A stretch of DNA of 64,000 bases. Origin: Planctomyces sp. SH-PL14. GTDB lineage: Bacteria; Planctomycetota; Planctomycetia; Planctomycetales; Planctomycetaceae. The stretch is from assembly GCF_001610835.1 (NCBI RefSeq), contig NZ_CP011270.1, positions 6,714,001 through 6,778,000 of the forward strand, in the 5' to 3' direction. The notes beneath the pieces are model-generated. The model was not told the origin of the DNA, searched no databases, and saw nothing but the letters and a program-made list of their open reading frames with translations. Below, piece by piece: positions 1 to 64,000 of the stretch. Every line of letters starts with the position of its first letter. Positions within the stretch are counted from its first letter, which is position 1. A program made the translations under genes and the position numbers.

Positions 1-2530
1 TCTCGGTTGGCTTCTCCCTGGCGGCGAGCGAAAGCGTGAGCTGCTCCTGATCCCGAAGGGCCTTCGAGGGAGCGGCAATCGTCTTGAACCACGCTTCGAT
101 GGCCGCAGCAATCCCGGGCGTAACAACCGCGGGGCGGAGCGTCCGCAGGATCTCGACCTGCTCCTCCTCGTCGCCGCTCTTGGAGAGGCGGGCGAGCAGC
201 GCTTCCTGTACGGCACTCGACGCCAAAGCCCGGGAAGCCAATCCGAGAATCGCTTCGAGCCGCAGCGGTTTGGGGCGGGCCTCTTCCTGTGCGATCCGCA
301 GCAGAGCCGCTTCCGCCGCGGGATTGGGAACGGTCGCGAGCGAACGGACCGCTTCCACCGCCAGAGCGTCGTTCTGCGATTCCGCCCACTTCGTCAGCGC
401 CTCGACCGGAACGCCGCCGGTTTCGGAGCCGAGGAGCTTCAGCGCCTGGGTGCGGACGGCGTCCGTCGTCTCGGGCTTCTGAAGCAGCGGCAGGACGTAC
501 TTTCCGGGAGGAGTCTTGTCGAAGTCCTGAGGCGACCGGCCGTCGAGCATCTCCAGCGCGGCGAGCGTCGCGAGGAACAGGTCGGCGGTCATCGAATCGG
601 ACTCAAGGATCTTTGCAACGCCCGGCCGCAGTTCGGTGAGCTTCTCTTCGGCAGCCCATTGCACGGCGAACCGTCGGACCGGCGGGGACTCGTTCGCCAG
701 CAGATCCTGGATCGTCTTGGCGTCGCGGGGAGACTTTCGGCGGTGAAGAAGGCCGCGGTGGATGATCTCGTGCGGGCCAAGGGGTGTCTCTTCGCCCAGG
801 GAAAACCCCGTTCGGATCATCTCGTCGATGGCGGTGGCCGTCACGAAGGGATCTTCGCCATACATCCCAAATTGATAGCACTCGGGACCGTCTTTCCAAT
901 CGCCTGTCCGCTGGCGGATGAGTTGTGCCGCCCCCAGGACGAGTGACCGCATCTGGTGCAAGGCCATGTTTTCGTCGGTCGAAAGTTCCTTCATCAGGGA
1001 GTTGAAGCGAACCTTTGCGTCGTCCGGGAACCCGAACTGCGGCACTTCCGCCAGAGCGACCACTTCCTGGTAGACCGGATCGTCGAAATGCTGGCGGATC
1101 TCGGTCATCGCCTCAGGGGTTCGGGTGAAGGGGAAATCGGCTGCCGCCTGCGGACTGCTGGCCAGCGCCCACACCGCCTCCATTCGCAGGCGGGTAGGCG
1201 ACCGGCGGTCGAGAATGCGGGTCACGAGTTGCTTGCGGTCTTCTGCGGTTTCGACGAGCGACCGGGCCTGGCGGCGTCGGGCGCTGACGGGGAAGACCGC
1301 CTTCGGATCAGGTGCCGATGCGGCGACAGCCGCTTTCTTGGCGCGGTCCTTCGTGTGGACCCGCCAGATCCGGCCGTGGCCGTGGAGCTGGTAGTCGCGC
1401 TTCACCCAGTCGGTGCAGTACAGTGACCCGTCGGGAGCGAGCGCGATCCCGACAGGCCGAAATGTCTCTCCGCCGACGATGAACGGCTCCGCGACCGACT
1501 CGACCGAGGCCCCCTTGGGCTTCAGCCGGAACCGGTCGATGCGGTGGTCACCCCAGCTCGTCGCCATCAGATTTCCGAGGTATTCCTCGGGAAACGCGTC
1601 GTTCTCATACGCCAGGACGCCGGAGGGGGCTTCGCCCGTTCCCGCGACCATCGGCAGCGTTCCCGGGAGCTCGCCGTTCCAGGCTGTGAAGGGGTGCAGC
1701 CCCTTGCGGCCGTTGCGGAACCGGTAGCCGTAGTCGCCGCCGCGGATCACGTGCAGCAGGCGGCAGGGGGGGCGGCTGTCGGGATCGTTGTCGACGGTGA
1801 ACAGCTGGCCGAAGGCATCGATGCACGACGCGTGCGGGTTCCAGAAGCCGGTGGCCCAGAACGTCATCTCCGTTCCGTCGGGGTTCATCCGGTAGATGTT
1901 GCCCCCCTCGCCGCCCCCTTTGATTGGCTGGTCCGGTGCCCCGCGGAAATGGATGGCGTACGGTTCCCCCAGGTTTTCGCCGAAGCCGAAGAAGAGTTTT
2001 CCCAGGGGATCGAAGGCGAATCCCGCCAGGCCGTTGTGCGGGTAGTCCCCCTTGGTGTCGAGCCAGACGAGCCGCGTCTGGCGGTCGCACCGGTCGTCGC
2101 CGTCGACATCCTCAAGCAGCAGGATCTCCCGGCGGGTCGCAACGAACACCTGGCGGTCGGCGGGCTTCGTTCCGGCTTCGACGACGATCGGGTCGAGCCA
2201 GGCGGGCCGGACCGCCACGCTCATGGTGTGCTTGAGGCCGTCCAGGAACACCTTGGGAGACTCTGCGCGGCCGTCGCCGTCGGTGTCCCGGAAGACGAGG
2301 AGCCGGTCGCTGGGGTGCCCTTTGTAGTCTTTGGGGGGGAAGTGGGTGTTGCTTTCGATGGCCCAGACGGTTCCCTGCTCATCGACATCGAGCCCGGTGG
2401 GGGTGACGATCTGCGGATTCTCGGCAAAGAGCGTGATGGCGAGCCGCGGATCGAGGGATCGGGGCGGGGCCTCCTCCGCGAAGAGGGATGGGGAGAGGCA
2501 GAGCAGGGACAGAAGGAGAATCGGCCGCAT
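1..2530 (-). CDS. Membrane-bound dehydrogenase-type beta-propeller protein with HEAT-like repeats (3' end outside window)
   Basis: The reading frame is open from an ATG at 2530 to the left edge (about 843 codons), so the C-terminus is missing. The protein starts with a signal peptide (MRPILLLSLLCLSPSLFA, likely cut before EE). Residues about 30-420 look like a sugar/sorbosone-dehydrogenase propeller, with segments such as GGEGGNIYRMNPDG and, near residue 231, NPHASCIDAFGQLFTVDND. The rest is Ala/Leu/Glu-rich and helical, like HEAT repeats. This order matches the planctomycete family TIGR02604, which often ends in a c-type cytochrome domain; that part would lie beyond the edge. The likely role is a periplasmic oxidoreductase; the substrate is unknown. 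Repeat copy 1 begins 92 bp upstream of the start codon. Confidence 0.85.
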   Translation of the reverse strand, partial: MRPILLLSLLCLSPSLFAEEAPPRSLDPRLAITLFAENPQIVTPTGLDVDEQGTVWAIESNTHFPPKDYKGHPSDRLLVFRDTDGDGRAESPKVFLDGLKHTMSVAVRPAWLDPIVVEAGTKPADRQVFVATRREILLLEDVDGDDRCDRQTRLVWLDTKGDYPHNGLAGFAFDPLGKLFFGFGENLGEPYAIHFRGAPDQPIKGGGEGGNIYRMNPDGTEMTFWATGFWNPHASCIDAFGQLFTVDNDPDSRPPCRLLHVIRGGDYGYRFRNGRKGLHPFTAWNGELPGTLPMVAGTGEAPSGVLAYENDAFPEEYLGNLMATSWGDHRIDRFRLKPKGASVESVAEPFIVGGETFRPVGIALAPDGSLYCTDWVKRDYQLHGHGRIWRVHTKDRAKKAAVAASAPDPKAVFPVSARRRQARSLVETAEDRKQLVTRILDRRSPTRLRMEAVWALASSPQAAADFPFTRTPEAMTEIRQHFDDPVYQEVVALAEVPQFGFPDDAKVRFNSLMKELSTDENMALHQMRSLVLGAAQLIRQRTGDWKDGPECYQFGMYGEDPFVTATAIDEMIRTGFSLGEETPLGPHEIIHRGLLHRRKSPRDAKTIQDLLANESPPVRRFAVQWAAEEKLTELRPGVAKILESDSMTADLFLATLAALEMLDGRSPQDFDKTPPGKYVLPLLQKPETTDAVRTQALKLLGSETGGVPVEALTKWAESQNDALAVEAVRSLATVPNPAAEAALLRIAQEEARPKPLRLEAILGLASRALASSAVQEALLARLSKSGDEEEQVEILRTLRPAVVTPGIAAAIEAWFKTIAAPSKALRDQEQLTLSLAAREKPTE

Positions 2531-2621
2531 CAGATTTTCGCCAGCGGGATGTTGGGACATCGCTCGGGCGAAGCATCGCGGACGTGGTAGTGAGTGGCAA
2601 CCGTAGGGATCTTAGGACCGA

Positions 2622-2945
2622 GTCCAGGGGCTACTCTGGTGGGGAGTGCAGAGGGGCAACGCCCCTTTGCCCGCCGGAGGCCTGGCTCGTCGGACATCGT
2701 CGAAAGGAGTGTGTGTCCAAGCGCGGACACCGTGCCGTATGCCCCCCTCAACTAACCCGCGGGAATTGCAAAGCAAGCGGTGTGGATTGAGCGAGTCCTC
2801 AACGCCGGTCCCACAAGGCGGACGCCCGTTGCTGCCAACGGTTCCTCACAGGAGTGCCTCCGGCGGCAAGGGGGTGAGACCCCCTTGACCCCAGCGGCCG
2901 TCGCACGTTGGGTTTGAGCGAACAGAGTCGTGCCGGCAAGCGCGG
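2622..2945 (+). repeat. 330-bp structured interspersed repeat, copy 1 of 11
   Basis: Near full length. The first stem is imperfect (CCAGGGGCTACTCTGG). The left-arm hairpin is GGGGCAACGCCCC, the central hairpin is GTGTCCAAGCGCGGACAC, and the right-arm hairpin is AAGGGGGTGAGACCCCCTT. The tail (CACGTTGGGTTTGAGC then GTGCCGGCAAG) ends 4 bp before the stop codon of the minus-strand lipoprotein gene, so that gene would transcribe straight into the antisense of the element. Confidence 0.93.
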
Positions 2946-2949
2946 TTTG

Positions 2950-4983
2950 CTACTCGCGAACTTCGACTTCGTCTTCCAGAAACGTCGTCACTTCCGGGGC
3001 CGACGGAGACTTCTCATAAAGAGCCGGCTGCACAGCACCCGGTGCATCCCCCCGACGCGGCGTCGGAGAAAGCGGGACCGGCCCCAGCGAGGCCGAAGGC
3101 TGCAGCGTCGGCTCAATCACCGGAATCTCGGCGGACGCCGGGAGAATCTTGTCGTGATTGGCGTGGTACTGCCGCTGCATCGACGCGGCGATCTCATTGC
3201 GGAACGTTCGCAGTAGATGGACCTGCGCCGCTCCCGTGGTGTCCTCGTGGAACGTGATATCGTGTACGAGGTACCGATCCGCTTCCTTGACCAGCTTGAC
3301 GTCGACGGTCTCCCTGCCGCGGCCGATCCGGACGACCGACCACGCGTCGACGGTCCGCATCGCTTCGACCGGTGCGGTCAGCCGCTTGACGACGTCGCTG
3401 TGGAACAGGTCGTTGAAGTCCGGAACGCTCCGGAGCTGGATCCAGACGATCTTGTTGAGCCCGTCATCGGAAGACTGCCGGAGAGCCTTCATGCTTCCGT
3501 GATGCACGCCGAGAGCGAACTGGTAGATCGGGATGAGCTGCTCGGCGTTGGCCTTGAGCGAACTCGGGCGGTCGAGGACCGGCATCAGGACGTCGTCGAC
3601 GAGCAGTCCGGACTTGGTGCTGTGGAGCACATAGGTCAGGGCCCGCGAGCCCTGGGTGACGGTGACTTCGGTGACGTCCCCCTGGAAGACCGTGGCGGTC
3701 ACTTCCGGGCGGGCCGCCTCGACCTCGGGGAACGGCAGCGACTTGAGCACCGACTCGTCCGCCCGGCCCCAGACGCGGCGACGGAAATCTTCCGTCGACA
3801 TCTTTTCGAGCCGGATCTTGTCCCGGTTCGACAGGGCGTCCGCATAGACGTGCAGGAGTTGTTGCGAGAGGAACATCGAGGAAAGCCGCTTCACCTGGCT
3901 TCCCCCCTTCTCGAAGATCGTGACTTCGGCCACCTTGGGAGAGCTGTTCTCCGAGCCCGCCGGCGTTGAATCGCGCGGGGCCAGGTCTCCGGTTACCAGC
4001 GTGAACATGTAGATCCCGCCCGGGCCGTCCAGCAGGATCTCGGTCCGGTTCTTCTGCTGGCGGGCATCGTACTTGAGCCCCAGGAGTGCCTGAACGGGGA
4101 GCGGAACGGCGTCGAGGTCCGCCTCGGCGAGACAGGTCCCGTGGAAGTCCGGAGTCGTCACCTCTTCGAGCGTCGTCTTGATCTGGCTGCCGTACGCGGT
4201 GAGGAACGTCTGCGTCTGGACGAGGCAGCCGGCCAGCTTGCGGACGGAGCGGACTGTTTCATCCTTGGCGTCGGTCGCCGCGTCCTGGAGCTGCCACCGG
4301 CCGTCGATGTGGCGGAACTCGACCACCAGCTTGCCGAGCATCAGGAACGCGCGGTCCTTGTCGACGCGGGCGTCCGGCTGGAGCGACTTGTGCTTGGGCG
4401 CGTCGGCGACCACCTGGGAGCAGAGCTGCTTGAGCCACGGATCGGGGAGCCCTTCCAGCTCCTTCCGGAGGTCTGGACCGCACAGGCCCAGGATCTGTTC
4501 CCGTTCGCCTTTGTCCCACGCATTGAGGAATTCACGGAGCGAGAGGAGCAGGTCCATCTGCTCCGCCACGGAGCGGCTGACCGGAGCGGTCTTGGCGCTC
4601 GTCGACTTGGGAGGAAGGATGACGTCGTCCACCACCCACTGGTGCGTCTCTTCGCTGCGGACGAGCCGGTATTCGAGCTTCTGGGCCGCCTTGCCGACTT
4701 CGACGTAGACCTTCCGCTCGTCCTTGTTGACGTCCTGGACCTTGACGATCTTCGCCTTGTCGGTCGGGATCTTAAGGACCTTGAGGTCCTGCGTGGCGTC
4801 GGAAAGCCGCAGGGCCCGCTGTTCGAACTCGGGCGAGGAGGACGCGCGGAGCGAGTCGAGGTCCTTCTCCTGGATGCCGGCGGCAAAGCGGTCGATCGCC
4901 TGCTGGGTGAGGATCTTGGCGCAGCCGGTCAAGCTCATGCCGAACAAGGCGCAGGCCCACAGGTATCGAGAGCGGCGTCGCAT
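2950..4983 (-). CDS. Large lipoprotein of unknown function with internal repeats (677 aa)
   Basis: The N-terminus is a lipoprotein signal with lipobox LTGC at residues 18-21, so the mature protein should be lipid-anchored at Cys21. The rest contains recurring alpha+beta units of roughly 120-170 residues. Each ends in a similar strand: WVVDDVILPP near residue 120, LLVDDVLMP near 464 and LVHDITF near 574. Each is followed by a helix of the type MDLLLSLREFLNAW or LIPIYQFALGV. This pattern resembles tandem NTF2/SnoaL-like or lumazine-binding-like domains, but I cannot assign a family. No catalytic motif is visible. Upstream lies the SNF2 helicase gene, 300 bp away on the same strand. The start codon is the only one that keeps the signal peptide. 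Confidence 0.8.
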   Translation of the reverse strand: MRRRSRYLWACALFGMSLTGCAKILTQQAIDRFAAGIQEKDLDSLRASSSPEFEQRALRLSDATQDLKVLKIPTDKAKIVKVQDVNKDERKVYVEVGKAAQKLEYRLVRSEETHQWVVDDVILPPKSTSAKTAPVSRSVAEQMDLLLSLREFLNAWDKGEREQILGLCGPDLRKELEGLPDPWLKQLCSQVVADAPKHKSLQPDARVDKDRAFLMLGKLVVEFRHIDGRWQLQDAATDAKDETVRSVRKLAGCLVQTQTFLTAYGSQIKTTLEEVTTPDFHGTCLAEADLDAVPLPVQALLGLKYDARQQKNRTEILLDGPGGIYMFTLVTGDLAPRDSTPAGSENSSPKVAEVTIFEKGGSQVKRLSSMFLSQQLLHVYADALSNRDKIRLEKMSTEDFRRRVWGRADESVLKSLPFPEVEAARPEVTATVFQGDVTEVTVTQGSRALTYVLHSTKSGLLVDDVLMPVLDRPSSLKANAEQLIPIYQFALGVHHGSMKALRQSSDDGLNKIVWIQLRSVPDFNDLFHSDVVKRLTAPVEAMRTVDAWSVVRIGRGRETVDVKLVKEADRYLVHDITFHEDTTGAAQVHLLRTFRNEIAASMQRQYHANHDKILPASAEIPVIEPTLQPSASLGPVPLSPTPRRGDAPGAVQPALYEKSPSAPEVTTFLEDEVEVRE

Positions 4984-5282
4984 GAGAGGTCCTGAAGGGC
5001 GGGACAGTGAAGGGAAGTGAGAGGCGAGGCGGCGGACAGTGCGGTGGGAACGGGGTTGGCCGGGAGGGCCCGAGGCGGACGTTCTCCACGAAGGGAGTGC
5101 CGTTCTCCTCCATCCACGGGGAACCGGTCAAGGCGGGGGAGAGAGCCGGCCGGAGCGACCGGCAAAAGCGGCAGTTGGAGCGGTCCGCCCGGAGGTCCTC
5201 ACAGCGGCAGGAGCTGCCGAAGGAACGGTACGGCGCCGGGCGCCTGCCTGCGGGCAGGCTCGTGGCGGATCGCTGACAGTCC
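4984..5282. other. Intergenic region with one short hairpin
   Basis: About 300 bp without a supported gene. The only structure noticed is a 7-bp stem (GCCTGCC at 5242-5248, loop TGCG, GGCAGGC at 5253-5259) about 25 bp after the helicase stop codon. It has no T-run, so it is only a weak terminator candidate. The remainder should hold the promoter of the lipoprotein gene, but no convincing -35/-10 pair was recognised. Confidence 0.35.
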
Positions 5283-8200
5283 TTAACTCAGCAGCATTTG
5301 CAGATCGTCCGCCGTCAGTTTCCGGATCAGGCTCTCGTTCTCCGAGATGATCGCCTCCGCGAGATCACGTTTCTGCTTCTGCAGTTCGAGGACTTTTTCC
5401 TCGACGGTGTCGCGGGCGATGATTCGATACGCGAACACGCTCCGCGTCTGCCCCATCCGGTGGGCGCGGTCGATCGCCTGGGCCTCGACCGCCGGGTTCC
5501 ACCACGGATCGAGGATGAAGACGTAGTCCGCGGCGGTCAGGTTCAGGCCGTGTCCGCCGGCCTTCAGGCTGATCAGGAACACCCGGCACTCCTCTTCCGA
5601 CTGGAACCGGGAGACGCGGGCCTTGCGATTCGCCGTCTTTCCGTCGAGATACTCGTACGGGATCTTGCGGGTCTTGAGAGCCCTTTCCACGAGCGCCAGC
5701 AGCGTCGTGAACTGGGAAAAGACGAGGATCTTGTGCCCCTCCGCGGCCGCCTCCTCGACCTGCTCCAGCAGGGCCTCCAGTTTGGCGCTGCCGTCTTTCC
5801 CGCGGGCCGCGTCGATCAGGCCCGGGTGGCACGCCGCCTGACGCAGTCGGAGCAGGGCTTCGAGAACGTGGATCTTGGACTTCGCCAGACCCTCGGTCTC
5901 AATCGTGTCGGAGAGCGAGGCCCGGTAGTGGTTCCGGAGTTCGTTGTAGAGCTTCCGCTCCTTGGGGGAGAGATCGACGTAGAGCGTCTGTTCCGTCTTC
6001 TCGGGGAGCTCGGTCAGCACCTGGGCCTTGGTCCGCCGCAGGATGTATGGCCCGATCGCCCGTGCCAGGAGCGTGAGGGCAGTCGGGTCGCCGTCGGTCG
6101 AGCGGGAAAGGGCGTGGAACGCCGTTGACCGCCCCAGCATGCCGGGGTTGAGGAACTCGAACAGCGACCACAGCTCGCCGAGATGGTTTTCGATGGGTGT
6201 TCCGGTCATGGCGAGCCGGTGGTCCGACTTCAGCAGGAGACACGCCTTGGCGCTGTTGGAGTTGGCGTTCTTGATCGCCTGGGCTTCGTCCAGGATCACC
6301 GTGTCTAAGTCGACCTCTTTGAGCTTTTCGATATCCCTTCGGAGTGTCCCGTAGGTCGTGACGATCAGGTCCGCCTCCGCCATCGCCTCGAACCCTTCGT
6401 GCCGCTCGATGCCGTGGTAAGCCACGACTTTGAGGTGTGGCGTGAAGCGGGCCGCCTCGTCCTGCCAGTTGAAGACGAGGCTCTTCGGAACGACTGCCAG
6501 CGACGGCTTCCGGGGCTCCGACTCCTTCCGTGAGACGCGAATCGATTCGAGGTGGGCCAGGACCTGGATCGTCTTGCCGAGGCCCATGTCGTCGGCGAGA
6601 CAGCCGCCGACCCGGAACTCCCGCAGGAACCTCAGCCAGCCGAGCCCCTGCTTCTGGTAATCGCGAAGCGTCCCCTGAAAGGACTTGGGAGCCGACTTGG
6701 ACCGGACCCCATCAAACGCGCGAAGCCGCTTGCGGTAGGCGCGGAACGCTTTGTCGAGATCGGCCTCCGGCTGGGCGGAGAGCAGGGCGTCGAGGAGCAT
6801 GGCCTGCGATGAGCGGAATCGGATGGCGCCGTCGGACGTCTCTCCCAGCCGGGAGAGCCCACCGTACTTCTTGAGCCACTCCTCGGGCAGGAGGCCCTGG
6901 CTTCCGTCATCCAGCAGAACGTACTTGCTTCCGGACTCGACGGCCCGGAGCAGCGCCGGCAGCCGGGCCGTGACTCCGTCGAAGTCGAAGGTCCCCTCCA
7001 GATCGAACCAGTCGACGCCGCTGCGGACGGAGAGCTGGAACGAGCCGGGCCGCCGGATCGCCCGTCCGTCGGCGACGACCGTCCATCCGCTTTCGGCCAG
7101 ATGCAGGACGTGGCCCGCAACGTCGCGGCGGGGCATCGAAACATGGGGGTCGTCATCGGCGGAGCGCCGTGTCAGCTCCATCCCCAGGGTCAGCAGGTCC
7201 CGCAGGTGGCCCCGTTCCGCCGACGGTTCGCGGTCATAGGCCGTCTGTTCGGTCCGGGAGACGCACGCGGGGGCGGGGTCCGTCAGAGAGACGCTCCCCT
7301 CCCCGTAGTCGAAGCGGACCGCCGCCGTCACCTTCTGAGAGGCGGTGACGGGGCCGAGGACCAGCCGCGGCCTGGGCGCCACGGACCCGCGGGTCAGCAC
7401 AAGCTCCGGGGGAAAATCGAGGTCCGGGAGTTCCTTTCCGGACCAGAGCAGGTCGAGGAAGCTGTCCCGGTCCGCAAAGGGAACGGCGAACTGGCCGTCG
7501 CGGCGGAGCAGTTTGACCCATCCCGCCTGCGAGCCGATGTCGATCTCGGCCACGCGGTCCTCAAAGATGACGATCCGGTCCATGATCAGGACCGGCGTCT
7601 TGAGATCAATCGCCGCTTCATCCTTGTTGCCGTCCCCCGTCGTCGGAGCGGCGTCACCCCGGGCCCGGACGAGTTGCCCCTGGATGGTCCACTCCTGGCG
7701 GGCGGTCTTGTTTCGCGGACCGCTGGCCGAGAGCCGCAGCCGGTACTGAGCTCCGGAATCCCAGCGGAGCAGCGGGGCGGTCAGGACCGGGACGCCGGTG
7801 TTGAGGATCCAGTGGAGCCGGCCGGTCTCGCACAGATCTCTCGCGAAGCTCGGCTCCGGGGAGAGGATCTGGGCGGTGTTCTGGGGAGTATTGTAGCTGT
7901 AGAAGTTGTATCCGGATTGCTGATAGGGATTGCGATCCAGCGACGGATCGAGTGCCCGAAAGCGGGACACGAAGCGTCGATCGACTTCCTCCAGTCCGTT
8001 CAGGCCGGCCGCGCCGTTCAGCGAGGCTGGCGCGACCATCACCGTTCCGTTCGCGTGCGTCTGGCGCCTGTAGGCCTCGACGACGAGGGCGGACGTCGAG
8101 ACGCTCCGGCCGATGTTGATCACGTATTCCAGCGGACTCGTCTCCCGCTCGTGGGGCAAAGCGGGATCGCCGGCGGGGGAGCGCAGGAAAGAGAGCTGCG

Positions 8201-8711
8201 ACTTCCAGTCGGCTCGGGCTGGCGGCGTGGACCTCAAATCGGCCGAGGAGAGATACCGCGGCTGCGGTCCGCTGACTCCAGGCTCGTCATCGTCGAAGTC
8301 GATCCTCTGGCCGAAGCTGTCCTCATCGCCATCCTCCTCGTCGAAGCGATCGTCTCCCATGAACTCCGCGAGATTGGCTGCCGTGATGACTTCGTGGTCG
8401 AAGTCGACGACACCTTTCGTGAACTGTTGGGTGCGGATGTATCCGCGTTGTTCGGCTTTGACGATCGAGGCCCAGATGTGTTTGCAGAGGGAGCCGTCGA
8501 GGTAGTGGGGGCAGTCGCAGGCGACTTCCAGGGATTTGCCGCTCAGCTTGAGGAACACGTTGTAAGGCTCATCGAGGCTCCCCTGGACCTCGCAGCCGAT
8601 CCGCGGCAGCTTGACCGAAGTGAACGTAACGAGTCCGTCGCGGGCGTAGCTGTCCCCCTTGGATCGGACTGCCGCCGAGAACTGGCGGGTCAGATTCGCG
8701 GCGACAGGCAT
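5283..8711 (-). CDS. SNF2/SWI2-family DNA-dependent ATPase with N-terminal SWIM zinc finger
   Basis: Predicted 1142 aa with start ATG at 8711, preceded by AAGGA at good spacing; an in-frame ATG 42 bp further upstream has no such support. A SWIM zinc-finger motif (CDC...CKH within CDCPHYLDGSLCKH) lies near residue 70. The middle 500 residues are a beta-rich region of unknown fold. The C-terminal third is a complete SNF2 motor: Walker A DDMGLGKT near residue 707, Walker B/DEAQ box (VILDEAQAIKN) near 805, and a helicase-C lobe with LISLKAGGHGLNLT and DRAHRMGQ. Members of this HepA/RapA-like group remodel protein-DNA or RNA-polymerase complexes using ATP. It is probably cytosolic. All motor motifs appear intact. 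Confidence 0.93.
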   Translation of the reverse strand: MPVAANLTRQFSAAVRSKGDSYARDGLVTFTSVKLPRIGCEVQGSLDEPYNVFLKLSGKSLEVACDCPHYLDGSLCKHIWASIVKAEQRGYIRTQQFTKGVVDFDHEVITAANLAEFMGDDRFDEEDGDEDSFGQRIDFDDDEPGVSGPQPRYLSSADLRSTPPARADWKSQLSFLRSPAGDPALPHERETSPLEYVINIGRSVSTSALVVEAYRRQTHANGTVMVAPASLNGAAGLNGLEEVDRRFVSRFRALDPSLDRNPYQQSGYNFYSYNTPQNTAQILSPEPSFARDLCETGRLHWILNTGVPVLTAPLLRWDSGAQYRLRLSASGPRNKTARQEWTIQGQLVRARGDAAPTTGDGNKDEAAIDLKTPVLIMDRIVIFEDRVAEIDIGSQAGWVKLLRRDGQFAVPFADRDSFLDLLWSGKELPDLDFPPELVLTRGSVAPRPRLVLGPVTASQKVTAAVRFDYGEGSVSLTDPAPACVSRTEQTAYDREPSAERGHLRDLLTLGMELTRRSADDDPHVSMPRRDVAGHVLHLAESGWTVVADGRAIRRPGSFQLSVRSGVDWFDLEGTFDFDGVTARLPALLRAVESGSKYVLLDDGSQGLLPEEWLKKYGGLSRLGETSDGAIRFRSSQAMLLDALLSAQPEADLDKAFRAYRKRLRAFDGVRSKSAPKSFQGTLRDYQKQGLGWLRFLREFRVGGCLADDMGLGKTIQVLAHLESIRVSRKESEPRKPSLAVVPKSLVFNWQDEAARFTPHLKVVAYHGIERHEGFEAMAEADLIVTTYGTLRRDIEKLKEVDLDTVILDEAQAIKNANSNSAKACLLLKSDHRLAMTGTPIENHLGELWSLFEFLNPGMLGRSTAFHALSRSTDGDPTALTLLARAIGPYILRRTKAQVLTELPEKTEQTLYVDLSPKERKLYNELRNHYRASLSDTIETEGLAKSKIHVLEALLRLRQAACHPGLIDAARGKDGSAKLEALLEQVEEAAAEGHKILVFSQFTTLLALVERALKTRKIPYEYLDGKTANRKARVSRFQSEEECRVFLISLKAGGHGLNLTAADYVFILDPWWNPAVEAQAIDRAHRMGQTRSVFAYRIIARDTVEEKVLELQKQKRDLAEAIISENESLIRKLTADDLQMLLS

Positions 8712-8863
8712 GGAGCATCCTTGCGGAGAGGCGGGAAACGGGGGCGCAGCCAATCATGTGGGATGGCGGCGGGGTGTCAATTGCTGGACGGGGGACTGGC
8801 CCTACGATTCCTGCGGGCGCGATCGATCTCGGATGACGTTGGGGAACCGTGCGCCTCCCAGCC

Positions 8864-9188
8864 GGGTCCAGGGGGACCCTGGTGGGGGATGCAAGGGGGC
8901 CACGCCCCCTTGCCCGCCGGAGGCCTGGCCGTCGAGAGATGTCTGAAGGCGTGAGTGTCCAAACGCGGACACCATGTCGGATGCCCCCTCACCAACCCGC
9001 GGGGATAGCAAAGCCAGCGGCGTGGGGTAGGGGAGTCCTCATCGCCGGTTCCACAAAGGGACACCCGTGACTTACCACGGTTCCTCACCGGAGCGCCTCC
9101 GGCGGCAAGGGGGTGAGACCCCCTTGACCCCAGGCTGCCGTGGCACGTTGGGTTTGAGCGGGCATCGTCGTGCCGGCAAGGGACGTGA
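8864..9188 (+). repeat. 330-bp structured interspersed repeat, copy 2 of 11
   Basis: Full length. First stem CCAGGG/CCCTGG with loop GGA; left-arm hairpin AAGGGGGCCACGCCCCCTT; central hairpin GTGTCCAAACGCGGACAC; right-arm hairpin AAGGGGGTGAGACCCCCTT. It lies 153 bp upstream of the helicase start and its 3' end is 76 bp from the stop codon of the next minus-strand gene. Confidence 0.95.
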
Positions 9189-9263
9189 TCTGAGCCGGTG
9201 ACGTATGACACGTCGCCTCACTGACCACCACTCGGTGAACACACCCGCACCATTCCCGACAAA

Positions 9264-10787
9264 TCATTTCGCCAAAGCCCGCTTCAGCACGTTGGCCGTA
9301 ATCTTCTGCACACGCTCATCCGGCCCGTGCGGCCGACTCCAGTGCGACCACGGCAACACGTGGCCCGGCGGAGTCGAGAGCCCCTGGACCCAGAAGATCG
9401 TTGAGGCGTTGAACACCACGTTCCCCTTCGGCCCGGTATAGACCGTGGCGGTCCACTGCTGCGGCTGCACGCCGCCGACCCACGCCGTTCCGCCGCCGAC
9501 AACTTCCAGTCCAGGGATGTCCGCCGGCTGCCCGTGGTACTCCCAGCCGATGAGGCCGGGGATCCGGTCCCCCTTCTTCATCCCGGTCCCTTCGAAGATC
9601 CAGTGCTCGGGCTTCGTGCAGATCCAGTCGCCGCCGCCGTTGACCGGCTCAATGTTCCGGGCCCCCATCAGGAGCCCCTCGTCGGGACCGCGCTCGGGGA
9701 AGGGGCCGTTGTCCTTCTCCCGCCCGACGGCGTAATCGTTGTCCGCTCCGTAGGGGCCGCCGCGGAACATGATCCGGTGCGGCCGGCCATCGGCACTGTC
9801 GCGGTACGGCGTGACCCAGCAGATCGAGTTCCCGGAGAGGAACATCAGGCTCACCCCCTCGTCCCGCATCTTTTCGACGCTGCGGAACTGACGGATGTCC
9901 CAGTATTCGTCATGCCCCACGCTCACGAACGTCTTGCACTTGAGTCCGCGGTCCGGCGTCAGCAGGTCGCTGTTCGTGCAATAGGTGACGTCATAGCCAT
10001 GCTGTTCGAGCCAATAGGCCATCGGGAATTCGAGCGGGAGGTATTCCCCGGCTCCCACCGTCAGCGGATCGTTCACGACGCCGTCGAACTGTGCCTCGCG
10101 GCCGTACGGGCGGTCGAAGCTGACGTCGGCCCACGGGCCCTGGTTCCCCTTGGGGTGGGTGTAGACCGAGTAGTTGTCCGGCCAGCGGTTGTAGGCTTGC
10201 CAGGTGTTGTCGGAGCACTGGAAGAGGATGTCGGCCGGCCGGTCGTCGGTCACGATGAAGATAACGTAGCTCTGCCAGTACGGCTCGTTCTCGGCCTGCG
10301 GAACGGTCGTCAACCGGCCGAGGTACACACCGCTGAGCCAGTCTTTCGGGATGGTCAACTTGTGTGAAACGTCCCACCGGCACTCATGGAGGTTCTTCTC
10401 GCCCGGCTTGGGTGTTGGCTGAGTCTTCCCTTCGAGCGGTCCGACCTTCGTCATCAGCCGTGCCCCCCGTCCGCCGTAGTAGCCGGTCCGGAACACCTCG
10501 AGGGTGTAGGGGAGGGGAGGATTGGTCGAGACGCAGATCTCGACGGTCTCGCCCGCCTTGACACTCTGTTGCCGGCAATAGCCCTCGATCCACGGCGAAC
10601 GGAACTTGCCGCCATCGACGCGGACGCGGGTCAACTGCCAGTCGGTCGACCCGGTCTGCTGGTTTTCGGCGACGATAGGAGACTCCGCTCGGACCTGCCG
10701 TGGTGCTCCGCAGGCAATGGCGAGCAGGAGGAAGAGGAGCGACCGAACCCGGTAGGGGGGAACGGCTGTCTGATGAATGTTCAGCAT
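9264..10787 (-). CDS. Secreted N,N-dimethylformamidase large-subunit-like protein (507 aa)
   Basis: A signal peptide covers about residues 1-34 (hydrophobic SLLFLLLAIACGA, cut near VRA/ES). The mature protein resembles the C-terminal domain of N,N-dimethylformamidase beta subunits: WQAYNRWPDNYSVY, a long central part with FVSVGHDEYWDIRQF, and LMFLSGNSICWVTPYR. An Ig-like N-terminal segment (EVFRTGYYGGRGARLM) is also typical. In characterised enzymes this chain hydrolyses formamides, but many planctomycete homologues are secreted and uncharacterised, so the substrate is open. The gene is monocistronic on the minus strand with repeat copies on both sides. Confidence 0.78.
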   Translation of the reverse strand: MLNIHQTAVPPYRVRSLLFLLLAIACGAPRQVRAESPIVAENQQTGSTDWQLTRVRVDGGKFRSPWIEGYCRQQSVKAGETVEICVSTNPPLPYTLEVFRTGYYGGRGARLMTKVGPLEGKTQPTPKPGEKNLHECRWDVSHKLTIPKDWLSGVYLGRLTTVPQAENEPYWQSYVIFIVTDDRPADILFQCSDNTWQAYNRWPDNYSVYTHPKGNQGPWADVSFDRPYGREAQFDGVVNDPLTVGAGEYLPLEFPMAYWLEQHGYDVTYCTNSDLLTPDRGLKCKTFVSVGHDEYWDIRQFRSVEKMRDEGVSLMFLSGNSICWVTPYRDSADGRPHRIMFRGGPYGADNDYAVGREKDNGPFPERGPDEGLLMGARNIEPVNGGGDWICTKPEHWIFEGTGMKKGDRIPGLIGWEYHGQPADIPGLEVVGGGTAWVGGVQPQQWTATVYTGPKGNVVFNASTIFWVQGLSTPPGHVLPWSHWSRPHGPDERVQKITANVLKRALAK

Positions 10788-10924
10788 CGTTGTCGATCAG
10801 GCGGGAGACGCTCGTTCGCGTCGGGAAGGACTTGGCAGCGGCGGCGCGTGATGCGTGGCCCAGTCTGGCAAGTCGTCGGTGGTCCATCAAATGTTGTCGA
10901 TGGATTGCCCCGGTCGAGAGCAGG

Positions 10925-11270
10925 CTCGAACCACGTCCTTGCCGGCACGACTATGCTAGCTCAAACCCAACGTGCCACGGTCGTCTAGGGTCAAGGGGGC
11001 CACGCCCCCTTTCCGCCGGAGGCACTTCCATCAGGAACCGTGGTAAGTAACGGATATCCCCTTTGTGGGACCAGCGTTGAGGACTCCCTCAAAATTCACC
11101 CCTGGCGATGCAATCCCCGCGGGTTGATGAGGGGGCATACGACACGTTGTCCGCGTCTGGACACGCACTCCTTCCCGTGATTTCCGACGAGAGGGCCTCC
11201 GGCGGGCAAAGGGCCATAAAAATAACGCAGGCCCCTCTGCACTCCCCACCAGGGGTACCCCCTGGACCCC
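10925..11270 (-). repeat. 330-bp structured interspersed repeat, copy 3 of 11 (long-loop subtype)
   Basis: Near full length, in minus orientation. First stem CCAGGGG/CCCCTGG (7 bp, loop GTA). The left-arm hairpin carries the long AT-rich loop instead of CAC. The right-arm hairpin is AAGGGGGCGTGGCCCCCTT. It is one of only two copies in a divergent promoter interval (start codons at 10787 and 11371), so it could affect dapL or amidase-like gene expression. The rest of the 583-bp interval shows nothing recognisable. Confidence 0.93.
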
Positions 11271-11370
11271 GCCAAATGACGTTATTAGGAATCGTTGCGT
11301 TCACCTCGCCCGCCCCCTAAAACGGGGCCGCATTCGACTGCCGTTCTGTCCCCGAAAGCTCGACCGTTCC

Positions 11371-12603
11371 ATGGCGCAGATCAACGAAAACTACCTCAAG
11401 CTCAAGGCCGGATATCTCTTCCCCGAGATCGCCCGCCGGGTGAAGGCCTTCGCCGAAGCCAATCCTGCTGCCAAGATCATCCGCCTCGGCATCGGCGACG
11501 TCACCGAACCGCTCCCCCCCGCCGTCATCCAGGCGATGCACAAGGCGGTCGACGAGATGGCCGATCGAAACACCTTCAAGGGGTACGGCCCGGAGCAGGG
11601 GTACGACTTCCTCCGGGAAGCGATCGCTAAGCACGACTTCCAGGCCCGTGGCTGCGACATCGCCGCGGACGAGATCTTCGTCTCCGACGGCTCGAAGTGC
11701 GACACGGGGAACATCCTCGACATCTTCGGCGAGAAGAACAAAGTCGCGGTCCTCGACCCGGTCTACCCGGTGTACGTCGACACGAACGTCATGAGCGGCC
11801 GGACCGGCGCCGCGGACGACAGCGGCCGCTACGGTGGACTGGTCTACCTCCCGGCGACGGCAGAGAACGACTTCACGCCGACCCTCCCGAAGGAAAAGGT
11901 CGACCTGATTTATCTCTGCTATCCCAACAACCCGACCGGGACCGTCGCGACGAAGGAGACGCTCCAGCAGTGGGTCGCCTACGCCAAGGCGAACGACGCG
12001 ATCATCCTCTTCGATGCCGCCTACGAGGCGTTCATCACCGATCCGTCGCTCCCGCACTCGATCTATGAGATCGAAGGGGCCAAGGACGTGGCGATCGAGT
12101 TCCGGAGCTTCAGCAAGAACGCGGGCTTCACCGGGACGCGGTGTGCGTTCACGGTCGTGCCGAAGCAGCTCAAGGGGACGACCGCCAGCGGCGAGAAGAA
12201 GGAGATTCATCCGCTCTGGAACCGCCGCCACACGACGAAGTTCAACGGCGTCTCCTACCCGATCCAGAAGGGGGCGGCCGCGGTCTACACCCCGGAAGGG
12301 CAGGCGCAGACGAAGGAACTGATCCAGTTCTACCTGACGAACGCCAAGCTCCTCCGCGAGGGGCTGGAGAAGGTCGGGATCAGCGTCTACGGCGGGGTCA
12401 ACGCCCCGTACATCTGGCTCAAGACCCCCAAGGGAATGAAGAGCTGGGAGTTCTTCGATGAACTCCTCTCGAAGGCCCACCTGGTTGGGACGCCGGGAAG
12501 CGGCTTCGGTGCGTGCGGCGAAGGCTACTTCCGTCTGAGCGCGTTCAACAGCCGGGCGAACATTGAAGAGGCCGTCGCGCGGTTCCAGAAGGTTGTCAGC
12601 TAG
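11371..12603 (+). CDS. dapL: LL-diaminopimelate aminotransferase
   Basis: 410 aa, the usual length of DapL. A class I/II PLP aminotransferase: N-terminal [20 protein letters not shown] and [13 protein letters not shown] are typical of DapL, as are [16 protein letters not shown] and [12 protein letters not shown]. The PLP-binding lysine is K249 in [12 protein letters not shown]. The enzyme converts tetrahydrodipicolinate plus glutamate directly to LL-diaminopimelate in lysine synthesis, bypassing DapC/D/E. Planctomycetes are known to encode this pathway. The gene stands alone, followed by an intrinsic terminator at 12626. No strong Shine-Dalgarno sequence precedes the ATG. Confidence 0.96.
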
Positions 12604-12625
12604 ATCCGCGAGGGAGTGTGCAACG

Positions 12626-12654
12626 CCGGTCCTCGCTCGGGGACCGGTTTTTCT
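12626..12654 (+). terminator. Intrinsic terminator after dapL
   Basis: Perfect 7-bp stem CCGGTCC (12626-12632) / GGACCGG (12641-12647) followed by five T residues. It sits 23 bp after the dapL stop codon and just before the convergent acyltransferase stop. Confidence 0.85.
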
Positions 12655-13502
12655 CAGTGAGCGGCCGTCGGAGTGTCGTTGGACACCGGGCCGTGATGCC
12701 CGTTGCCGTTGCCGTTGACGGCCGGCGTCGGCAGAGCGACGCGTGACGGGACTTCCGCGGGGGCGGCCGCGGGTGAAGATGACGCCTCCCGCTCAAGCTC
12801 GTGCCCGAGTCGCCACGCCTCCGCTTCCGCGTGGCAGGCCACGATCCGGTCCCGGATCAGGGCGACAAGGTCGTCCTGGCGTTCGCGGCTAAAGCTGTCG
12901 ATCGTCTCGACGCTGATCGGCTCGCCGTACACCACGCGAATTCGGCCGGGCCGGGGGAACAGGACGTTCCGCGGGTACGATTCAAAAGCCCCGGAGATTC
13001 CGATCGGAATGACCGGCACGCCCGCCCGCCGGGCGATTGCCAGGAAGCCCGGTTTGAACACGCCGATGGAACCGTCGCGGGTCCGCGTCCCTTCGGGAAA
13101 CAGCCCGACGTAGTAGCCCTGCCGGCAACGCTCGATCGAGAGCCGCATGCTCTCAGTCCCGGCTGCTTCCCGCCGGATCGGCATGACGTAGGTGGCGCGG
13201 AGGATTGAGCCGATCACCGGGACGCGGAACAGGTTGTCCCGGGCCAGGTAGCTGACCGGACGATGCAGTCCGGCGGCGGCGAACAGCGGATCGAGAAAGC
13301 TCTGGTGATTGATGAGGAACAGCGCTCCGCCAGGGGGGAGCCGCTCCAGTCCGCGTACCCGATATCCGAGCCAGAACGTGAAGAAATTCTGCATCAGGAA
13401 CTGGAGCACGCGCCAGGTCCAGTTGCGGTATTGCGGATCAGCGGGTGACGTTCGAGAGCCGGACATCCTGCAGCGCAGCAGAGAGGGGAGGGTGGGCCGC
13501 AT
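12654..13502 (-). CDS. plsC: 1-acyl-sn-glycerol-3-phosphate acyltransferase (PlsC family)
   Basis: The acyltransferase block I NHQSFLDP (H-x4-D) and block III FPEGTRTRDG are intact, as are downstream GVPVIPIGISGAFES and IRVVYGEPI. The enzyme acylates lysophosphatidate (or a related lipid) at the membrane; a hydrophobic segment WRVLQFLMQNFFTFWLGY precedes the catalytic part. The tail is unusual: about 50 residues rich in Ala, Pro, Asn and Gly (AVNGNGNGHH), probably disordered. Two starts are possible, ATG 13502 and ATG 13466; neither has a clear ribosome site. A still longer frame would run into repeat copy 4, so it is unlikely. Confidence 0.88.
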   Translation of the reverse strand: MRPTLPSLLRCRMSGSRTSPADPQYRNWTWRVLQFLMQNFFTFWLGYRVRGLERLPPGGALFLINHQSFLDPLFAAAGLHRPVSYLARDNLFRVPVIGSILRATYVMPIRREAAGTESMRLSIERCRQGYYVGLFPEGTRTRDGSIGVFKPGFLAIARRAGVPVIPIGISGAFESYPRNVLFPRPGRIRVVYGEPISVETIDSFSRERQDDLVALIRDRIVACHAEAEAWRLGHELEREASSSPAAAPAEVPSRVALPTPAVNGNGNGHHGPVSNDTPTAAH

Positions 13503-13572
13503 GGTAGAACGGAGCGTCGCTGCGGGACAGCCCCGATGGTGTTTCGTGAAGGTGGCCGGGCGGAATGGCTGA

Positions 13573-13914
13573 TCGAGCCGCGGCCTTGCCGGCACGGCTC
13601 CCATAGCTCAAACCCAACGTGCTACGGCAGCTGGGGTCAAGGGGGAAACCCCTTGCCGCCGGAGGCGCTTCCATGAGGAACCGTGGAACACAACGGACGC
13701 CCGCTTTGTTGAGCCAGCCATGAGGACTCCCTCAATCTACCCCGCTCGCTTTGCAATCCCCGCGGGTTGGTGAAGGGGCATTCGGAACGGTGGCCGCGCT
13801 TGGACACGTGCTCCTTCAGACATCTCTCGAAGGCCAGGCCTCCGGCGGGCAAGGGGGCCAAGAAAACAACACAGGCCCCCTTGCATCCCCCACCAGGGTG
13901 CTCCTGGACCCGGT
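13573..13914 (-). repeat. 330-bp structured interspersed repeat, copy 4 of 11 (long-loop subtype)
   Basis: Full length, minus orientation. The left-arm hairpin has a 9-bp stem AAGGGGGCC/GGCCCCCTT around a 14-nt T-rich loop. The right arm is AAGGGGTTTCCCCCTT. The first stem has one mismatch. Its 5' end is 28 bp downstream of the stop codon of the co-directional gene at 13942. Confidence 0.94.
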
Positions 13915-13941
13915 TCTTGACGACGGAGTGGCAAGTGTCCT

Positions 13942-14739
13942 CTATCGCAACTCCGCGGCTCCGTTCAGGACCGACACCCGTGGTCCGGACTCGGGAAACC
14001 GGGTCAGCGTGACGATCACCGGCTGCGGCCGGGCGTCGCGGAAGAACTGGACGAACTGCGAGCCGTCCGAGAGGGTCCGGACCATCGCAATCTCGCGGGA
14101 GGAGAACGGAGCGGCCTGCGGATCGCTCTGGCGGAGCTGCGTGGTCCCTTCATGGGCCAGCAGATCGGCGGCAGCCCCGCCGCCCACCTGCTGTACCGCC
14201 ATGACGTTCTGAAGACGGGTCTGGATCGCGGCCAGTCGCTGGAGGTCGGCGATCTGGGGATAACGGCGCGCCAGGAGGCCGACCGCGGGACACTCGACGC
14301 GATGCCGGAATTCTCCGCTCTGGACTTCGATCACGGTCGTCGCGGCACCCGCGACGTCCGGGCGGAGGCCAGTCGTCCGGGCGGACGATTCAATCTCCTG
14401 CCAGAGGATCGGCGTCGAGATCTGGAGCAGTCCGTGCCGCTCCGTCAGCTCGGCCGCCAGGCTGCGAAGCTCAGCGTCGGTCAGGCCGCCTGCGGGAGTC
14501 ACCCGGCGTCCGTCGGTGCTCAGGAAAACGTCGCCGTTATGACGGATGTCGAGGGCCGGGACGGTCGGAACCGGGTTGCCGGGATCGACGAACGTGAGAC
14601 GCAAGAGGGAGGGGGAGGCCGACGGCGTGGCGAGTCCGGCCGGCGGTTCCACGGCCGCCGCAGAGCGCGGCAGGACCATCGGAAACGTGCCGAACAGGCA
14701 ACACAGGAACAGCGCACACCGAGACGGATGGGACATCAT
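13942..14739 (-). CDS. Secreted protein of unknown function (265 aa)
   Basis: A signal peptide is clear (MMSHPSRCALFLCCLFGTFP... ending near SAAAVEPP). The remainder has no motif that I recognise. The segment RLTFVDPGNPVPTVPALDIR and the regularly spaced hydrophobic strands suggest a small beta-rich periplasmic domain; ADLQRLAAIQTRLQNVMAVQQV is a probable helix. ATG codons at 14739 and 14736 both fit. It is followed on the same strand by repeat copy 4 and then plsC, so it is probably a single-gene unit. Confidence 0.7.
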   Translation of the reverse strand: MMSHPSRCALFLCCLFGTFPMVLPRSAAAVEPPAGLATPSASPSLLRLTFVDPGNPVPTVPALDIRHNGDVFLSTDGRRVTPAGGLTDAELRSLAAELTERHGLLQISTPILWQEIESSARTTGLRPDVAGAATTVIEVQSGEFRHRVECPAVGLLARRYPQIADLQRLAAIQTRLQNVMAVQQVGGGAAADLLAHEGTTQLRQSDPQAAPFSSREIAMVRTLSDGSQFVQFFRDARPQPVIVTLTRFPESGPRVSVLNGAAELR

Positions 14740-15002
14740 GTCGATCCGTTGAGGCGTCCTCGCCGTGTCTCGCCGCTTCGGGCCGCTGGACCTGCTCGCC
14801 CGATGGCGTGCTGGTCCGGGATCCGTCGGCAGTGACTTCAGGCCGGACGCTCCCCTACGTGGAAGGAATCCATTCCGCAGATCGTCCGCAGAGAGCGGCG
14901 AAGATTACCGGAAGAGCGACGATCGTCACAACCCGAAGGGTTTTCGCTCGCGCCGTGGACGGATGGATACGTCTTCGTGGCTTCCGGGTGGGACCTGGCG
15001 CA
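14740..15002. other. Intergenic region, nothing recognised
   Basis: About 260 bp between the start of the secreted-protein gene (14739) and the terminator of the Gly/Met-rich gene. No open frame with protein-like features, no repeat copy. It presumably carries the promoter of the 13942-14739 gene. Confidence 0.4.
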
Positions 15003-15033
15003 ACAAAAATCCCCCTGAGAGACTCAGGGGGAT
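15003..15033 (-). terminator. Intrinsic terminator of the Gly/Met-rich protein gene
   Basis: Perfect 11-bp stem ATCCCCCTGAG (15009-15019) / CTCAGGGGGAT (15023-15033) with loop AGA. Read on the minus strand it is followed by TTTTTGTTG. It lies 27 bp after the stop codon at 15060. Confidence 0.93.
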
Positions 15034-15059
15034 TGGGCGATTCAGTCGATTTCTGAAGC

Positions 15060-15923
15060 TCAGTTGCTGTTGCCGGGCGACCGGGTTTCCACGGTGCTGG
15101 CCGGCGTTTCCTGAGTCTGAGCGGCGAGCTCCTTGGCCCGGGCCTGGGCTCCCTGGACGAGCTGATGGGCCGCCACCAGCTGATCGCGGGTGAAGTAGGG
15201 GACGTCGGCCGCGGCAGCGCGGTCGAACATCTTGCTGGCGAGCTGATCCCAGCTCATGTTGCTGGAAAGGTGCCACGCGGCCGCCTGGGCGACATTGCGA
15301 TCGAGCTTGCCCGTGCCGATGGCCGAGCAGAGGACTTTGAGTTCCGGCTTGTCGCTGAACTGCTCAACGGGGACCAGGCGATAGGTCGAGCGGGCCGTCG
15401 GGTTCTTCTTGCCATGCTCGAGGCAGACCGAGTTCATCTGGACCTTGACGGTCTCAGCAGCGGGAATCGAGAAGAATCCCCCACCCATTCCGCCGCCGCC
15501 CATGCCTCCCATTCCACCGCCGCCCATTCCACCCATACCGCCGCCCATTCCGCCGCCCATTGCCTGCTGACCGCCGCCGCCCATTCCGCCCATTCCTCCG
15601 CCACCCATCCCGCCCATTCCGCCGCCGCCCATGCCTCCACCGCCGAACTGCGGGTGGACCTGGATGCCGACGACGGCGTCGGGAAGGACAACGGTGATCG
15701 GCTTGTCGGTGTTGTTCTTGATGAACACGTTGCCGACGAACTCGTTCTGGGGACGCATGACGACGTCGAGCGACTTGCTCTCGATGCCGTCAAACAGCTC
15801 GACCTTTTCGGCCGAGGGGTCGTACTTGGGCTTGGTGATCGGCTTCTTGAATTCGCCCGCGCCGGCCGAAGCCATGCTTGTCAGCAGGGCCAGTCCGAAG
15901 AGAACGCTTCGCTTGAACATCAT
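15060..15923 (-). CDS. Secreted Gly/Met-rich low-complexity protein (287 aa)
   Basis: The signal peptide ends near SMASAGAGEF. A folded N-terminal part (residues about 25-90, with NEFVGNVFIKNNTDKPITVVLPD) is followed by about 55 residues built almost only of Gly and Met in GGMGG/GGGGMGG units (about residues 93-148). A conserved-looking C-terminal domain follows (VQMNSVCLEHGKKNPTARS, AQAAAWHLSSNMSWDQLASK). The C-terminal half resembles domains that sense or bind in other planctomycete secreted proteins, but I cannot name it. GAGG lies about 8 nt before the ATG. It is monocistronic with its own strong terminator, which suggests high expression. Confidence 0.85.
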   Translation of the reverse strand: MMFKRSVLFGLALLTSMASAGAGEFKKPITKPKYDPSAEKVELFDGIESKSLDVVMRPQNEFVGNVFIKNNTDKPITVVLPDAVVGIQVHPQFGGGGMGGGGMGGMGGGGMGGMGGGGQQAMGGGMGGGMGGMGGGGMGGMGGGGMGGGFFSIPAAETVKVQMNSVCLEHGKKNPTARSTYRLVPVEQFSDKPELKVLCSAIGTGKLDRNVAQAAAWHLSSNMSWDQLASKMFDRAAAADVPYFTRDQLVAAHQLVQGAQARAKELAAQTQETPASTVETRSPGNSN

Positions 15924-16157
15924 GACCGATACCTCGTGCCTGCGACGGACGGATGAAACAGGGGGAGACGGGCGGACCGACTGCGCACGAAACGGCGCAA
16001 GGGCGGCGTGGCTCAGTGGATGTTATCGTGCCCGGGAAACCCTCTTCAACGAAATCTTTGGTGGGACCGGGGGATTCGGCCGGAGATCTGTGGGAATGCT
16101 CGCTCTGTTCGGAACGTCCCGCACAAGGCGAATTGCTGGAAACGGTGGGATCCAGCT

Positions 16158-16350
16158 GGGTCCAGGGGCACCCTGGTGGGGGATGCAAGGGGGCAACTCC
16201 CTCTTGCCCGCCGGAGGCTTGGCCGTCGAGAGATGTCTGAAGGAGCACGTATCCAAGCGTGGACACCGTGTCGCATGCCCCCTTACCAACCCGCGGGAAT
16301 TGTACAGCGTGAGGGAGTCCTCAACGCCGGTCTTGTAATCCGGCGGTCCG
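16158..16350 (+). repeat. 330-bp structured interspersed repeat, copy 5 of 11 (3'-truncated)
   Basis: Contains the first stem (CCAGGG/CCCTGG), the left-arm hairpin (GGGGGCAACTCCCTC), the central hairpin (GTATCC/GGACAC) and CCGCGGG. Similarity fades after GAGTCCTCAACGCCGG near 16330, so the right arm and tail are missing. It lies between divergent start codons at 15923 and 16481. Confidence 0.88.
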
Positions 16351-16480
16351 TTCCAAACTCGGTCCGAAACCTGCGATCCATTGGACTTTTCGGATGGGGT
16401 GGGGCATGCTCAACGGGTGATCCGTGCGGGGATTCGGGAAAATCCGATCTCCGGCGCGGTCTCTCAGGGGAGTCAGACGC

Positions 16481-18958
16481 ATGCAGTTCCGGTCCGTTCG
16501 GCGACAGATTCCCGCGGTGTGCGCCTGGAGTCTCCTGGGTCTGGCCGCGGGGAGCCGGTTCGGTCTGGCGGACGATGCGAAGAAGCCGGACACGGCTCCC
16601 ACCGCGGCCGCCGCGGAGACGTCGACTCCGAACGGCCCCCTGCCGGGGCACTCGTACCACGGCGAGGTCTTCGACGAAGGGCCGCGGCAGAAGGGGACGC
16701 TGCTCGGGACGAGCGGGACGGTTTCGTTTCCGGCGACCTCGGCGGTCGCCGATGTCCAGGCCTTTGTGAACCAGGGGGTCGCGCAGCTTCACGGGTTCTG
16801 GTACCTGGAAGCGGAGCGGTCGTTCCGTCAGGCGGCGATGCTCGATCCGGACTGTGCCATCGCCTACTGGGGGATGGCGATGGCGAACACCGAGAACGCC
16901 AAGCGCGCCGCCGGCTTCATCGCCGAGGCGGTGAAGCGGCGGGAGAAGGCGTCGCGGCGGGAACAGCTCTACATCGACGGGCTGAGCGAGTTCCTCAAGA
17001 GCTCGCCGGAGGCCAAGTCGGCGGAGAAGAAAGAGGACGCCAAAAAGGACGAAACAGCGAAGGACGGGGCCAAGGAGACGAAGTCCGAAACCGCCGAGTC
17101 CGCGAAACCGGCCGACAAGAAGCCGCCCGAGAAGCTGACCGCGGAGCAGAAGAAGGAGAAGGAGCGGGAGCGGCGGCAGAAACTGGCCGACAGCTTCGAG
17201 AAGATTGTCTCCGAGTTCCCGGACGACCTGGAAGCGAAGGCCTTCCTTGCCCTGCATCTCTGGCAGAGCCGGACCAAGGGGCTGCCGATGCACAGTCCGA
17301 CGGCGCTCAACGCCCTCCTGCAGGAGGTCATCGCCGCCAGTCCGATGCACCCCTGCCACCACTACGTCATCCACTTGTGGGACGAGAAGGAGGCCAAGCG
17401 GGCCCTCAAGTCCGCTGCTATGGGGGGGCCGTCCGCGCCGGGAATCGCCCACATGTGGCACATGCCCGGCCACACCTATTCGAAGCTGCACCGCTACCAC
17501 GACGCCGCCTGGCAGCAGGAGGCGAGCGCGCGTGTCGACCATGCCCACATGATGCGGGCCGGGCTGCTTCCCGATCAGATCCACAACTTCGCCCACAACA
17601 ACGAGTGGCTGATCCGGAACCTGATCCATAACGGCGACGCGCATGCCGCCGTGGCGCTGGCCAAGAACATGATCGACCTGCCGCGGCATCCGAAGTGGAA
17701 CACGATCGACGACGGCGGCTCGAGCGCCTTCTTCGGCCGTGTCCGGCTCTACGACGTCCTCCAGCAGTTCGAGATGGGTTCGGAGGTCCTGCGACTGGAG
17801 TCGACGCGATACCTGGAGCCGGTCGCCAAGGAGGCGGACGAGCGCCGCCGCCAGTCGCTGATTGCCGCGGCCGCCTTCCAGACCGGCGACGGGCTGCGGG
17901 GCTCGGCGATCCTGACCGACTTCATCGAGGCCGAACGCAAGCTCCGCGACGAGCGGGACGCCGCGGTCCAGAAGGCCAAAGACGAGGCGGCCAAGGCGAA
18001 CAAGAAGTCGGAGGAGATCGAGAAAGCGGGGCAGGCGGCCGCTGGGAAGTTCGACGGTAAGATCAGCGCCCTGCAGCCGTTCCTGTATGAACTCAAGGGA
18101 CAGCTCCATCTCGCACACCGGGCCTACGGCGATGCCTTGACCGCCTTCGAGAAGTCCGGCCGGGCCGACAAGGGGCTGCTGGCGGTCCTGCAGGTCCGCG
18201 CTGGCCAGACGGAGAAGGGGATCGAAACCGCCCGCAAGAACGTCGCCGACAATCCGAAGGAGACGATCCCGCTCGTCCGGCAGGTCGAGGCGCTCTCACT
18301 GGCCGGCAAGAAGGACGAGGCCCGCAAGGCGTTTGATGAGCTCAAGGCGATCTCGTCGATGGCGGCGCTCGACACGCCGCTCTTCGGACGGCTCCGCCCG
18401 TTCCTCGCCGACCTCGGCGCCGCAGAGGACTGGCGCGTGGCGCTCGAACCGGCTAAGGACCTCGGCGAACGCCCGCCCCTCGACACCCTCGGGCCCGCGC
18501 ACTGGAGCCCGTCACCGGCGCCGTCGTGGGAACTCGCCGATCACCGCGGCACGGTCCGGTCGCTTGCCTCCTACCGCGGACGTCCGGTCGTGGTCCTGTT
18601 CTATCTGGGGCACGGCTGCCTGCACTGCGTCGAGCAGCTCCAGAAGTTCGCCGCCGCCGAAGAGGAGTTCGAGAAGTGGGGCGTCGGCCTCATCGCCATC
18701 GGAACCGACGATCCAGCCAGTCTTCAGCTCGCCTGCAAGAGCTACGGCAGCGAGTTCCCGTTCCCGCTCGTCTCGAACAGCTCGCTCGACGTCTTCAAGA
18801 CCTACCGCTGCTACGACGACTTCGAGTCCCAGCCGCTCCACGGGAGCTTCCTGATCGACGCGGACGGCCTCGTCCGCTGGCAGGACATCTCCGCGGAGCC
18901 CTTCGTCGACACGAAGTTCCTCCTCGAAGAAACGAAGCGGCTCCTCGGAACGCCGTGA
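16481..18958 (+). CDS. Secreted TPR protein with C-terminal peroxiredoxin-like domain (825 aa)
   Basis: The ATG at 16481 is preceded by CAGGGGAG at good spacing and opens a signal peptide (MQFRSVRRQIPAVCAWSLLG...FGLADD). Domains in order: TPR-like helices about residues 85-150 (GVAQLHGFWYLEAERSFRQA), a Lys/Glu-rich probably disordered linker about 175-235, and more TPR helices with a His-rich stretch (HMWHMPGHTYSKLHRYHDAA). A second charged helix lies near 490-520. From about 685 there is an AhpC/TSA-redoxin fold (VVVLFYLGHGCLHCVEQL, CxxC near 713/716). The redoxin end suggests a periplasmic thiol role. Both Cys residues of the CxxC are present. No operon partner is apparent on this strand. 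Confidence 0.85.
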   Translation: MQFRSVRRQIPAVCAWSLLGLAAGSRFGLADDAKKPDTAPTAAAAETSTPNGPLPGHSYHGEVFDEGPRQKGTLLGTSGTVSFPATSAVADVQAFVNQGVAQLHGFWYLEAERSFRQAAMLDPDCAIAYWGMAMANTENAKRAAGFIAEAVKRREKASRREQLYIDGLSEFLKSSPEAKSAEKKEDAKKDETAKDGAKETKSETAESAKPADKKPPEKLTAEQKKEKERERRQKLADSFEKIVSEFPDDLEAKAFLALHLWQSRTKGLPMHSPTALNALLQEVIAASPMHPCHHYVIHLWDEKEAKRALKSAAMGGPSAPGIAHMWHMPGHTYSKLHRYHDAAWQQEASARVDHAHMMRAGLLPDQIHNFAHNNEWLIRNLIHNGDAHAAVALAKNMIDLPRHPKWNTIDDGGSSAFFGRVRLYDVLQQFEMGSEVLRLESTRYLEPVAKEADERRRQSLIAAAAFQTGDGLRGSAILTDFIEAERKLRDERDAAVQKAKDEAAKANKKSEEIEKAGQAAAGKFDGKISALQPFLYELKGQLHLAHRAYGDALTAFEKSGRADKGLLAVLQVRAGQTEKGIETARKNVADNPKETIPLVRQVEALSLAGKKDEARKAFDELKAISSMAALDTPLFGRLRPFLADLGAAEDWRVALEPAKDLGERPPLDTLGPAHWSPSPAPSWELADHRGTVRSLASYRGRPVVVLFYLGHGCLHCVEQLQKFAAAEEEFEKWGVGLIAIGTDDPASLQLACKSYGSEFPFPLVSNSSLDVFKTYRCYDDFESQPLHGSFLIDADGLVRWQDISAEPFVDTKFLLEETKRLLGTP

Positions 18959-18968
18959 CTCCCCTCCT

Positions 18969-19046
18969 ATCCGTGTTGATCTGTGTTCATCTGTGGCTAA
19001 AAACCATTCTGAATCAGCCACAGATAAACACAGATGGACACAGATA
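18969..19046. repeat. Fold-back of short-period words (ATCTGTG type), locus 1
   Basis: Two arms of about 30 nt, each a near-10-nt tandem of ATCTGTG words (CATCTGTGGCT against AGCCACAGATAAACACAG), separated by an 18-nt loop. It fills the gap between convergent genes ending at 18958 and 19072, where a bidirectional terminator would be expected. The same words recur at 47371. Confidence 0.85.
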
Positions 19047-19071
19047 AGAGTTCGGAGAACAGAGTGTCGGA

Positions 19072-20313
19072 TCACGCAGCGGCGCGAAGGGCCTGTTCTT
19101 CTTGCCAGATCGGGTGGCGGAGCTTCCATTCGCCACCTTCCTGCTTCCACAGGTGCGGCGAGCGGAACTTGTCGCACAGCTCCAGGAACCGCTCCGGGGC
19201 GAGGCCGATGTAGTCCATGACCTCCTGGAAATACTTCTTCGGGAACTCGCCGTCGAACCGCTTCACCAGGGCCACGCCGTCTTCGCGGGTCAGGTGGCGG
19301 TTGCGGATCTCCTGGGCGGCGTCGTACGTCGTGCGGCCGATGCCGAACTTGATGTACGTCGTGTAGTAGTGAAAGCCGTCGATCTTGTCGTCGAGGCTGT
19401 TGTACTTGCTGTAGGTCCCCTCGGTCCGGAACGGATTCGCTTCGAAGCCCGTGTTCTCGACCGCGTAGTAGTACGCCTCCTGCGGCGTCCACTTGAGGTA
19501 ATAGCCGAGGTAATGGACTTCGACCGGGCAGCGGTCGTAGTCCGACGCTTCGGCCGGCAGGTACGCCTTGAGGTCGGCGAGGTCGACGTTGTGCTCGCTC
19601 ATAATCTGGCGGATCGGCAGACCGGCGAGACGGATCTCGTCGAAGTTCTGCATCGAGTGGAACGCCTTGTCCCGCAGCGAGGCGTTGTTGTCGGCGATCG
19701 GGTTGCCGTACTCCGCTTCGTTCTCGCCGTAGAAGACGAGGGGAATGCCGTACTTGAGGGCCAGCTTCGGCCCCAGGTTCTTCTGACCGAGGATGAAGGT
19801 CTGGAACGGGTGCAGGAGGTTCTCGATGGAGAGCCGCGTCAGGAGCCGCATGACCTTGCCGTTCTGGTTGAACGACAGGTTGTCGAAGCCGCCGACGTCG
19901 AGCCACGCGCGGAAGTTCTTCCAGCCGATATCCGTATAGAGGATTGGCGGCCAGGTGACCGTCAGCGGGTGCATCCCGTACTTGTACTTGAGGACGTGCG
20001 CCTGGACGCAGCTGTCCTTGCCGCCGCTGCCGGGGACGATGCAGTCGTACGAGCCATCCTTGCTGCGGTGCTTGTCGAGGAGGGCCAGGAGCTGTTCCTC
20101 GCGGACCTTCCAGTCGATCGCCTCCTTGACGTCGGCGTAGCGGCAGGAGTCGCACACGCCGTGGTCATCGAAGTTCATCGTCCGGATCTTGCGGTCCGGC
20201 GTGTTCTTGAACTCGGGGGTCGAGGCCGGACGCTGGTTCGACATGACGCAGCGGCGGCAGTAGCGGACCTCGTGCGGGAGGCCGTAGTAGGCTTCAAGCT
20301 TCTCAGCAGGCAT
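19072..20313 (-). CDS. N-acetyl sugar amidotransferase (WbpG/PseA-like)
   Basis: 413 aa from the ATG at 20313, which overlaps the end of the hisH-like gene by 11 bp. Two Cys pairs, CRRC (19/22) and CDSC (54/57), may bind metal. The PP-loop SGGKDS is at residues 96-101, so the enzyme should activate its substrate with ATP. This matches the family that converts an N-acetyl sugar to its acetamidino form (TIGR03573; WbpG, PseA). Ammonia is supplied by a dedicated HisH/HisF-like pair, and those two genes lie directly upstream in the order hisF, hisH, amidotransferase. Nucleotide-sugar modification for a surface glycan is the inferred role. Confidence 0.92.
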   Translation of the reverse strand: MPAEKLEAYYGLPHEVRYCRRCVMSNQRPASTPEFKNTPDRKIRTMNFDDHGVCDSCRYADVKEAIDWKVREEQLLALLDKHRSKDGSYDCIVPGSGGKDSCVQAHVLKYKYGMHPLTVTWPPILYTDIGWKNFRAWLDVGGFDNLSFNQNGKVMRLLTRLSIENLLHPFQTFILGQKNLGPKLALKYGIPLVFYGENEAEYGNPIADNNASLRDKAFHSMQNFDEIRLAGLPIRQIMSEHNVDLADLKAYLPAEASDYDRCPVEVHYLGYYLKWTPQEAYYYAVENTGFEANPFRTEGTYSKYNSLDDKIDGFHYYTTYIKFGIGRTTYDAAQEIRNRHLTREDGVALVKRFDGEFPKKYFQEVMDYIGLAPERFLELCDKFRSPHLWKQEGGEWKLRHPIWQEEQALRAAA

Positions 20314-21019
20314 TCTTGACGTCCTTGTGCAACCGGCACTGTTCAATGAACGAAGCGATCTGGCGGTAGATCCGCTGCCCCTCGGCGCCGCTCTTTTCCG
20401 GGTGGAACTGGAAGGCGATCGTGTTTCCCGACCGGACGCTCGAGCAGAACTCGACGTCCCCATACTGCGTCATCGAGAGCCGGACCCGCGGATCGGTCGG
20501 GCAGACGTAGTACGAGTGAACGAAGTACATGTGCGTCCCGTCCCGCAGGCCGTCGAGCGGCGTGCCGGACCAGGGATCGGCGGTCTTCGCGACGGAGGGG
20601 CGGGGGCGCTGGACCCGGCTCCAGGAGACGTGCGGGACCTTGAGCTCGCGGTGGGCAGCGTCGCGGGGGGAGCGGAAGCGGACCACGGTCCCCTCGATCA
20701 GGCCGAGGCCCGCGTGGTGGCCGAACTCTTCGCTCTCCTGCATCAGGAGCTGGAGGCCGAGGCAGATGCCGATGATCGGCCGGCCGGCGGCGTGGAGAGC
20801 CCGCAGCGGCCCGACGAGGTCGGCCGCTTTGAGATTTTTCATCGCGTCGCCGAAGGCCCCGACGCCGGGGAGCAGGACGGCGTCGGCCGCCAGGACGTCG
20901 GCCTTCTTGTCCGTGATGGCGGCCGAGAGGCCGGCCCCTTCGCAGGCCCGGAGAACGCTGTGGAGGTTCCCGAGGCCGAAGTCGACGAGAGCAACGCGCG
21001 GTGAGTGGTGTTCGGACAT
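20303..21019 (-). CDS. hisH: HisH-like glutamine amidotransferase of the sugar-amidotransferase operon
   Basis: 238 aa. Class I glutamine amidotransferase: oxyanion/nucleophile motif GICLGLQ with Cys86 and the partner residues His206 and Glu208 in FHPEKSG. N-terminal VALVDFGLGNLHSV is typical of HisH. GGAGGA lies 6 nt before the ATG. It should hydrolyse glutamine and pass ammonia to the HisF-like partner. The surrounding genes are for glycans and not histidine, so this is the WbuY-type paralogue. The stop codon overlaps the next gene's start by 11 bp, indicating translational coupling. Confidence 0.93.
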   Translation of the reverse strand: MSEHHSPRVALVDFGLGNLHSVLRACEGAGLSAAITDKKADVLAADAVLLPGVGAFGDAMKNLKAADLVGPLRALHAAGRPIIGICLGLQLLMQESEEFGHHAGLGLIEGTVVRFRSPRDAAHRELKVPHVSWSRVQRPRPSVAKTADPWSGTPLDGLRDGTHMYFVHSYYVCPTDPRVRLSMTQYGDVEFCSSVRSGNTIAFQFHPEKSGAEGQRIYRQIASFIEQCRLHKDVKNAC

Positions 21020-21044
21020 CCGTGTCCTCCGGCCCGGCCGGAGC

Positions 21045-21920
21045 TTAGGCGTATTCGAGGCAGCGACAGTCGATTCCGTTCGACGTCAGGAACGATTTCA
21101 GTTCGGGGAGGGAGAAGCACGACAGGTGCTTCGCCGCGGCCGCCGAGCCGCCCCCCTGCTTGCGGAGAAACTCGGTATTCCCTTCGCCGCGGTAGTCCTC
21201 GGCGAGGGCATCGTACTGGCTCAGGAAGTGGTAGTGCAGGGACGAGGCGAGGCTGACGGCGTCGGCCCGCCCCTCTTCGATGACCTGCTGCACGTGTTCC
21301 TTCTGGCCGGCCCCGCCGCAGGCGATGACCGGGATCGGAGCGGACTCGGCGATCCGGCGGGTCAGCTCGATGTCGTAGCCTTTTCCGGTTCCCTCGCGGT
21401 CGACGGAGGTGACGACCAGCTCGCCGGCGCCGAGATCGATCGCCTCGGCGGCCCATTCGATTGCGTCGCGGCCGGTCTCGTTCCGGCCGCAGTCGGTGTA
21501 GGCGTACCAGCGCCCGTCGGGGTGTCGGATCGCTTCGATCGAGACGATGATCGTCGACGATCCGAAGCTCTCGGCCGCCTCGCGGATCATCGCCGGTCGG
21601 GCGATCGCGGCGGTGTTGATTGCGACTTTGTCAGCCCCGCAGCGGAGTGCCTGCCGGACGTCGTCGACGCTCCGGATGCCGCCGCCGACGGTGAGCGGAA
21701 TGCGGATTTCCTCAGCGGTCCGGCGAATGATTTCGGCGAGGCCGTTCCGCTCGTAGAGGCTGGCGACGGCGTCCATGTAGAACAGCTCGTCGGCCCCCTG
21801 GTCGTAGTAGTAGCGGGCGAACTGTTCGGGTTTTCCGAGGACGCGCAGCCCCTCCAGGTGAATCCCCTTCACCAGGTTGGGACCCTTGATGTCGAGCCGG
21901 GGAATGATGCGAATTCCCAC
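21045..21920 (-). CDS. hisF: HisF-like cyclase subunit of the sugar-amidotransferase operon
   Basis: A GTG start at 21920 (AAAGG upstream) gives 291 aa beginning VGIRIIPRLDIKGPNLVKG, with the catalytic-type Asp at position 10. The variant LDIKGPNLVKGIHLEGLRVLG is characteristic of WbuZ-like HisF copies and differs from the LDVKDGRVVKG of histidine biosynthesis. The (beta-alpha)8 barrel motifs TVGGGIRS and VTSVDREGTGKGYD are present. An in-frame ATG 87 bp upstream would add an atypical leader, so GTG is preferred. It probably forms the ammonia channel with the HisH-like protein and is the first gene of the three-gene operon. Confidence 0.92.
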   Translation of the reverse strand: MGIRIIPRLDIKGPNLVKGIHLEGLRVLGKPEQFARYYYDQGADELFYMDAVASLYERNGLAEIIRRTAEEIRIPLTVGGGIRSVDDVRQALRCGADKVAINTAAIARPAMIREAAESFGSSTIIVSIEAIRHPDGRWYAYTDCGRNETGRDAIEWAAEAIDLGAGELVVTSVDREGTGKGYDIELTRRIAESAPIPVIACGGAGQKEHVQQVIEEGRADAVSLASSLHYHFLSQYDALAEDYRGEGNTEFLRKQGGGSAAAAKHLSCFSLPELKSFLTSNGIDCRCLEYA

Positions 21921-22103
21921 GCCGTGACCTTTGCTGCTGTCGTGATCCGGAACCGTCGAGGCCGGCTCACGCGGCACTCGAGACGCCTCTCCGGTCCGGA
22001 TCGCCATTGACCGGCCGGAAGGGCCCGGGGACGGTACTCGAAATCCCGAAAATCGGGCAACACGAGGTTCCGGCCCAGGTTCCGACTGCGGATAGAGAAG
22101 GAG

Positions 22104-22203
22104 TTAAACACCAAGGCACAAAGACTTCACCAAGAACACCAAGGTTTGACGTCTGCTGAAATCCTTGGTGTTCTTGGTGCCCCCCTTGGTGTCTTGGTGT
22201 TTA
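22104..22203. repeat. Fold-back of short-period words (CCTTGGTG type), locus 1
   Basis: Left arm 22104-22144 (TTAAACACCAAGG, then CACCAAGAACACCAAGG) and right arm 22162-22203 (CCTTGGTGTTCTTGGTG, then GTCTTGGTGTTTAA) are nearly exact reverse complements around a loop of about 17 nt. It lies immediately downstream of the sulfotransferase stop at 22215. Confidence 0.87.
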
Positions 22204-22214
22204 ATCCGACGGCG

Positions 22215-23174
22215 CTACGCTTCGGAAGCGACTGGAGCCATCCAGGGGCTCAGGTCTCGTCCCAGCCACACGGAGAGGGCCTGCAGGTCGTCGCGGTAGT
22301 AGTCCTCCAGACGCAGCCGGAGCGGCTCGGGGAGGGGCGGGTAGTCTGCGAATCGATCCTGGTTGAGCCGGTGGTAGGCCCACAGGTAGTTCCCGCGCCG
22401 CAGCCGGAGGGCCATCGGGCCGAGCAGGGGCCAGTGAAGCATCGTGTGGTACCCCGACCGGAGCACCTGATGGACAAAGGGCCAGCGTTTGAGGGGCTTG
22501 GTCTCGTTGACCCGCCCCCGGAGCTTCGACTCTGGAAGCGTGCTGGAGATCCCGAGGAATTCCCGGACCTGATTAAAGAACGAGACCGGATCGGCCAGCA
22601 GGTCATCGTAGAGGAGGACCAGGATCTGCTCGCGCGGGAAGTGTTCGAGGTACCGCTGGAGATGCTCGTAGTAGAGGCCGTGCTGAACCATCGGGGAGTC
22701 GATCGTCAGCTCGTCCGCGATGGACGGGGTGAGCTCGCCGTGGTTGAGGCGGCGGCAGTAGTCGCTGTAGGCCCGCTCGACCGGGCTTCGAAGGATGGCA
22801 ATGAGCCGCGCGTCCGGGCAGTACTCCTGGATCCGCGAGGGGACTTCGGGGGAACCGAGATAGCTTGGCGTCGCGTCCAAGACCCAGCGGGCGCGGGAGT
22901 CGCGGGGGAACTGGTTCCGATACCACTCCAGGCCGAGGTCGAAATGGGTGTTGAAGAAGTGCGTTTCCTTCTCGACCAGCGAGACCGCCACCTCCGGGAG
23001 CTCCGCCAGCGTCGCGTAGAGCCAGGTCGTCGCGCAGCGAATTCCGCCAATCAGAAAGCAGTTGGGACTCCGCAGCTCTCCCGGGGCGGCGGGGAACCGC
23101 GTCACCTTGAGCGTGTTGTCCATCTCTTCGGCCATCACCAACTCCGTCACTCCATCCTGGCCGCGGCGCGTCAT
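22215..23174 (-). CDS. PAPS-dependent sulfotransferase (319 aa)
   Basis: The 5'-phosphosulfate loop is GGIRCATTWLY (residues 43-53) and the 3'-phosphate site is RSPVERAYSDY near residue 129. C-terminal features fit carbohydrate sulfotransferases of the heparan-sulfate N-deacetylase/sulfotransferase type (KETHFFNTHFDLGLEWY, YPPLPEPLRLRLEDYYRDD). It transfers sulfate from PAPS to a sugar hydroxyl or amine, probably at the cytosolic side of glycan assembly. AAAGGAG lies 5 nt before the chosen ATG. The location next to the amidotransferase operon suggests that the same glycan is sulfated. Confidence 0.9.
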   Translation of the reverse strand: MTRRGQDGVTELVMAEEMDNTLKVTRFPAAPGELRSPNCFLIGGIRCATTWLYATLAELPEVAVSLVEKETHFFNTHFDLGLEWYRNQFPRDSRARWVLDATPSYLGSPEVPSRIQEYCPDARLIAILRSPVERAYSDYCRRLNHGELTPSIADELTIDSPMVQHGLYYEHLQRYLEHFPREQILVLLYDDLLADPVSFFNQVREFLGISSTLPESKLRGRVNETKPLKRWPFVHQVLRSGYHTMLHWPLLGPMALRLRRGNYLWAYHRLNQDRFADYPPLPEPLRLRLEDYYRDDLQALSVWLGRDLSPWMAPVASEA

Positions 23175-23375
23175 ACCACTCCTTTCGGATGAGGGGCAAG
23201 ACCGACAACGGCTCTTTTCGCAATCTCCTTTCGAACACCGGAAACGCGCCGAAGTGTCGCCGCGGTGCTCGCGGATTCAGGTTGGCGGTGACAGGGGAAG
23301 GGGACGGTCAGCCGCACCTGAAGAGACGGTCAAACGGGAGACGGCGCTGTGATGCATCGGGCCTGATTCGGATCG

Positions 23376-24611
23376 CTACAGACTCGCCAGGAGGTCGCAG
23401 ATCCTGCGGGCGGAATCGCGATCTCCCGCTCCAGTCGCCTGTCGATGGGAGGCGGAATCGAGCGCGGTCGCGATCCGAGACTGCAACTCGCTGAGATCTG
23501 CGGCAAAGTGATACGGGGGCCGCATGACTCGGGGGAGGGGGAAGCGGTCCCCGCGGAGGTGGTTATAGGTCACCGCCGGCTTGCCGCACGCTTCGGCCTG
23601 GACGGCGATCGTGGAGTAAGAGGTGACGACGACGTCCGCGATCGCCAGCGACTCGCACAGATCGAGCGCGGCATTGATCGGCCGAATGTGCGGGTGGGCC
23701 GCGAGCCACGGGGCATAGTCCTCCAGCCGCTCGTTCGGGTGATGTCGCAGCAGGACCGCGGCCCCGCGCTCCCGATGAATGGCATCCAGGGCACCGAAGA
23801 TCTGGGGGCCGATCGTCTCGTGCGGGATGGAGCTGTGGATGGAGAAATCGTCGCGGAACCGGCAGGGGGGAGTGGTTGCCATCAGGACGACCGGGGCGCC
23901 GTGAGGGATCGCTAATCGGGTCCGGAGCGCGTCCCCGTCGATCGCCGCGGTCCGCCGGGCGGTATCGTCGAACACCGGCTGTCCGAGGTTGTGGAACCGG
24001 CAGCTCGTGATCCCCTGGGCCTGCAGAGTCGCGATCGAGTCGTCATCCGAGGTGACGACATGCCGCGCTTCGGGGAGGGGATAGAGCTCGCCGAAGAGGT
24101 CGAGGATCTGGACTGTCTGGAGTCCGAGTGCATTCCCCGCCCGGATCGCCGCCTGCTCGCACCGGGGAGAGGTCGTCGACAGGACGATGTCGGCCTGTTC
24201 GCTCTCGAGGATCCGCCGCAGGGTCTCGACGGGCAGGAACGCCTGCCTTGCCCGCTCCCGGTATCGCTCTGCGGCCCCCTCCGGCCCGAGGTCGCGGACG
24301 AGATCCGAATACGAGAGCCCCAGGTAGGCGATCGACTCGATCCGCGGGACCGGCCCCTTCGGATTGTGGTGTTCGGCGGCCAGTCGCCGGCCGTGGTCGA
24401 GGACCTCGTCGAGGCGGTCGTCGAAGAGGGGCAGGTAGTCGCTGATCCTCCGCACCGTCCCGGCCGGGTAGCGGTCGACCACCTGGGCATAGGCGGCCGT
24501 GAGGGCTAGGATCCGGAAGCGGAGGTCACCTCGTTGTGCCAGTTCCCGGCAGACGAGATCGACGATGGTGATGTGGCCGCCGCCGTAGGCCACACAGAAT
24601 ACGGTCTTCAC
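23376..24611 (-). CDS. Putative GT-B-fold glycosyltransferase or epimerase-like protein (411 aa)
   Basis: GTG start at 24611 with GAGGGAG upstream. The N-terminal MKTVFCVAYGGGHITIVDLV has the Gly-rich loop of GT-B nucleotide-sugar enzymes. The C-terminal half has ADVVVTSYSTIAVQAEACGKPAVTYN, a donor-binding segment typical of UDP-sugar 2-epimerases and capsule glycosyltransferases, and LLRHHPNE. The exact sugar is unknown. It lies upstream of the sulfotransferase on the same strand, with a 200-bp gap in which no gene is seen. It probably belongs to the same glycan pathway. Confidence 0.75.
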   Translation of the reverse strand: MKTVFCVAYGGGHITIVDLVCRELAQRGDLRFRILALTAAYAQVVDRYPAGTVRRISDYLPLFDDRLDEVLDHGRRLAAEHHNPKGPVPRIESIAYLGLSYSDLVRDLGPEGAAERYRERARQAFLPVETLRRILESEQADIVLSTTSPRCEQAAIRAGNALGLQTVQILDLFGELYPLPEARHVVTSDDDSIATLQAQGITSCRFHNLGQPVFDDTARRTAAIDGDALRTRLAIPHGAPVVLMATTPPCRFRDDFSIHSSIPHETIGPQIFGALDAIHRERGAAVLLRHHPNERLEDYAPWLAAHPHIRPINAALDLCESLAIADVVVTSYSTIAVQAEACGKPAVTYNHLRGDRFPLPRVMRPPYHFAADLSELQSRIATALDSASHRQATGAGDRDSARRICDLLASL

Positions 24612-24733
24612 GATGCGCTCCCTCGTTCGTTCCTGTGCGGCGGTGCTGTGAATCCGGAAGGCGTTTGTCGGTTACTCGCGGGACGCCGGATGAAGTACCG
24701 TTCGGCCACCGTTTCCTCAAGAGGATCTGCAGC

Positions 24734-25096
24734 ATGCCGCGTCACATCCCGAAGCCGACCCGAATCGAAGCCGCCGGAACGCCGCCGAAGACGATCGAAG
24801 AGTTCGTGGGGCGGGTCAATTCCGCCACGGACTCCGTCAGCGTGGCCCGGATGGTGAGTCCTCAGGGTTGGAGTGAGCCGGGGCAGACGCCGGAGTTTGA
24901 CGAGTACACGGTGGTCCTGAAGGGATGTCTCCGTGTGGAGCATCGCGGGGGAACGCTCGATGTCCGGGCGGGTGAGGCGGTGATCACGAATGGCGGTGAG
25001 TGGGTGCGGTACAGCAGTCCCGAGGCGGGCGGGGCGGAGTACATTGCGGTTTGTCTTCCGGCGTTCTCACCGGCGACGGTTCATCGGGATGCGTGA
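24734..25096 (+). CDS. Small cupin-domain protein (120 aa)
   Basis: The ATG at 24734 is preceded by AAGAGGA. The sequence carries a single conserved beta-barrel: SPQGWSEPGQTPEFDEYTVVL followed by LDVRAGEAVITNGGEWVRYSSP. The usual HxH metal ligands of cupins are largely absent (D-E-Y in place), so it may bind a small ligand without metal catalysis. It is divergent from the glycosyltransferase gene, with start codons about 120 bp apart. Its stop codon is followed by repeat copy 6. Confidence 0.78.
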   Translation: MPRHIPKPTRIEAAGTPPKTIEEFVGRVNSATDSVSVARMVSPQGWSEPGQTPEFDEYTVVLKGCLRVEHRGGTLDVRAGEAVITNGGEWVRYSSPEAGGAEYIAVCLPAFSPATVHRDA

Positions 25097-25102
25097 TACC
25101 GC

Positions 25103-25433
25103 CCGGATCGCGTTCTTGCCGGCACGACTCGATAGCTCAAACCCAACGTGCCACGGCAGCCTGGGGTCAAGGGGGTCTCACCCCCTTGCCGCCGGAGGCA
25201 CTTCCGTGAGGAACCGTGGTAGACAACGGATGTCCCCTTCGTGGAGCCAGCGTTGAGAACTCCCTCAAAATACACCGCCTGCGACGTAATCCCCGCGGGT
25301 TGGTGAGGGGGCATACGACACGGTGTCCGCGTTTGGACACGATCTCCTTCAGACAGCTCCCGACGAGACAGCCTCCGGCGGGCAAGGGGGCGTGGCCCCC
25401 TTGCATCCCCCACCAGGGTGCCCCTGGACCCGG
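25103..25433 (-). repeat. 330-bp structured interspersed repeat, copy 6 of 11
   Basis: Full length, minus orientation. First stem CCAGGG/CCCTGG (loop GCA), left arm AAGGGGGCCACGCCCCCTT, central GTGTCCAAACGCGGACAC, right arm AAGGGGGTGAGACCCCCTT. It fills the gap between convergent genes: its 3' end is 6 bp from the cupin stop and its 5' end 20 bp from the phosphoglycerate mutase stop. Confidence 0.95.
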
Positions 25434-25453
25434 TGGTAGGGCCTTGTGACTGC

Positions 25454-26659
25454 TCAGGCGAAGAAGCGGCCCATCAGGTCGTGACCGTGAATCAGGACAT
25501 CCCCCGTCCCGGCCGCCGCAACTTCGTCGTACGTCCGCGCGCCATTATGACCAAAGCCCCGCCCGCACATCGTAAACGGCACAAACCCGTGGCTATGCGT
25601 CTTCGTCCGCAGGAACGTCGGATGGTCCGGCGACACCAGAATCCGATAGTCCCCCTGCTGCCGGAGATACTCGTGGACGGGACCGACGATCTTCTGGTCG
25701 ATCTCCTCGAGCGCCTTCACCTTCTCTCTCACATGCCCCTCATGAGAGGCCTCGTCGGTCGCCTCGACATGCACGACGACGAAGTCCGCTCCGGCCTGGA
25801 GCGTCTGGATCGCATGCCGCCCCTTGGCGGCATAGTCGGTGTCGAGGTATCCCGTCGCCCCCGGAACTTCGACGACGCTCCACCCGAGGAGCCGCCCAAT
25901 CCCGCGGAGCAGGTCCACCGCAGTAATGACTGCCCCCTGAACGCCGTACCGCTCCTTGAACGGCGTCAGCGACGGCGCCTTCCCCTGTCCCCAGAGCCAG
26001 ATCTGCGTGGCAGGAAGGTCGCCGCGGGCGATCCGGGCCGCGTTGACCGGCGATTCAGCGAAGATCTTCTGACTCTTCTCCATCAGCGCCCGTAGGTCGC
26101 AGGCGCCGCTCCCCATCGGAAGGTGCTCGGCGACCGCCTGATCGGTGATGTCGTGCGGCGCGACGGTGTGGGTGTCGTCCGAGAACGGGGCCTTCCGGTC
26201 GCGAGGCCGGTAGAGCAGGAGATTGCGGTAGCTGACGCCGGCGTGGAATTTCCAGTACTCGTCGCCGCAGCAGGCCTTCTGCATCTCGGTGATGAGGGCG
26301 GCACCGTCGCTGTTCGAGATCTGCCCCGAGGTGAAACTCTTCATCCGGCCGTTCTCGACCGTGACGAGATTGCAGCGGATGGCCCAGTCGTCCGGTCCGA
26401 GGGCGATCCCCTGCGCGGCCGCTTCAAGCGGCGCCCGGCCGGTGTGGAAGACGAGCGGGTCGTAACCGAAGAGGCTCATCGTGCCGACGTCGCTCCCGGA
26501 GGGGAGGGACTCGGGGACGTTGTCGGTGAGGCCGGTCATCCCATGGCGGGCGATCTCGTCCATGTTCGGGACGGAAGCGGCTTGGAGCGGTGTCAAACCG
26601 CCGAGCTCCGGCTGGGGTTCGTCTGCGCAGCCATCCGGGATAATCAGCACCGACTTCAT
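25454..26659 (-). CDS. apgM: 2,3-bisphosphoglycerate-independent phosphoglycerate mutase, archaeal type
   Basis: 401 aa, the normal size of ApgM. It has the alkaline-phosphatase fold hallmarks: IIPDGCADEP with the metal Asp at the start, SLPSGSDVGTMSLFGYDP with the nucleophilic Ser region, HVEATDEASHEGH and ILVSPDHPTFLRTKTHSHG. The enzyme interconverts 2- and 3-phosphoglycerate in glycolysis. Close relatives include phosphonopyruvate decarboxylase-related proteins, but the motif set fits ApgM. It is a single gene, with no gene in the 335 bp upstream of it. Confidence 0.92.
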   Translation of the reverse strand: MKSVLIIPDGCADEPQPELGGLTPLQAASVPNMDEIARHGMTGLTDNVPESLPSGSDVGTMSLFGYDPLVFHTGRAPLEAAAQGIALGPDDWAIRCNLVTVENGRMKSFTSGQISNSDGAALITEMQKACCGDEYWKFHAGVSYRNLLLYRPRDRKAPFSDDTHTVAPHDITDQAVAEHLPMGSGACDLRALMEKSQKIFAESPVNAARIARGDLPATQIWLWGQGKAPSLTPFKERYGVQGAVITAVDLLRGIGRLLGWSVVEVPGATGYLDTDYAAKGRHAIQTLQAGADFVVVHVEATDEASHEGHVREKVKALEEIDQKIVGPVHEYLRQQGDYRILVSPDHPTFLRTKTHSHGFVPFTMCGRGFGHNGARTYDEVAAAGTGDVLIHGHDLMGRFFA

Positions 26660-26837
26660 GAACGCTCACACCAATTCGGGAACGCGAAACGCCGTCGTGC
26701 TTCCGGTGGCAGACCGGGGCCCAAGCGGCGCGGCCCCTATGGTGGTTCATCGCGAGAGGGGAGGGAAGCGAGTCAATTTGAATTCAACAGGCCGCGCGAC
26801 AGCACCGGCGCGGCGGTCCAATTCCCGACCGCCGCGA

Positions 26838-26908
26838 TTCTCTCTGTGTTCCTCGGTGTTTCAAAATCCAGAGATTGAAACACCGAGGGCACGGAGAGGC
26901 ACAGAGGT
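26838..26908. repeat. Fold-back of short-period words (CTCGGTG type)
   Basis: Left arm TCTCTGTGTTCCTCGGTG then TTTCAA (26838-26864) and right arm TTGAAACACCGAGG then CACGGAGAGGCACAGAGG (26875-26908) form a long imperfect stem. It lies downstream of the thioredoxin gene's own terminator, so it is a separate structure. It resembles the CCTTGGTG fold-backs. Confidence 0.8.
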
Positions 26909-26940
26909 AGGAGGAGAGGGAAGAAGTTCGGGACGCCAAC

Positions 26941-26975
26941 GAAAAAGCCCGCCGGAACCAAGGCTCCGACGGGCT
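26941..26975 (-). terminator. Intrinsic terminator of the thioredoxin-like gene
   Basis: 11-bp stem AGCCCGTCGGA / TCCGGCGGGCT (one G-T pair) followed on the minus strand by TTTTTCGTT. It lies 20 bp after the stop codon at 26995. Confidence 0.92.
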
Positions 26976-26994
26976 GCATTCTTCGCTTCGGAAT

Positions 26995-27879
26995 TCAGCG
27001 GGTCACGAATTCGATGTCCAGGACATCGAACACCACCCGCGTCCGGGCATACTTGTCCGGGCTCGTCTTGAATTTCTTCCGGTTGTCTTCATTCGTGAAG
27101 ATATACAGCTCGTCGTCATAGAAGGCGGCAAAGCGGGTATCCCCCTTAATCGCCCGGTCGCTCTCGACCACCATGATCGGGTCGCACCCCATATACCGCG
27201 GGGCATACCGCTCAGGATTGTCCTTGAACTCCTTAAGCACTTCTTCATCCGCGAGGTAGTAGACCTGACCGCGGTGCTCAAACTTCAGCTCGCTGCTTCC
27301 CTTCACCCAGCGACGGTTCTTCCACAGCGTCACCGGGCAGTATCCCCCCAGCATCAGCCGGTCCTCCGCCGTCATCTGGGCCACCTTGGGAGATTCACGG
27401 TTCGCCTTCGCCAGGGCGTCCTGGTTCGCCTTCTGCTGCCGCTGAGCCAGCACTTCGGCATACCGGTTCGCGCCGCGAACGATAATCTCCCGACGGTATT
27501 CCTCCATCGGATGAAAACCCTGCGATTCCAGCAGCTGCGTCCCCGCTCCGCTCGGCTCGACGATGATGTCGGTCGGGAGCTTCTCGACGCCGAACCGCTT
27601 GGCCAGCTTAGGGTTCTGGTCAACGTCCAGCTTGACGGCCACCACCCGCTGCTGAATCTCCTGCTTCACCGAGGGCTGGTAGAGGACCTTGGCGTCCATC
27701 TGCTTACAGGGACCACACCACTCCGCATAGAAGTGGACCAGCAGCGGTTTGCCGGTCTGGGTCGCGATTTCCCGCGCCTTCTCAAAGTCGCTCATCCAAA
27801 CCGAATCGTCGGCTCGGAGCGTGCCCGGGAGGGCAAACGCGAGAACAGTCCAGACACTCAGCAGCAACGTACTACGCAT
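26995..27879 (-). CDS. Secreted thioredoxin-like protein with C-terminal YHS-like domain (294 aa)
   Basis: The signal peptide (MRSTLLLSVWTVLAFALPGTLRA) is followed by a thioredoxin fold: LLVHFYAEWCGPCKQM with Cys55/Cys58 intact, and KLPTDIIVEPSG supplying the cis-Pro region. The C-terminal part (GGYCPVTLWKNRRWVKGSSE, YYLADEEVLKEFKDNPERYAP) resembles a YHS/TRASH-like metal-binding module, here with one Cys and possibly repeated (RYMGCDPIMV). A periplasmic disulfide or metal-handling role is inferred. The gene has its own terminator and no partner in an operon. Confidence 0.88.
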   Translation of the reverse strand: MRSTLLLSVWTVLAFALPGTLRADDSVWMSDFEKAREIATQTGKPLLVHFYAEWCGPCKQMDAKVLYQPSVKQEIQQRVVAVKLDVDQNPKLAKRFGVEKLPTDIIVEPSGAGTQLLESQGFHPMEEYRREIIVRGANRYAEVLAQRQQKANQDALAKANRESPKVAQMTAEDRLMLGGYCPVTLWKNRRWVKGSSELKFEHRGQVYYLADEEVLKEFKDNPERYAPRYMGCDPIMVVESDRAIKGDTRFAAFYDDELYIFTNEDNRKKFKTSPDKYARTRVVFDVLDIEFVTR

Positions 27880-28310
27880 GACCAGGCGACTCCTGGTTGC
27901 GCGTCCGGATCGGATTTGACGAGGAAAATCCTCGCGACAGGACGTAGTCGAGGGGCGCGCAGGCCGTGTTTCCGATCCATGAGATCGACAGTCCCTCCGT
28001 GAATATCGGCGCAGAGGTTCTCTCCTGAACGAGGGCGATTGGATCCTTCCCGAAAGTCCCGACGACCGGGTTAGGAAGCTAACGGTTGTAGGGACAAGGG
28101 CCCGGAGTGCTAACTGAACGGCCTAGACCAGTTCGGGATATTCCTGAAATCGCGAAATTGTGAAATCTGGGGGATCCACGACGTCGCACGCTTGAGTTCG
28201 ACGGGATGTTTTGTCCCGGCCCTGAGGTTTCCTTCATTCCTGACGGTCGCGTTGCCGAAGTTTTCTGCCAAGGGGCGGCGGATTCTCTTCTCCGACGGGC
28301 GTGATGCTTC
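27880..28310. other. Divergent intergenic region, nothing recognised
   Basis: 431 bp between divergent start codons of the thioredoxin-like and TolC-like genes. No repeat copy, no convincing hairpin and no small frame with coding features were seen. It should hold two promoters. A short AT-rich stretch near 28140-28165 is the only composition change noticed. Confidence 0.4.
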
Positions 28311-30284
28311 ATGGACCTCGGTCGTTCCAGGGACGGACAGGCTATTCGCTCAGCAGGCTCAGCCTGCTTTGGAGCGACCCTCGTCGCGTTCTGCGCCGCC
28401 GGGATCCTCCAGATCTCGGGCTGCGCCCGTTCCGCGGCGGACATCGTCCAGACCGGGGGAACGGCTGACTCCCCCTACGTCGAGGCCGCCACGCGGGTCG
28501 AATACCCGGAACTGGACGAGCCGATCCCGTCCGACCACTCCGCCCGGCGACCGCTGAGCCTCACTCTCGACGATCCGCTCCAGTATGAGGACATGACCCT
28601 CGAGCGGACGGTCCAGGTCGCCCTGCAGAACTCCAAGATCTTCCGCGACCTCGGCGGACTCGTGCTGCGGAGCCCCGCGGGAACGAGATCGACTATGGAT
28701 CCGGCGGTCGTCGAGACCGACCCCCGCTTCGGGATCCAGGCGGCCATGTCGAACTTCGACGCGACGTTCGCCACGAGCCTGTTCTACGAGAACAACGACC
28801 GGGCCCTCAATAACGTCTTCTTCGGCGGGGGAACCCGCATCCTCCGGCAGCATGCGGCGGTCTTCCAGTCGGAGATCAACAAGCGGACCCCCTACGGCAG
28901 CGAATACTCGGTCCGCCACAACGTCAAATACGACGAGAACAACGCCCCCGGCAACGCGTTCTACTCCGCCTGGGAAGCGAACTTCGAGCTCGAATACCGC
29001 CAGTCGCTCCTCAAGGGGGGCGGGCTGGACTTCAACCGCATCGCCGGGGCGAGCCGGATTCCCGGCGTCTACACCGGCGTCCTGATCGCCCGGGCCAACG
29101 CCGACATCAGCCTCGCCGACTTCGAGCTGGCGTGCCGGGACTTCATCAGCGAAGTCGAGAACGGCTACTGGGACCTCTACTACGCCTACCGCGACCTCGA
29201 CGCCAAGATCGCCGCCCGCAACTCCGCGCTCGAAACCTGGCGCCGCGTCGCGGCCCTCCAGGAAAAGGGACGGGTCGGCGGCGAGGCGGATAAAGAGGCG
29301 GAAGCCCGCGAACAGTTCTACCGTTTCCAGGAAGACGTCGAGAACACACTTGCCGGCCGCCTGACGGACGGAACCCGGGCCAACAACGGCACCGCGGGGG
29401 GAACCTTCCGGCCGACCGCCGGGGTTCAGGTCGCCGAGCGGCGGCTGCGGTATCTCATCGGCCTGCCGGTCACCGATGGCTCTCTGCTCCGCCCGGTCGA
29501 CGAACCGCCGCGGGCCATGATCGTCTTCGACTGGGACATGTCGCTCAGCGAAGGCCTGACGAAGCGGACCGAGCTCCGCCGCCAGAAGTGGCTCGTCAAA
29601 CGCCGCGAAATGGAGCTGCTTGCCAGCCGAAACTACCTCCTGCCGCAGCTCGACGCCGTCGCGCAGTACCGCATCCGCGGTCTCGGCGACGACCTCCTCG
29701 ATCCGCAGCGCAGTCCCGACCCGTTCAATTCCGCCTATCAGAACCTGACCGGCGGCGACTACCAGGAATGGCAGTTCGGCGGCGAATTGTCGTTCCCCTT
29801 CGGAAACCGGCAGGGGCACGCCGCGGTGCGAAACGCTGAGTTCCTCCTCGCCCGTGAGCAGGCGGTCCTCCACGAGCAGGAAAAGCGGGTCGTCCACGAC
29901 CTCAGCAACGCCATGGCCGATACGGAGCGGGCGTTCCGCGTCGTCCAGACGGTCTACAACCGCCGTTCGGCCGCCAAGGACCGCGTCTCCGCGCTGCAGG
30001 CCGCCTTCGAGGCGGACAAGGCTCCGCTGAACCTCGTCCTCGACGCTCAGCGGCGGCTCGCCGCGGCGGACAGCCACTACTACGACGCTCTCGTCGACTA
30101 CGGCCTCAGCATCCGCAACATGCACTTCGAAAAGGGGACGCTCCTCGAATACGTCGGCGTCGCCCTGGCCGAAGGGCCGTGGCCGGAGATCGCCATCGAG
30201 GACGGCCGCGAGCGGCAGTCTCTCCGCGTGCCGGCCCGCTTCTCGCCGCCGCAGCGGACGATCGCGACTCCCGTTCCTCAGTAG
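28311..30284 (+). CDS. TolC-family outer-membrane efflux lipoprotein (657 aa)
   Basis: The N-terminal hydrophobic segment ends in the lipobox ISGC (residues 35-38 region), which is typical of OprM-like TolC proteins. The long helical regions with paired repeats are visible: ELACRDFISEVENGYWDLYYAYRDLDAKIAARN and, in the second half, EKRVVHDLSNAMADTERAFRVV; LNLVLDAQRRLAAADSHYYDALVDYG is the classic TolC ending. A beta-strand insertion (WQFGGELSFPFGNRQGH) matches the barrel. It would form the outer-membrane channel of an efflux or secretion system, but no inner-membrane partner is nearby. At 657 aa it is longer than the usual 450-500. Confidence 0.9.
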   Translation: MDLGRSRDGQAIRSAGSACFGATLVAFCAAGILQISGCARSAADIVQTGGTADSPYVEAATRVEYPELDEPIPSDHSARRPLSLTLDDPLQYEDMTLERTVQVALQNSKIFRDLGGLVLRSPAGTRSTMDPAVVETDPRFGIQAAMSNFDATFATSLFYENNDRALNNVFFGGGTRILRQHAAVFQSEINKRTPYGSEYSVRHNVKYDENNAPGNAFYSAWEANFELEYRQSLLKGGGLDFNRIAGASRIPGVYTGVLIARANADISLADFELACRDFISEVENGYWDLYYAYRDLDAKIAARNSALETWRRVAALQEKGRVGGEADKEAEAREQFYRFQEDVENTLAGRLTDGTRANNGTAGGTFRPTAGVQVAERRLRYLIGLPVTDGSLLRPVDEPPRAMIVFDWDMSLSEGLTKRTELRRQKWLVKRREMELLASRNYLLPQLDAVAQYRIRGLGDDLLDPQRSPDPFNSAYQNLTGGDYQEWQFGGELSFPFGNRQGHAAVRNAEFLLAREQAVLHEQEKRVVHDLSNAMADTERAFRVVQTVYNRRSAAKDRVSALQAAFEADKAPLNLVLDAQRRLAAADSHYYDALVDYGLSIRNMHFEKGTLLEYVGVALAEGPWPEIAIEDGRERQSLRVPARFSPPQRTIATPVPQ

Positions 30285-30341
30285 CGGCAGGTATGTTCTC
30301 CTGAAGCCGCGCGCCGTCCGGCCGCCGCCCAGGAGAGACGG

Positions 30342-31436
30342 ATGACGACAGGGTCTGGCTACGGCCTCAGCGCCGTGCCGAATGCTCAGGATCAGGCGGC
30401 CCCCGAACTCGCGTGGCGCCCCCCGCGGCCCCGTTCGTACTCGCCGGGGATCGCTCTCATCGGGGCAGGGGGAATCACAGAGTTCCACCTCGCCGCCTAT
30501 CGCCGGATGGGCCTGCCGGTCCGGGTCATCGCCAACCGCTCTCTCGAACGGGCTGCCGCCCGCCGGGACCAGTTCTTCTCCGAGGCCGCGATCACCGACT
30601 CCTGGGAGACGGCGTTCCGTCATCCCGATGTCGAAGTGGTCGATATCGCGCTCCCGACGGAGGTCCGCGCGCCCGTCGTCGAGGCCGCGATCGCTGCCGG
30701 CAAACACGTCCTGAGCCAGAAGCCGTTTGCCGAAGACCTCGCGACGGCCCGCCGGCTGGCGGACCTCGCGGATCGCCAGGGAGTCCGGCTGGCGGTCAAT
30801 CAGAACGGCCGCTGGGCTCCGCACTTTGCCTACCTGCGGAAGGCGGTGCAGGGAGGACTCGTCGGCGACGTCGCGACGATCGACGTCCAGCTCGCATTCG
30901 ATCACTCGTGGACGGTCGGGACGCCGTTCGAAGAGGTGCCGCACCTCGTCCTCTTCGATTTCGGGATCCACTGGTTCGACATGGCCGCCACTCTGCTGGG
31001 CGGTCGGCCCGTCGAGACTGTCTCCGCTTCCGCCACGTGGGCCCGCCACCAGACGGCGCGGCCTCCCTTTCTCGCCTCCGCGCTTCTCCGCGGTCGGGAC
31101 TTCGAAGTCCGGATGTCGTTCAACGCCGCCACGACCTACGGCCAGGTCGACCGGACCACCGTCGCCGGCTCGCTTGGGACGATCGTTTCGGAAGGCCCCA
31201 GCCTCTCGGTCCAGACCGTCCGCCTGACGACAGCCAGCGGAACCTCCTCCCCGGTCCTCGAAGGCTCGTGGTTCGAGAACGGCTTCGAAGGAGCCATGGG
31301 CGAACTGCTGTGCGCTCTCGAAGAGGGGCGGGAGCCGGAGAACTCCGCCCGGAACAACCTCACGACGCTGGCTCTCGCTTTCGCGGCGCGGGACAGCGCG
31401 GACCGCGACCTTCCGGTGGCTCTCTCCGACGGGTAG
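30342..31436 (+). CDS. Gfo/Idh/MocA-family oxidoreductase (364 aa)
   Basis: The NAD(P)-binding loop is IALIGAGGITEFHLAAY near residues 37-53, after a 30-residue leader. GKHVLSQKPFAED is the usual G-K-x2-x2-x-K-P motif around the catalytic lysine. FDFGIHWFDMAATLLGG is the typical His-containing second-domain motif. Members oxidise or reduce sugars and inositol-like compounds. AGGAG is well placed before the ATG, 57 bp after the TolC stop codon. There is no signal peptide, so it is cytosolic. The substrate cannot be read from the sequence. Confidence 0.9.
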   Translation: MTTGSGYGLSAVPNAQDQAAPELAWRPPRPRSYSPGIALIGAGGITEFHLAAYRRMGLPVRVIANRSLERAAARRDQFFSEAAITDSWETAFRHPDVEVVDIALPTEVRAPVVEAAIAAGKHVLSQKPFAEDLATARRLADLADRQGVRLAVNQNGRWAPHFAYLRKAVQGGLVGDVATIDVQLAFDHSWTVGTPFEEVPHLVLFDFGIHWFDMAATLLGGRPVETVSASATWARHQTARPPFLASALLRGRDFEVRMSFNAATTYGQVDRTTVAGSLGTIVSEGPSLSVQTVRLTTASGTSSPVLEGSWFENGFEGAMGELLCALEEGREPENSARNNLTTLALAFAARDSADRDLPVALSDG

Positions 31437-31504
31437 AGCCCTCAGCCGTCAGCTCAACGGACTGGGTGCATTCGCCGATTGGTGGTCGCCAAAGTTCGAC
31501 CACC

Positions 31505-31849
31505 GGGTCCAGGGGCACCCTGGTCGGGGATGCAAGGGGACCTGTGTTGTTTTTCTGGCCCTTTGCCCGCCGGAGGCCTGGCCGTCGAGAGATGTCTGAA
31601 GGAGAGGGTGTCCAAGCACGGACAACGTGCCCGGATGCCCCCCTCACCAACTCGCGAGGATTGCAACACCAGCGGTGTGGTATGAGGGAGTCCTCAATGC
31701 CGGTCCTACAAAGGGGACATCCGTTGTTTCCCACGGTTCCTCATGGAAGTGCCTCCGGCGGCAAGGGGGCGTGGCCCCCTTGACCCCAGGCTGCCGTGGC
31801 AAGTTGGGTTCGAGCTATGGGCGCTGCGCCGGCAAGGACGCGGTTGGAG
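31505..31849 (+). repeat. 330-bp structured interspersed repeat, copy 7 of 11 (long-loop subtype)
   Basis: Full length. First stem CCAGGG/CCCTGG (loop GCA); the left-arm hairpin has the T-rich loop TGTGTTGTTTTTCT; right arm AAGGGGGCGTGGCCCCCTT. Its 5' end lies 68 bp downstream of the co-directional oxidoreductase stop codon. Confidence 0.95.
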
Positions 31850-31964
31850 CCAGCGGGACAAGCCATCCCGTCCCAGCCACTCTGGAAACCGCACACCAAA
31901 TTGACGGCCAGTCCGGGCCACGCGACACTGCCGGGAGCCTCTCCGATCCCCTTCGAGGGTCACT

Positions 31965-33386
31965 ATGCGCCGCTTCGTAAGTGCTGTTCTGACGCTCTGT
32001 CTCGTCGCGGTCATCTCTCGACCCGCTGTTGCTGATGAGCCCAAAAAGAACGTCCTGTTCATCGTCTCGGACGACCTCAACTGCAGCCTCCACTGCTACG
32101 GCCATCCCAAGATCCAGTCGCCGAACATCGACCGCCTCGCCAGCCAGGGAGTCCGGTTCGATCACGCCTACTGCCAGTTCCCCCTCTGCAGCCCCAGCCG
32201 GTCGAGCTTTCTCACCGGGCTGCGGCCGTTTACCACGAAGGTCTTGACGAACCCCGGCCAGAAAGAGTCGCCCCATTTCCGGGAGGCGGTCCCGGACCAC
32301 ATCACGATGCCGCAGTGCTTCCGGCAGAACGGCTACTTCGTGGCCCGCGTCGGGAAGCTGTACCACTACAACGTCCCTAACGGGATCGGGACCGACGGCC
32401 TCGATGACCCCCCGTCGTGGGAGTACAAGTTCAACCCCAAGGGGCGGGACAAGGCGGAAGAGGACAAGATCTTTTCGCTCGTCCCGGGCCAGTTCGGCGG
32501 GACGGTGAGCTGGCTGGCCGCGGACGGCACCGACGAAGAGCAGACCGACGGCCTTGGCGCGACCGAAGCGATCCGCCTGCTGGAATCGAACAAGGACCGC
32601 CCGTTCTTCCTGGCGGTGGGACTCTACCGACCCCATACGCCCTACGTCGCTCCGAAGGCCTACTTTGACCGCTACCCCCTCGCGGAGATCGAGCTCCCGG
32701 CCCTGAGCGACCTCGACCGCAGCCGGACGCCGAAGCCCGCCTACGGGAGTGCGAAGAAAGACCAGGACGCGATGACGGACGATCAGCGGCGTCAGGCGAT
32801 CCAGGCTTATTGGGCCAGCGTCACGTTCATGGACGCCCAGGTCGGGAGCATCCTCGACACCCTCGACCGTCTCAAGCTCCGCGACCGGACGATCGTCGTC
32901 TTCACGAGCGACCACGGCTACCACCTGGCCGACCACGGCCTGTGGCAGAAGCAGAGCCTCTTCGAGAATTCGGCCCGAGTCCCGCTCATCATTTCCGCCC
33001 CTGGCATGGCCGGAAACGCCAAGGGGGCCAGCACGATGGCCGAACTGATCGACATCTATCCGACGGTCGCGGACCTCTGCGGTCTTAAGGCTCCCGATTC
33101 ACTGCAGGGGACCAGTCTCAAGGGAGCTCTGCAGGATCCCGAATATCAGGTGAAGAAGGCGGCCTTCACTCAGGTCCAGCGCGGGAAGAACCCGGGCTAC
33201 AGCGTTCGGACCAAGAGCTACCGGTACATGGAGTGGGGGAACGGCGAGGAGCAGCTGTTCAACCTGGCGGACGACCCGCTGGAGGCCCGCAACCTGGCCG
33301 GCCTGCCGGAGAACGAGTCCGCCGTGCAGACCTTTCGGACGTTGATCGCCGACACGCTGAAGAAGGATGCGCCGGCCGGGGAATAG
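31965..33386 (+). CDS. Secreted sulfatase, iduronate-2-sulfatase-like (473 aa)
   Basis: The signal peptide ends near AVADEPKK. Metal ligands Asp36-Asp37 lie in FIVSDDLN. The formylglycine motif CSPSR has Cys75 as the residue to be converted, followed by SSFLTGLRP. A second metal pair is in FTSDHGYHLADHGLWQKQSL. The order and the LGxHGxW-like ending match the iduronate-2-sulfatase branch (sulfatase family S1). It would remove sulfate esters from polysaccharides outside the cytosol, which fits the sulfated-glycan habits of planctomycetes. It needs an anaerobic or aerobic formylglycine-generating enzyme, not seen here. Confidence 0.94.
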   Translation: MRRFVSAVLTLCLVAVISRPAVADEPKKNVLFIVSDDLNCSLHCYGHPKIQSPNIDRLASQGVRFDHAYCQFPLCSPSRSSFLTGLRPFTTKVLTNPGQKESPHFREAVPDHITMPQCFRQNGYFVARVGKLYHYNVPNGIGTDGLDDPPSWEYKFNPKGRDKAEEDKIFSLVPGQFGGTVSWLAADGTDEEQTDGLGATEAIRLLESNKDRPFFLAVGLYRPHTPYVAPKAYFDRYPLAEIELPALSDLDRSRTPKPAYGSAKKDQDAMTDDQRRQAIQAYWASVTFMDAQVGSILDTLDRLKLRDRTIVVFTSDHGYHLADHGLWQKQSLFENSARVPLIISAPGMAGNAKGASTMAELIDIYPTVADLCGLKAPDSLQGTSLKGALQDPEYQVKKAAFTQVQRGKNPGYSVRTKSYRYMEWGNGEEQLFNLADDPLEARNLAGLPENESAVQTFRTLIADTLKKDAPAGE

Positions 33387-33688
33387 GCGAGCAGAGAGAG
33401 GCCATCTGCGGCTAGAGAGCTTGACGGGCCTGGCAACGACATCGTTGCGACGAGACTGGTGTCTCTCGATTTCGTGTAGGAGACACGTGCTTAGAACGTT
33501 TTTGGGCCATTATTCAGGTTGCCGGATTCTGGATGAAGCGGGCGAACTTGGGTGTTGACGGGTCGATGCCCGCATGTAGGATCACCGTCAACCCTTCATC
33601 ATTGCGGTTCACCTTCTTCGGCCTTTTGTTCTCACGCTTTTCTCGCGCCAATCGCGCGGCAAGTTCAACCAACTTAGCGGGTCAACAG
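33387..33688. other. Intergenic region with a stem-loop and lower GC
   Basis: About 300 bp with no gene. A perfect 8-bp stem GTTGACGG (33554-33561) / CCGTCAAC (33585-33592) encloses a smaller GGG/CCC pairing. The stretch from here to 34030 is visibly poorer in GC than its neighbours. Its role is unknown; it could be part of the leader of the lipoprotein/DUF1559 pair. Confidence 0.4.
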
Positions 33689-33862
33689 ATGCGTGCATCC
33701 GTTGTTGTGCTTTTGCATCGTGTGTTTGTACTCGGAGCTGTTTCGATAGGGCTGTCCGGCTGTGGGAAGAGTGAGTCGGCGCCAGCGGTAGCACCCGGTC
33801 AGCCAACGGAACAGTCAGCGAGCAGTACCAGCGCCGTTCCGGCGCCGGCATCAAAGAAGTAG
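33689..33862 (+). CDS. Very small lipoprotein upstream of a DUF1559 gene (57 aa)
   Basis: A 57-residue frame starting MRASVVVLLHRVFVLG with lipobox LSGC and then a Ser/Ala/Pro-rich tail (GKSESAPAVAPGQPT). Translation in this frame gives a complete lipoprotein signal, which is unlikely by chance. The mature peptide would be only about 34 residues and probably disordered. It is followed 175 bp later by a DUF1559 gene on the same strand. The DUF1559 locus at 41 kb also has a lipoprotein partner, so this may be a shortened version of that partner. Confidence 0.65.
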   Translation: MRASVVVLLHRVFVLGAVSIGLSGCGKSESAPAVAPGQPTEQSASSTSAVPAPASKK

Positions 33863-34037
33863 CAGGGCATTCGCGGTCACGGCATTATTGAGGCCTGTTT
33901 TCCCGATCTCGGGGCCAGCATTTGTACGGATGGTTAGCGGGGCTGCCCCGTCGGTTGTTCCGCGCGCGTTCTTGGGGCCGTCGCTCCCGGAGCTGTTGCA
34001 ACTGCTTTTTTGCGTTTCAACTACTTGAGGCATGGAA

Positions 34038-35102
34038 ATGCGATTCTCTCATCGGCAGCGGAGCGGATTCACTCTCATCGAGCTCCTGGTTGTCATCGCG
34101 ATCATCGCGGTCCTGGTCGCCATTCTCCTTCCGGCTGTCCAGCAGGCCCGGGAAGCGGCCCGTTCGACGCAGTGCAAAAACAATATGAAGCAGATTGGAG
34201 TCGCGCTTCATAACTATCATGAAGCCTTCAATGTATTCCCCCCCGGTCAGATTCGCGGGCGCATCGCGTCGATCGATCGGGAGTTGGGCAACGGATTCAG
34301 CTGGGGGGCGATGATTCTCCCCCACATGGACCAGTCTGCACTCTATAACAAGCTGGACTTCGGCGTTCCCGTGTTTGAGGGAGTGAACAAGACAACGATT
34401 CTGGCGACCACCGGAATCAACGGGACGATTTGTCCGAGCGACGCCAACCGGACGCGGACTCGGAACGTCCATGCGGTTGGTAATACCAACTACATGGACT
34501 CGATTCCAAACACCAGCTATTTCGGGATCAGCGGGGCGTTCAACACCTGGAGCGATAGCACGAACGTCAACTTCTCCGGGGGCTTCTTCACGACCGATCC
34601 GGGACCGGAGTCGAGCCTCTCGAAAATTCCGGACGGGAGTACGAATACGATTGCCGTTGTGGAGCATTCCGCACGGATTTGGACCGGAGGCTCCTGGCTG
34701 GGAGTTCAAAACGCGACACAGGGGACGGCTTCGCCGGGGCCCGATGTGGCATGCTGCCAGAACTGGTGGATGATGTACGCGGTCTATCCGCCCACGAACG
34801 ACCTGCGCAAGTATCCGACGCCGAGTGTTCACACGGACTATCGGGCTTCCAGCGATCACACCGGCGGATTGAACATCCTGATGGCGGACGGTTCGGTTCG
34901 CTTTCTCGGCGAAAACATCGAACATATCCTGGATACCACGGCCAATACGAGCTACCCCGCTGTCCACGGAGCGGGGTGCCTGTGGGTGACCGGTGGCTGT
35001 GCGGATGGGAACTTCACCGACAAGAATGCTCTCGGATCGCGGATGGGACTTTGGCAACGGCTCAATCACAAGAATGACGGCCTCGCTGTCGGAGAGTTCT
35101 GA
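34038..35102 (+). CDS. DUF1559 pilin-like protein with type IV prepilin signal (354 aa)
   Basis: The prepilin cleavage and methylation site is [19 protein letters not shown], with cutting after Gly10. This is followed by [28 protein letters not shown], the hallmark of DUF1559 (PF07596). The C-terminal motif [17 protein letters not shown] is the usual H...DG signature. ATG 34038 has GAGG at 7 nt; the ATG two codons earlier is too close to that site. These proteins are abundant in planctomycetes and presumably processed by a prepilin peptidase and exported as pseudopilins; their function is unknown. The mature part contains several Cys residues. Confidence 0.95.
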
Positions 35103-35147
35103 AGCCGAGCAACTGGAACTGTCGGCGAGGCGGATTGAGAGGGGAGA

Positions 35148-36590
35148 GTGCTGGATCGTCGTCGGATGATCGGTTCGTCGCTGGCCGCGATGCTGTCCCT
35201 CGTCGCGACTGTTCCGGCGTGGCCCGCCCCCGCTTCCTCCCCGCCGGCGGACGGATTTCCTCCGCCGGGCGAGCGGCCCCCGGCCCGGCCGGACGGCGTC
35301 CAGGTCCTGAACCCCCGCGGACGGGTTCCGGTGAGCCTGATCATTGACGACAGCACGTGCCTGGTGAATCTGGCGCACTTCTGCATTCCGCACTTCGCCG
35401 AGGTGTACCCCGACCGCTACCGGCAGGACTGGAGAAAGCTGCCGCGGGAGATCCCGGACACCTTCGTCCGCTCGTTCGGCGAGTGGTGCCGCGAGCACGG
35501 GGTCAAAGGGAAGTACAGCGTCGTGCCGTATCCCGCCTGCGTGGGCTGGGTCGATCGGGACATGCCGGGCTGGTCCCGCCGCGAACTGCTCGACAGCCTC
35601 AAGCTCATCCGCGAGTTTCTGATGGTCGACTGGGACATCCATCCGGAGATGGTGACCCACACCTTTGCGATCGACACCAAGACCGGGCGGCCGTATCCGG
35701 ATCGGACCGATCCCTTTCTGGAGAACACGGGCTTCAGTGTCGGAAAGAGCGCCGACGAGCTCGCGGACTACATGGGTTACGCCCTGCGGATCTTGAAGAA
35801 CGCCGGGATGACGTGCGAAGGGGTGACGACGCCGGGCGGGTTTGGCAACCGCAACCGGCTGAACCTCGCGATCGGTGCCGGCGAGGCGATCCGCGACGTC
35901 TTCGGAGCGGAGGTACCGCACTACTTCCGCTACCTGTTCACCGACGAGCAGAGCGTCGCCCCCCGTGTCGAGAATGCCGCGGGGCTCGGAACCGACGATC
36001 CACGGTGCGTCGTCTCGATCATCGGCTGCACCGGGGACTGGTTCGGAGGCTGGGACGGGCTGGAGAAGGGGACAGTCGACCAATTCATTACGGCGGACCT
36101 GCGAGGCGGACGGCTTCCGCAGGTAATTGACCGGGGCGAGCCGGCGGTCCTCGTCTGTCATTGGCCGGGGCTCTATTTCAACGGCGAGCACTACGGCTTC
36201 CACGTCTTTCAGGAGGTCGTTCGCCGGCTTCATGCCCGCTATGACCATCTGGTCTGGATGAAGCTCAGTGAGCTGTCGCGGTACTGGGCGGCCCGCGAAC
36301 TGACCGCCATCGCAGCGGATCCGCCGGCGAAGGAAGCGGGGGCGGAAAAGGGGGCCGCCGCGGGCTGGAGATTCCGGGCCCCTTTTTCCTGTCCGGCCTT
36401 CACGGTCCGGCTTCCGGGGGAAACCAGGAAAAACCCGGTGGTGGCCTTCCGGGGCGAGAAGACCACCTTGCGGCGCGTCGATCGCGCGTGGGATCTGACC
36501 GGCGGGGCATGGCGGCCGGTTGAGGGGGGACTGGAGCTTTGCTTCGACCTTTCGAAGGGGGAGTCGTCCGTCTCGATCGAGGGCGACTGA
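35148..36590 (+). CDS. Secreted polysaccharide deacetylase-like protein (480 aa)
   Basis: GTG start (GAGAGG upstream) with an alternative ATG six codons later; the signal peptide is GSSLAAMLSLVATVPAWPAP. The NodB-type start motif VSLIIDDST (Asp67-Asp68) opens a beta/alpha barrel. WDIHPEMVTHT could supply a metal-binding His. The C-terminal 100 residues (FSCPAFTVRLPGETRKNPVVAF) look like a beta-sandwich add-on. Family members remove acetyl groups from sugars or act as glycosidases with this barrel; the exact reaction is not clear. It follows the DUF1559 gene by 45 bp and may be co-transcribed. Confidence 0.75.
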   Translation: MLDRRRMIGSSLAAMLSLVATVPAWPAPASSPPADGFPPPGERPPARPDGVQVLNPRGRVPVSLIIDDSTCLVNLAHFCIPHFAEVYPDRYRQDWRKLPREIPDTFVRSFGEWCREHGVKGKYSVVPYPACVGWVDRDMPGWSRRELLDSLKLIREFLMVDWDIHPEMVTHTFAIDTKTGRPYPDRTDPFLENTGFSVGKSADELADYMGYALRILKNAGMTCEGVTTPGGFGNRNRLNLAIGAGEAIRDVFGAEVPHYFRYLFTDEQSVAPRVENAAGLGTDDPRCVVSIIGCTGDWFGGWDGLEKGTVDQFITADLRGGRLPQVIDRGEPAVLVCHWPGLYFNGEHYGFHVFQEVVRRLHARYDHLVWMKLSELSRYWAARELTAIAADPPAKEAGAEKGAAAGWRFRAPFSCPAFTVRLPGETRKNPVVAFRGEKTTLRRVDRAWDLTGGAWRPVEGGLELCFDLSKGESSVSIEGD

Positions 36591-36777
36591 ATGCCGCGTG
36601 ATGGTGGCGCGGGGAATTGATTGGACAAAATGCTTCAAACGCGGAACACTGCGGCTGCAATCGACGCCGACAGATCGAGTTCTGTTGATCGATGATCGCG
36701 AATCGGCACTTGGGGAGAACCGAACGCCCGGACTGGCGCTTGGAATTCGCGCCAAGGGTTTAGGATGGGGGGGCACG

Positions 36778-37770
<993 letters not shown>

Positions 37771-37871
37771 AGACCGCGGTCCTCGGGCCTAGCGCTGTGC
37801 GCGGGCGGCTGGTGCTTTCACCGCCGCCTCCACAGGGATGACTTCTTGAGCCACCGAACGGCGGAACCGAC

Positions 37872-38810
37872 TTGGGGATCACGCGGACCACGGCCCAGCT
37901 CCTGCTTTCCGAGGCGGCGAAGCGGCCGTTTCGCGGCAGCGTCGCGACGCTTGGCCGCCAGCACATCTACTTTTCCCTGGACGACCTGCGGGGCTGGGCG
38001 GCGCGGGATGGCGTGACGCTCACCTCCGGCGTGCCGATCCAGCCGCACCGCGAGCCGCACCTCGCCGAGCGCGGCTGGGTCTCCGATGAAACGGTGCTCC
38101 GCTCGCTGGGCTTCGAGCGGATCGTCCGGATCGACGTCTCGAACTACGAAGAGGTCGAAGTCCTCTTCGACCTCAATGTCCCGGAGACGCCCCCCGAACT
38201 GTGCGGGCAGTTCGACGTGATCCTCAACCTGGGGACGCTGGAGCACGTCTTTCACATTCCGAACGCCCTCGCGCACCTGCACCGCATGCTGCGGCCGGGG
38301 GGGCGGATCGTCCACCTGTTTCCCAGCGCCAACTGTCTCGACCACGGGTTCGTCTGCGTCTCGCCGACGTTCGTCACCGACTACTACGCGGCGAACCGCT
38401 ACCGGATCCACGAAGTCTCGCTGCTGCGGTACCGGACGGATCATGAGCTCTCCGGGATCGACGTCTACGACTACCTGCAGCCGGATCCCTACGGTTGTCC
38501 GGTGGGTGGTCTTGACGATCGGATATATCACACGTTCGCGGTTGTTGAGCGGGGGCCGGATTCGACGGCCGCCGTTGTTCCGCAGCAGTCGTTTTACACC
38601 GCGCGTTGGGGGGCTGACGGTGTGTCGGACGGGCCGGCTGGGGAGGCTGCGACGAGGTCTCGGGCCGACCGATTGCGGGAAGCGACGGCGGGTTGGCCGG
38701 TCGTGCGGAATGTGGCTGCGGCGGCGATTGACGGCTGGCGGTGGCTGCGGCGGACGGTGATGAAGTGGCGGAATCCGGTCCCGTGGAAGTGGGTCCGCCG
38801 GCTCCACTGA
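37872..38810 (+). CDS. Class I SAM-dependent methyltransferase-like protein (312 aa)
   Basis: The start is a TTG at 37872 because no ATG or GTG fits better; the true start could differ by some codons. The core has the acidic loop FDVILNLGTLEHVFHIPNALAHL followed by MLRPGGRIVHLFPSA, typical of Methyltransf_11/25. The SAM-binding glycine loop is atypical (LRSLGFERIVRIDVSN). The C-terminal 60 residues are Arg/Trp-rich and basic. Such methyltransferases often act in glycan or lipid modification; the next gene after the repeat is a glycosyltransferase. Cytosolic or membrane-associated. Confidence 0.75.
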   Translation: MGITRTTAQLLLSEAAKRPFRGSVATLGRQHIYFSLDDLRGWAARDGVTLTSGVPIQPHREPHLAERGWVSDETVLRSLGFERIVRIDVSNYEEVEVLFDLNVPETPPELCGQFDVILNLGTLEHVFHIPNALAHLHRMLRPGGRIVHLFPSANCLDHGFVCVSPTFVTDYYAANRYRIHEVSLLRYRTDHELSGIDVYDYLQPDPYGCPVGGLDDRIYHTFAVVERGPDSTAAVVPQQSFYTARWGADGVSDGPAGEAATRSRADRLREATAGWPVVRNVAAAAIDGWRWLRRTVMKWRNPVPWKWVRRLH

Positions 38811-38831
38811 GCGTTACCGGCCCAAGAACCG

Positions 38832-39164
38832 GGGTCCAGGGGGAACCCCTGGTGGGGGATGCAAGGGGGCAACGCCCTCTTGCCCGCCGGAGGCCGTCTC
38901 GTCGAGAGATGTCTGAAGGAGCACGTATCCAAGCGCGGACATCGTGCCGTATGCCCTCACATCAACCCGCGCGGATTGCAAAGCCAGCGGCATCGGGTGA
39001 GGGAGTCCTCAATACCGGTACCGCAAAGGGGACGTCCGTTGCTTACCACGGTTCCTCGCCGGAACGCCTCCGGCGGCAAGGGGGCGTGGCCCCCTTGACC
39101 CCTGGCTGCCGTGGCACGTTGGGTTTGAGCTACGGGAGCCGTGCCGGCAAGGACGTGGTTCGAG
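38832..39164 (+). repeat. 330-bp structured interspersed repeat, copy 8 of 11
   Basis: Full length. First stem CCAGGGG/CCCCTGG with loop GAA; left-arm hairpin GGGGGCAACGCCCTC; right arm AAGGGGGCGTGGCCCCCTT; central stem has one mismatch (GTATCC/GGACAT). It starts 21 bp after the co-directional methyltransferase stop. The tail is one of the best preserved (GTGCCGGCAAGGACGTGG then TTCGAG). Confidence 0.96.
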
Positions 39165-39244
39165 TGAGGAGGCGAAGCCTGCGGCGTCGGATATTCTGCC
39201 TCCAGGGATGAGGACATTGACGTGGTCTTCGAAGCCCGAACCTT

Positions 39245-40486
39245 GTGTCGATCGACCTCGCGTCCTTAGGAAACAGTCACTTGAGCCGCCGCAGCGTCCT
39301 GTTCGTCGTCGGCTCGATGGGAGGGGGCGGGGCGGAACGGCAAATCGTCGAGATCCTGAAGCGGCTCGACCGATCGCGGTTTCGCCCGGTGCTGTACCTG
39401 GCCCACAAGCGGGGCGAGCTCCTCGGCGAAGTCCCGGCCGATATCCCGGTGTACTCCTTCTGGGACGACTTCGCAGGGACGATCCGCTCCAAGTTCCACT
39501 ACCTGCTCGGAACCACCGACCGCGCCCGCTGGCGGCAGATGGCGGAGGTCATCCGGCGGGAGCAGATCGACCTCGTCTTTGACCAGCTGTTCCTGGCGAC
39601 GCTCGACGCCGCCCAGGCCTGCCACCGGGCAGGCCGGCCGCGGATCTCCGTCTGCCAGTACGAACCGATGGCGGACGTCCGGGAGTACGCCCGAGGCGGT
39701 TCGCTCGATCAGGCTATCGCCGTCGCCCGCGATGCCTACTCGTCCGCAGACCGGGTCGTCGCGGTCTCGAACGGGGTCCGCGAGTCACTGATCCGCGACA
39801 TCGGCGTCCCGCCGGAGCGGATCGAGGTCCATTACAACCTCGTCGATCTGGAGGAGGCGGAACGAAGGTCCGGCGAGTCCGATCCCGGCTTCGATCCGGG
39901 GCGGTTTCATCTCCTGACGGTCGCCCGGCTGGCGGAACAGAAAGGGCACGTCTTCCTGATCGAAGCGGTCGATCGCCTTGTCCACCGAGAGGGGCGATCG
40001 GAGCTCCTGTGGCACATTGTTGGGACCGGCCCGCTCGAAGAGTCGCTCCGGGCCGAAGTCCGCCGTCGCCATCTCGAAGAGCACATCCGCTTCGAGGGCT
40101 TCTGTCCGAACCCGTATCCGTTCTACCGGCATGCGAACCTGTTCTGTCTGCCGTCGAAGAACGAGGGGCTCCCGTGCGTTCTGCTGGAGGCCCTGGCCTG
40201 CGGCTTGCCGGTCCTGTCGACCGATTGCCCCAGCGGTCCGCGCGAAGTCCTCGACGGAGGCCGCGCGGGACGTCTCGTTCCTCCCGGCGATCCTATCGCG
40301 CTGGCCGAGGCCATCGGCGACTGCCTGGCCCATCCCTCCGCATGGGCTGAACAGGCCCGCATCGGAAAAGGATCCGTCGAGCGGACGTTCGCGATGAACC
40401 CGGGCGTTCGCCGGCTCGAAACTCTCTTCGATGAAGTGGCGGCCCGCCCGCGGGAGAATCCCCGTGGAGCGGGCACTTCGCCATGA
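39245..40486 (+). CDS. Family 4-type glycosyltransferase, GT-B fold (413 aa)
   Basis: GTG start. The N-terminal domain opens with RSVLFVVGSMGGGGAERQI, the acceptor-side glycine loop of GT4 enzymes. The C-terminal donor domain has LLTVARLAEQKGHVFLI, IRFEGFCPNPYPFYRHAN and the E-x7-E motif KNEGLPCVLLEALACGLPVL. Such retaining enzymes extend surface polysaccharides or glycolipids from nucleotide sugars. No membrane segment is seen, so it should act at the cytosolic face of the membrane. It is convergent with the lipoprotein gene at 40511, 24 bp apart, with no terminator visible. Confidence 0.92.
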   Translation: MSIDLASLGNSHLSRRSVLFVVGSMGGGGAERQIVEILKRLDRSRFRPVLYLAHKRGELLGEVPADIPVYSFWDDFAGTIRSKFHYLLGTTDRARWRQMAEVIRREQIDLVFDQLFLATLDAAQACHRAGRPRISVCQYEPMADVREYARGGSLDQAIAVARDAYSSADRVVAVSNGVRESLIRDIGVPPERIEVHYNLVDLEEAERRSGESDPGFDPGRFHLLTVARLAEQKGHVFLIEAVDRLVHREGRSELLWHIVGTGPLEESLRAEVRRRHLEEHIRFEGFCPNPYPFYRHANLFCLPSKNEGLPCVLLEALACGLPVLSTDCPSGPREVLDGGRAGRLVPPGDPIALAEAIGDCLAHPSAWAEQARIGKGSVERTFAMNPGVRRLETLFDEVAARPRENPRGAGTSP

Positions 40487-40510
40487 TCCGCCGCGCGTGT
40501 CCAGGGACGG

Positions 40511-40930
40511 TCAGCGCAACTCCAGCGTAAAGTCGTTCCGCTGACCCTTCTCGACCTTCTTGCGGAGGTTCGATTCCATCGGCGAGTTGTACCAGGCGGG
40601 AATGACCGACTTCCGCGGCGAGTAGGGATCGTCCGGCTTCGTCGGGACCGACTTCTCGACGAGGATCAGGTGGTCCCCTTCGATCGCGCCGTCCTTGGGG
40701 GTGATCGTCGTCAGCGCGAACAGTCCTGCGGCGTCGGTCGTTCCGGTCGCCCGCGGCCCCTGGGCCGGGATGAAGAACACGTTCGCGTCGGCGACCGGCT
40801 CCCCGTTGAAGACGATCTTGCCGGTCACCGGCACGGTGCCGATGGACGAACTGCTGCCGCAGCCCGATAGCGCCGCGATCACGGGGAGGGCCGCCAGCAC
40901 GGACTGGCGAGAGAGAGGGAAGCGCATCAT
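40511..40930 (-). CDS. Lipoprotein with carboxypeptidase-regulatory/transthyretin-like domain (139 aa)
   Basis: Starting at ATG 40930 (or 40927) the protein has a lipobox LSGC and then one beta-sandwich domain: GKIVFNGEPVADANVFFIPAQG...ATGTTDAAGLFALTTI. This is typical of the small lipoproteins paired with DUF1559 genes in planctomycetes. It lies 226 bp downstream of a DUF1559 gene on the same strand and is probably co-transcribed. It may sit on the outer side of a membrane and bind the pilin-like partner, which is only an inference from pairing. Confidence 0.9.
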   Translation of the reverse strand: MMRFPLSRQSVLAALPVIAALSGCGSSSSIGTVPVTGKIVFNGEPVADANVFFIPAQGPRATGTTDAAGLFALTTITPKDGAIEGDHLILVEKSVPTKPDDPYSPRKSVIPAWYNSPMESNLRKKVEKGQRNDFTLELR

Positions 40931-41155
40931 GGGGCTCAAGGAAGCGGGGTGATTTGGAGTCGTGTCAGGACGGGAGAGCCGACGAGCCGCCAATACGGAG
41001 GCGCCGTCGTGGTGGGCCAGGCACGGTTCGAGCGGCTTGGACGGAGCTGTCAGAAAGATTGGCCTGCGACGCCCGTCCGCATTGAAAGAGAGGAGGGGCC
41101 GTTGTGATTCCAACGGCCCGCTGCTGCCGATCGCAGCCCTCCTGAATAGAACGCG

Positions 41156-42124
41156 TTAGAACTCGCCCAGCGGCTTGCCGTCCCGCCGGTCTCCGAGCAT
41201 CTGCAGAGTGGCGTAGTTGATTTCCTGCGCCAGGAACCGCACGGAGCCGTCGCACAGCGTGACGTGGGCGCCGCCCGCGTGCCGCGACTTGAACGCCTGG
41301 GCGGTCCCCCAGCTCGTCGTCGTGTTGCAGCCGGTCCCGTAGCCCGGCTCTCCGGGGCAGGTGGGGGCGTTGATTCCGCCGGTCGTTCCGATCCAGAGCG
41401 AGTTCATGTGCATCCAGCCGTTCTGAAGATGTGTGGAGCACTTCGGCCGGACTTCGCCCAGGGCGATCGTGTTGCTTGTCCCGTCGACGACGTCGCGGAT
41501 CTTAGCGGACCAGGGATAGTGCCCCAGGACGCCGGAGATCAGGTTGGCATCGAGCGAGTCCCCGTGAGTCTGGCTGCCGTTCGTGTTGACGGTGTTCCAG
41601 CCCGTTCCGCAGACGGAGAAGTTCTGGGCGCCCAGGTTGCCGCCGTAGCTCGTGCAGGCTCGCATGCCGCTCGATGTGTTCTGGCCGCCGCTGAACTTGC
41701 CGTCGGTATCGTCGCTCGGACAGAGCAGGTTCGAAATCACCGTCTGGCAGAGGAGCTGCGTCGTCCCGGGTTGGGTCTGCAGGTCCAGATGCTGCGCAAA
41801 GGTGAAGTCGATCCGGTTATAGAGTGCCGTCTGATCAAAGTGCGGCAGGAGCATCACCAGGAAGTTGCCGCGGTTATAGGACCAGTTCTGGGCGGCGATG
41901 ATATTGCCGTTATAGAAGCCTCCCGGGGGAAACTGTCCGGAGGTTTCCGTGTAGTTGTGCAGGGCCAGCCCGAGCTGCTTCAGGTTGTTCTTGCACTGCG
42001 ACTGCCGCGCCGACTCGCGGGCCTGTTGGACGGCAGGGAGCAGGATGGCGACCAGCACCGCAATGATGGCGATGACGACCAGAAGTTCGATCAGCGTAAA
42101 TCCACGTCGACGCGCAACCAGCAT
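41156..42124 (-). CDS. DUF1559 pilin-like protein with type IV prepilin signal (322 aa)
   Basis: Prepilin signal [19 protein letters not shown], cut after Gly8, then [28 protein letters not shown] as in the DUF1559 family. Internal motifs [17 protein letters not shown] and [15 protein letters not shown] are typical; [17 protein letters not shown] is the C-terminal signature. It is somewhat shorter than the paralogue at 34038 and shares its first 50 residues almost exactly, then diverges. It precedes the lipoprotein gene. The upstream 280 bp to the PSD1 gene start is a divergent, AT-richer promoter region. Confidence 0.95.
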
Positions 42125-42406
42125 GGATCAACCCAGGAAGAGAAGAATTGTTCGGCCACGAAGGAAGAGCCTTCACCGCGGGGAGTCTATCGGGCGACTC
42201 CAGGGGACGCATCTTCCATAATGATAAATTTTGATGCGACAAAACTGCTTGCGGTGGCGAAATTTCCGGCGTCGCATGTCACCGCTGTGATGCGAATTGC
42301 TCCGGTTTTCCGGGCGGTTGGCGTTTGCGCTAACAATGGCGCTGTCGGTCGCTGATTCTCCGACGAGACCATTTGCGAATGCCACGGATCGAATCATACT
42401 GATGCA

Positions 42407-45400
42407 ATGCGCTTCACTTTGCTTTCCACTCTTTTGGTCCTGATCTCGGGTCTGGCAACGGGGGCTCCCCCCGATTTTGCCCGCGACGTCCGTCCGATCC
42501 TGGAGCAGAACTGCTTCCGGTGTCACGGCGCCGAAAAGCAGATGAGCGGGTATCGGCTCGACCGTCGCGAAATCGCGTTGGCCGGCGGGGAGCTTGGCGA
42601 AGCGGCGATCGTCGCGAAGAAGGCGGTCGAGAGTCCGCTGATCCGCTACGTCTCGGGCGAAGACGAGTCGATGCTGATGCCGCCGAAGTCGAGCGGCCTG
42701 GCGCGGCTGTCGCCGGAGCAGGTCCAGGTCCTGCGGGACTGGATCGAAGCGGGAGCGGTGTGGCCGGATGACCTCGCCGGCGGACCCGATCCGCGTTTCG
42801 ACCACTGGGCCTGGAAGAGCGTCCAGCGGCCGTCGATCCCGGCTTCGAACTTCGCGAATCCCGTCGACGCGTTGACCACTGCCAAGCTCGCCGAGAAGAA
42901 CCTGCGTCTCTCCGAGGAAGCGGACCGGCGGACGCTGATCCGCCGTCTCTCTTACGACCTGATCGGCCTCCCGCCGACTCCCGCCGAGATCGACGCCTTC
43001 GTGAAGGACCCGGACCCGCGGGCGTACGAGCGGCTCGTCGACCGGCTCCTGGCCTCGCCGCAATACGGCGAACGGTGGGCCCGCCACTGGCTCGACGTCG
43101 TGCGGTTCGCCGAAAGCCACGGCTTCGAGATGAACCAGCCCCGGCCGAACGCCTGGCCGTACCGGGACTATGTCATTGCTGCCTTCAACACCGACAAACC
43201 CTACGACCAGTTCGTCCGCGAGCAGCTCGCGGGGGACGTCTATGGCGTCGATGAGGCAACGGGCTTCATCGTCGGCGGACCGTGGGACCAGGTGAAAAGT
43301 CCTGACCCGGTCCTGACCGCCCAGCAGCGGGCGGACGAGCTCAACGACATGGTCGGGACGACCGGCAGCACGTTCCTTGGGCTCACTGTGAGCTGCGCCC
43401 GCTGCCACGACCACAAGTTCGATCCGATCACGGCGGCGGAGTACTACGCGCTGACGGCCTGCTTCGCCGGCGTGCAGCACGGCGAACGTGGAATGCGTCC
43501 GGCCGACTGGGACGAGCGGCAAAAGCGAGCCGGCGAGCTCCGCCAGGAGCTCGCGGCCGTCCAGGCCCGGACGCGGCGCTATCAGCCGCTCGCCCGGACC
43601 ACCCGGTCCGTGCTGCTCGACAACACTCCCGAAGGGAGCCGGGCGCAGGATGTCGAGGAACTCGAAAAGCCGCGGGGTGTTGCCGCGCACGCCCCGGGGG
43701 CGGGGAAGGGGCAGCTCGGATTTGCCGGAGGCCTGGCCGAGCTCCCGAACGTCGGGGGTTCGTACCACTGGTGGACCGGAGTGAAGGACCGCCCGGTGTT
43801 CGCCTACCGCCCACGGCTCTCCGGGAATTTCCGCGTGTGGATCTCCTGGGGCTGCGGGTGGCACACGCATGCCCACGACGTGCGATACCTCCTCGACCAA
43901 GACGGCGACCCCGCCACGACGGAGGACCAGCGGGAGATCGCCCGCGTCGACCAGCGGATGTTCGCCGACGGTAGCGGCGAGCCGTTCGTCGACAAGCCGT
44001 CGTGGAGCGGCTTCCGCGATACGGGCCTCCATCTGCTCCAGCCGGCAACCCGGTTGCTGATCGTGGCGGATGGAACCGGCGACCCCGTGACGGCGGACGC
44101 CGTCCTGTTTGAAGAGGTTGCGTCAACGGAGATCGCGGAGCGCGTGACGCCGCATCTGCGTTCCCAGGTCGACCGTGGTGAGAACGTTGAACGCTTTCCG
44201 CCCGTGATGGCCCGGTTCGTCCGCTTCCGGATTCAGGAGACGACGGATGCGGAACCGTGTCTCGATGAGCTGGAAGTCTTCACGGCCGAGCCCGGGCCGA
44301 GGAACGTGGCCCTCGCGTCGGCCGGCGCCAAAGTCACGTCGTCCGGCGACTACAGCGGGAATGAATTCCACAAGCTTGAGCACGTGAACGACGGCCGCTA
44401 CGGCAATGAGCGGTCGTGGATCTCAAACGAGCGTGGCGCGGGGTGGGTTCAGATCGAGCTTCCCGAACCGGCTCTGATCGACCGCGTTGTCTGGAGCCGC
44501 GACCGGTCGGACAAGCCGAAGTACGCGGACCGGACCGCGAGCCGCTACGAGGTCGCCGTTTCGACGGACGGTGAAAGCTGGACGATCGTCGCTGGCGATC
44601 AGGACCGGCTCTCCAGGAACTACCCGCACCGCGTCCCCCCCATCATCGCCTCGTCGGAGATCCGGGAGGAGGAGCGGGAAAGCGTCGCGGCCCTTGCGGC
44701 GAGGCAGAAGGATCTGGAGACACAGCTACGCGACGCCGAAACCTTGCCGATGACCTACGCGGGCCGGTTCGTCGCCCCGGGCGAGACGTTCCGCCTCCAC
44801 CGCGGCGACCCGATGCAGCGGAAGGAGCCGGTGACTCCCGGCGGACTCAAGACGTTCGGCGGGGGATGGGCTCTGCCGGGGAACGCCTCGGACTCCGACC
44901 GCCGCGTGGCGCTCGCGAAATGGATCACCGACCCCGCCAACCCGCTCACGGCACGGGTTCTGGTGAACCGGATCTGGCACTATCACTTCGGAACCGGAAT
45001 CGTCGATACGCCGAGCGACTTCGGGATCAACGGCGGGCGTCCGACGCATCCGGAGCTCCTCGACTGGCTGGCGAGTGAATTCGTCGCCTCCGGCTGGAGC
45101 ATCAAGGCCCTCCACAGGACGATCCTGACGAGCCGCACGTACCGCCAGGGGAGCGAGGCCCGCGCGGATGGGATGGCGATCGACGCCTCGGACCGGCTGC
45201 TGTGGCGGTATCCGCCGCGGCGGCTCGAAGCGGAGCCGTTGCGGGACGCGATCCTCTCGGTGGCGGGGACGATGAATCCGAAGGCTGGGGGCCCCGGCTT
45301 CAGCCTCTTCGAGCCGAACACGAACTACGTCCGGGTCTATACGCCGCGGACTGACTTCGGCCCCGATGAATTGCGGCGGATGGTCTACCAGGCCAAGCCC

Positions 45401-45733
45401 CGCGTGGAGCTCGACACGCTCTTCGGCGCGTTCGACTGTCCGGACGCCGGTCAGATCGCCCCGCGGCGGAACCTGAGCACGACTCCGCTCCAGGCGCTCG
45501 GGATGCTCAACAGCGAGTTCATGCAGCAGCAGTCGCAGGCGTTCGCCGAGCGGATCCAGCGCGAGGCTCCCGACTCGGTCGACCGGCAGGTCCGGCTGGC
45601 GTTCTCGCTCGCCTTCGGCCGGGAGCCGGAAGCGACCGAGGCGACCGGAGCCGCGGCCCTGGTTCAGCAGCACGGCCTGCCCGCCCTGTGCCGCGCGATC
45701 TACAACACGAACGAGTTTTTGACCGTCCGGTAG
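42407..45733 (+). CDS. PSD1-type planctomycete cytochrome protein (DUF1549/DUF1553, 1108 aa)
   Basis: The signal peptide is followed by a c-type haem site NCFRCH (Cys36, Cys39, His40) in the PSCyt1 domain. Then come the DUF1549 part (RRLSYDLIGLPPTPAEIDAF, RWARHWLDVVRFAES, VSCARCHDHKFDP with a second CxxCH), a central beta-sandwich with LVARFVRFRIQETTDAEP... and YGNERSWISNERGAGWVQIEL resembling a discoidin/F5-8 carbohydrate-binding module, and DUF1553 (RVLVNRIWHYHFGTGIVDTP, QAKPRVELDTLFGAFDCPD). Extracytoplasmic redox handling of sugars is often proposed for this family. It pairs with the downstream DUF1501 gene, the usual planctomycete arrangement. Confidence 0.93.
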   Translation: MRFTLLSTLLVLISGLATGAPPDFARDVRPILEQNCFRCHGAEKQMSGYRLDRREIALAGGELGEAAIVAKKAVESPLIRYVSGEDESMLMPPKSSGLARLSPEQVQVLRDWIEAGAVWPDDLAGGPDPRFDHWAWKSVQRPSIPASNFANPVDALTTAKLAEKNLRLSEEADRRTLIRRLSYDLIGLPPTPAEIDAFVKDPDPRAYERLVDRLLASPQYGERWARHWLDVVRFAESHGFEMNQPRPNAWPYRDYVIAAFNTDKPYDQFVREQLAGDVYGVDEATGFIVGGPWDQVKSPDPVLTAQQRADELNDMVGTTGSTFLGLTVSCARCHDHKFDPITAAEYYALTACFAGVQHGERGMRPADWDERQKRAGELRQELAAVQARTRRYQPLARTTRSVLLDNTPEGSRAQDVEELEKPRGVAAHAPGAGKGQLGFAGGLAELPNVGGSYHWWTGVKDRPVFAYRPRLSGNFRVWISWGCGWHTHAHDVRYLLDQDGDPATTEDQREIARVDQRMFADGSGEPFVDKPSWSGFRDTGLHLLQPATRLLIVADGTGDPVTADAVLFEEVASTEIAERVTPHLRSQVDRGENVERFPPVMARFVRFRIQETTDAEPCLDELEVFTAEPGPRNVALASAGAKVTSSGDYSGNEFHKLEHVNDGRYGNERSWISNERGAGWVQIELPEPALIDRVVWSRDRSDKPKYADRTASRYEVAVSTDGESWTIVAGDQDRLSRNYPHRVPPIIASSEIREEERESVAALAARQKDLETQLRDAETLPMTYAGRFVAPGETFRLHRGDPMQRKEPVTPGGLKTFGGGWALPGNASDSDRRVALAKWITDPANPLTARVLVNRIWHYHFGTGIVDTPSDFGINGGRPTHPELLDWLASEFVASGWSIKALHRTILTSRTYRQGSEARADGMAIDASDRLLWRYPPRRLEAEPLRDAILSVAGTMNPKAGGPGFSLFEPNTNYVRVYTPRTDFGPDELRRMVYQAKPRVELDTLFGAFDCPDAGQIAPRRNLSTTPLQALGMLNSEFMQQQSQAFAERIQREAPDSVDRQVRLAFSLAFGREPEATEATGAAALVQQHGLPALCRAIYNTNEFLTVR

Positions 45734-45743
45734 AAGACCAAAT

Positions 45744-45873
45744 ACCAAGACAGAAGATTAAACACCAAGACACCAAGGAGGCACCAAGTTCACCAAGAAG
45801 CCACGGGAGTCAGGGCTGGTCCGCTTTGCTCTGTCTCCTGAATCCTTGGTGCCGTCTTTGTGCCTTGGTGTTT
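45744..45873. repeat. Fold-back of short-period words (CCTTGGTG type), locus 2
   Basis: Left arm (AAACACCAAGACACCAAGG then CACCAAGTTCACCAAG) and right arm (CCTTGGTGCCGTCTTTGTG then CCTTGGTGTTT) are imperfect reverse complements separated by about 38 nt. It fills the interval between the PSD1 gene (stop 45733) and the DUF1501 gene (start 45903). Confidence 0.83.
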
Positions 45874-45902
45874 CACTCCGGCCTTCCTGAGAACCTCGAC
45901 TG

Positions 45903-47357
45903 ATGATCGGCCGACAGATCCTGACCCGTCGCGATTTCCTCGACCATGCCCTCACCGGCGCTGCCGGGATGGCTCTCTCATCGCTGCTGGCGCGGGAGAC
46001 CTTTGCCGCCGCCCCGATCCGGCCAGTGATCGACCCGTCCCGGCCCTATGCCCCCCGCGGCGCGCACTTTGCCTCGCGGGCTAAACGGGTCCTGCTGATC
46101 TTCGTCTCCGGGGCGATCAGTCACGTCGACACGTTCGACTACAAGCCGGAACTGGTGAAGCGGCATGACATGCCGATGCCCGGCAGTTCGGGGCTGATCA
46201 CGTTTCAGGGAGAGAACGGCAATCTCATCAAGCCGATCTGGGACTTCTCGCCGCGCGGTGAGAGCGGAAAGCCGATCAGCAACCTGCTTCCGCACCTCGC
46301 TCAGCACGCGGACGACCTCTGTTTCCTCCACGGCATGACCGCCAAGTCCAACACACACGGACCGGCGGAGAACCAGATGTCGACCGGCTTCACGCTCGAC
46401 GGGTTCCCGAGCGTCGGGGCCTGGGTGACCTACGCCCTCGGTTCGGAGAACGCGAATCTGCCGGCCTTCGTGGCGATCCCCGATCCCCGCGGCGGCCCGC
46501 AGGTCGGCCCGCGGCAGTGGGCCTCGGCCTTCCTCCCGGCGGCGTTCCAGGGGACCGCCTTCAACGCCGACAAGCCGATCCCCAACCTCGCCCGCCCGGT
46601 GGAGATGAGCGCCGAGAACGACGTCGCGACGCGGGACTTTGTGAAGTTCCTCAATGACCGGCATCTGGAGCGGAACCCCGGCGACACCGACCTGATGGCG
46701 CGGATCGCCTCGTACGAGCTTGCTGCGCGGATGCAGCTTGCCGCGGCCGACGTGGCGGACCTGTCGCAGGAGTCGGAATCGACGCTCAAGCTCTATGGGG
46801 CCGACGACGCGGAGAACTCCGTGAAGGCCCGGTTCGCCAAGAACTGCATGCTGGCCCGCCGGCTCCTGGAACGGGACGTCCGGTTTGTCCAGGTCATCAA
46901 CGGCTCCTACGCGATGGGCGAAGGGGTGGGGAACTGGGACGGCCACAAGACCATCGAGAAGCAGTACGGCATTCACGGGCCGATCCTCGATCAGCCGGTC
47001 GCCGGTTTGCTGGCGGATATGAAGCAGCGGGGGCTGATGGAGGACACGGTCGTCGCGTTCGTCACCGAGTTCGGCCGGATGCCGACGTTCCAGAAGGGGG
47101 CGAACGGCCGGGACCACAATCCGAAGGGGTTCACCTGCTGGCTGGCGGGGGCGGGGGTGAAGCGGGCTTTCAGCTATGGGGCGACGGACGAGTTCGGGTA
47201 TCAGGCGGTCGAGAACCCGACGACGATTTACGATCTGCATGCCACGCTGCTGCACCTGATCGGCCTCGATCATGAGCGGCTGAGCTTCTACCACAACGGC
47301 ATTGAGCGGCGTCTGACCGACGTCCACGGGCACGTGCTGCGTGACGTCCTGGCGTGA
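45903..47357 (+). CDS. DUF1501 family protein with Tat-like signal (484 aa)
   Basis: The N-terminus MIGRQILTRRDFLDHALTGAAGM has a twin-arginine motif (RRDF), so folded export by Tat is likely. The family (PF07394) has an alkaline-phosphatase-like fold: LLIFVSGAISHVDTFDYKPEL, FLHGMTAKSNTHGPAENQMSTG, VVAFVTEFGRMPTFQ, GRDHNPKGFTCWLAG and LHATLLHLIGLDH are the expected conserved blocks. The enzymatic activity is unknown. It is almost always encoded next to PSD1-type proteins, as here, suggesting a joint extracytoplasmic role. Confidence 0.95.
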   Translation: MIGRQILTRRDFLDHALTGAAGMALSSLLARETFAAAPIRPVIDPSRPYAPRGAHFASRAKRVLLIFVSGAISHVDTFDYKPELVKRHDMPMPGSSGLITFQGENGNLIKPIWDFSPRGESGKPISNLLPHLAQHADDLCFLHGMTAKSNTHGPAENQMSTGFTLDGFPSVGAWVTYALGSENANLPAFVAIPDPRGGPQVGPRQWASAFLPAAFQGTAFNADKPIPNLARPVEMSAENDVATRDFVKFLNDRHLERNPGDTDLMARIASYELAARMQLAAADVADLSQESESTLKLYGADDAENSVKARFAKNCMLARRLLERDVRFVQVINGSYAMGEGVGNWDGHKTIEKQYGIHGPILDQPVAGLLADMKQRGLMEDTVVAFVTEFGRMPTFQKGANGRDHNPKGFTCWLAGAGVKRAFSYGATDEFGYQAVENPTTIYDLHATLLHLIGLDHERLSFYHNGIERRLTDVHGHVLRDVLA

Positions 47358-47370
47358 CGGCCGTAATCGC

Positions 47371-47450
47371 TCTGTCCCATCTGTGTGCATCTGTGTTTAT
47401 CTGTGGCTAAAAATCTGATCAGCCACAGATAAACACGGATAAACACAGAT
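47371..47450. repeat. Fold-back of short-period words (ATCTGTG type), locus 2
   Basis: The left arm is a 10-nt-period run (CATCTGTGTGCATCTGTG then TTTATCTGTGGCT). The right arm is AGCCACAGATAAACACGG then ATAAACACAGAT. The loop is AAAAATCTGATC. It lies between convergent genes ending at 47357 and 47462. Confidence 0.87.
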
Positions 47451-47461
47451 CAGAAGCTGAC

Positions 47462-48169
47462 TCAGCCGTTGTTGAGATGACCGAGAATCCACTCTCGGCC
47501 CGCCTCATGGTTGACGATCGGCAGCTCACCATAATGGTCGCAGAAATATCGGAACCGCTGCGGCCCCAGCTCCGCCTGACGATCCACAAGCTGAACATCA
47601 TTCGCCAGCTTGCGAACGACACCAACGCCGTGGTCGATCTTGAACAGCCGAAAGTCGAGCCCCGGCGTCGTGGCGAGCTCGAAAGCCACCTTCCAGACAT
47701 CGCCGGTCCACGTCCGACCAATCGAGATGTCCGGCACATGCTCCTCAATCCAGGTCCGCGGATGCAGGTCGTGAAGAGCGATCCACCCCCCCGGCTCCAG
47801 AGCCTTGAGACTGTTCACCACATCGCGGCGAACCTGCTCGTACGTATGAAGCCCGTCGATGAACACGACATGGAATTTCTCCCCCGTGTGGCCCCGAAAG
47901 TAATCGTCGCTCGGCATCCGGTGCGTCCCGCCGCGGACCGGATCGACACCGGTCTTATGGCGGGCCATCACGGCATCGAACAGGGCGTTCCAGAAACAGC
48001 CGATCTCCAGATACCGCCCCTCGACCTGCTTCGAGAGCAGGAGGTTCACGATCGCGATGCGGTTGTAGGGGATCGCGTACCAGTCGATATCGAACCGGTG
48101 TGCCTCCGCGTGGCCGCGATGGGCCCACTCCCGGAACTGACGGCGGACCGATCGGATGAGGGACAGCAT
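47462..48169 (-). CDS. Class I SAM-dependent methyltransferase (Methyltransf_24-like, 235 aa)
   Basis: The ATG at 48169 gives the natural start (MLSLIRSVRRQFREW); a much longer frame upstream has an arginine-rich, low-quality leader. The core contains RYLEIGCFWNALFDAVMARHKTGVDP (SAM-binding loop, with a Cys), FHVVFIDGLHTYEQVRRDVVNSL and ALEPGGWIALHDLHPRT. These match the Methyltransf_24 family, often linked to glycan or rhamnose methylation. The downstream fold-back lies between it and the DUF1501 gene. Confidence 0.86.
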   Translation of the reverse strand: MLSLIRSVRRQFREWAHRGHAEAHRFDIDWYAIPYNRIAIVNLLLSKQVEGRYLEIGCFWNALFDAVMARHKTGVDPVRGGTHRMPSDDYFRGHTGEKFHVVFIDGLHTYEQVRRDVVNSLKALEPGGWIALHDLHPRTWIEEHVPDISIGRTWTGDVWKVAFELATTPGLDFRLFKIDHGVGVVRKLANDVQLVDRQAELGPQRFRYFCDHYGELPIVNHEAGREWILGHLNNG

Positions 48170-48478
48170 GGGGGCGGTGGCGGGGCAGGGGACTCGACGT
48201 CGGAACTCTTCACGAAAGAGATCGGACACTACGGCAACGGGTGAGGGAAACGCCAGCCCGCCGGCAACAAGTGCAGGGCTCGCCAAGTGTCCAGAGATCG
48301 GCCGACCGGCGCGGCCGGCCCGCGCCGCCCGTCGGCCGCGGGGACCCATCGCAAAATCATTGCTCCCATCGGCCTCCGACGGGGACTGGAGGTTCCCAGC
48401 CTTGGAATGCCGTGATACCATCCGCCTGTTCACCATGAACGGCCTAGGATTCTGAGACCACGGACCAGGAACTCGACG

Positions 48479-51229
48479 ATGCAGCTGCGTCTCGCGTTGA
48501 TCGCTTTGCTTCTAGGACTCTCAATGACCAGCAATTCCAGCGCGGCGGAGCCGCAGAAGGTGACAACCGTCGAGGGGATCACCGAATACGTCCTCGAAAA
48601 CGGGCTGCGGGTTCTGCTGTTTCCCGATCCCTCCAAGCCGCAGGTGACGGTCAACCTCACGGTCTTCGTCGGCTCCCGCCATGAGGGCTACGGCGAGGCC
48701 GGGATGGCCCACCTCTTGGAACACATGCTCTTCAAGGGAACTCCGGCCCATCCGGAGATCCCCAAGGTTCTCAAGGACCACGGGGCGGACTTCAACGGGA
48801 CGACCTGGCTCGACCGCACCAACTACTTTGAGACCCTCCCGGCGAGCGACGACAACCTCGAGTTCGCCATCCGCCTCGAAGCGGACCGGATGGTCAACAG
48901 CTACGTGAAGGGTGAGGACCTCGCGAAGGAAATGACGGTCGTCCGCAACGAATTCGAACGGGGGGAAAACAGCCCGTCCCGGATCCTCGATCAGCGGATG
49001 ACGTCGGCCTGCTTTGAGTGGCATAACTACGGCAAGTCGACGATCGGCAACCGGGCCGACATCGAGCGCGTGCCGGTCGTGAACCTCAAGAAGTTCTACG
49101 AGCGGTTCTACCAGCCGGACAACGCGATGCTGATCGTCGCCGGCCAGTTCGACGAGCAGAAGGCCCTCGAGTTCGCCAACAAGTACTTCGGGATCATTCC
49201 CCGGCCCGAGCGAAAGCTCGACGACACCTACACCGAAGAGCCGGCCCAGGACGGCGAGCGCCGCGTGACCCTTCGCCGGGTCGGCGACGTGGCGATCGTC
49301 GGGGCGATGTATCACATCTGCGCGGGGCCGCATCCGGACTACGTCCCCATCGACGTCCTGGAGCACGTTCTGACCTCGTCCCCGTCGGGCCGCCTCTACA
49401 AGGCGCTCGTCGAGACGAAGCGGTGCGCCAGCATCAGCGGAGCGGCCTACGCCCTCCACGACCCGGGGATCTTCAAGGTCAGTGCCGAGGTCGCCGCCGG
49501 GAACGATCCCAATGACGTCCTGACGACGCTCCTAGAAGTCGTCGAGACGGTTGGCGAAAAGGGAGTCACCCAGGAAGAAGTCGAGCGGGCCCAGCGGTAC
49601 TGGCTGAAGAACTGGGAAAACGCGATGAACGACTCCGCCCAGCTCGCGGTGCAGCTCAGCGAATGGGCGGCCCAGGGGGACTGGCGGCTGCTGTTCCTCT
49701 ACCGCGACCGGCTGGAGAAGGTCACCCCGGCCGACGTTCAGGAAGTGGCCAAGAAGTACCTGCAGCGGAACAACCGCACCGTCGGCATCTTTGTCCCGAC
49801 GAAGGAAAGCCAGCGGGTCACCGTCCCGCCGACGCCCGTCCTGGCGGAAATGATCGGCAACTACGAAGGGCGGGAGATGGTCGCCCAGGGTGAGGCGTTC
49901 GACGTCTCCGCCGAGAACATTGAAAAGCGGACCAAACGGACGAAGCTCGACAGCGGACTCAAGGCGGCCTTCCTTCCCAAGAAGACCCGCGGGGAGTCGG
50001 TCAGCCTCGTGGTCCGGCTGCGGTACGGAACGGTCGACGCGCTGAAAGGGAAGAACGCCGCCAGCGAGATCCTGCCGGCCCTGATGCTGCGGGGAACGAA
50101 GAAGCTCTCCCGGCAGCAGATCCAGGACATCCTCGACACGAACAAGGCCCAGCTCATTCCGAGCGGGAGCGCCGGAGAAGCGAGCTTCACGATCGAGACC
50201 CGGCGGGCCAATCTGCCGGAGATTCTCGACCTGCTCCGTCAGGTCCTCCGTGAGCCGACGCTGCCGACGGACGAGATGGAGATCATCCGCAACCGCAAAC
50301 TGGCCGCTCTCAAGCAGCAGCTCACCGATCCGCAATCGCTGGCCCGCGTGGCGGTCTCGCGGTACCTCGGCGAATACCCGGCGGACGATGTCCGCTACGT
50401 CCCGACGGTCCAGGAAGAGATCGACCGCTGGACGAACCTGAAGCTTGAGGAAGTTACGAGCCTCTACTCGACGTTCCTCAACGGCCAGTACGGCGAAGTG
50501 GCGGTCGTCGGCGACTTCAATCTGGAAGAGGTCGGCCCGGCTCTCGACAAGGCCCTGGCCGGCTGGACGACGAGCGAGAAGTATGAGCGGATCAAGCGGT
50601 CGGGACAGGTCGACATCGCTGCCAACACCCGCCAGCAGATCGAGACGCCGGACAAGGAGAACGCCGTTTACCTCGCCGGGACCGTGATCCCGATGGGAGA
50701 CGCCGCTCCGGACTATCCGGCAATCCTGATCGCCAATCAGGTTCTTGGAAGCAGTGGCCTCTCCTCCCGCCTCGGAGACCGGATCCGCCAGAAGGAAGGG
50801 CTGTCGTACGGGGTCGGCTCGATCCTGCGGGCGAGCTCGCTCGACGACCGCTCGACGTTCCTGCTGTACGCGATTACGAACCCGGTCAACATGCCGAAGG
50901 TCGAAGCGGCGATGAAGTCCGAGGTCGAGAAGCTCGTGGCCGACGGGGTCACCAGCTCGGAGCTGTCCGATGCTCAGAAGGGGTACCTGGAGAACCTCAA
51001 GGTGACCCGCACGAGCGACAACGAGCTCGCCAGCACGCTGGCGGACACGCTCAATACGGACCGGACGATGGAGTACTACACGAAGCTGGAGAAGGCGATT
51101 GCCGGACTCAGCACGGAAGTCGTCGCCGATGCCCTCAAGAACCGCCTGATCTGGAAGCGGATCGCGGTGGTTGAGGCGGGCGACTTCGCCAAGGCCGCGA
51201 AAGAGGCCAAGGAAGCGGCTCCGCAGTAG
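48479..51229 (+). CDS. Secreted M16-family zinc peptidase, two-domain (916 aa)
   Basis: A signal peptide precedes a pitrilysin/insulinase-type peptidase. The inverted zinc motif is H78-L-L-E81-H82 in GMAHLLEHMLFKGTP and a downstream Glu in VVRNEFERGE is the third ligand. The second half repeats the M16 fold without a zinc site (PALMLRGTKKLSRQQIQDIL, SRLGDRIRQKEGLSYGVGS), as in most two-domain members. It probably degrades peptides in the periplasm. AGGAA lies 8 nt before the ATG. It is followed after 183 bp by pyrH. Confidence 0.94.
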   Translation: MQLRLALIALLLGLSMTSNSSAAEPQKVTTVEGITEYVLENGLRVLLFPDPSKPQVTVNLTVFVGSRHEGYGEAGMAHLLEHMLFKGTPAHPEIPKVLKDHGADFNGTTWLDRTNYFETLPASDDNLEFAIRLEADRMVNSYVKGEDLAKEMTVVRNEFERGENSPSRILDQRMTSACFEWHNYGKSTIGNRADIERVPVVNLKKFYERFYQPDNAMLIVAGQFDEQKALEFANKYFGIIPRPERKLDDTYTEEPAQDGERRVTLRRVGDVAIVGAMYHICAGPHPDYVPIDVLEHVLTSSPSGRLYKALVETKRCASISGAAYALHDPGIFKVSAEVAAGNDPNDVLTTLLEVVETVGEKGVTQEEVERAQRYWLKNWENAMNDSAQLAVQLSEWAAQGDWRLLFLYRDRLEKVTPADVQEVAKKYLQRNNRTVGIFVPTKESQRVTVPPTPVLAEMIGNYEGREMVAQGEAFDVSAENIEKRTKRTKLDSGLKAAFLPKKTRGESVSLVVRLRYGTVDALKGKNAASEILPALMLRGTKKLSRQQIQDILDTNKAQLIPSGSAGEASFTIETRRANLPEILDLLRQVLREPTLPTDEMEIIRNRKLAALKQQLTDPQSLARVAVSRYLGEYPADDVRYVPTVQEEIDRWTNLKLEEVTSLYSTFLNGQYGEVAVVGDFNLEEVGPALDKALAGWTTSEKYERIKRSGQVDIAANTRQQIETPDKENAVYLAGTVIPMGDAAPDYPAILIANQVLGSSGLSSRLGDRIRQKEGLSYGVGSILRASSLDDRSTFLLYAITNPVNMPKVEAAMKSEVEKLVADGVTSSELSDAQKGYLENLKVTRTSDNELASTLADTLNTDRTMEYYTKLEKAIAGLSTEVVADALKNRLIWKRIAVVEAGDFAKAAKEAKEAAPQ

Positions 51230-51412
51230 TGTTCTGTCCGAAGACACGTCCCGTCACGCATCGCGGATGTCGTGACGGGAAAGCGAAGATGTTGTCTGTT
51301 TCTTCGTTGTGGATTGGCGGTCCTCGGCGAATGTTCGGTATGCCGCCGGGCAATCCGTCTCGCCTGGCGGAAGCACCAGCCTCACTTTTGTTCCTCTTCG
51401 TTGCGTCGCACC

Positions 51413-52153
51413 ATGTCGTTCAAGCCTGCCTACAAGCGCATCCTCCTCAAGATCAGCGGCGAGTGCTTCTGCCGGAATCGGGAAGGGGGGATCTCGATGT
51501 CCGAAGTCGGGGCCGTTTCGGAGCAGATCCGGAAGGTCGCGGAGTCGGGAGTCCAGCTGGCGATCGTCTGCGGCGGGGGGAACATCCTCCGCGGCAAGCA
51601 GTTTTCGGCGGTGAGCGCGGCGATCCAGCCAGCGACAGCTCACTACATGGGGATGCTGGCGACGATCATCAACGGTCTCGCGCTGCACGACGCCCTGGAG
51701 AATATCGGCGTGCCGACGCGGCTGCAGACGGCGATCCGGATGGAGAGCGTGGCGGAGCCGTTCATTCGGCGGCGGTGCATTCGGCATCTGGAGAAGAACC
51801 GCGTCGTGATCCTTTCGGGGGGGACGGGGAGCCCGTTCGTGACGACGGACACGGCCGCTGCGCTCCGGTCGCGGGAGATTGAGGCGGATGCGCTGCTCAA
51901 GGCGACGCGTGTGGACGGGATTTACTCGGAGGATCCGGAGAAGAATCCGCATGCTGTCCGGTACAGCGAGATCAGTTATCAGGACGTGCTGACGAAGCGG
52001 CTCGGTGTAATGGACCTTCAGGCGGTGCATCATTGCATGGAAGGGAAGATTCCGATCGTGGTGTTCAATTATCTCCGCGAGGGGAATGTGGAGCGGGCGG
52101 TGGCTGGTGAGCGGATCGGCACGCTGGTCCATGGTCAGGCGCAGAGCGTCTGA
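51413..52153 (+). CDS. pyrH: UMP kinase
   Basis: 246 aa from ATG 51413 ([19 protein letters not shown]); a longer in-frame extension is unlike UMP kinases. The amino acid kinase motifs are intact: [36 protein letters not shown] and [15 protein letters not shown]. It phosphorylates UMP to UDP with ATP in pyrimidine nucleotide synthesis. The unusual point is a leader of 180 bp without a gene after the M16 peptidase. In many bacteria pyrH lies with tsf and frr; neither is present here. Repeat copy 9 starts 21 bp after its stop. Confidence 0.97.
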
Positions 52154-52173
52154 AGGAACGTCGTCCTATACCG

Positions 52174-52496
52174 GGGTCCAGGGGGTAACCCCTGGTGGGG
52201 AGTGCAGAGGGGCAACGCCCCTTTGCCCGCCGGAGGCCGTCTCGCCGAGAGATGTCTGAAGGAGTGAGTGTCCAGGCGCGGACACGTTGTCGGATGCCCC
52301 CTCACCAACCCGCTGCGGATTCCAGTGCGAGCGCTGAGTCCTCAACGCCGGTTCCACAAAGCGGACGTCCGTTGTTTGCCACGGTTCTTCATTGAAGTGC
52401 CTCCGGCGGCAAGGGGGCGTGGCCCCCTTGACCCCAGGCTGCCGTGGCACGTTGGGTTTGAGCTATAGAGTCCGTCCGGCAGGGACGATCGCTTGA
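52174..52496 (+). repeat. 330-bp structured interspersed repeat, copy 9 of 11
   Basis: Nearly full length. First stem CCAGGGG/CCCCTGG with loop GTAA; left-arm hairpin GGGGCAACGCCCC; central GTGTCCAGGCGCGGACAC; right arm AAGGGGGCGTGGCCCCCTT. The tail is diverged (TCCGTCCGGCAGGGACGA). About 15 bp are missing in the middle (near 52325) relative to other copies. Confidence 0.94.
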
Positions 52497-52587
52497 GGAA
52501 CGCACCTCGCGGTCGCCACACTCCTGAGACAGTCACAGCTCCACCGGTTCCCCAGCAAGGCTCCGGACTGGTCGACAGGAGGCGGAA

Positions 52588-53220
52588 ATGACGCGGTTCC
52601 TATCAGCCCTGCTCCTCACAGGACTTCTCGTCGCGGGAGCCGCGGCTCCCCAGCCCGCCCCGGCCGGCGAGTTCAACGAAGTCCTCTCCGTCGGCGATAC
52701 CGCCCCGAAGTGGGAGAACCTCCCCGGCACAGACGGGAAACAGCACTCCCTTACCGATCTGGCCGACAAGCCGGTCGTGGTCGTCGTGTTCACCTGCGCC
52801 AGTTGCCCCTTCGCCGTCGCCTACGAGCAGCGGATCGGCGAACTGATCGCCCAGCGCGGCGGCCCCGAGGGGAAAGTCGCCGTCGTTCCGATCTGCGTCA
52901 ACAACGTCACGGGCGATGACCTTGAGGCCCTCAAGAAACGGGTCGAAACCAAATCGCTCCCGTTCCACTACCTGCACGACAAGTCCCAGAAGATCGCCAA
53001 GGACTTCGGAGCCAACTTCACCCCCGAGTTCTACGTCCTCGATAAGGACCGCAAGGTCGTCTACATGGGAGCCATGGACGACAACGCCGACGCCGCCAAG
53101 GTGAAGACCAAGTACCTCGATGCCGCGATCACGGCGGCCCTCGAAGGAAAGACTCCCGAGAAGAAGGAAGTGATCGCCCACGGCTGCCGGATCCGCTACG
53201 CCCGCGAGCGCCGCTCCTGA
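52588..53220 (+). CDS. Secreted redoxin/TlpA-like protein (210 aa)
   Basis: GGAGG lies 7 nt before the ATG. The signal peptide (MTRFLSALLLTGLLVAGAAA) is followed by an AhpC/TSA-type fold: LSVGDTAPKWENLPGTDGKQHSL, then VVVFTCASCPFAVAYEQRI, where CASC is the active-site CxxC. VVPICVNNVTGDDLEAL and FTPEFYVLDKDRKVVYMGAMDDN follow. A second Cys pair is not complete. It probably acts as a periplasmic thiol-disulfide oxidoreductase. It is followed by a DUF2721-like gene after 64 bp, maybe co-transcribed. Confidence 0.91.
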   Translation: MTRFLSALLLTGLLVAGAAAPQPAPAGEFNEVLSVGDTAPKWENLPGTDGKQHSLTDLADKPVVVVVFTCASCPFAVAYEQRIGELIAQRGGPEGKVAVVPICVNNVTGDDLEALKKRVETKSLPFHYLHDKSQKIAKDFGANFTPEFYVLDKDRKVVYMGAMDDNADAAKVKTKYLDAAITAALEGKTPEKKEVIAHGCRIRYARERRS

Positions 53221-53284
53221 ACCACGCTCTCCGCAACTGTCCGCCCGCCTCTCTCCCCGAGTCGTTCGTCCCGATCAAGCCATC

Positions 53285-53833
53285 TTGCTCTCCGAGAACC
53301 CGCTCAGCGTCCTGACCTTCATCGTGGCTCCCGCGATCCTGACCAACGCGTCGTCGGTCATGGCTCTCGGCACGTCGAACCGCTTCGCCCGGGCCATCGA
53401 CCGCCTGCGGACGCTCGTCTCGCAGGTCGAAGGGAAAGACCCGCGGCTGAGCCCCGAGATCGCCCTCAAGGTCCGCCAGCTCCGGGTGGCCGAGCGGCGG
53501 GGACTCTACCTGGTGCGGGCCCTGACGGCGTTCTACGTCTCCGTCGGTTCGTTCTCGGCGGCCGCCCTCATGTCGCTCCTGGCGGCGGGGCTGTTCGTCG
53601 GGACCCTGGCGAGCGCGGGCTACTTTCTCCTCGCCACGGCTCTGACATCAGGCTGCGTCGGCGTGGGAGGGCTCGTGACGGGGACGTCGCTGCTCGTCCT
53701 CGAGACGCGAATGACGCTCCGCATCCTGACCGAGGAAGCGGAGTTCATGCTGCAGCGGGCGACATCCCGTGGAGAGAGCGGCGAAGTCCTCGGTCCGGGG
53801 CGACCCGGCGAAAACTGGCCGACCCCGCCTTGA
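53285..53833 (+). CDS. DUF2721-family integral membrane protein (182 aa)
   Basis: The start shown is a TTG at 53285; an exact start is uncertain. N-terminal LSVLTFIVAPAILTNASSVMALGTSNRFARAIDR is the typical DUF2721 opening. Two long hydrophobic segments follow (AAALMSLLAAGLFVGTLASAGYFLLATALTSGCVGVGGLV), interrupted by a charged cytosolic-type loop. The C-terminal tail ends in a Pro/Gly-rich piece. No activity is known for this family. It follows the redoxin gene. Confidence 0.8.
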   Translation: MLSENPLSVLTFIVAPAILTNASSVMALGTSNRFARAIDRLRTLVSQVEGKDPRLSPEIALKVRQLRVAERRGLYLVRALTAFYVSVGSFSAAALMSLLAAGLFVGTLASAGYFLLATALTSGCVGVGGLVTGTSLLVLETRMTLRILTEEAEFMLQRATSRGESGEVLGPGRPGENWPTPP

Positions 53834-53869
53834 AACGCCGCCGCAATGCATCGTCGCGAGACGCAGCCC

Positions 53870-54205
53870 TTACCGGTAAGAAGCCGGCTTCCCCTTGATG
53901 GCGTCCTTGATCGCCTGGTCACGGATCGAAGACATTCGCTTCTCAGCCTCGAATTCCTTCCGCTTCGGGAGCGGAACGAGACCGTCCTTGTCCTTGGCCG
54001 GCGCGTTGGGCTTACGGAGCAGAGCCTCGCGGATCTTGTCGGCGGTGGCCTTGGACTCCTTCATCGCCTTGGCCTGCGTGTAGGTGTCGTGATAGACACG
54101 AGATCCGCGGGCGATGACACGGCGATCCACGAAGTCCTCGATCTCCTCCCGTTCGGCGGCTTTGTCAACCGGGGCGGGGGCGGAGGCGGGCTTGTTCGCG
54201 GCCAT
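53870..54205 (-). CDS. Small, highly charged protein of unknown function (111 aa)
   Basis: From ATG 54205 the frame encodes a Lys/Glu/Ala-rich protein (MAANKPASAPAPVDKAAERE, then DFVDRRVIARGSRVYHDTYTQ). It has no signal peptide or membrane segment and no family I recognise. The lower half (LVPLPKRKEFEAEKRMSS, ending KPASYR) is helical. The frame runs further upstream, but that extension is of low quality and would overlap the divergent gene at 54362. It is convergent with the DUF2721 gene. I judge it a real gene on the basis of its regular composition only. Confidence 0.62.
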   Translation of the reverse strand: MAANKPASAPAPVDKAAEREEIEDFVDRRVIARGSRVYHDTYTQAKAMKESKATADKIREALLRKPNAPAKDKDGLVPLPKRKEFEAEKRMSSIRDQAIKDAIKGKPASYR

Positions 54206-54361
54206 ACAGATCGGTCCAAAAACTTCACAGCGAATTGTTTCCGGCAGTATAGCGTGATCGGGGTCAATCTCACAGGACGGGCAAAAACCGCCTTGACGAT
54301 TTCCGAAACGATGTGCGTATAAAGATTGGCCTCGCGGGTTTCGGTGATTTGGGGCGGAACG

Positions 54362-55120
54362 ATGGAAACGGACGATCGACCGCAGGGAACGACACGGGCC
54401 GGGGCGATTGTCCTGGTCGGTCTGGCGGCCCTCGTGTCGGCCGAGCCGGCCGCGGCGGGGATGCCGTCGATCACCCTCACCGACGTTGCCCGGGCCCGTC
54501 TGGACGCCATCTCGTTCTTCGCCATGGGCCTGCTTCTGGCGGCGGGAGCCTTCCGCTGGCTTTGGAATTCGCTCGTCCGGGACGTCCCCTGGCTGCCGCA
54601 ACTCAGCTACCGCCGGGCCCTGGGCTGGACGGTCCTGTGGGGCCTCCTGTTCCTGATCGTCCTGACGATGATCTCCGGAGCCCGGGAGCTGCTGACGCCA
54701 GGAGCGTGGGAGAAGGTCGGCTTCACGTACCGGGTCAAGGAATCGGCCACCGCGCCGGCCCCCGGAGTCTCCAAAGAGGACCGGATCCGCGGGCTCGAGA
54801 CGCTGCGGCTCGTGCTCTGGAGTCACGCTGCCCGCCATGAAGGCCGCCTCCCCTCTTCGAAGGAGGAGGCGGAGTTCGCCGCCGAGTTCTGGAGGCAGCC
54901 CGGCCATCCCGCGATCGAATACATCTACCGCGGCGGTCTCGAGATCGGCAAAGAGGCCCGGCCGCTGGCGATCGAGTACGACCTCTACGGCGACGGGCAG
55001 TGGGCCCTCTATTCCGACGGGGCCGTTCGCCCTTTCCCCGGCGTCGAGCCGGTCTCCGCCGCCGCTCCCGCCGCGACTCCAGCGAGCCAGCCGCGAGAGG
55101 CTCGGGGGGAACAGCCATGA
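54362..55120 (+). CDS. Membrane protein of unknown function, first gene of a three-gene cluster (252 aa)
   Basis: ATG at 54362 (METDDRPQGTTRAGAIVLVG) is preferred over a longer frame. There are three hydrophobic segments: GAIVLVGLAALVSAEPAAAG (which may be a signal), DAISFFAMGLLLAAGAFRW and LGWTVLWGLLFLIVLTMIS. The C-terminal half (WSHAARHEGRLPSSKEEAEF, ARPLAIEYDLYGDGQWALYSDGAVRPFPG) is a soluble domain. Its stop codon overlaps the next start in ATGA, indicating translational coupling. No family is recognised. Confidence 0.8.
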   Translation: METDDRPQGTTRAGAIVLVGLAALVSAEPAAAGMPSITLTDVARARLDAISFFAMGLLLAAGAFRWLWNSLVRDVPWLPQLSYRRALGWTVLWGLLFLIVLTMISGARELLTPGAWEKVGFTYRVKESATAPAPGVSKEDRIRGLETLRLVLWSHAARHEGRLPSSKEEAEFAAEFWRQPGHPAIEYIYRGGLEIGKEARPLAIEYDLYGDGQWALYSDGAVRPFPGVEPVSAAAPAATPASQPREARGEQP

Positions 55121-56178
55121 GAGGGCGACCTCTGGGATGCGCGGCGACTCTCGGCGTCGTGGGCCTCCTGCTGGCGTTCATCGGTCTGGTCGTCCCGCTC
55201 GACGCCGCCTTCGCCCTCGCGTTCGGCTGGCTGCGGCATTCCTGGCGACTGGCGAGCCAGGTCCGCCTCGAGCCGATCCAGCTCGGAACGTTTCTCGTGC
55301 TGACGTTCATCGCGGTGGGCCTCTTCCGCCGGTTGATGATGACCGAGGGGCCGCCGCCGACTGAGGCTCCGGACCACCCGGAGACTCGATCGGCTCGTCG
55401 GCTCCCCGCCGGATTCGCCTGGCGAGCGGTGGCTCTCTGCCTTGTCGCGTTCACGGCGGGAATCGCCATGGTCGGGGTCGCCCACCAGTTGGCTTGGCTG
55501 GCCGTCTCTCCGGAGCCCTGGACGGAGAACCGTTTTTCGCTCTCCATCGCAGGGAGTATCAGTGGCAGACATCTCCACACGATTGCCCACGGCGTCTCCT
55601 TGCACGAAGACGAGTTCCAGAAACTTCCGGGAACCGGCGCCTACTCCGCCGGCGGAGGCGCCCTTCACAGCTGGATGACAAGGCTGCTTCCGTATGTTGG
55701 ACATCCGGAACTGTATCGCCGGATCGACGTCGGGAGATCGTGGCGGGATCCTGTGAACGCCGACCCGCTCTCCCAGACCGTCGAGGAATTCGGGTATCCC
55801 GAGCGGGAGCGAATCGTTCTCCCCGAATCGATCGAAGGGCGGGGGATAGCGACGTATGCCGGGAACGTTCGGGTTCTCGGACCGAATGGATGCGAGACGT
55901 CCCGGGAGGTGAAGGATGGTCTCGCCCAGACACTCTTCCTCGGCGAGATCCGCGAGAACTTTCGGGCCTGGGGAGATCCGTCCAATCTGCGGGACCCGGC
56001 GCTCGGGGTGAACCGTTCGCCAGTCGGGTTCGGTGCGCCTTGGTCGTACGGGACGCAATTTGTGATGGGCGACGGCTCGGTCCGCCGTATCTCGGACCGG
56101 GTGTCGCCAGAAGTCCTACTCCAACTCGCGACGCCGAATGCCGGCGATGGTGGAAGCGAGCTGCTCGATCCGTTCTGA
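55117..56178 (+). CDS. DUF1559-like membrane protein without prepilin signal (353 aa)
   Basis: ATG 55117 overlaps the previous stop by four bases. Instead of a pilin leader the N-terminus has three hydrophobic segments (LGVVGLLLAFIGLVVPLDAAF, LGTFLVLTFIAVGLF, AVALCLVAFTAGIAMVGVAH). The C-terminal 220 residues match the DUF1559 layout: LHSWMTRLLPYVGHPELYRRID, VKDGLAQTLFLGEI and FVMGDGSVRRISD. The His before the GDGSVR motif is lost. So it looks like a DUF1559 domain moved onto a membrane anchor. The paralogue follows at 56261. Confidence 0.85.
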   Translation: MRGRPLGCAATLGVVGLLLAFIGLVVPLDAAFALAFGWLRHSWRLASQVRLEPIQLGTFLVLTFIAVGLFRRLMMTEGPPPTEAPDHPETRSARRLPAGFAWRAVALCLVAFTAGIAMVGVAHQLAWLAVSPEPWTENRFSLSIAGSISGRHLHTIAHGVSLHEDEFQKLPGTGAYSAGGGALHSWMTRLLPYVGHPELYRRIDVGRSWRDPVNADPLSQTVEEFGYPERERIVLPESIEGRGIATYAGNVRVLGPNGCETSREVKDGLAQTLFLGEIRENFRAWGDPSNLRDPALGVNRSPVGFGAPWSYGTQFVMGDGSVRRISDRVSPEVLLQLATPNAGDGGSELLDPF

Positions 56179-56260
56179 GGGAGGCCGGGGCGGCGGCGGG
56201 GCTGGCCGCGCCTGCCGTGAAAAGACTTCCGCTATCGAATCGCGGAATCAGGTCGATGCA

Positions 56261-57340
56261 ATGAATTCCCGGAAACGCACTCTCGGAAGGGCTGGATGTC
56301 TCTCGGCGGGAGGCTTGGCCTTCGTTGTCTTTGCATGCCTGGGCGGCCCCCTGTTGCCCGAGATCGTCTTCGCCCTGACAGCGGGCTGGTGGCGGCATGC
56401 CGTTCGGATCGCGGGGGACGTGACGATTGCCCCGCTTGAGGTGATCACCTTCGCAGTCTGTGTTCCGGCAACGCTAGTCCTCGCGGGACTCATTCGACGT
56501 GCGGCGCCGGGCACTGCGTCGGACGGTCCACTCGACGTCGTTCCGTCCGGCACCCTGCCCGTCTGCCGAACACTCCGCGCCGCTGGACTGGTCGCCTCGT
56601 TGTTCGTGCTATTCGCCGTGGGGACCTGTGCGGTCGCGATCGTAAGGCACGCGACATGGCTGTTGACGACTCCGGGGCCGCTCGTTGAAACGGGACGGGT
56701 GAGTTCCCGGCGTGCGGGGAGTCGAAACGCCATGCAGGCCATCGGCAGTGGCGTCATCTGGCACCACCAGGAACGCCATGCCTATCCCGTGAAGGGGACG
56801 TTCTCGCCCTCCGGGGCGGCAATCCACAGCTGGATGACGTTTCTCCTTCCCTACATGGAGCAGGCCGCGCTGTTTCGGCGACTCGACCTGTCCCAGCCGT
56901 GGAACGCTCCCCGGAACCGGCCGCTGCTCACCACGAAGATCGCGGTCTATCGGTACCCGGATCCCTACCAGGATCTTCTTCCTCCGGATGTCGACGGCCT
57001 GGGAGTGGCCTCGTTCGCCGGCAACGTTCACGTTCTCGGACCGGGACGCAGCCAGTCGATGGACGAAGTCGCCGATGGAACTTCCGAGACGATCCTGATG
57101 GGCGAGGTGCGGGAGGCGTTCAGGGCCTGGGGGGACCCGTGCAACCTCCGCGACCCGGCGGCCGGAGTGAAACGGGAGCCGGCCAGTTTCGGAGCCCCCG
57201 GTCCGGCTCCCACCCAATTCCTGATGTGCTCCGGTCACGTACGCCCAGTCGCCGACAACGTCGACGCGGAGGTTCTTTGCCAGCTCGCGACTCCCTCGGG
57301 GCACGATGGCGGTACGGAACTGCTGGAGAGATTCCACTGA
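56261..57340 (+). CDS. Second DUF1559-like membrane protein without prepilin signal (359 aa)
   Basis: ATG 56261 with AGG 9 nt upstream. Same architecture as the neighbour at 55117: hydrophobic segments LAFVVFACLGGPLLPEIVFAL, ITFAVCVPATLVLAGLI and LVASLFVLFAVGTCAVAIV, then IHSWMTFLLPYMEQAALFRRLDL, VADGTSETILMGEVREAF and FLMCSGHVRPVAD. The two proteins share WGDPxNLRDPAxGVxR, where x marks differences, so they arose by duplication. The final motif GDGSVR is changed to CSGHVR here. The gene ends 1 bp before the convergent S9 peptidase stop codon. Confidence 0.85.
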   Translation: MNSRKRTLGRAGCLSAGGLAFVVFACLGGPLLPEIVFALTAGWWRHAVRIAGDVTIAPLEVITFAVCVPATLVLAGLIRRAAPGTASDGPLDVVPSGTLPVCRTLRAAGLVASLFVLFAVGTCAVAIVRHATWLLTTPGPLVETGRVSSRRAGSRNAMQAIGSGVIWHHQERHAYPVKGTFSPSGAAIHSWMTFLLPYMEQAALFRRLDLSQPWNAPRNRPLLTTKIAVYRYPDPYQDLLPPDVDGLGVASFAGNVHVLGPGRSQSMDEVADGTSETILMGEVREAFRAWGDPCNLRDPAAGVKREPASFGAPGPAPTQFLMCSGHVRPVADNVDAEVLCQLATPSGHDGGTELLERFH

Positions 57341-57341
57341 C

Positions 57342-59471
57342 CTACGAGGCGGGCTTCATCCCCAGGCTCTTGACCAGGAAGGCCCACTGGTCGGTCAGCT
57401 CTTCGATGATCTTGGCGGTCGGCTTGCCGGCGCCGTGGCCGGCACGGGTTTCGATGCGGATCAGGATCGGGGCGTCGCCTCCCTGGGCTTCCTGGAGGCG
57501 GGCGGCGAACTTGAAACTGTGGCCGGGGACGACGCGGTCGTCGGTGTCGGCGGTCGTCACCATCGTGGCGGGGTACTTCGTTCCGCTCTTGATGTTGTGG
57601 TACGGGGAGTAGGCCAACAGGGCCTTGAATTCCGCGGCGTCGTCGGCCGAGCCGTAGTCGTCGACCCAGTACCGCCCCGCCGTGAACTGATGGAAGCGGA
57701 GCATGTCCATGACGCCGACCGCCGGGAGGCACGCGCCGTAGAGGTCGGGCCGCTGGGTGAGGCAGGCTCCGACGAGCAGGCCCCCGTTGCTGCCCCCCTG
57801 GATCGCGAGCCTGGACGGTTGCGTGTACTTCTCCAAGATCAGGAACTCGGCCGCGGCGATGAAGTCGTCGAAGACGTTCTGCTTCTTGAGCTTCGTCCCC
57901 GCCTGGTGCCAGTCTTTGCCGTACTCGCCCCCGCCGCGGAGGTTCGCCATCGCGAAGACGCCTCCCATCTCCATCCAGGCGAGGCGGCTGATCGAGAAGC
58001 CGGGGGTGAGGGGGATGTTGAACCCGCCGTAGCCGTAGAGGAGCGTCGGGTTCTGGCCGTGGAGCTTGAGGCCTTTCTTGTGGGCCACGAACAGCGGCAC
58101 CCGCGTTCCGTCCTTGCTCTTGGCGAAGACCTGCTTGACCTCGTAGTCGTCCGGGTTGAAGTCGACCTTCGCCCGTCGCAGCAGCTCGCTTTCGCCCGTG
58201 ATGAGGTCGTAACGGTAGGTGCTCGGCGGCGTGGCGAAGCTGGAGAACGTGTAGAACGTCTCCGTGTCTGTCCGCTTCCCGTTGAAACCGGCGGCGGAGC
58301 CGATGCCGGGGAAGTCGACCGTCCGCACGAACTTTCCATCGACGGTGTGGAGGGCCACCCGGGTCTTGGCGTCCTTGAGGGACTCCAGGACGAACAGGTT
58401 GCCGACGAGGCTCACGTTCGTGAGGGCTTCGGTCCCCTGCGGGACGATCTCCTTCCAGTTCTTGCGGTCCGGATTGCGGATGTCGATAGCGATGACCCGC
58501 TTGAGCGGGGCGTCGAGGTCGGTCTGGAAGTAGAAGGTGGTCCCGTCATTGCCGATGAATGAGTATTCGTTCTCGAAGTTGTCGATCAGCGCGACCGGCG
58601 CCCCATACGGGTCGGTGAGGTCTTTGTAGAAGACCCGGAAGCGGTCGTCGGTCCCGACCATGACGGTCAGGATCAGCCAGCGGCCGTCCTCGGAGACTAT
58701 GGAGTAGAAGCCCCATTTCGGCTCGTCCGGCCGTTCGAAGACGAGAGTGTCCTGAGACTGCGGGCGGCCGACGCGGTGGTAGTAGACCTTCTGGTTGAGG
58801 TTCAGGTTCTGGAACTCGGCCCCTTCCTTCGGCTCCGGGAAGCGGGCGTAGAAGAAGCCCTGGCCGTCGCTTGTCCAGGCGGGGGAGTTGAACTTCATCC
58901 AGTGGATTTCGTCGTCGAGGACTTTACCCGTCTCGACGTTCATGATGTGCCAGACCCGCCAGTCGGATCCGCCGTCCTGGACGCCGTAGGCGAGGTAGCG
59001 GCCGTCATCGCTGAAGGACATGCCTTCGAGGGCGACGGTGCCGTCCTTGGACCAGGTGTTGGGGTCGATGAGGACGCGGGCTTCGCTCTGGAGGGAGTCC
59101 TGGATGTAGAGGACGTCCTGGTTCTGGAGGCCGTCGTTCTTCTCAAAGAAGTATTTGCCGCCGACTTTGAACGGCGTGCCGAACTTTTCGAAGTCCCAGA
59201 GCTTCGTGAGTCGCTGGCGGATTGCTTCCCGCTGGGGGATCGATTCGAGGAAGGCTTGTGTGTGTTTGTTCTCGGCTTCGACCCAGGCTTCGACGTCTTT
59301 GGAGTTGCGGACGTCGTCTTCGAGCCAGCGGTAGGGGTCGGGGACCTGTGTGCCGTGGTAGGTGTCGACCTGTGAGCCGGTCTTGGTTTTGGGGGGAGCG
59401 GCCGGGAGTGGCGAGGGAGGCGACATGAGGAGCAGGGCGAGGAGGGCCGAGGTCAGTCCGGTGCGGAGCAT
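57342..59471 (-). CDS. Secreted prolyl oligopeptidase, family S9A (709 aa)
   Basis: The signal peptide ends near PLPAAPPKTK. The N-terminal part is a beta-propeller (PDPYRWLEDDVRNSKDVEAW, then many WxxDGxxY-like blades). The catalytic domain has the nucleophile in GGSNGGLLVGA (Ser near residue 557), the acid in ADTDDRVVPGHS (Asp near 642) and the base in RAGHGAGKP (His near 677). Length and triad order are those of prolyl oligopeptidases. It would cleave small proline-containing peptides in the periplasm. Repeat copy 10 lies 77 bp upstream of its start. Confidence 0.95.
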   Translation of the reverse strand: MLRTGLTSALLALLLMSPPSPLPAAPPKTKTGSQVDTYHGTQVPDPYRWLEDDVRNSKDVEAWVEAENKHTQAFLESIPQREAIRQRLTKLWDFEKFGTPFKVGGKYFFEKNDGLQNQDVLYIQDSLQSEARVLIDPNTWSKDGTVALEGMSFSDDGRYLAYGVQDGGSDWRVWHIMNVETGKVLDDEIHWMKFNSPAWTSDGQGFFYARFPEPKEGAEFQNLNLNQKVYYHRVGRPQSQDTLVFERPDEPKWGFYSIVSEDGRWLILTVMVGTDDRFRVFYKDLTDPYGAPVALIDNFENEYSFIGNDGTTFYFQTDLDAPLKRVIAIDIRNPDRKNWKEIVPQGTEALTNVSLVGNLFVLESLKDAKTRVALHTVDGKFVRTVDFPGIGSAAGFNGKRTDTETFYTFSSFATPPSTYRYDLITGESELLRRAKVDFNPDDYEVKQVFAKSKDGTRVPLFVAHKKGLKLHGQNPTLLYGYGGFNIPLTPGFSISRLAWMEMGGVFAMANLRGGGEYGKDWHQAGTKLKKQNVFDDFIAAAEFLILEKYTQPSRLAIQGGSNGGLLVGACLTQRPDLYGACLPAVGVMDMLRFHQFTAGRYWVDDYGSADDAAEFKALLAYSPYHNIKSGTKYPATMVTTADTDDRVVPGHSFKFAARLQEAQGGDAPILIRIETRAGHGAGKPTAKIIEELTDQWAFLVKSLGMKPAS

Positions 59472-59547
59472 GGAGTTTTCCCGTGAGTGGGTGACGTCTG
59501 GACTTGTAGGCCGCGCGTGCCTATCTGTCCATTGCGGATCAAGAACC

Positions 59548-59870
59548 GGGTCCAGGGGGACCCTGGTGGGGGATGCAAGGGGGCCACGCCCCCTTGCCCG
59601 CCGGAGGCCTGGCCGTCGGAAACCGTCGGAAGGAGCACGTGTCCAAGCGCGGACACCGTGCCGTATGCCCCTTCACCAACACGAGGGGATTGCAAAGCCA
59701 GCGATGTGGTTTGAGGGAGTCCTCAACGCGGGGACCACAAAGGGGACGTCCGTTGCTTACCACGGTTCCTCATGGAAATGCCTCCGGCGGCAAGGGGGTG
59801 AGACCCCCTTGACCCCAGCGGCCGTGGCACGTTGGGTTTGAGCTATGGGAGTCGCGCCGGCGAGGACGTT
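59548..59870 (+). repeat. 330-bp structured interspersed repeat, copy 10 of 11
   Basis: Full length. First stem CCAGGG/CCCTGG (loop GGA), left arm AAGGGGGCCACGCCCCCTT, central GTGTCCAAGCGCGGACAC, right arm AAGGGGGTGAGACCCCCTT. The 5' flank AAGAACC is shared with copies 4 and 8. Its 3' end is 3 bp from the stop codon of the minus-strand kinase gene. Confidence 0.95.
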
Positions 59871-59872
59871 CC

Positions 59873-61357
59873 CTACCGCGAAAGCGAAATCAGCCGCTCA
59901 TGCGCCCCCTGCCACGCCGCCCCCGCCTGCGGCTCGAACCGCTTCAGCTCACTGCTCGCCCGCACCACCGCCCGAATCTCCTCCAGCGAACCGATATCAC
60001 CGGCCGAACGCGCCTGGACCAGCACATTCCCCAGCGCCGTCCCCTCCACCGGCCCCGCAATCACCGGCCGTCCACAGGCATTGGCGGTGAACTGGTTCAA
60101 CAACTCGTTCTTCCCACCCCCGCCGACGACATGGATCACTTCGATCCGCGTTCCCGTCAACGACTCGATCCCCTCCAGCACCTGCCGATACTTCAGAGCC
60201 AGGCTTTCCAGAGCACAACGGATGAGCTGTCCCTCGGTCTCCGGCACCGGCTGGCCCGTCTTGCGACACCACGCCTGCAGAGCCGCTGCCATATCGTCCG
60301 GGCTGAGGAACGCCGAATCGTTGCAGTCGACAATCGACCGGAACGGCTCAGCCGCCTCCGCCTTCTGAACCAGCGTGGCGTAGTCGAACGTGTTCCCCTT
60401 CCGCTCGAACGACCGACGGCATTCCTGAACAAGCCACAGCCCCATGACGTTCTTGAGGAGCCGATACGTCCCGTCGATCCCCCCTTCGTTCGTCACGTTG
60501 AGAGCCAGCGCCTCGGGCCCGATCACCGCCTGCTGCACCTCGACGCCGATCAGCGACCACGTCCCCGAACTGATGTACGCCCAGTTCGCCTTCCCCGTCT
60601 GGTCGGTCGGCACGGCGGCGACGGCCGCGGCGGTGTCGTGTGTCGCTGGAGCAACGACCTGAATCCGGCCCAGCCCCGTTCGCCGGGAGACCTCCTCGCG
60701 GAGCGCACCGAGCCGCGTCCCGGGCTGAACGAGGTCCGGGAAGATGCTCGTCGGGATCTGGAACTTCGTCAGGAGCTCATTGGCCCAGTTCCGCTTCAGA
60801 GGATGCAGGCACTGCGTGGTGGTAGCGTTCGTGAACTCGACCACCTTGCTGCCGCTCAGGAGCCAGTGGAAGAAGTCCGGCATCATCAGGAACTTGTCCG
60901 CCTGGGCCAGCAGCTCCGGATCCTTCAGCGACATCGCGATGAGCTGGTAAAGCGTGTTGATCTCCATGAACTGAAGACCGGTCTGAGCGAAGATCTCCGC
61001 CTGTGGAACACGCGTGAAGGCGTGTCCCATCACCCCCTGCGTCCGCGGGTCGCGGTAGGTGTAAGGCGCCCCCAGCATCTCGTTGTTCTTCGTCAGCAGG
61101 ACGTAGTCCACGCCCCACGTATCGACCCCGACCGAAACGATGCGGTCGCCGTACTTCTGGGCCCCTTTGGCGAGGCCGTCCTGAATGTCGGTCCAGAGCC
61201 GCAGGACATCCCAGCGGCGGGTCCCTGCCATCGGGACGGTGACGTTGGGGAACCGGTGCAGCTCATCCAGCCGGACGATGCCCTCGTTCAGCGTGCCGGC
61301 GATGACGCGCCCGCTCTCGGCTCCCAAGTCGACCGCCAGATACACCCGCTCCGCCAT
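59873..61357 (-). CDS. rhaB: Rhamnulokinase-like FGGY sugar kinase (494 aa)
   Basis: Starting at ATG 61357 the protein has the expected opening [19 protein letters not shown] (first phosphate motif). [43 protein letters not shown] and [13 protein letters not shown] are typical of rhamnulokinases. The adenosine motif [23 protein letters not shown] is near the C-terminus. The enzyme phosphorylates L-rhamnulose (or a related ketose) with ATP. A longer in-frame extension upstream crosses a terminator-like structure and is not translated. No isomerase or aldolase gene is adjacent. Confidence 0.9.
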
Positions 61358-61652
61358 GTCCTGCCTCGTCCGCTGCGCTTTGACTGAGGAATTGCTCGAT
61401 GGAGACCGGGACAAGCCCGATCCGCGCGTGACCGTACCGGGAACCGCCGCGTGTTCCAAGCGAACGGGGGGAGCGCCTGTCGGCCGGCTTCGCGCCGGAC
61501 GGAGCCTTCTTCCGGAACGGGATCGAAGCCAGCGAGCGGTCCGGGTTTCCCCGGACGATGCCGGGCGGCATGTGACGCCGAGAGTCTTCCGGCCGTTCGG
61601 TGAACGCCGCCGCGGGAATGAAACGGGGCCGACAGGCGCCGAAGAGGGGCGG

Positions 61653-61693
61653 AAAACGAAAAAACCCCGGTTGCCTAGCCCAAGCAACCGGGG
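61653..61693 (-). terminator. Intrinsic terminator without an assigned gene
   Basis: Perfect 10-bp stem CCCCGGTTGC (61665-61674) / GCAACCGGGG (61684-61693), followed on the minus strand by TTTTTTCGTTTT. It points toward the kinase gene, 300 bp upstream of its start, so it could end a short leader or a small RNA. Confidence 0.88.
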
Positions 61694-61698
61694 CCTGT

Positions 61699-61760
61699 TC
61701 GTGAGGATGCGGCTGGCCCGCTTACGCATCCTCACGAGCATTCTGTACAAGTCACAAGAT
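61699..61760 (-). ncRNA. Candidate small RNA or leader hairpin upstream of terminator
   Basis: A second perfect hairpin, CGTGAGGATGCG (61700-61711) / CGCATCCTCACG (61725-61736) with a 13-nt loop, lies directly before the terminator on the minus strand. Two tandem stems plus a T-run are the usual shape of a small RNA end. Upstream, TTGTGACTTGTACAGAAT could hold a promoter, but this is a guess. No coding frame of quality covers it. It is divergent from the FHA-HTH gene. Confidence 0.45.
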
Positions 61761-61861
61761 CGGTTGTTTTGCCTAGTGACGCATGACCTGTTGAGGCTAT
61801 TCTTTCTGGAAACTGTGTTTCACGAGACCTTTCGGTCAGTCACCTGTCGCGGCCTTTCCCA

Positions 61862-62422
61862 ATGCTGCCAGAGCTGAGCCTCGTATTTCAGACGGAAAGG
61901 AAGACCAGCCTGCGGTTTCCGCTGCGGCCTGGTGTTCATCGAGTCGGCCGGGCCGCGGACTGCGATATTCATTTGATGCACATGTCGATTTCACGTGTGC
62001 ACGCGGTCATCACGCACTCGGGAGCGACCATTCGCGTGGCGGACCTCGGCAGCCGCAACGGGACGTTCGTGAACCACGAGCGGATCCAGGACTCGCCGCT
62101 GAAGATCGGGGATTTCGTCTCGTTCGGCCACGCACGGTGCGAGATCGTCGATATCGCGCAGGGGGACACAAACCGCCGGATTGCGTCCGATTCCACGATC
62201 GGCCCATTGCGGGACTCCAAGGATCTGTTCCCGATCGGAAAGCTCAGCCAGGCACAGCTGAAGGTCTTCTGGCTCCTGCTGGAGGCGAAGCGCGAACGGG
62301 AGATTGCCGAAGAGCTCCATTTGAGCCAGCACACCGTTCACAATCATGCCCGCAAGATCTTCGAGGTTCTCGAAGTGACCAATAAGGCGGAATTGATCAA
62401 AGCCTACGGCGGCCTGCGGTGA
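61862..62422 (+). CDS. FHA-domain protein fused to a LuxR-type HTH (186 aa)
   Basis: The FHA core is at residues about 5-95: GVHRVGRAADCDIHL, SISRVHAVITHSG and DLGSRNGTFVNHERI, so the phosphothreonine-binding Arg, Ser, His and Asn positions are present. Residues about 128-186 (LSQAQLKVFWLLLEAKRERE, then IAEELHLSQHTVHNHARKIF) match the GerE/LuxR DNA-binding helix-turn-helix. A fused phosphopeptide-reader and DNA-binding protein suggests transcription control by Ser/Thr kinase signalling. Its targets are unknown; the hairpin region immediately upstream and the kinase gene are candidates. Repeat copy 11 follows its stop codon. Confidence 0.9.
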   Translation: MLPELSLVFQTERKTSLRFPLRPGVHRVGRAADCDIHLMHMSISRVHAVITHSGATIRVADLGSRNGTFVNHERIQDSPLKIGDFVSFGHARCEIVDIAQGDTNRRIASDSTIGPLRDSKDLFPIGKLSQAQLKVFWLLLEAKREREIAEELHLSQHTVHNHARKIFEVLEVTNKAELIKAYGGLR

Positions 62423-62425
62423 ACT

Positions 62426-62689
62426 TGGCTGCCGGAAGCACTTCCATGTGGAATCGTGGAACACGACGGGCATCCGCTTTGTGGTACCGGCGTTGAGGAC
62501 TCCCTCAAAACACACCGCTGGCTTTGCAATCCCCGCGGGTTGGTGAGGGGGTATACGGCACGTCGTCCGCGTTTGGACACGCTTCACTTCAGACAGTGTC
62601 CGACGGCCAGACCTCCGGCGGGCAAAGGGCCAGAAAAACAACACAGGCCCCCTCTGCACTCCCCACCAGGGGCGAGCCCCTGGACCCCG
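62426..62689 (-). repeat. 330-bp structured interspersed repeat, copy 11 of 11 (3'-truncated, long-loop subtype)
   Basis: In family orientation it starts with the longest first stem (CCAGGGGC/GCCCCTGG, loop TC), the T-rich long loop in the left arm, and the central hairpin (GTGTCCAAACGCGGAC). The right-arm hairpin and the tail are lost: the sequence passes directly from GGAAGTGCTTCCGGC to the FHA gene end. It begins 4 bp after the stop codon at 62422. The remaining 270 bp to the next gene show nothing recognisable. Confidence 0.91.
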
Positions 62690-62957
62690 CCTGACTGTCG
62701 ACGTTGGTGGGCGCGGTTGGAGAATGCAACACTCTCCCTTTGGGGCGTGTTACCAGCCTGTTGGAATGCGGTTCGCGTTCTCGATACGCTGTCCCCATCG
62801 AGCCGGGCCGGCAATGCGGGGCAACGTCCTCCCGTCTCCAGGGCCAGCGGGAACGCCGACACGCAGCGCAGCACCGGTCTCGAGCCCCCCGTTCGTCCGC
62901 CGTCGCGGGCGAAGTCGGGAGGCGAACGAGTCGGTCGGGGCAGGGGAGTCTGGCAAC

Positions 62958-64000
62958 ATGATCTGCATCACCGTAGCGCCCACTTCGCGGACGCTGGCCA
63001 AAGTCGACATTCTCAACGCGATGCGCTACGCCGACATCGTGGAAGTGGCCCTCGACCATCTGGTCAAGGAGCCGGACGTCAAAGACCTCCTCGAAGGCTG
63101 GGAGAAACCGATCATCATCTCCTGCCGCCGCAAGGAGGATGGAGGCCAGTGGGACGGCAGCGAGTCGGACCGAATGACGCTCCTCCGGCAGGCAATCGTC
63201 GCGGGACCCGCCTACATCGAACTCGACCTCGACATCGCCTCGCGGATCCCGCGGTTCGGCAAGACGCAGCGGGTGATCTGCTTCACCAGCATGGACCGCC
63301 CCGTCCGGGACATCGATTCCATCTTTGACGAAGCGGCACAGGCCCAGGCGGACGTCGTCAAGTTCTGCTGGCCGACGCCGACCCTCGACGACGCCTGGCC
63401 TCTCCTCTCGGCCGTCAGCCAGAAGCGGCGGCTGCCGATCGTCGGGATCGGCCTGGGGCCGGCGGACCGGACGTTTTCGCTCCTGGGCCGCAAGTACGGG
63501 TCTCCGTGGATCTACGCGGCGCTGGAGAAGGGGATGGAGGCTTTCTCCGGGCAGGCGACGGTGTTCGACCTCGACGAGATTTACCACTGGCGGGAGATCG
63601 ACCGGAACTCGACGTTCATCGCTGTGGCGGGGTTCGGCGAGACCCCCACGATGACGACGCGGATCTTCAACCATGCGTTCAAGCTTCTCGGAGCGAATGT
63701 CCGCTGCCTGCCGCTGCAGATCGGCGACCTGTCGATGCTGAAGAAGATGCTCGAGATCCTGAAGGTCCGGGCGATCCTGGCGAGCGGGCCGTCGGGAGGG
63801 CAGCTGCTGCCGCTGGCGGACCACATCGATGAGCAGGATCGCAAGAGCCAGTACGTCGACCTGCTGCTGAAGAAGGACGAGTCCTGGTCCGGGTACAACA
63901 CCCTCTGGCGGTCGGGGCTGATGGCCCTCGAAGGCACGCTCAGCGGGGGAGCGGCGACCGGCCCCCGTCCGCTCGACAAGCACAATATCCTTGTCCTGGG
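62958..64000 (+). CDS. Type I 3-dehydroquinate dehydratase-like / shikimate dehydrogenase-like fusion (3' end outside window)
   Basis: Open from ATG 62958 to the right edge (347 codons). Residues 1-210 follow type I dehydroquinase: ADIVEVALDHL, IIISCRRKEDGGQWDGSESD and ADVVKFCWPTPTLDDAW, with Lys135 as candidate Schiff-base lysine. The usual catalytic His (SYHDF-like segment) is absent: here VICFTSMDRP. From about 215 the sequence resembles the substrate domain of shikimate dehydrogenase (FIAVAGFGETPTMTTRIFNHAF, WSGYNTLWRSGLMALEG), but the usual catalytic Lys (after VTxPxK) and the Asp of GYNTD are not recognisable. Planctomycete AroD/AroE fusions exist; this one may be altered or a paralogue. 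The C-terminus is missing. Confidence 0.72.
   Translation, partial: MICITVAPTSRTLAKVDILNAMRYADIVEVALDHLVKEPDVKDLLEGWEKPIIISCRRKEDGGQWDGSESDRMTLLRQAIVAGPAYIELDLDIASRIPRFGKTQRVICFTSMDRPVRDIDSIFDEAAQAQADVVKFCWPTPTLDDAWPLLSAVSQKRRLPIVGIGLGPADRTFSLLGRKYGSPWIYAALEKGMEAFSGQATVFDLDEIYHWREIDRNSTFIAVAGFGETPTMTTRIFNHAFKLLGANVRCLPLQIGDLSMLKKMLEILKVRAILASGPSGGQLLPLADHIDEQDRKSQYVDLLLKKDESWSGYNTLWRSGLMALEGTLSGGAATGPRPLDKHNILVL

Follow-up and report, generated by a model that had tools for sequence, protein, structure and literature searches.

Some 1,280 intergenic sites in the chromosome of Planctomyces sp. SH-PL14 are occupied by a structured, non-coding element of roughly 310 bases, whose copies are in linkage equilibrium beyond about 60 nt and whose hairpin tips stay complementary across many sequence versions. 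Our favored reading, which we hold with moderate confidence, is a non-autonomous mobile element of the MITE/REPIN-like kind, although larger and internally far better conserved than these, with hairpins that act single-stranded; copying would begin at its 3' end, and copies would be reshuffled with one another. In the window, the 64-kb stretch of DNA analyzed here, an nhmmer search with copy 6 as query recovered 11 copies of this ~313-nt element. Copy 6, the element under study, lies at 25105–25435 on the plus strand (core 313 nt). Copies 3 (10927–11271), 4 (13574–13915) and 11 (62387–62689; 5' end degenerate or missing, model 25–331) share its strand; copies 1 (2617–2945), 2 (8861–9190), 5 (16155–16356; 5'-truncated, model 119–332), 7 (31501–31845), 8 (38830–39162), 9 (52171–52488) and 10 (59544–59870) are on the minus strand. 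Each of the two hairpin patterns matched 11 times in the window, against 0.10 and 0.08 matches expected from shuffles, so chance does not explain these hairpins.

Read 5' to 3', the element opens with a left end that carries a CGTC-like tag. The left hairpin and the 5' arm of a long-range helix (P1) follow, then an interior with a central hairpin, the 3' arm of P1, the right and terminal hairpins and the end ACCC(C/G)G. In copy 6 (plus strand throughout), the tag reads CGTT and precedes a candidate left-end stem, GCCGGCACG / CGTGCCACGGC (25118–25157), proposed from the sequence. Tag columns 2–5 are conserved at 89, 94, 90 and 79%; the stem behind them is interrupted, with arms ~20 nt apart, and the last pair of GCCGGCACG/CGTGC displays no visible covariation in 181 copies. 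We regard it as a possible, weakly supported stem. The left hairpin GTCAAGGGGG-TCTCA-CCCCCTTGC (25166–25189) and the right hairpin GCAAGGGGG-CGTGG-CCCCCTTGC (25382–25404) were defined by pattern search and by tip alleles genome-wide. The P1 5' arm CGCCGGAGGC (25190–25199) pairs with the 3' arm GCCTCCGGCG (25371–25380). Between the arms lie ~160 nt that hold the central hairpin GTGTCC-GCGTTT-GGACAC (25323–25340; pattern search), whose inner 4 bp are best kept. The terminal hairpin CCAGGG-TGC-CCCTGG (25413–25427), followed by ACCCGG as the 3' end, was placed by alignment of copies. Inverted arms of ~35 nt are set back from the ends of the element, by some 60 nt on the left and ~30 nt on the right.

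How well is this unit conserved? Our alignments contain the 184 copies that match both model ends; 69 of 253 matches were dropped, which favors conserved copies, and columns filled in under half of the copies were left out. In this set 103 of 313 columns reach at least 98% identity, mean pairwise identity is 83%, and the nearest sampled neighbor of each copy differs by 6–17%. Past ACCC, conservation is gone within about four bases. The left boundary is gradual: at −4 conservation still stands at 87%, and by −15 it has sunk to 40%, roughly the background level. Some copies carry a gradually fading upstream extension, GGCTTGTCCCGCTGGCTCGAACC. A coding function was rejected: the 43 variable columns within 81–260 split 15/14/14 over codon positions, without 3-periodicity, and the best frame of columns 81–260 is open in 146 of 184 copies. 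Rfam gave no match, either for the window at the gathering score or for 25000–25500 at E≤1.

The sample used for copy number, made up of the window and 80 stretches of 20 kb each, covers 1.664 Mb, or 19.7% of the 8.44-Mb chromosome. It holds 253 matches, 206 of which span more than 250 model positions, and extrapolates to ~1,284 copies per genome (about 1,280–1,300) and 4.4% of bases. Devoting 4.4% of a bacterial chromosome to one repeat is an unusual scale. Whole-genome motif counts were about equal on the two strands and gave 897 sites with up to two mismatches and, for GCCTCCGGCGGGCA of the P1 3' arm, 1,034 exact sites; reversed controls gave 0. The element is apparently restricted to this one genome. 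In overlapping sets of 30 relatives, 170 genomes of the family and 397 drawn from the class, none including a same-genus genome, only SH-PL14 matched; the element was not detected in the 169 other family genomes and 396 others from the class, with up to four candidates per genome scored in the family search and up to two in the class search, and with 149 and 376 of the matchless genomes, respectively, known as a bare count only. An exact-pattern scan of 84,980 species returned one Streptomyces match, and three viral contigs also matched by pattern; we attribute all of these to chance (by the model, the best Streptomyces score is 7.3 bits, E 0.019, and the viral contigs give nothing). Plasmid and phage records gave no match to the element, and among the papers listed by literature searches none describes it.

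The sequence-only reading of this DNA had proposed that the hairpin stems are kept by compensatory changes, and in the window its description is largely accurate. The T:A to C:G exchange is present, with GGGGGT-CTC-ACCCCC in copies 1, 2, 6 and 10 and GGGGGC-CAC-GCCCCC in copies 3, 7, 8 and 9; what was called the right arm is the left hairpin once all copies share one orientation. Copy 4 carries a third left tip, GGGGGAAACCCC, and copies 5 and 11 have no left hairpin. As claimed, the terminal CCAGGG/CCCTGG stem is longer by one G/C pair in copies 3, 8, 9 and 11; mismatches shorten it in copies 1 and 4. Survival of the central GTGTCC/GGACAC stem in most copies was slightly overstated: all 6 bp are intact in only 5 of 11 copies, and the inner four (GTCC/GGAC) in 8, a number that rises to 10 once G.T pairs are counted.

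Could two or a few founder versions, copied without exchange, account for this pattern, so that the apparent compensation is shared ancestry only? This explanation, named in the sequence-only reading as one that would undo its claim, fits the window: the left-hairpin exchange there amounts to two versions whose loops differ too, and these two tips account for 8 of the 9 window copies with a left hairpin. Genome-wide, linked non-complementary sites (280/281/286/287) likewise look like founder blocks. But among 181 copies the left hairpin comes in 39 inner-string types (TCTCA 49, CCACG 43, a GCAA type 23, CCTCG 17, and others), the right hairpin has 66 types in 182 copies, and T-CTC-A (49 copies) and C-CTC-G (17) have their loop in common and differ in the pair alone. 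A closing pair round a 3-nt loop was scored only for tips of odd length from 9 to 19 nt (116 of 181 left and 145 of 182 right copies), and it is Watson-Crick in 114 of the 116 and 140 of the 145. Counting distinct alleles, 8 of 9 left (of 39 types) and 30 of 35 right (of 66 types) are complementary, against means of 3.7 and 13.7 and maxima of 8 and 24 in 5,000 shuffles. Three pair types (C:G, A:T and T:A) combined with varying loops indicate more than two founders. Tip complementarity genome-wide is thus beyond a two-founder explanation, and clonal founders would moreover give linkage over more than 60 nt, which is absent (below). Founder copying is largely refuted genome-wide and holds only locally; as an account of the whole family we consider it very improbable.

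Does complementarity of the tips amount to covariation of a structured RNA? The sequence-only reading looked to significantly covarying pairs in a genome-wide alignment for such support. In an R-scape-like test with a custom-made, tree-based null (not R-scape itself), no complementary pair was significant: the E values were 0.23 for 271–275, 1.07 for 67–71 and 1.12 for 266–280. The two pairs that did exceed the null, 281–286 and 280–287, are not complementary. For P1, with 10 bp counted, 169 of 184 copies have both arms perfect, 15 carry one-sided changes and none is compensated. Over 26 stem pairs in 184 copies we counted 93 single and 4 double changes, 3 of the latter complementary. Compensation is therefore largely confined to the hairpin tips, and of the proposed selection or gene conversion on a folded RNA or single-stranded DNA, the part that stands is that tips stay complementary genome-wide; P1 and the tree-based test give no compensation. 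A wobble strand test yielded 40 C>T against 15 G>A changes in stems and 162 against 187 at unpaired sites (Fisher P 0.0004); site 218 supplies 21 of the 40 stem C>T changes and P is 0.37 without it, so the result hangs on this site and we draw no evidence for RNA from it. Local linkage extends to ~30 nt and includes non-paired sites, so that block copying can mimic covariation within a hairpin. Selection on a single-stranded fold, block exchange and palindrome-templated correction would each be consistent with the kept tips.

The last of these would make the tips complementary without selection, through palindrome-templated correction or inversion during replication of a passive DNA repeat. 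Compensation is indeed found largely in short perfect palindromes and is unseen in the long-range P1 helix, and a long-loop allele is present in both orientations; but such correction fails to explain why P1, the 3' end and parts of the interior are conserved, and we consider it improbable as the full account.

The copies seem to have swapped short tracts so often that a common family tree is gone. Over 76 variable sites, mean r2 falls from 0.20 at 1–3 nt to 0.024 at 16–30 nt, 0.009 at 31–60 nt and 0.005–0.006 beyond 60 nt, where permuted data give 0.005. All four gametes occur at a frequency of at least 5% in 478 of the 480 site pairs separated by over 60 nt, in 93 of 96 at 31–60 nt, 58 of 59 at 16–30 nt, 32 of 37 at 6–15 nt and 19 of 31 at 1–5 nt. 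Divergence is independent of genomic distance (0.1705 for 12 pairs under 2 kb, 0.1697 over 2 Mb), with the exception of one close pair in locus L062 at 6.4%. The variance of pairwise differences over all 76 sites is 32.5, against 17.9 under equilibrium, an excess caused by local blocks; once only 16 sites spaced by 15 nt or more are retained, it comes close to equilibrium (3.96 against 3.83), with an excess of about two sd (sd 0.07). Ten of 136 block pairs are associated at P <0.01, nine of them no more than 53 nt apart and one at 146 nt (site 127 with tip 271+275; P 4e-4, with 136 block pairs tested). Transversions make up 11 of the 30 sites with two common alleles, and multi-site block alleles, for example at 246–249 or 280–287, have few intermediates. 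A star-like, saturated history under site-specific constraint could also produce linkage equilibrium. It is the weaker account of the non-complementary local blocks, and it keeps a place because four gametes occur even at 1–5 nt, a finer scale than tract exchange easily explains.

Where in the genome does the element reside? By gene calls from a custom codon-usage script, 183 of 184 full copies lie outside predicted genes. Where the upstream gene is co-directional (n = 102), the 5' end sits a median of 14 nt past its stop; where the neighboring gene is convergent (n = 75), the 3' end sits a median of 27 nt past its stop. Median distances to gene starts are 101 and 126 nt (n = 79 and 106). Such a position behind stop codons could mean that insertions are tolerated there or that copies serve as gene ends. 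In the latter case most copies would be old and each selected, as terminators or stabilizers of mRNA 3' ends, and the covariation of tips would be true compensatory evolution. Besides the closeness to stop codons, several observations speak for such host use. In tandem gaps, copies are oriented with transcription 59 times against 32 (P 0.006). The 103 conserved columns are seldom mutated in full copies (mean 0.67%, maximum 4.9%). Folding is good, with z −4.8 against shuffles for copy 6, −4.5 for its reverse strand and −2.4 for another copy. But 47 of 181 classified copies sit between divergent genes, where a terminator serves neither gene; both strands of the tested copy fold about equally well; and no match was found in the 169 family and 396 class genomes, for each of which only a few best candidates were scored. 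We judge host use possible but unlikely.

Truncation is asymmetric. After sorting by hand, 27 lack the 5' end and 6 the 3' end (binomial P 0.0003); 2 of the 27 and 3 of the 6 score below 40 bits. The 27 remain from 39 rows, 12 having been set aside by eye (4 near a TACCCCTT-ended insert, 2 near another IS, 4 split or internally deleted with a partner, and 2 with an internal deletion), and the 6 from 17 rows, 11 having been set aside likewise (3 for an IS, 4 for TACCCCTT ends, 4 for partners). Among the 25 partial copies that start beyond model position 110, 16 differ at no more than 2% of conserved columns, which also suits host use, and 9 at 2.2–13.7%; their variable columns differ at 17–54%. 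The low change in the 16 suggests little decay since most insertions, unless the 3' half itself is maintained; some copies have decayed. Target duplications of at least 5 nt show no excess in 183 copies, by comparison of k-mers common to both 30-nt flanks with shuffles, and flank-shared k-mers of at least 7 nt occur in 3 of 183 copies, with about 6.8 expected.

On the mobile-element reading, the element would have spread to its intergenic sites in this one genome without an enzyme of its own. A putative mobilizing machinery would recognize the folded single strand, RNA or single-stranded DNA; copying would begin at the conserved 3' end and often halt early; and short tracts would pass between copies, through gene conversion or through a change of template while a copy is being made, and would carry hairpin-tip versions along as small blocks. 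In a bolder form of this reading, the element would be to a bacterium what SINEs are to eukaryotes. Its ~313-nt non-coding RNA would be copied in trans by a reverse transcriptase that starts at the 3' end, often stops short of the 5' end and switches templates between different element RNAs, and the outcome would be ~1,300 freely recombining copies in one chromosome. This we offer as speculation with a small chance of being right.

What enzyme could mobilize such an element? The SH-PL14 genome has two Y1 genes and five RVT_1 genes. Neither Y1 gene is flanked by element ends, the nearest copy being about 1.2 kb from one and none occurring in the 3.4-kb locus of the other, and a RAYT origin is not supported. 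One of the two (L077:1432–1935, RAYT-like) is bordered by its own short palindromes, CAACGCCCCAGG / CCTGGGGCGATGCCCCAGG. None of the five reverse transcriptase (RVT_1) genes, viewed in loci of 3.3–3.6 kb, is tied to the element. Loci L081 and L082 encode two similar-looking reverse transcriptases of 436–464 aa, which by eye we take to be retron-like; in L082 a full element copy ends ~0.3 kb upstream of the reading frame. The GIIM (group II maturase) domain has no match in the genome (3 of 14 controls were positive), nor is there an Rfam intron match, and a group II intron origin is likewise not supported. A search of the genome for a Y2 transposase, as expected for an IS91- or Helitron-like element, gave no match, and 14 control genomes gave none either.

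Several copies are themselves interrupted or extended. An IS of ~1.47 kb, whose 460-aa transposase looks IS4-like by eye, lies within one of the two hairpins, left or right, at L039:12027–13493, L065:3449–4914 and probably L033 from 18759, bordered on both sides by ~11-bp hairpin repeats (GGGTCTCACCC / GGGTGTGACCC). Inserts with ends TACCCCTTT(A/C)AAGGT break the left hairpin at GGTCAAGGGG(G). They measure ~0.2 kb at L054:14700–14908 and L089:18863–19071; a longer, IS-like form of 1,453 bp, carrying a 476-aa ORF, is found at L090:11489–12941 and L060:8988–10439 (98.6% identical), the latter flanked by two oppositely oriented left halves, and at least the final 188 nt of this form recur at L095 from 19200. 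A second palindromic repeat (CGTCCCTGACGGGACT or similar) lies in or beside copies at L036:3232–3357 and L044:9579–9703 and upstream of L118:2588. A further ~105-nt 3' extension (GGGACAAATGATTCTGCGTTGCGCCGC...), 78–92% identical, is common to 5 of 95 copies (L038_2033, L056_9615, L056_13532, L058_14987 and L059_18812). Strongly diverged copies at L068:5459 and 6773, L087:18308, L098:7934 and L065:14839, some with another left hairpin such as CCAGCGGGACGCTGG, possibly form an older subfamily.

The element behaves much as a REPIN or MITE does and, where its copies are 3'-anchored, much as a SINE does, while the full definition of none of these applies. RAYT-associated REPINs and REP-BIMEs are high-copy intergenic repeats with inverted hairpin pairs around a spacer, located near stop codons and serving as IS targets (PMC3733652, PMC3116915; see also PMC1525189). 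The present element resembles them in copy number, intergenic position, palindromic hairpins in inverted pairs with a spacer, proximity to stop codons and use as an IS target; it differs by its length of about 313 nt against 20–40 nt for REPs, which are palindromes bearing a GTAG or CGTC tag, its long conserved interior, the lack of element ends around either Y1 gene and the linkage equilibrium within it. Like MITEs of DDE insertion sequences it is short, non-coding, enzyme-less and provided with inverted arms; unlike them it has asymmetric ends, 5'-truncated copies and no excess of target duplications of at least 5 nt. Eukaryotic SINEs are about 300 nt long and present at very high copy number, with a conserved 3' end and variable 5' truncation. 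The element is like them in manner, not in membership, by its size, copy number, conserved 3' end and 5' truncation (27 against 6); unlike them it has no A-tail, no subfamily tree and no dedicated reverse transcriptase tied to it. ERIC, BOX/RUP, STAR and similar families are species-restricted structured intergenic stem-loop repeats (PMC2267715; see also PMC3049150, PMC3532100). Our element, too, is a structured intergenic repeat, apparently restricted to one genome; it has no Rfam match and, judged by the descriptions of these families, is a larger unit with a higher copy number.

What does such a family tell us about bacterial repeats? More surprising than the scale of this high-copy family is its linkage equilibrium beyond ~60 nt, since the family resembles a recombining population within one genome. 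In a repeat family, covariation and block exchange have to be told apart before one can claim an RNA. Viewed as a recombining intragenomic population, the origin and upkeep of bacterial repeats become testable.
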